Notes under the pieces: generated by a model
Databases searched by the model: none
The model's input: only the letters and a program-made list of their open reading frames with translations
Told to the model about the DNA's origin: nothing
Program-made: the position numbers and the translations under genes
NCBI GenBank assembly: GCA_902774195.1
Contig: CACYHM010000005.1
Span: forward strand, 1-18,327
Direction of reading: 5' to 3'
Length of the DNA stretch: 18,327 bases
Source: an uncultured Eubacteriales bacterium
Lineage (GTDB): Bacteria; Bacillota_A; Clostridia; Peptostreptococcales; Anaerovoracaceae
Part shown: piece by piece, positions 1 through 18,327 of the stretch
Layout of the letters: every line of letters begins with the position of its first letter
How positions within the stretch are numbered: the first letter of the stretch is position 1

Positions 1-608
1 AGGTCGGCTCCGACGTCAGCAGCCTTGGTGAAGATACCTCCGCCTACACGGGCGAAGAGCGCCATCGACGAAGCTCCCATTCCGAATGTGACCATCGCGG
101 CTGTGATGTTTTCAAGTGTTTCATGGAATACAAGGTCGAGCAGCGCGTACCACAGCGAGATGTCGAGAAGTCCGAGGCCCACGACTGTGAAGCCCATTAC
201 CGAACCAGCCGAGAAAGCGACTCTCAGGCCCTTGTTGAGGCTCTCCTGAGCGGCGCAGGCTGTACGGTCGTTGGCTCTGGTCGCGATGCTCATTCCGATG
301 AATCCGGAAAGTCCCGAGAAGAAGCCTCCTGTGATGAACGCGAATGGTACATACCATGTCAGCTTGTGTGCCGCGGCCATTCCGCAGAGCACGCAGAACA
401 TGACTACGAAGAAGATGAGTACCGTGCGGTACTGGCGCTTCAGGAAAGCGCTTGCTCCGGTACGGACAAACTGTGAGATCTGCTTCATGCGGTCAGTGCC
501 CTCGTCCGAGTTGAGGACTTTCTTTGCCTGAGCGTAGGCGAAGAGCAGAGCGCAGATCGAAGCAAACAGACTTATCCAGTACAGGTGTGACAAAAGATAA
601 TCTTGCAT
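1..608 (-). CDS. hppA: Membrane-bound ion-translocating pyrophosphatase, N-terminal part (cut by window edge)
   Basis: The minus-strand frame stays open from the ATG at 608-606 to the left edge, giving the first 202 residues of a protein usually near 650-700. Family members are integral membrane enzymes that hydrolyse pyrophosphate and use the energy to pump H+ or Na+. Hydrophobic helices are visible near residues 8-28, 61-80 and 87-108, with more after 130. The segment GGGIFTKAADVGAD at about residues 189-202 is the start of the family's signature pyrophosphate/Mg-binding loop, which continues as LVGKVE in relatives, and the upstream MVTFGMGASSMALFARVGG is also typical. The start is supported by AAGGAGG at 617-623 and a strong upstream promoter. 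Whether the enzyme pumps H+ or Na+ and whether it needs K+ cannot be told, because the deciding residues lie outside the window. Confidence 0.95.
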   Translation of the reverse strand, partial: MQDYLLSHLYWISLFASICALLFAYAQAKKVLNSDEGTDRMKQISQFVRTGASAFLKRQYRTVLIFFVVMFCVLCGMAAAHKLTWYVPFAFITGGFFSGLSGFIGMSIATRANDRTACAAQESLNKGLRVAFSAGSVMGFTVVGLGLLDISLWYALLDLVFHETLENITAAMVTFGMGASSMALFARVGGGIFTKAADVGAD

Positions 609-688
609 GATTGATGCCTCCTTAGTTTTGATCCACAAAACGATACACTGTCATCTGTCTCGATTGTTACCCATAACATACTGCTGTA

Positions 689-717
689 ATTATACTCTCG
701 GGCATTATTGTTCTCAA
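689..717 (-). promoter_or_regulatory. Sigma-70-type promoter of the pyrophosphatase gene
   Basis: Reading the minus strand, TTGAGA (717-712) is followed after exactly 17 bases by TATAAT (694-689). Transcription would begin near 682, giving a leader of about 74 bases that ends in AAGGAGG at 623-617. Nothing else in the leader looks structured. Confidence 0.8.
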
Positions 718-911
718 TAAAAAACAATGTATTGCTTTGTATTTTCACCTCTTAAAGGTATCTCAAACCGCTTGTATTTACAATGATATTTGAAATAAAA
801 ATATGTTTTTTTGACAGTAATTTCTGAAATTGTTTGTGCCGATGCACAAATTCTGCGCGCTGTTTTCCGGAAGGCTGCAGGCCTTTTTTTCCGGCAGCAC
901 TCAGCCTTTTC
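718..911. other. Intergenic region with small inverted repeats, no gene seen
   Basis: This AT-rich stretch lies between the divergent promoters of the pyrophosphatase and the DHH phosphoesterase. No open frame with a ribosome binding site was found on either strand. It contains AATTTC-T-GAAATT around 819-831, a perfect 7-bp inverted repeat TTTGTGC-CGAT-GCACAAA at 833-850, and the T-tailed hairpin listed separately at 867-894. A TTGACA box occurs at 811-816, but no acceptable -10 follows at the right distance. A small RNA is possible but not shown. Confidence 0.5.
867..894 (+). terminator. Terminator-like hairpin upstream of the DHH gene
   Basis: AAGGC (871-875) pairs with GCCTT (881-885) around the loop TGCAG and is followed by an unbroken T run to 890. 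Outer CCGG blocks at 867-870 and 891-894 can also pair across the T run. The polarity fits a plus-strand terminator, but no gene is known to read into it, so it either ends an unseen short transcript or insulates the DHH promoter at 912. Confidence 0.45.
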
Positions 912-940
912 TTGAAAAAGCATCAGCCGAGGCATACAAT
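912..940 (+). promoter_or_regulatory. Promoter of the DHH phosphoesterase gene
   Basis: TTGAAA at 912-917 and TACAAT at 935-940 are separated by 17 bases, a near-consensus housekeeping promoter. The predicted start near 947 gives a leader of about 80 bases carrying the palindrome at 969-990 and the AGGAG ribosome binding site at 1015-1019. Confidence 0.7.
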
Positions 941-968
941 TGTTACCGTAGAGTAAATACCTCCCCCT

Positions 969-990
969 TCCGGCATATCCATATGCCGGA
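969..990 (+). promoter_or_regulatory. Ten-bp-arm palindrome in the DHH gene leader
   Basis: TCCGGCATAT and ATATGCCGGA are exact reverse complements separated only by CC. It lies between the predicted transcription start and the ribosome binding site. The two-base spacer suits a dimeric repressor operator better than a comfortable RNA loop, although an RNA hairpin that opens the innermost pairs is also possible. No known regulator consensus was recognised. Confidence 0.5.
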
Positions 991-1027
991 GGAGAGAAGA
1001 TAAGTACTGACGACAGGAGAAATAAAA

Positions 1028-1966
1028 ATGGCTGGAAAGAAAAGACTTGTAACAAGAAGCGATTTTGACGGTCTTGTATGCGCGATGCTTCTCAAAGAGC
1101 TCGATATCATCGACGACATCAAGTTCGTTCACCCTAAGGACGTCCAGGACGGCAAGGTAGAGCTGACTGAAAACGACATCACGACCAACCTCCCGTTCGA
1201 CCCGCGCGTCGGACTGGCATTCGACCATCATGAGTCAGAGATGCTCAGAAACGACCCGGAGAAGTTCGGAGGCAAGTACTATATCGAGCCTCACGCAAGA
1301 AGCGCTGCGCGCGTCGTATACAACTACTACGGCGGCGCCGACACCTTCAAGAATGTCACTGAAGAGATAATGACAGCGGTCGACAAGGGAGACAGCGCGG
1401 ACTACACTCTCGATGAGATCCTGGATCCTAAGGGATGGGTACTGATCAACTACCTGATGGACCCGCGCACAGGACTCGGACGCTTCCACGACTTCCGCAT
1501 ATCGAACTACGATCTGATGATGGAGCTCATCGACTACTGCGTCGATCACAATATCGATGAGATACTCGAGCTCCCTGACGTAAAGGAAAGAGTCGACCTC
1601 TACTTCGAGCAGGCCGACCTCTTCAAGGATCAGCTGAAGCGCATCGCAAAGGTCCACGGCAAGGTAGTCGTGCTCGACCTCAGAAACGAAGAAGTCATAC
1701 ATGCCGGAAACCGCTTCATGATCTACGCTCTCTATCCTGAGACCGAGATCTCGGTGCATGTGGCATGGGGCTTCAAGAAGCAGAACACAGCGGTAATGAT
1801 CGGAAAGTCCATAGTCAACATAGTCAACAAAGCGTCTGACTTCGATATCGGAGCATTATGCCTCAAATACGGCGGCGGAGGCCACAAAAACGCCGGCACC
1901 TGCCAGCTCGAAAACGATGAAGTCGATGCGAAACTGCCTGAGATCATAAAAGAACTGAATTCCTGA
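1028..1966 (+). CDS. DHH/DHHA1 family phosphoesterase
   Basis: This 312-residue soluble protein has the two-domain layout of DHH phosphoesterases. The N-terminal domain shows RSDFDGLVCAML (residues 10-21; metal-binding D12 and D14), the name-giving DHH at 66-68, and DKGD at 119-122. The C-terminal DHHA1 domain shows the substrate-binding glycine loop GGGGHKNAG at 282-290. Family members hydrolyse phosphodiester or phosphoanhydride bonds, for example short RNA oligonucleotides, pAp, cyclic dinucleotides or polyphosphate. Many such proteins are labelled exopolyphosphatase, but sequence alone does not fix the substrate. Motif I has Arg where many NrnA-type enzymes have His, so a divergent substrate is possible. 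It is a single-gene unit with its own promoter, AGGAG 8 bases before the ATG, and a terminator. Confidence 0.9.
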   Translation: MAGKKRLVTRSDFDGLVCAMLLKELDIIDDIKFVHPKDVQDGKVELTENDITTNLPFDPRVGLAFDHHESEMLRNDPEKFGGKYYIEPHARSAARVVYNYYGGADTFKNVTEEIMTAVDKGDSADYTLDEILDPKGWVLINYLMDPRTGLGRFHDFRISNYDLMMELIDYCVDHNIDEILELPDVKERVDLYFEQADLFKDQLKRIAKVHGKVVVLDLRNEEVIHAGNRFMIYALYPETEISVHVAWGFKKQNTAVMIGKSIVNIVNKASDFDIGALCLKYGGGGHKNAGTCQLENDEVDAKLPEIIKELNS

Positions 1967-2006
1967 TATCAAATACAGGACACGATATCCTTTTAGGACA
2001 AAGTAT

Positions 2007-2049
2007 TGATGCCGGATCACGTGAGCCAAACGGTCCGGCGTCATTTTTT
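2007..2049 (+). terminator. Intrinsic terminator of the DHH gene
   Basis: TGATGCCGGA (2007-2016) pairs with TCCGGCGTCA (2034-2043) with a single T-G wobble, enclosing a 17-base loop and followed by six T residues (2044-2049). It lies 40 bases after the stop codon. Confidence 0.85.
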
Positions 2050-2080
2050 GCAGTAAAACGGCTCAAAATCGGCGCGTAAC

Positions 2081-2132
2081 GTAAAGTATTCTTTACATTG
2101 TGCGCCAAAAGGTAAAGTTTACTTTACCTTTT
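2081..2132. repeat. Palindrome pair, locus 1 (GTAAAG-N4-CTTTAC twice)
   Basis: The first copy is GTAAAG-TATT-CTTTAC at 2081-2096. The second, GTAAAG-TTTA-CTTTAC at 2112-2127, extends to 12-bp arms (AAAAGGTAAAGT, ACTTTACCTTTT) covering 2107-2132. Their starts are 31 bases apart. The same pair recurs at 8690-8734 and twice at 14914-15104. Here it sits between the convergent ends of the DHH gene and ppdK, and the ppdK terminator hairpin begins 42 bases after the start of the second copy. Confidence 0.8.
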
Positions 2133-2145
2133 GAACTCATTATAC

Positions 2146-2190
2146 AAAAAAGATGACGCCGCTCCGGCAAAACCGTGCCGTGCGGCGTCA
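2146..2190 (-). terminator. Intrinsic terminator of ppdK (also third part of the repeat module)
   Basis: On the minus strand TGACGCCGC (2190-2182) pairs with GCGGCGTCA (2162-2154), with an inner CGGCA/TGCCG stem and six T residues at 2151-2146. It lies 18 bases beyond the restored ppdK stop. Its outer TGACG...CGTCAAC bases and its offset of 42 from the neighbouring palindrome match the long inverted repeats at 14991 and 15127. Confidence 0.85.
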
Positions 2191-2208
2191 ACGTTTGTCT
2201 TTTATCCG

Positions 2209-4798
2209 TTATTTCCTTTTCTCTTCGATAGCAGCCTGTGCAGCAGCCAGTCTTGCGATAGGAACTCTGAACGGCGAGCAGGATACGTAGTTGAGTCCTA
2301 CTTCGTGGCAGAAGTGTACGGATGCAGGGTCTCCGCCGTGCTCTCCGCAGATACCGAGCTTGTCTTACGAGCTTGCCGATGCCTGTCTGGTCGAGCGACT
2401 GGAACGGATCATGCTCAAGGATGCCCTTATCGACGTATTCCTTGATGATAGCGCCTGTGTCGTCTCTCGAGAATCCGAAGCCCATCTGTGTCAGGTCGTT
2501 TGTTCCGAACGAGAAGAATTCAGCCTCTTCGGCGATCTCGTCAGCTGTAAGAGCAGCTCTAGGGATCTCGATCATCGTTCCGACCATGTACTTCATCTCT
2601 TCGCCGGACTCAGCGATCAGCCTGTCAGCGACTTCGACGATGGTGTTCTTGACGAATCTGAGCTCGTTCACGTGGCCTACCAGCGGTACCATGATCTCAG
2701 GCACGATGTCGAGGCCTTCTTCTTTGCGGACCTCGAGAGCGGCTGTGATGATGGCCTCTGTCTGCATCTCTGCGATCTCAGGATATGTGACGGCGAGTCT
2801 GCAGCCTCTGTGACCCAGCATAGGGTTGAACTCGTGGAGCTCGAGAGTCTTGTTGACTACCTGCTCATAAGGGATGCCGAACTGCTCGGAGAGCTGCTTG
2901 ATATCCTCTTCTGTCTTAGGCAGGAACTCGTGCAGAGGCGGGTCGAGCAGTCTGATCGTTACAGGCCTGTCGCCCATCGCCTTGTAGATGCCCTTGAAGT
3001 CTTCCTTCTGATACGGCAGGAGGCCTGCGAGAGCTTCTCTTCTGTCAGCCTCGTTGTCTGCGAGGATCATCCTTCTGATCTTAGGGATCCTCTCGTCCTC
3101 GAAGAACATATGCTCTGTACGGCAGAGTCCGATACCTTCAGCTCCGAAAGCTACAGCCTGAGCGGCGTCTCTCGGGTTGTCGGCGTTCGTTCTTACCTTC
3201 AGTGTCCTTGCCTCGTCAGCCCACTCCATGATCTGGCCGAAGTCGCCGGAGAGCTCAGGAGCAAGAGTCTTGATGGTCTCTGCGTATACGCTACCGTCCG
3301 AACCGTTGAGCGAGATGCTGTCTCCCTCTTTGTATACCTTGCCGCCGACTGTCATAGTCTTTGCAGCTTCGTCTACTACGATGTCCTTGCAGCCGGATAC
3401 GCAGCACTTGCCCATTCCTCTTGCTACTACAGCAGCGTGGGATGTCATTCCGCCTCTTGCTGTCAGGATGCCCTCTGCGGCAGCCATGCCGGCGAGGTCC
3501 TCAGGGGAAGTCTCTTCTCTTACGAGGATGACTTTCTTTCCTTCTTCAGCAGCAGCTGCTGCGTCGTCAGCCGAGAAGTAGATCTGGCCTGTGGCAGCGC
3601 CCGGCGAAGCCGGAAGTCCCTTGGCGACAGCTGTCGCCTTCTTGAGCTCGTCTGTATCGAATACAGGATGGAGGAGCTGGTCGATCTGCTCAGGCTCGAC
3701 TCTCATGACAGCTGTATCCTTGTCGATGAGTCCCTCGTTCACGAGGTCTACGGCTACCTTTACTGCAGCAGCGGCAGTCCTCTTGCCGTTACGCGTCTGG
3801 AGCATGAAGAGCTTTCCGTCTTCTACGGTGAACTCCATGTCCTGCATGTCTCTGTAATGGGACTCCAGAGTGTTCGCGATCTTCTCGAACTGAGCGTAGA
3901 CATCAGGGAACTTCTCTTTCATCTCGGCGATAGGCTGCGGAGTTCTGATACCCGCAACTACGTCCTCGCCCTGAGCGTTGACGAGGAACTCGCCGTAGAG
4001 CTTGTTCTCGCCTGTCGCAGCGTTACGCGTGAAGGCTACGCCTGTTCCGGAGTTGTTGCCGCTGTTTCCGAATACCATGGACTGGACGTTTACGGCTGTT
4101 CCGAGCGAATCAGGAATGTCGTACATCTTTCTGTAGAGGATGGCTCTCTCGTTGTTCCACGATCTGAATACGGCCTTGATAGCCTCGAGCAGCTGATCCT
4201 TAGGATCCTGCGGGAACTCTCTTCCGAGCTCTCTCTTTACTACTTCCTTGTAGCCCTTGATGACTTCCTTGAGGTCTTCTGTAGTGAGGTCTACGTCGAA
4301 TTCAACGCCGGCTTTCTTCTTCTGGCCGTCGAATACGGCGTCGAAGTTGGACTTCTTGATCTCCATAACGACATCGCCGAACATCTGGATGAATCTTCTG
4401 TAGCTGTCGTATGCGAATCTGTCGTTGCCAGTCTTCTTCGCAAGGCCCTCTACCGCGACGTCATTGAGTCCGAGGTTGAGGATGGTGTCCATCATGCCCG
4501 GCATCGAGATCGGCGCTCCGGATCTTACCGAAACGAGCAGCGGGTTCTCGTTGTCTCCGAACTTCTTGCCCATTACCTCTTCGAGTTCAGCGAGGTGCTC
4601 CCAAACTTCGTCGATGACTTCCTGGGACAGGACTCCGCCGTCCTCAGTGTACTTTCTGCATGCTTCAGTCGTGATCGTGAAGCCGAAAGGTACAGGCAGA
4701 CCGATGTTGGTCATCTCTGCGAGGTTAGCGCCCTTGCCGCCCAGAAGGTTTCTCATGTCCTTCGAGCCCTCATTGAATGAATAAACATATTTTGCCAT
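2209..4798 (-). pseudogene. ppdK: Pyruvate, phosphate dikinase, frameshifted before the catalytic Cys
   Basis: PPDK interconverts pyruvate + ATP + Pi and PEP + AMP + PPi. The N-terminal nucleotide domain starts MAKYVYSFNEGSKDMRNLLGG, and the phosphocarrier motif has GGMTSH at residues 449-454, with T452 (regulatory Thr) and H454 (phosphorylated His). The frame is normal to GKLVR (R812, codon 2365-2363), then shifts. One frame over, the expected end [12 protein letters not shown]...[10 protein letters not shown] runs to a TAA at 2211-2209. Restoring 38 missing bases gives about 875 residues and puts the catalytic Cys at 830, in line with H455/C831 of the Clostridium symbiosum enzyme (about 874 residues). 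As written, the protein loses this Cys and reads an unrelated tail to 2093. The start is set by AAGGAG at 4807-4812; an upstream in-frame ATG at 4870 lacks family similarity. The cause may be a true mutation or an assembly error. Confidence 0.9.
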
Positions 4799-4826
4799 AA
4801 GCTTTACTCCTTTTCCTTTCCGGACA

Positions 4827-4841
4827 CCGGCTGGTTGCCGG
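4827..4841 (-). promoter_or_regulatory. Short GC-rich hairpin in the ppdK leader
   Basis: CCGGC and GCCGG flank a 5-base loop in the 99-base gap between glyQS and ppdK, 14 bases upstream of the ppdK ribosome binding site (4812-4807). On the minus strand no T run follows, so it does not look like a terminator of glyQS. It could be a leader or mRNA-end stabilising hairpin. No convincing promoter was found in the gap, so ppdK may be read from glyQS. Confidence 0.4.
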
Positions 4842-4897
4842 CCCCCTTTTAGATAGCTTATTGATAACAATTTGAAAGATACATAGTCCCCGACCCT

Positions 4898-6334
4898 TTA
4901 AAACCTGAGTCTGTCCTCGATGTACTCTCTCACCTCTGCGATCGGGATCCTGACCTGTTCCATCGTGTCCCTGTCGCGGATGGTAACGGATTTATCTTCA
5001 GCTGTGTCAAAGTCGACACAGATGCTGAACGGTGTTCCTATCTCGTCCTCTCTCCTGTAGCGCTTGCCTATGGAGCCGGACGCGTCGTATTCGACCATGA
5101 AGTATTTGCTGAGCTCTTCGTAGACCGGAAGCGCGACGTCCTCGAGCTTCTTCGAAAGCGGCAGTACGGCCGCCTTGTACGGAGCCAGCGCAGGATGCAG
5201 CCTGAGCACCACTCTGACATCCTCCTTGCCCTTCGCGTCGGTCAGCACCTCCTCATCGTATGCGTCGACGAGGAAGGCCAGCACGAGTCTTTCGACTCCG
5301 ACTGAAGGCTCGATGCAGTACGGAACGTACCTCTCGTTGGTCTCAGGATCGAGATAGCTCATGTCCTCTCCGGACGTGGTCTGGTGAGCCATGAGGTCGT
5401 AGTCCGTACGCGATGCGACGCCCCAGAGCTCTCCCCATCCGAACGGGAAGAGATACTCGATGTCCGTGCATGCGTTGCTGTAGTGAGCGAGCTCTTCAGG
5501 AGCGTGGTCTCTGAGCCTCGTGTATTCCTCTTTGAGTCCGAGATTCTTCAGGAAAGCTGCGCAGTAGTCCTTCCAGTACGCGAACCAGTCGAGTTCCGTG
5601 CCCGGCTTGCAGAAGAATTCAAGCTCCATCTGCTCGAACTCCCTCACCCTGAAGATGAAGTTGCCCGGCGTGATCTCGTTTCGGAACGACTTGCCCACCT
5701 GGGCGATGCCGAACGGGACCTTGCGGCGCGAGGTCCTCTGAACGTTCTTGAAGTTCACGAAGATGCCCTGCGCGGTCTCAGGCCTCATATAGATCTCGGC
5801 CTTTGAATCTTCTGTGACGCCCTGGAATGTCTTGAACATCAGGTTGAACTGGCGGATGCCCGTGAAGTCGCTCTTGCCGCAGTTCGGGCATTTGACGCCC
5901 TTGTCGGCGATGAAGCTCTCCATCTCGTCCTTCGTCCATCCGTCCACTACGGCCTCTGCCTCAGGATCCTGCTCCTTCAGATAGTCTTCGATGAGCTGAT
6001 CGGCCCTGTATCTGGTCTTGCACGACCTGCAGTCGATCAGGGGATCCGAGAATCCGCCGACGTGGCCCGATGCCACCCATGTCTGAGGATTCATGAGAAT
6101 GGCCGCGTCAAGGCCCACGTTGAGCCCTGATTCGCGCACGAATTTGGCCCTCCACGCGTCCTTGATATTGTTCTTGAATTCAACTCCCAGCGGGCCGAAG
6201 TCCCATGTGTTCGCAAGTCCGCCGTATATCTCCGAGCCCGGATAGATGTAGCCTCTGTTCTTGCACAGGGCTATGATCTTCTCCATGCTTACGGCTCTGT
6301 CTGTTACCGGAATATCTTTCTTGTCTACTGCCAT
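4898..6334 (-). CDS. glyQS: Glycine--tRNA ligase, alpha2 dimer type
   Basis: This 478-residue class II aminoacyl-tRNA synthetase charges tRNA-Gly with glycine in the cytoplasm. It is the single-chain (eukaryote/archaeon-like) form rather than the split GlyQ/GlyS form. The N-terminus shows [27 protein letters not shown] up to residue 50, typical of the family. A zinc-type insertion has C102-x2-C105 and C149-x2-C152. Motif 2 is seen around FRNEITP...RVREFEQ (217-234), motif 3 near SVGVERL, and a C-terminal anticodon-binding domain with [21 protein letters not shown]. The ribosome binding site AAAGGA overlaps the stop codon of the upstream DUF4342 gene, so translation may be coupled. It lies downstream of recO, as glycyl-tRNA synthetase genes often do in Firmicutes. 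No T-box leader was seen directly upstream. Confidence 0.97.
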
Positions 6335-6346
6335 TAATTCTGTCCT

Positions 6347-6982
6347 TTACAGTTCTTCTTCGTTCTTGAACTCTTCTTCGATGATGTCCTCGGCGTCGCT
6401 CGTCTTGTAAGCGTCGGCAGCATCCTTGATCAGTTCCTTGACTGTCTTGCCAGCTTTCTTGGCGAGGGAGTCGATCGTGTTCATGATCTCGTCGATGCTC
6501 TCCTTGTCGTTGATAGCCGTCTGAGCCTTGTCGACGCTCTTCACGACGATGCCTTTAGCCTTGTCGTAGAAGCCGATGACCTTGCCGTCAAGGTCAAAAG
6601 CCTTGCCCTTCTCGTCGATGAAGTCGATGCTGCACTGTGCGCCCATCGCGGCTACTATGCCGAGGATAGCTCCCCAAGGCACGAGAAGAGTGCCGATGAC
6701 TCCGGCTGTTACAGGGAAGTTCACGACGGTCTTGTCGCCCTTGCTCACGACTATTCTCGAGACATTGCCCTTATCTACGATCTCTTTCATCTTCAGGAAG
6801 ATCGGGCTGTCCTTGAGGCTCTCGCCCGTGATCCTGTCGTGATCTTTATTCGTTTTCTCTTCGAGCGCTATGATGGCGTCAACTACGCTTCCATCGTGCT
6901 GCTCGAGAGCTTCCTTTGCCTCTGCATATGTGCAGCCTGTTCTGTCCTTTACAAGATCGATCTTTTCGATTGTGATTTCCAT
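6347..6982 (-). CDS. DUF4342 protein with N-terminal UBA-like domain
   Basis: The 211-residue product has three parts. Residues 4-42 (IEKIDLVKDRTGCTYAEAKEALEQHDGSVVDAIIAL) form a three-helix UBA-like fold resembling the N-terminus of EF-Ts and nascent-polypeptide factors. Residues 55-135 match my recollection of DUF4342, including KEIVDKGNVSRIVVSKGDKTVVNFPVTAGVIGTL and a hydrophobic stretch at 90-114 that could be a membrane-associated hairpin. The Lys/Asp/Glu-rich tail ends in EEEFKNEEEL. Its function is unknown. It lies 5 bases downstream of recO and 12 bases upstream of glyQS, so it is cotranscribed with both. This gene is not part of the Bacillus version of this cluster. A role near ribosomes or the membrane would be a guess. 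Confidence 0.8.
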   Translation of the reverse strand: MEITIEKIDLVKDRTGCTYAEAKEALEQHDGSVVDAIIALEEKTNKDHDRITGESLKDSPIFLKMKEIVDKGNVSRIVVSKGDKTVVNFPVTAGVIGTLLVPWGAILGIVAAMGAQCSIDFIDEKGKAFDLDGKVIGFYDKAKGIVVKSVDKAQTAINDKESIDEIMNTIDSLAKKAGKTVKELIKDAADAYKTSDAEDIIEEEFKNEEEL

Positions 6983-6987
6983 TCTTT

Positions 6988-7755
6988 CTATACCTCCAAT
7001 CCTGTGGATGTCCTGAGCACATCGACGCCCAGATAGCGGCCGGTGTACTCTGCAAGTATATCTCTGACCACTCCCGCGACTTCGGGCTTCAGATCCACCT
7101 TTTCGAATGTCGCAAGAGGTCTGGAGTCAAAATAACCGAACACAGTAATTATATCGAAGGAAGGTTGGTAAATCAACGAATCGGGCGTTGTTTTCTCTTG
7201 TTCTGCGCAGTCCGGACATATGATGCCGCCGCCCGTCACCGAGAAGCATCTGAAGCCGTCTCCGCCGAATTCTGATGGGCTTTTGCCGCATCCCACGCAG
7301 CACGAAAGCTCGGGCGCGACGCCAAGCAGCCTCAGGGACTTAACGATGAAGGCGAAAAGAAGCGTCTCCGCGCTCGATCTGCTCTTCGATACGGACTCGA
7401 GAAATGCAAGAGCAAGCTCGTAAAGCTTAGGCATGGGCTCTTCTTCGCCGAGCACCTTGTCGAGGTATTCGATGAAAGCCGAAGCCGCCATGAAGCGGTC
7501 TATATCCTCTCCTATCGAGTAGAAGCTCTTCTTTGCCTGCGCCGAATTGATGCTGTAGGCCTCCCTGCCCCTGAATATGTCATATTCCGCATAAGTAAAA
7601 GGACGCAAGGCCAGTGCTGCCTTGCTGCGGCTCTTCTCATTCACGGAAGTGCCTGCCGAGATCTTGCCGTACTGCTTCGTGAACAGCACGATCATCCGGC
7701 GGTTATTCGCTATCTTTCTCTGTCTGAGGACGATGCCCTCTGCCGTTATCACCAT
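6988..7755 (-). CDS. recO: DNA repair protein RecO
   Basis: The 255-residue protein has the RecO layout: an N-terminal OB fold (VITAEGIVLRQRKIANNRRMIVLFTKQYGKISAGTSV, residues 2-38), a helical core, and a zinc-binding site with C153-x2-C156 and C180-x2-C183. RecO anneals single-stranded DNA and, with RecR, loads RecA onto SSB-coated DNA during gap and recombination repair. It follows era with a 6-base gap, the usual Firmicutes order, so it belongs to the same transcript. The length is normal for the family, and the ATG at 7755 places the OB-fold strand right at the N-terminus. Confidence 0.95.
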   Translation of the reverse strand: MVITAEGIVLRQRKIANNRRMIVLFTKQYGKISAGTSVNEKSRSKAALALRPFTYAEYDIFRGREAYSINSAQAKKSFYSIGEDIDRFMAASAFIEYLDKVLGEEEPMPKLYELALAFLESVSKSRSSAETLLFAFIVKSLRLLGVAPELSCCVGCGKSPSEFGGDGFRCFSVTGGGIICPDCAEQEKTTPDSLIYQPSFDIITVFGYFDSRPLATFEKVDLKPEVAGVVRDILAEYTGRYLGVDVLRTSTGLEV

Positions 7756-7761
7756 TGCGCG

Positions 7762-8670
7762 CTATTCGTCCTTGTAGCCCCAGCTGCGGATGGTCCTCTC
7801 CGAGTCGCGCCATCCCTCCTTCACCTTTACGAAAAGGCTCAGGAACACCTTGCACCCTAAAAGATCCTCTATCTCGAGGCGCGCAGCCTTGCCGACGCCC
7901 TTGAGCTTATTGCCGCCCTTGCCGATGATTATGCCCTTGTGCGACTTCTTTTCGCAGTAGATCACGGCGCCTATCTCGGTCGCCCTGCCCGGCTCTTCAG
8001 GCTCCTTGAAAGTCTCGACCTCGACGAACACGCCGTGCGGCACTTCGTCTTCGAGATAGTTCATGAGTTTCTCTCTTATGATCTCGCTCACGATAAACCT
8101 GACCGGGTCGTCCGTAGCGATATCTTCCGGATAGTACATCGGACCGTCTTTCATGTAGCCGGTAAGGCGGTCTCTGAGTTCTTCGACATTGTCGCCCCTG
8201 AGCGCGGACACTCCGTATATATCGTCGAAGAGGCCCGTCTCGTCATATCTGTTGTAAAGTGCCAGATACTGCTCGGGGCTCATGAGATCCATCTTGTTTA
8301 CGGCCAGGAGCTTCGGAGCTTCGGCATCCTTCAGCAGCCTGATGATGCTCTCGTCTCCCTTGCCGAATTCCATCGTGCCGTCGACGATAAGAAGTATAAC
8401 GTCAACTCCGCTGAGCGTGTTGATGGCGGTCTCGTTGATAGCGCTGCCCAGCTTGTTGTGCGGCTTGTGTATTCCCGGAGTATCGAGAAAGACCATCTGC
8501 AGGCCCTCCCCTCCATCGTACTCAAGATCCGTGTATATCCCCTTTATCCTGTTTAGTGTCGTCTGCGGCTTTGCCGATGTGATGGCGATCTTCTCGCCCA
8601 GCATCGCATTCATGAGAGTGGACTTGCCCACGTTCGGCCTGCCGGCTATGCCTATAAAACCTGATTTCAT
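7762..8670 (-). CDS. era: GTPase Era
   Basis: This 302-residue GTPase binds the 3' end of 16S rRNA and acts in small-subunit maturation. The G1 loop GRPNVGKST is at residues 10-18, G2 lies in SAKPQTTLNR, G3 DTPG is at 63-66 and G4 NKMD at 125-128. The C-terminal KH domain carries GIIIGKGGNKLKGVGKAARLE, followed by the conserved VKVKEGWRD near the end. The start codon lies 20 bases downstream of a GTAAAG palindrome (8690-8709). The only ribosome-binding-like sequence is a weak AAGAAG, so translation may rely on coupling or on the structured leader. It is cotranscribed with ybeY upstream and recO downstream. Confidence 0.97.
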   Translation of the reverse strand: MKSGFIGIAGRPNVGKSTLMNAMLGEKIAITSAKPQTTLNRIKGIYTDLEYDGGEGLQMVFLDTPGIHKPHNKLGSAINETAINTLSGVDVILLIVDGTMEFGKGDESIIRLLKDAEAPKLLAVNKMDLMSPEQYLALYNRYDETGLFDDIYGVSALRGDNVEELRDRLTGYMKDGPMYYPEDIATDDPVRFIVSEIIREKLMNYLEDEVPHGVFVEVETFKEPEEPGRATEIGAVIYCEKKSHKGIIIGKGGNKLKGVGKAARLEIEDLLGCKVFLSLFVKVKEGWRDSERTIRSWGYKDE

Positions 8671-8689
8671 TATTGATATCTTCTTTCTT

Positions 8690-8734
8690 ATGTAAAGAAA
8701 TCTTTACATTTCATACGTAAAGTTTTCTTTACAT
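8690..8734. repeat. Palindrome pair, locus 2 (between ybeY and era)
   Basis: ATGTAAAG-AAAT-CTTTACAT (8690-8709, perfect 8-bp arms) and ACGTAAAG-TTTT-CTTTACAT (8715-8734) fill most of the 64-base gap between the ybeY stop and the era start. Their core starts are 25 bases apart, closer than the 31-35 of the other pairs, and no long third inverted repeat follows. In mRNA each could form a stem with a 4-base loop just upstream of era. Confidence 0.8.
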
Positions 8735-9238
8735 TCACTTTCTTCCGAGTCCTATCGCTGACAGGACTTTCTCTTCTTTTTCTCTCATCACAGCTTTTTC
8801 GTCCTCTTCCATGTGATCATACCCGAAGAGGTGCATCACGCTGTGGACGAAAAGGTAGAGCATCTCGCGCGTGAAGCCTGTGCCGTACTCCCTTGCCTGT
8901 TCAGCCGCGACATCATAGCATATGACGACGTCTCCTATCAGGGTCTCCGTCTCCTCGTCGAGAAGGTCTTCGAGCAGCTCGTCATGTCCGCCGAACTGAG
9001 GGAAGCTGAGGACATCAGTCACCCTGTCCCTCTGCCTGTATTCGCGGTTCAGTTCGAGTATCTCGTCCCTGTCCACTACAGAGACTCCGAGCTCCGCATC
9101 GATGTCCGGAAGACTCACTCCTTCAGACGCAAGCTCTTCGCCGAATTCGTTCTGCATCGCGCGTTCGAAAGCCTGCTCCATGAGTTTCCAGATCTCGGGT
9201 GTCAGCCTGTCGTTTTCGTCATTGTAAATGATATGCAT
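8735..9238 (-). CDS. ybeY: Endoribonuclease / rRNA maturation factor YbeY
   Basis: This 167-residue UPF0054 protein is a zinc-dependent endoribonuclease acting in 16S rRNA 3'-end maturation and ribosome quality control. The metal-binding signature HSVMHLFGYDH at residues 132-142 supplies the three histidines H132, H136 and H142. The upstream DRVTDVLSFP (71-80) and IGDVVICYDVA (101-111) are family-conserved. The start is set by an AGGGGG-type ribosome binding site 6 bases upstream. It is transcribed after phoH (33-base gap) and before era, its functional partner in small-subunit maturation. The yqfF, dgkA and cdd genes found here in Bacillus are absent. Confidence 0.96.
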   Translation of the reverse strand: MHIIYNDENDRLTPEIWKLMEQAFERAMQNEFGEELASEGVSLPDIDAELGVSVVDRDEILELNREYRQRDRVTDVLSFPQFGGHDELLEDLLDEETETLIGDVVICYDVAAEQAREYGTGFTREMLYLFVHSVMHLFGYDHMEEDEKAVMREKEEKVLSAIGLGRK

Positions 9239-9271
9239 GCTAAAGCCCCCTCACTGCGAACAGCCCGCAGC

Positions 9272-10264
9272 CTATCTGCTGCTGACCTTGTCGCCCTTCA
9301 CATGGCTCCTGCTTTTTACTTTGCTGTCGTATGTGTCGTATGCCCTGATGATGCGCTTCACGAGCTCGTGTCTGATGACGTCGACCTCGCTGAAGGAATT
9401 GAACTTTATGCCTTCGACGCCCTTCAGTATCTTCTGAGCTTCCATAAGGCCCGATCTGGTGCCCGACGGCAGGTCGATCTGGGTTATGTCTCCGGTGACC
9501 ACGACCTTCGAATTGAAGCCCATCCTTGTCAGGAACATCTTCATCTGCTCGCGCGTGGTGTTCTGGGCCTCGTCGAGAATGATGAAGGCGTTGTCGAGGG
9601 TGCGGCCTCTCATGTACGCGAGCGGCACTACCTCTATGACTCCCTTTTCTCTCAGTCTCTGCGAAGCCTCTATCCCGAGAACGTCATACAGCGCGTCATA
9701 CAGCGGTCTGAGGTAAGGATCGACCTTCTCCTGCATGTCGCCCGGCAGAAATCCCAGCCTCTCTCCTGCCTCTACAGCCGGTCTTGTGAGTATGATCCTC
9801 TCGACCTGTTTGCTCTTGTAGGCATTCACCGCCATCGCGCACGCGAGGTATGTCTTGCCCGTGCCCGCAGGTCCTATGCCGAACACCATGTCGGTGTTCC
9901 TGATATTATCGACGTATTCCTTCTGGGCCTGGGTCTTCGGCTTGAGAGGCCTTCCCGTGTGCGTATAGCAGATGATGTCCCTGGAAGCGGATTTTTCGTC
10001 GTACGACTTGCCTCCGGCCTCCATCTCGATAAGATAGCTGAGCTTCTGAGCGTCTATCTCAGGCTCTATGGTCAGAGTCTCGATGAGCTTCGCGATGATG
10101 CGCGCCGCAAGCTCAGGGTTCCTGCCTCTTATGGTGAGCACGCCGTTTCTGAACGACATCTCAGTGCCCGTGAATTTCTCTACAGAGCGTATATTGGCGT
10201 CATAATTGCCGAACAGGCCCTGTACATCGATCTCTTCCGGAATGTTTAATTTGAATTCTTCCAT
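9272..10264 (-). CDS. phoH: PhoH family ATPase (YbeZ/PhoH-like)
   Basis: The 330-residue protein has an N-terminal region typical of bacterial PhoH/YbeZ proteins and a P-loop ATPase core. Walker A is GPAGTGKT at residues 131-138 and Walker [12 protein letters not shown] at 227-237, with the family-specific [17 protein letters not shown] at 160-176 and [13 protein letters not shown] at 254-266. Proteins of this group are linked to RNA handling and work with YbeY, whose gene follows directly. The exact activity (helicase or remodelling ATPase) is not settled by sequence. It starts 16 bases after yqeY, with AAAGG just upstream. Confidence 0.93.
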
Positions 10265-10280
10265 CTATGCCTTTCTATGA

Positions 10281-10736
10281 TCACTTGCCGCTGAGGAATT
10301 CCTTTACAGCCTTGTTGACAGCAGAACCGTCAGCCTTGTCCCTGAGCTCTGCCATGACGCCCTTCATGAGCGCTCCCATGTTCTTCATGTCGCCCTCGAT
10401 GCCGAGCTTACCGGCTATCTCTTTTACCTTTGCCTTTATCTCTTCTTCGCCCATCTCTTCAGGCAGGTATCCCTGGAGGATCTCGATCTCCTTCTTGTAG
10501 CCTTCGACCATGTCGTCTCTTCCGGCCTTCGCGAAGTCCGCAAGTGCATCGGTCCTCATCTTGACCTGCTTCTTGATGATCTTTACGATATCGGCATCGT
10601 CGCTCAGTTCGACTCTCTGATCGACTTCGTACTGCTTGATCGCGGCCCTGACCATATTGACGGTCTCCTTCTTTACCGCGTCGGCGCTCTTCATGGCGTC
10701 CTTGTAATCCTGCATCAGTTGTTCCTTAAGACCCAT
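10281..10736 (-). CDS. yqeY: GatB/YqeY domain protein
   Basis: The 151-residue protein begins MGLKEQLMQDYKDAMKSADAV and has the all-helical YqeY fold related to the tRNA-binding tail of GatB, ending GSAVNKAVKEFLSGK. YqeY proteins are thought to assist tRNA-dependent amidation or a related tRNA step, but their precise role is unproven. AAGGAG lies just upstream of the ATG. It follows rpsU as in most Firmicutes, but with an intrinsic terminator (10769-10799) in between, so its expression depends on read-through or on a promoter not seen here. Confidence 0.92.
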   Translation of the reverse strand: MGLKEQLMQDYKDAMKSADAVKKETVNMVRAAIKQYEVDQRVELSDDADIVKIIKKQVKMRTDALADFAKAGRDDMVEGYKKEIEILQGYLPEEMGEEEIKAKVKEIAGKLGIEGDMKNMGALMKGVMAELRDKADGSAVNKAVKEFLSGK

Positions 10737-10768
10737 TTCACTTCTCCTTTATGTATCGGTCGTTAATG

Positions 10769-10799
10769 AAAAATGCGAACCGTCAGCTATGGTTCGCAT
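10769..10799 (-). terminator. Intrinsic terminator between rpsU and yqeY
   Basis: On the minus strand ATGCGAACC (10799-10791) pairs perfectly with GGTTCGCAT (10781-10773) around a 9-base loop and is followed by four T residues. It lies 12 bases beyond the rpsU stop. The short T run suggests partial termination, which would give more rpsU than downstream mRNA. Confidence 0.8.
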
Positions 10800-10811
10800 C
10801 CTCATTTGCTA

Positions 10812-10991
10812 TTAATACTTGCGAGCTTTCTTGCGAGCAGCCTCAGACTTTTTCTTACGTCTTACGCTTGGCTTCTCGTAGTGCTCTCTCTTGCGCAGCT
10901 CTGCCATGACGCCATCGCGAGCGCAAGATCTCTTAAATCTCTTAAGAGCACTCTCCAGGCTCTCGTTCTCTCTTACGACTACCTGTGCCAT
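10812..10991 (-). CDS. rpsU: 30S ribosomal protein bS21
   Basis: This 59-residue basic protein reads [20 protein letters not shown] at its start and ends [13 protein letters not shown], the standard S21 pattern. S21 binds the 30S head/platform region near the 16S 3' end and helps mRNA recognition. The ATG at 10991 has a near-perfect AGGAGGTGA ribosome binding site at 11009-11001. A consensus promoter lies at 11080-11108 and a terminator directly downstream. It heads the housekeeping cluster through glyQS. Confidence 0.97.
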
Positions 10992-11034
10992 ATTCTTGTC
11001 TCACCTCCTGTCGCCATTGGATTTATGCGCATCC

Positions 11035-11058
11035 GGCCATGGGGTCTGACCCCTGGCC
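11035..11058 (-). promoter_or_regulatory. GC-rich hairpin in the rpsU leader
   Basis: GGCC and GGGG at 11035-11044 pair with CCCC and GGCC at 11050-11058, giving an 8-bp stem interrupted by a small internal loop with the 5-base loop TCAGA (minus-strand sense). It lies about 15 bases downstream of the predicted transcription start and 25 bases upstream of the ribosome binding site. It is a candidate leader for autoregulation or mRNA stability, with no established match recognised. Confidence 0.5.
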
Positions 11059-11079
11059 AAAGATGACCGCAACGCAGTG

Positions 11080-11108
11080 ATTGTACTACGCTTAAAACAG
11101 ATTGTCAA
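11080..11108 (-). promoter_or_regulatory. Consensus promoter for rpsU, overlapping the end of nnr
   Basis: TTGACA (11108-11103) and TACAAT (11085-11080) are separated by exactly 17 bases on the minus strand. The -35 box and most of the spacer lie inside the last codons of nnr. Predicted transcription starts near 11073, giving a leader of about 80 bases. Confidence 0.85.
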
Positions 11109-12612
11109 TAATATCTCCTGCCATCATTTTTCGCCTTGCTCCGCCGTCAAGCGCGTACTTCTCAGCAGCCTTGCCGTGCAGCATCACGCCGTAGAGGAGA
11201 CTTGTGTCGAGCGAATTGCCCTGCGCGATGAGCGATGCGATTACTCCCGCCAGGACGTCTCCCGATCCAGCCGTGGCAAGACCGGAGTTGCCCACTGTGT
11301 TTATGAAGAGGCTGCGGCCGTTTCCTTTGTCCCTCAGCGCTATGAGAGACACATCGGATTTTACCACCATGCTCACCTCGAATTTCTCTGAGAACTTTCT
11401 GGTGTACGCGATCCTGTTTCTGGCGACCACGTTGATGTCCTCTCCGCAGAGCCTTGCCATCTCTCCCAGATGCGGCGTTATGACGCACGGGCATCTCCTC
11501 TTGCGCAGAGATTTCAGGTTCTTAGAGATGAGGTTCAGCGCTCCGGCATCGAATACCGCAGGCTTTTTGCCGGCGAGTATCTGCTTGACGAGCAGCCTTC
11601 CGACCGAATCCTCCTTGAGTCCCGGTCCTATGAGGAGCACATCGACGCCTGTTGCGAAACCCTCGAATGCCCCCAGCACATCATCAGGCTTATACGGCAC
11701 AGCGACAGCTTCAGGTATGGATACGTTGAAGAATCCGGTGTACTTGCTCGGACAGAATATCTTTACCAGTCCGCAGCCCGCCCTGTACGCGGCCTTGGCT
11801 GCAAGCATGCCCGCGCCGAGCATGCCGTTTGAGCTGATGACGACTCCTACCGTTCCGAAGGTGCCCTTGTGCCCGCTCTCAGGTCTCGGAGCAAGCGCTC
11901 TGTCTATGGTATCTGAGAGGAACTTCGAATCGAGCACCTCGAGCTTGTCAGTCACATTGTCGTATCCGTCAGGCATCAGGCCTATGTCTATGACTTTGAC
12001 CTCGCCGCAGCATTCCCTTCCGGCGCCGAAGAACATACCCGTCTTGTAGCTGCCGAATGTGACCGTGAGGTCGGCCCTGATGGATTCTCCCATGATCAGA
12101 CCGCTGGTCGCGTTGAGTCCGGTAGGGATATCCACCGCCACCTTGAGTCCGGACTTTGAGTTTATATACTTGACCAGCCTGATGTCGTCATCGGAAAGGA
12201 CCTTGTTGAGCCCTATCCCGTACATCCCGTCCACGATGCAGTCGTAGCGGGAGTTAAGGACGCTGCGCTCTATGCCGCGAAGTCCGGAGATCCTTACGTC
12301 CGGATGGGCATTCGCGAGTATGGTCATCTGCCGCTTGAATTCATCACCGGCCTTGTTTATATCGCCTGTGAAGTGCAGCTCGATCTTCTCGTAGCCCGTC
12401 TGCGCAAGCCATCTTGCCGCAGCTATAGCATCGCCGCCGTTGTTTCCGTGACCGGCAAGGATGAGGATCTTGGAAGACCTGTCAGGGATCTTCTCTGCCA
12501 CTGCATCAGCGACTCCCCTGGCAGCGTTCTCCATCAGAACGACGCCCGGAAGACCGGCCTGCATGGCATATTCATCCATGTATTTCATTCCCTTTGCCGT
12601 CAGTGCATACAT
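11092..12612 (-). CDS. nnr: Bifunctional NAD(P)H-hydrate epimerase / dehydratase
   Basis: This 506-residue fusion repairs hydrated NADH and NADPH. The N-terminal YjeF epimerase domain (about 1-225) shows AGHGNNGGDAIAAARWL at 53-69, VDGMYGIGL at 127-135 and VDIPTGLNATSG at 160-171. The C-terminal ribokinase-like dehydratase domain (about 240-500) shows GHKGTFGTVGVV at 248-259, ITPHLGEMARLCG at 378-390, and the catalytic TAGSGDVLAG at 447-456 with the base D452. ADP or ATP is the usual co-substrate of the dehydratase. AGGAGG precedes the ATG. It starts 12 bases after the PyrK-like gene, so the two flavin/nicotinamide-related genes are probably cotranscribed. No terminator was seen at its end, and the rpsU promoter overlaps its stop. 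Confidence 0.95.
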   Translation of the reverse strand: MYALTAKGMKYMDEYAMQAGLPGVVLMENAARGVADAVAEKIPDRSSKILILAGHGNNGGDAIAAARWLAQTGYEKIELHFTGDINKAGDEFKRQMTILANAHPDVRISGLRGIERSVLNSRYDCIVDGMYGIGLNKVLSDDDIRLVKYINSKSGLKVAVDIPTGLNATSGLIMGESIRADLTVTFGSYKTGMFFGAGRECCGEVKVIDIGLMPDGYDNVTDKLEVLDSKFLSDTIDRALAPRPESGHKGTFGTVGVVISSNGMLGAGMLAAKAAYRAGCGLVKIFCPSKYTGFFNVSIPEAVAVPYKPDDVLGAFEGFATGVDVLLIGPGLKEDSVGRLLVKQILAGKKPAVFDAGALNLISKNLKSLRKRRCPCVITPHLGEMARLCGEDINVVARNRIAYTRKFSEKFEVSMVVKSDVSLIALRDKGNGRSLFINTVGNSGLATAGSGDVLAGVIASLIAQGNSLDTSLLYGVMLHGKAAEKYALDGGARRKMMAGDIIDNLF

Positions 12613-12624
12613 CGGCGCTTCCTC

Positions 12625-13350
12625 CTAAGCGATCTTGTCCCAGTCTATTATGTTCTTGTCGAATACAGGCCCGGCATCGCTGCAGTTGAGTCTGCCCATT
12701 TTCGTCTCGATGAAGCAGTCATCGTAGTCGGCGGAATCCGCGAGCACTGTGCTGCTGAGGCTGAACTGACCGTCCTTCGATCTGTCGGCGAGTTCCTTGA
12801 GCATGTCGAGCGAACCGCCGGCGCAGACATAGGCTGCGTTCCTTATGACATCTGAAGCCTTGCCTTCTCTGCCGTTGCTTCCGTCCAGAGTCAGGACCTC
12901 GATCTCGTTGACCAGGTTCCTGAAGCTTTCGAGCATATAGATGTCATTTTTTGACGGATAGCTCAGGACCAGCTTGCATCTGACGCCGCGCATCAAAAGA
13001 CCGCGGGCAAGACCCAGCATCTCCGGGATGCCCATATCGTCCGCTACCAGATAGACCTCTTCAGGCATCGCCTCGAGATCGAATCCGTTGCCCAGGCCCG
13101 TGTTGACCAGGACTTCGTCTCCCGGCTTGAGCTGCGCGAGAACGCCGCTCTCTTTGCCGCTTGCCGGGAACACGATCGTAAATCTGTTGCTGTCGAAATC
13201 GCATACCTGGTAAGGTCTGCGCATCCCGCCGGCTTCTATCATCGCATACTGACCGGGGAGGCTGAAATCGCACTCGCCCATGTCGATAGTCATCTTGTGT
13301 ATGTCACGAACAAGATTGTCGTTCTGTACGACTTTAGCAATCTTTTTCAT
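12625..13350 (-). CDS. PyrK-like flavoprotein with a degenerate Fe-S site
   Basis: The 241-residue protein resembles the electron-transfer subunit of dihydroorotate dehydrogenase B and related ferredoxin-NADP reductase folds. An FAD-binding barrel carries LPGQYAMIEAGGMRRPYQVCD (31-51, like the RRPISIC flavin motif), then GDEVLVNTGLGNGF (77-90), an NAD-binding Rossmann domain from YLVADDMGIPEM (100-111), and AGGSLDML (177-184). In PyrK the C-terminus holds four Cys for a [2Fe-2S] cluster. Here the aligned segment TVLADSADYDDCFIE...LNCSDAGPVF keeps only C212 and C223, with Ala and Tyr at the first two positions, so a normal cluster is unlikely. No pyrD lies nearby. No clear ribosome binding site precedes the ATG (only AAGGA 16 bases away). 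It may be a repurposed NAD(P)H:flavin oxidoreductase. Confidence 0.7.
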   Translation of the reverse strand: MKKIAKVVQNDNLVRDIHKMTIDMGECDFSLPGQYAMIEAGGMRRPYQVCDFDSNRFTIVFPASGKESGVLAQLKPGDEVLVNTGLGNGFDLEAMPEEVYLVADDMGIPEMLGLARGLLMRGVRCKLVLSYPSKNDIYMLESFRNLVNEIEVLTLDGSNGREGKASDVIRNAAYVCAGGSLDMLKELADRSKDGQFSLSSTVLADSADYDDCFIETKMGRLNCSDAGPVFDKNIIDWDKIA

Positions 13351-13424
13351 CTATATCGTAATAATGTCCTTATGTTATTTATCTCTGTCCCGTTTTCCTT
13401 TTGCAGGCAGCCCTTTACCTTGGC

Positions 13425-14381
13425 TTATTTCGACGCCTTGTTGATGGCTTCGATTATCTCGGCCTTGGTCGCCTTGGCGTTCACGCTTACCCCCAGCTTT
13501 GCCGCCGCTGCAAGGAGCTCATCCTTCTTCATCGACATGTCCGCCTTTACCGCAGCCGGAGCAGGCTCATCGATATCGAGCCTTATCGACGGTCTTGCCG
13601 GCATAGCAGGAGCCGGTGCTGCAGGAGCAGGAGTCTGTGCTTCAGGGGCTGCAGGTGCCGGTGCTGCAGGGGCTTCAGGCACCGGTGCTGCAGGTGCTGC
13701 AGGAGGAACATTTACATCGAATGTAACTTCTGCAGGAGCCTGTGCCGGCGCTGCCGTAGGAGCCGCAGGTGCTGCTGCAGGAGCAGGAGCCTGTGCCGGT
13801 GCTGCTGCAGGAGCAGGTGCCGCAGGCATTCCCTGCGCAGGAGCTGCCGGTGTGTAAGGAGCCGCAGGGGCAGCAGGCGCTGGTCCGCCCGCAGCTGCCA
13901 GAGCAGTCGCCTTATTGTCGACTACATAGGTGTCCATGATCTTGTCATGCCAGCCTCTGTTCCTCTCATCTACGAGGATCCATATATATCCGAGCATGAA
14001 CACGCTCGAAGCCTGCTTGACGATGCATTCTCTGTAGAGCATCCTCCAGAATCCGAGCGGCTTGCCGTCAAGGCTCGATACGACCTGGAGCCCGAGTATC
14101 TTCTTTCCGATGCTCGCGGCCTTCGCATAGAATACGAATTCCACGACCACATATGCCAGCAGAAGAAGAAATACTATCACCATCACGGCTGTTGAGCCGC
14201 TGCTTGTCTCATGATAGCCGTAGCTGTACTGGTTGTTATAGCTGTAGTCAAAGCTGTATGTGTTGCGGCTCGGTGCCGCTATCATGCTGATGATGCACAG
14301 CACGAACGGGATCGCCGCGTCGATGCATGCAGCGCCGAATCTCTTGCCCGGCTTAGCGAGTTTCATTCTTTTCTTTGCCAT
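13425..14381 (-). CDS. RDD-family membrane protein with Ala/Pro-rich linker and HeH-like C-terminus
   Basis: Starting at the ATG at 14381 (AGGAG at 14391-14395; an earlier in-frame ATG at 14426 has no such site), the product has 318 residues. Residues 1-155 form an RDD domain: basic KPGKRFGAACIDAAIPFVLCI at the first helix, a Tyr/Ser/Asn-rich exposed loop, a second helix (MVIVFLLLLAYVVVEFVFYA), then GKKILGLQVV and a third hydrophobic segment before RNRGWHDKIMDTYVV, a conserved RDD ending. About 130 residues of Ala/Pro/Gln/Glu repeats follow. The last 35 residues (MKKDELLAAAAKLGVS...KATKAEIIEAINKASK) resemble a HeH/SAP helix-extension-helix, a fold often tied to nucleic-acid binding. The function is unknown. 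It is a single-gene unit with an extended -10 promoter upstream. Confidence 0.8.
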   Translation of the reverse strand: MAKKRMKLAKPGKRFGAACIDAAIPFVLCIISMIAAPSRNTYSFDYSYNNQYSYGYHETSSGSTAVMVIVFLLLLAYVVVEFVFYAKAASIGKKILGLQVVSSLDGKPLGFWRMLYRECIVKQASSVFMLGYIWILVDERNRGWHDKIMDTYVVDNKATALAAAGGPAPAAPAAPYTPAAPAQGMPAAPAPAAAPAQAPAPAAAPAAPTAAPAQAPAEVTFDVNVPPAAPAAPVPEAPAAPAPAAPEAQTPAPAAPAPAMPARPSIRLDIDEPAPAAVKADMSMKKDELLAAAAKLGVSVNAKATKAEIIEAINKASK

Positions 14382-14429
14382 GATGACCCTCTCCTTTTTT
14401 TGGATCGTTAACGAATTGTTATCCAATTG

Positions 14430-14438
14430 ATTATAACA
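14430..14438 (-). promoter_or_regulatory. Extended -10 promoter of the RDD gene
   Basis: On the minus strand TGT precedes TATAAT (14435-14430), matching the TGN extended -10 pattern. No good -35 box lies 16-18 bases upstream, which is common for extended -10 promoters. It sits about 50 bases before the ATG at 14381 and just after the nifU stop. Confidence 0.55.
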
Positions 14439-14476
14439 CTTCTGTCCACGCTTTTATATTGAATTAGAGAATAATT

Positions 14477-14896
14477 CTAGTCTTCGTGAGGTTCGAATCC
14501 GACAAGGCTCTCCGGCATAGGTCTGCCGCTCTTATTGTAATAGTCCACCATTGCAGCCTTGATGGCATCCTCTGCCAGTACCGAGCAGTGTATCTTCCTT
14601 GCCGGGAGTCCGTCGAGAGCTTCCACTACAGCCTTGTTCGTGAGTTCGAGAGCCTCATCGAGAGTCTTTCCCTTGATGAGCTCTGTTGCCATCGAGCTTG
14701 TGGCGATGGCGCTGCCGCAGCCGAAAGTCTTGAACTTCACGTCCTTGATCCTGTCGTCCTCGACCTTTATGTACATCTTCATGATGTCTCCGCAGAGAGG
14801 GTTCCCGACTTCGCCGATACCGTCCGCATCCTCGATCACACCTACATTGCGCGGATGTTCAAAGTGATCCATTACCTTATCTGTATATAGTGACAT
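14477..14896 (-). CDS. nifU: Fe-S cluster assembly scaffold, IscU/NifU N-terminal type
   Basis: This 139-residue scaffold receives sulfur from the cysteine desulfurase and assembles [2Fe-2S] clusters for transfer to apoproteins. The three cluster ligands are C35 (in NPLCGD), C60 (in FGCGSAIATSSM) and C104 (in KIHCSVLAED), and the conserved D37 that makes clusters labile is present. It contains only the IscU-like domain, not the ferredoxin or NFU modules of nitrogen-fixation NifU. A good AAAGGAG ribosome binding site lies about 6 bases upstream, directly beside a GTAAAG palindrome (14914-14933). It is read with nifS across a 308-base gap filled with repeats. The LPPMK motif for HscA chaperones was not seen. 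Confidence 0.95.
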   Translation of the reverse strand: MSLYTDKVMDHFEHPRNVGVIEDADGIGEVGNPLCGDIMKMYIKVEDDRIKDVKFKTFGCGSAIATSSMATELIKGKTLDEALELTNKAVVEALDGLPARKIHCSVLAEDAIKAAMVDYYNKSGRPMPESLVGFEPHED

Positions 14897-14913
14897 TTCT
14901 TTCTCCTTTCATT

Positions 14914-15030
14914 ATGTAAAGTTTTCTTTACATCGTTTACACGCAGATATGTAAAGTTTACTTTACGTCATTTTCACCTGATGTAGTTATGTTGACGTAA
15001 ATATCCTGTTTTCTACAATTTTGCGTCAAC
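14914..15030. repeat. Three-part palindrome module, locus 3 copy 1
   Basis: This contains GTAAAG-TTTT-CTTTAC (14916-14931, arms extending to 8 bp over 14914-14933), GTAAAG-TTTA-CTTTAC (14951-14966), and a 40-base inverted repeat with 11-base arms GTTGACGTAAA (14991-15001) and TTTGCGTCAAC (15020-15030) around an 18-base spacer (one arm mismatch). Core starts are 35 and 40 bases apart. Spacer sequence is not conserved with copy 2, so the palindromes rather than the whole segment appear to be maintained. Confidence 0.85.
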
Positions 15031-15052
15031 TTTTTGTCTGTTATAGTTCAAA

Positions 15053-15166
15053 ATGTAAAGCGTTCTTTACGTTTTGTAATTATTTTATAAAGTTTACTTT
15101 ACATTATCAGTTTTTTATCCCGTAATGTTGACGTAAATCTCACTGATTCCATCGTTTTACGTCAAC
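15053..15166. repeat. Three-part palindrome module, locus 3 copy 2
   Basis: This contains GTAAAG-CGTT-CTTTAC (15055-15070), ATAAAG-TTTA-CTTTAC (15087-15102, one base off), and a perfect 11-base-arm inverted repeat GTTGACGTAAA (15127-15137) / TTTACGTCAAC (15156-15166) with an 18-base spacer. The second palindrome to long repeat distance (40) and the 40-base total length are identical to copy 1. With copy 1 it fills the 308-base nifS-nifU gap; the remaining bases hold no recognisable gene. Confidence 0.85.
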
Positions 15167-15204
15167 GTCTATACAGCTGCGGGTCTCTCTCCGTCGGGAT
15201 CCAG

Positions 15205-16413
15205 TCATTCATGCCAGTATTCAGGTATGCAGTGTTCCCTCTTGCCGATTTCGAGATCTTCCCAGTATGGGGACATCGATCTGTACAGGGCGACGACCTC
15301 GTGCACCTTTTCGATGATGTAGTCTATCTGCTCTTCATCGTTGTCGATATCCAGGCTGAACCTCAGAGAGCCGTGCGCGGCCTCGACCGGTACTCCCATG
15401 CCCGTAAGCACGTGTGACGGGTCGAGCGATTCGCTGGTGCAGGCCGATCCGGACGAGCACTCGATGCCGAGCATATCGAGGTGCAGCAGCAGGCTCTCGC
15501 CCTCGACGCCCTCGAATGACCAGTTTACGTTGCCCGGGAGCCTCTTTACCGGATCACCGTTGAGCTGCGAATAAGGGATGTCCTTCAGACCGTTGATCAG
15601 CCTGTCTCTCAGCGCCCTTACTTTGCTCATGTTGGCGTCCATGTTGTCGGTCGCTTCCTTGAGAGCGGCAGCCATCGCCGCGATGGCAGGCACGTTCACA
15701 GTACCGGCTCTCTTGCCTCTTTCCTGGGCTCCTCCCTCGATGACGTTCACAAGGCGGATGCCGTTTCTGGCGTAGAGCACTCCCACTCCCTTAGGTCCGT
15801 GGAACTTATGTCCCGACATCGACAGCATGTCGATGTTCATAGCCTGGACGTCTATCGGAAGATGCCCCGCGGCCTGTACTGCGTCAGTGTGGAAGAGCAC
15901 TCCCTTCTCTTTGCAGATCTTTCCGATCTCAGGTATAGGCTGTATCGCTCCCATCTCGTTGTTCGCGAACATTATGCTGACGAGCGCGGTGTCCTCTCTT
16001 ATAGCGTCCGCGACCTTCTTTACATCGACGACGCCGTTGGACTCAGGAGCCAGGAACGTGACCTCGAAGCCTTCCTTCTCGAGCTTGGCCATGGTGTGAA
16101 GTATCGCATGGTGCTCGATATTGAGCGTGACCAGGTGTTTTTTGCCCTTTGCCCTGAGGCCTCTTGCAGCGCTTATGAGCGCCTGGTTGTCGGCTTCCGA
16201 ACCGCCGGATGTGAAGTAGATCTCATTCGGCCTTGCGGCGTTGATGCATTCCGCAACGATCGCCCTGGCTCTGTCGAGCTCTTCCTGCGTACGCTGCCCG
16301 TCGCTGTGCAGGCTGTTAGGGTTGCCGTTGAATTCATCCAGACATTCGATGAATTTCTCTTTAGCCGTCCTGCTCAGGTAAGTCGTGGCGGCGTTATCTG
16401 CATATACTCTCAT
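15205..16413 (-). CDS. nifS: Cysteine desulfurase, NifS/IscS type
   Basis: This 402-residue PLP enzyme converts L-cysteine to L-alanine and passes the persulfide sulfur to the NifU scaffold. The PLP-binding lysine lies in SMSGHKFHGPKGVGVLY (K203 at the HK pair), preceded by the cofactor residues TSGGSEADN (68-76) and HTDAVQAAGH (175-184). The active-site Cys is C325 in SSGSACTSESLDPSHVL. The ending KREHCIPEYWHE is somewhat longer than the classic enzymes. The start at 16413 follows iscR by a 17-base gap, so both are in one operon. The extended mobile Cys loop and GSACTS favour the group I (NifS/IscS) subclass over SufS. Confidence 0.97.
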   Translation of the reverse strand: MRVYADNAATTYLSRTAKEKFIECLDEFNGNPNSLHSDGQRTQEELDRARAIVAECINAARPNEIYFTSGGSEADNQALISAARGLRAKGKKHLVTLNIEHHAILHTMAKLEKEGFEVTFLAPESNGVVDVKKVADAIREDTALVSIMFANNEMGAIQPIPEIGKICKEKGVLFHTDAVQAAGHLPIDVQAMNIDMLSMSGHKFHGPKGVGVLYARNGIRLVNVIEGGAQERGKRAGTVNVPAIAAMAAALKEATDNMDANMSKVRALRDRLINGLKDIPYSQLNGDPVKRLPGNVNWSFEGVEGESLLLHLDMLGIECSSGSACTSESLDPSHVLTGMGVPVEAAHGSLRFSLDIDNDEEQIDYIIEKVHEVVALYRSMSPYWEDLEIGKREHCIPEYWHE

Positions 16414-16430
16414 TGTGTTCCCTCCCGGTA

Positions 16431-16880
16431 TCAGTTGTCACAGCTCTCGCAGTAGCCTTTCAGCATCTTTCTGCGATTGCCGGAAATAATGTCTTCAAGC
16501 GTGATGTCGCTGAGATAGCCCTCAATGACCTTGTCGAGGCCCGCCCACAGCGGCAGTGTGCTGCAGGTGGCAGCCTTGTCGCACTGGACGCCGTCCTGCA
16601 TGATGCAGTTGACAGGCGCGAGCGTCCCCTCGGTCAGAAGCAGTATCTCGTTGATGTTGTAGTCCTTAGGCTCCCTGGCCAGCTTGTAGCCGCCGTTCTT
16701 GCCCCTGAGGCTCAGCAGCATGCCTCCCTTGTTGAGTATGGATATTATGCTTTCGAGGTACTTCATCGACAGGTTTTCTCTCTCCGCTATGTCTGATAGA
16801 GAAACGTATCCGCCGCCCTCGTTTTTCGCAAGGTCCACCATCACGGTCAGAGCGTACCTGCCCTTCGTGGATACCATCAT
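16431..16880 (-). CDS. iscR: Rrf2-family Fe-S regulator, IscR-like
   Basis: The 149-residue protein has an Rrf2 winged helix (MMVSTKGRYALTVMVDLAKN at the start, recognition region around NLSMKYLESIISILNKGGML, wing LRGKNGGYKLAR) and three cysteines at C92, C100 and C106 that match the [2Fe-2S] ligands of IscR (C92/C98/C104 in E. coli). It probably senses cluster supply and represses its own operon with nifS and nifU. AAGGAGG at 16895-16889 lies 8 bases before the first of two ATG codons. The promoter contains a 23-bp inverted repeat suited to an Rrf2 dimer. The C-terminal GYCESCDN adds a further Cys pair that is unusual. Confidence 0.93.
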   Translation of the reverse strand: MMVSTKGRYALTVMVDLAKNEGGGYVSLSDIAERENLSMKYLESIISILNKGGMLLSLRGKNGGYKLAREPKDYNINEILLLTEGTLAPVNCIMQDGVQCDKAATCSTLPLWAGLDKVIEGYLSDITLEDIISGNRRKMLKGYCESCDN

Positions 16881-16898
16881 TGGGGGTGCCTCCTTCCC

Positions 16899-16922
16899 TC
16901 CGGCCTTTCACTCCCGGCCGGA
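16899..16922 (-). promoter_or_regulatory. GC-rich hairpin in the iscR leader
   Basis: TCCGGCC (16899-16905) and GGCCGGA (16916-16922) form a perfect 7-bp stem with a 10-base loop. It lies inside the predicted leader, only 3 bases upstream of the ribosome binding site. There is no T run, so a role in mRNA stability or translation is more likely than termination. Confidence 0.5.
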
Positions 16923-16947
16923 TGATATTTTCTTCGTTTCCACGCAA

Positions 16948-16977
16948 AATCCTACCACCCCGGTAGGATTAAGTCAA
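16948..16977 (-). promoter_or_regulatory. iscR promoter with embedded Rrf2-type operator
   Basis: On the minus strand TTGACT (16977-16972) and TAGGAT (16954-16949) are 17 bases apart. The inverted repeat AATCCTACC-N5-GGTAGGATT (16948-16970) covers the whole -10 box and nearly all of the spacer. Binding there would block RNA polymerase directly, as expected for autorepression by IscR. The match to an Rrf2 site is by geometry and position, not a search. Confidence 0.8.
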
Positions 16978-17046
16978 CATCTAATTCCCTCTTTTTTTGC
17001 GGGAATTTATTTCCTTCTATTTTCTGCTTCAGAGCGGTCAGTCTCA

Positions 17047-17076
17047 TTGCTTTTTTGTGCAGACTGTACTTATAAT
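17047..17076 (+). promoter_or_regulatory. Promoter of the Na/Pi cotransporter gene
   Basis: TTGCTT (17047-17052) and TATAAT (17071-17076) are 18 bases apart, with a predicted start near 17083 and a leader of about 50 bases. Two inverted repeats sharing the half-site AATTCCC/GGGAATT flank it: one at 16983-17007 with an 11-base spacer, and ATTCCC-GG-GGGAAT just after the -10 box at about 17078-17091. Confidence 0.6.
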
Positions 17077-17134
17077 TATTCCCGGGGGAATTGGGATATA
17101 TCATATGTTTCTCAATTAACAGGGAGTTGTTTTT

Positions 17135-18327
17135 ATGCATGTTTTCTACACTCTGATCGCCTTCCTCGGCGGGCTCGCCATGTTTCTCTACGGCATGCGC
17201 GTCATGGGAGACGGCCTCAAGAGTTCATCAGGCGGAGCGATGCAGAACGCGCTCGCAAAGGTCACCAACAAGCCGTGGATGGGCTTTCTGCTCGGCATGC
17301 TGGTCGCCTGCGTCATCCAGAGCTCGACCGCTACCATAGTGATCACCATCGGACTTGTCGGCGCGGGCTTTCTGACATTCCATCAGTCCGTGGGGATCGT
17401 ACTGGGCGCCAACGTAGGAACTGCCATCACGGCCCAGATCATCAGGCTCATGGACGTGAGCTCGGGCATGGACAGCCCGCTCTACTTCTTCAAAGCCGAT
17501 AACCTGGCCCCTCTTGCCCTCGTGATAGGCATAGTCCTGATCATGTTCGTCAAGACCAATACGGCAAAGACCGCCGGCTCTGTCGCCTGCGGTTTCGGAA
17601 TACTGTTCATGGGACTCATCTACATGAGCGATGTCGTGGGCCAGTACAGCGACGCACTTTCAGGACTGCTGCTTGCGTTCCAGAACAACTACATGCTCGG
17701 CTTCCTCGCCGGCGTGGTCGTTACCGGTATAGTACAGAGCTCGTCCGCGGTAGTCGGTATCATACAGTCGATCGCAAGCTCGGTAGGAGTCACATTCAGC
17801 GCGGTATTCGCCGTCATCATAGGCGTCAATATCGGAGACTGCATCACGACATATCTCGTCAGCAGGATCGGCGCCAAGCCGGTGCAGCGCAGGACGGCAG
17901 TCGTCCACATCGTATACAACGTATTTGCAGCCATCCTCTGCTTCCTGATGGTATTCATCGGCAGAAAGACAGGCATCATCAGCGACGAGCTGTGGACCAT
18001 GCCGCTCAACTCCGGCGGCGTTGCCAACATACACGGAGTCTTCAGGCTCGTGCCTGCAGTCCTCCTGCTGCCGTTCACCGGAGTCTTTGAAAAGATCACC
18101 TGCACTATCGTAAAGGAAGCTCCGCTCGATGAAGAAGACAAGCACGCGATCGAGGCTCTCGATGCTCTCGACGAGCGTCTCTTCAACTCCCCTGCCATCG
18201 CTCTCGATCAGGTAAAGAGAGTCGTATGGGAGATGAGCGACATCGCGGCGCACAACTACGACGCGGCGGTCAGGCAGATCTACGAATACGACCCTAAGCG
18301 CGACCAGCGCATCATGGAGCGCGAGGC
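17135..18327 (+). CDS. Na+/phosphate cotransporter family protein, N-terminal part (cut by window edge)
   Basis: The frame is open from the ATG at 17135 to the right edge (397 residues and counting). It has the paired repeats of the NptA/SLC34-like family: QSST at 62-65 followed by GANVGTAIT at 91-99, then QSSS at 201-204 followed by GVNIGDCIT at 230-238, each within hydrophobic helices. About eight membrane segments fill residues 1-320. The last part (from about 325) is helical and charged, consistent with the start of the cytoplasmic PhoU-like domain common in bacterial members. The predicted role is sodium-driven phosphate uptake or export. AGGGAG at 17121-17126 lies 8 bases upstream. It is divergent from iscR. 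Confidence 0.93.
   Translation, partial: MHVFYTLIAFLGGLAMFLYGMRVMGDGLKSSSGGAMQNALAKVTNKPWMGFLLGMLVACVIQSSTATIVITIGLVGAGFLTFHQSVGIVLGANVGTAITAQIIRLMDVSSGMDSPLYFFKADNLAPLALVIGIVLIMFVKTNTAKTAGSVACGFGILFMGLIYMSDVVGQYSDALSGLLLAFQNNYMLGFLAGVVVTGIVQSSSAVVGIIQSIASSVGVTFSAVFAVIIGVNIGDCITTYLVSRIGAKPVQRRTAVVHIVYNVFAAILCFLMVFIGRKTGIISDELWTMPLNSGGVANIHGVFRLVPAVLLLPFTGVFEKITCTIVKEAPLDEEDKHAIEALDALDERLFNSPAIALDQVKRVVWEMSDIAAHNYDAAVRQIYEYDPKRDQRIMERE

Follow-up and report, generated by a model that had tools for sequence, protein, structure and literature searches.

Dispersed palindromes with a helically phased inverted repeat in gut Mogibacterium-like genomes, candidate sites of a dimeric chromosome-organising protein

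The gap between nifS and nifU in an uncultured Eubacteriales bacterium holds four palindromes and two 40-bp inverted repeats, and raises the question of what such an arrangement is and whether it serves the nif genes. The window, that is, the whole stretch of DNA analysed, comprises 18,327 bp of contig CACYHM010000005.1. The source organism is Mogibacterium-like; the window's NifS shares 96% identity with its counterpart in a sheep-ileum MAG (L046, genome G001) and 95% with the one in a Clostridiales MAG (L001, genome G002). The original prediction described two consecutive modules, each with two palindromes and a long inverted repeat, and named a protein-binding platform, a structured RNA and a non-autonomous element as possible readings.

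Palindromes and inverted repeats in the window

All six elements of the two-module layout are present as described (Table 1). The second palindrome and the long repeat start 40 bp apart in each module, and the module period is 136 bp from repeat to repeat and 139 bp from first palindrome to first palindrome, again as predicted. The spacer between the first long repeat and its flanking palindrome is 24 bp on either side, and the constant is therefore the 52-bp centre-to-centre distance. An optimised alignment of modules 1 and 2 has 49/54 identical positions in the arms and 32/59 outside them, so the modules are, as the original prediction held, not a simple recent duplication.

With up to two mismatches allowed, the window contains eight matches to GTAAAG-N4-CTTTAC (seven exact and one with a single mismatch), located in three gaps, vs 0.24 expected; none of 200 shuffles reaches eight. 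The long repeat, with up to three mismatches, occurs twice vs 0.00 expected. A T-run follows the 2154-2190 repeat on the minus (ppdK) strand, and this repeat therefore probably doubles as the ppdK terminator. The ppdK gene has an apparent frameshift near its 3' end (window ~2209-2365), the familiar C-terminus continuing in another frame and ending near 2209, which may be a sequencing error.

Table 1. Features of the window, with positions counted from its first base
Feature	Position	Sequence	Remarks
P1 palindrome	14914..14933	ATGTAAAG-TTTT-CTTTACAT	16-bp core from 14916
P2 palindrome	14949..14968	ATGTAAAG-TTTA-CTTTACGT	16-bp core from 14951
IR1	14991..15030	GTTGACGTAAA-N18-TTTGCGTCAAC	40 bp, one arm mismatch; 52 bp centre to centre from both P2 and P3
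P3 palindrome	15053..15072	ATGTAAAG-CGTT-CTTTACGT	16-bp core from 15055
P4 palindrome	15085..15104	TTATAAAG-TTTA-CTTTACAT	core from 15087, one arm mismatch (ATAAAG); 32 bp from P3
IR2	15127..15166	GTTGACGTAAA-N18-TTTACGTCAAC	40 bp; 52 bp centre to centre from P4
Palindrome pair (2081, 2112)	2079..2129		spacing 31 bp; convergent gap, gene 1028-1966 (+) / ppdK (-)
Inverted repeat	2154..2190	TGACGCCGC...GCGGCGTCA	52.5 bp centre to centre from 2112 palindrome; core like long repeats
Palindrome pair (8692, 8717)	8690..8734		spacing 25 bp; gap ybeY / era
nifU, Fe-S scaffold	14477..14896		minus strand; downstream neighbour of array
nifS/iscS-type cysteine desulfurase	15205..16413		minus strand; upstream neighbour of array

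Recurrence of the palindrome and of the 52-bp spacing

Genomes were checked for random spacing of the motifs or their occurrence in the window only, and neither was found. Of the 47 genomes found via NifS (L001-L047), 37 hold 3-16 copies of exact GTAAAG-N4-CTTTAC each and the other ten 0 or 1; 11 exact copies were counted in each of the window's two closest relatives. In a family sample of 296 genomes the 18-mer form occurs at least once in 42 and at least twice in 20. Its reversed control was never above one per genome across this sample, and in the 47-genome set a single genome had two matches. On the NifS tree, from which L042 and L045 were omitted, site-poor genomes occupy some four positions, as judged by eye (L003/L035, L014, L028 and the M. 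pumilum group), and L021, a neighbour of L028, has eight copies. Because the site-poor genomes are scattered, whole site sets have been lost or gained more than once, a pattern that matches the loss of one reader. Such whole-set absence amounts to a natural experiment, and comparison of sister genomes should name the reader.

The anatomy of the palindrome was determined from 216 sites (203 exact, 13 with one mismatch), which form 125 arrays in the window and 20 genomes. The stretches were selected by exact matches, which favours exact sites, so part of the core's exactness follows from the selection, but no more than 13 copies with a mismatch came up in these stretches. Further sites are listed outside the 125 arrays (e.g. 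G006 C12 and G008 C25), and the G003 sites are at least those among the matches listed. A makes up 83% and T 76% at the outer two arm bases, which lie outside the search pattern, and the centre is biased towards A/T. The palindrome in full is WATGTAAAG-N4-CTTTACATW. Neighbouring sites no more than 130 bp apart give 88 distances; 31-36 bp accounts for 46 of them (34-35 bp for 29) and 17 bp for nine, and both loops and spacers vary between copies. Spacings of 34-35 and 17 bp, commoner than 32 bp, are not whole helical turns. A CRISPR array was rejected as a description: it would have identical repeats and spacers of at least about 20 bp, whereas the palindromes here (16-20 bp) vary at the centre and are separated by short, irregular spacers. 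The motif had 0 matches in plasmid records, and searches of open-licence papers by motif letters and by genus plus palindrome returned nothing relevant. A search for palindromes in M. pumilum returned repeats of ribosomal, insertion-sequence or simple type, none of them a convincing counterpart.

The long repeat is a second, rarer element with the core SACG-N26/27-CGTS. The surroundings of 231 sites (the 216 above and a further 15 from seven nifS loci) were scanned to ~220 bp for SACG-N(k)-CGTS, with 20 matches at k=26 and six at k=27. Repeat and palindrome centres are 52.0 bp apart in seven cases and 52.5 bp in three, or 10/231 sites in five genomes, compared with 3/4134 displaced control draws at 51.5-53 bp. 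Matches at 83.5-87 bp stem from the second palindrome of the same pairs, and the other distances below 130 bp for k=26/27 (63, 95 and 98) occur once each. The ten junctions comprise four in the window (three at nifS-nifU, one at the ppdK end), those at the ppdK end of G001 and of G002, a second locus of G002, two in L025 and one in G262. As several of these are orthologous, the independent events number fewer than ten. L025 is the nifS-nifU locus of genome G312, and its repeat arms are GTCACG, not GTTGACG. An eleventh junction, at 52.5 bp, involves the second repeat of L245 (GTTGACC...).

The complete order, a repeat, 52 bp, a palindrome, 32 bp, a palindrome, 52 bp and a repeat, is found in the window, L025 and G002/L245, with the repeats 136-136.5 bp apart. 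Distances of 52, 32, 84 and 136 bp are close to 5, 3, 8 and 13 helical turns. Since the 52-bp distance recurs in five genomes with differing arm sequences, the geometry, as judged from sequence, supports a helically phased protein-DNA platform. The protein-binding option of the original prediction is supported in that 52- and 32-bp centre distances are constant at several loci in five genomes and near-invariant arms surround free, A+T-leaning centres. The three-part module holds for the window and fails as a general unit, the long repeat lying at 52 bp at only 10/231 sites; it is the fullest form, and elsewhere most sites have no long repeat. The helically phased DNA platform is real and recurring, and of the loci analysed the window has its fullest form.

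The exact long repeat, with GTTGACGTAAA and TTTRCGTCAAC arms, had 0 matches in the species genomes, and a form with C replacing T after GTTGACG was found in G001 and G002. GTTGACG-N26-CGTCAAC with up to one mismatch matched in eight of 29 genomes and its reversed control in 13, so the raw count is at chance. Inner complementarity is present in the copies of G001, G002 (three), G248 (two) and G009. Repeats of 40 bp and GTTGACG...CGTCAAC type were also observed at G248 C6:56341 and 56510, G002 C243:3871 and G009 C43:69966; these have no listed exact palindrome beside them, and the G009 genome is motif-less. The long repeat had 0 matches in viral contigs.

Gene context and chromosome position

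The 125 arrays are distributed as 77 between co-directional genes, 26 in convergent gaps, three in divergent gaps and 19 inside called genes, some of the last depending on uncertain calls. Gene calls were simple longest frames guided by M. pumilum similarity. Divergent gaps account for 3 of 106 intergenic arrays vs 17-25 expected from the gaps in the same stretches. In co-directional gaps (77) the first site often touches the end of the preceding gene: it overlaps that gene's stop codon in 20 and starts no more than 7 bp from the codon in 18 others. Four genomes have the palindrome at matching codons of argC and five at matching codons of folC, with variation at adjacent third positions; these sites were seen through exact matches, hence only in genomes with a site, yet such a recurrence of exact matches would be unlikely if the DNA were not under selection.

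Genes beside sites share no common pathway, and most sites are at non-nif genes. The nifS-nifU gap has a site in only 12/45 relatives with a readable gap, positioned just ahead of the nifU ribosome-binding site. A nif-specific role is unlikely because of this low count, the location of most sites elsewhere and the presence of another palindrome before rrf2. The last two points also led to rejection of the palindromes as the Rrf2/IscR operator of the nif cluster. The other palindrome, a perfect ATCCTACC-N5-GGTAGGAT at window 16949-16969 just upstream of rrf2-nifS-nifU, also precedes rrf2 in L003 (4425), L028 (4490), L035 (4429) and L046 (4472) and is probably the operator of the cluster's Rrf2 regulator. 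The most widely kept site pair is that upstream of mraZ-rsmH, found in 13 genomes; a half-site there may overlap the -35 box, which a regulator would explain too. The pair (L068 7380-7510 and orthologues) stands beside GTGGGG boxes, which resemble MraZ sites, and the upstream gene's terminator.

Arrays are concentrated on single contigs in several draft genomes, with 6/9 on 8.2% of the genome in G148, 5/8 on 5.6% in G238, 5/9 on 5.0% in G298 and 5/9 on 3.4% in G248, and more weakly in G011 (4/7 on 10.4%) and G001 (3/8 on each of two contigs); the contigs were picked after the sites were seen and come from these draft genomes only. Loci were mapped on the complete M. pumilum chromosome, which has its origin near 320 kb (GC skew and parS) and its skew maximum at 1256 kb. 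The four arrays of G290, each on its own contig, were not included, and of the other 121 arrays seven lacked a mapped flank. On this map, that of a rearranged, site-less relative, 19 of 24 unique loci lie in the terminus half and five in the origin half. Eighteen of the 24 fall at 0.65-0.90 of the origin-terminus distance (KS vs uniform, p = 0.00017), as do 15 of 20 syntenic loci. The sites are thus likely, and because of the nature of the map only likely, to lie mostly in the terminus-proximal half and not at the terminus itself. The palindrome as a replacement of parS in a ParB (or Noc) system was rejected, since parS with up to one mismatch was found in 13/18 motif-bearing and 8/8 motif-poor genomes; a second ParB-family protein was rejected as well, 8/19 motif-bearing genomes having a single ParB-family match.

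Proposed reader, rival explanations and known systems

Forty-one viral contigs (L285-L325), of temperate phages and others, carry the palindrome as tandem pairs. Phage L287, which has the commonest layout, carries two sites, one mismatched, between a CI-like gene (HTH_3 plus peptidase S24) and a P22-Cro gene; this setting was inspected in the one phage contig. Tandem arrays are also present in viruses of quite different base composition, and L311 has about nine copies in a row. The L287 setting makes an XRE/CI-type dimer plausible as a protein able to read the palindrome, and the reader in Mogibacterium may be of the same type. No DNA-binding candidate was found among the site-adjacent genes without an M. 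pumilum homologue, where the reader protein was sought.

We infer that a protein reads the sites, and propose that the palindrome is a double-stranded DNA site of a putative dimeric, sequence-specific protein, kept by a clade of Mogibacterium/Crickella gut bacteria. Genomes with the palindrome carry ~3-16 exact copies, single or arrayed, between and sometimes inside genes. A second protein, or the first in another binding mode, would act at a few loci on the 38-41 bp inverted repeat, and because the repeat is about five helical turns from the palindrome the parts would face the same side of the helix. The job would most likely be to mark or organise a chromosome domain, for example by anchoring, stopping or unloading SMC loops, and would not be the switching of nif genes. 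Dispersed sites of a dimeric protein with such an architectural role are the best fit, at about even odds (roughly 0.5). The second element is found at few loci and five of the 24 mapped loci lie in the origin half, both of which speak against it, as do the palindrome spacings that are not whole turns, the 40-bp repeats with no listed palindrome beside them and the possible overlap with a -35 box at mraZ. A more specific proposal is tentative and falls short of even odds, namely an undescribed chromosome-domain system of Clostridia in which a palindrome reader and a second protein would be phased on sites flanking the terminus, with sites decaying upon loss of the reader. Little is known of how chromosome domains are delimited near the terminus in Gram-positive bacteria.

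The main rival is an ordinary regulator, with the palindromes as operators of an XRE/CI-type transcription factor, the arrays and second repeat as a repressor/activator complex, and nifU, mraZ and others as targets. The phage L287 setting, the conserved pair before mraZ-rsmH and the position just ahead of the nifU ribosome-binding site would all suit a regulator, and the avoidance of divergent promoter regions, the convergent and intragenic arrays (26/106 and 19/125) and the lack of a common pathway among adjacent genes would not, leaving this reading unlikely. Structured RNA hairpins acting in transcript stability, processing or termination are very unlikely. Perfect 8-bp stems with 4-nt loops do fold in the nifS-nifU transcript, some second repeats are terminator-like and divergent promoters are avoided; yet on the sense strand of co-directional gaps the second arm pair is Watson-Crick in 98 cases, A.C in 19, G.U in 12 and other in 37, and because A.C departures exceed G.U, RNA pairing is not what is kept. 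The sites inside coding sequence, the tracking of helical turns by the 52-bp geometry and the absence of any Rfam family at gathering score also count against this option of the original prediction. The other, a non-autonomous element, here short mobile or REP-like elements spreading through intergenic gaps, is the least probable of all. It would account for the mostly intergenic location, the avoidance of divergent gaps and the variation of copy number and location between species; against it stand copies that have only their arms in common (loops, spacers and flanks differ), the fixed two-element geometry and a Y1 transposase missing in 11/20 motif-bearing and present in 6/9 motif-poor genomes.

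The architectural reading has a special case with a named reader, in which XerD-like sites would unload SMC as in B. subtilis; this is quite unlikely. The clade's XerD-like protein (L069 10224-11102, counterparts in 17 genomes) has Q and F aligned with two E. coli XerD histidines in 17/17 sequences, from motif-bearing and motif-less genomes alike. These histidines are catalytic, and since they are replaced the protein may be kept only for DNA binding. The terminus-ward distribution of the sites agrees with a XerD reader. The half-site (T)TATGTAAAG also resembles the XerD arm of B. subtilis dif, TTATGTAAACT, as given in PMC3025954, and XDS of B. subtilis are described in PMC10945525 and PMC12322038 as terminus-region sites where XerD unloads SMC. 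The arms here, however, are head-to-head and opposite in sense to dif, and the protein is present in motif-less G009, G274, G302 and G012-G015. Only 2/293 alignment columns separate the motif-bearing from the motif-less group. Lone ATGTAAAG half-sites number 23 vs 15.5 expected, with control words varying equally, and so show no clear enrichment. Searches for dif gave nothing above chance and no convincing dif.

Several known systems are similar in part. P22/lambda-type CI and Cro operators resemble the sites in the 16-mer form found in L287, in tandem arrangement and in the free, A+T-leaning centre, a behaviour of P22 and 434 operators; they are promoter operators on phage genomes, whereas the sites here are dispersed on the chromosome and off divergent promoters. 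The stoperators of mycobacteriophage L5 bind a repressor and are dispersed over short intergenic gaps close to start and stop codons, a likeness to the gap sites here, and differ in being asymmetric and on a phage genome. The matS/MatP system of the E. coli Ter macrodomain likewise repeats a short palindrome in one chromosome region; the sequence of matS differs from the palindrome here, the sites here form arrays with a phased second element, and they seem to lie on either side of the terminus, at least 0.1 Mb away. PMC3330122 gives matS as a 13-bp target with 23 copies in 800 kb. RefZ-binding motifs (RBMs) of Bacillus, compared by description and not by motif sequence, are nearly palindromic sites at set chromosome addresses with a TetR-family reader (PMC6657595), and differ in being five sites near the origin side in B. 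subtilis that belong to a sporulation system.

A tyrosine recombinase of ~390 aa is encoded at M. pumilum C1:1260092-1260829, within a few kb of the GC-skew maximum, and a match of similar length and score was found in each of 22 genomes searched. The matches are presumably orthologues, and the protein may be the lineage's own dimer-resolution recombinase. In G001, G148 and G006, sites are present on the same contig as this gene, starting 126-128 kb off.
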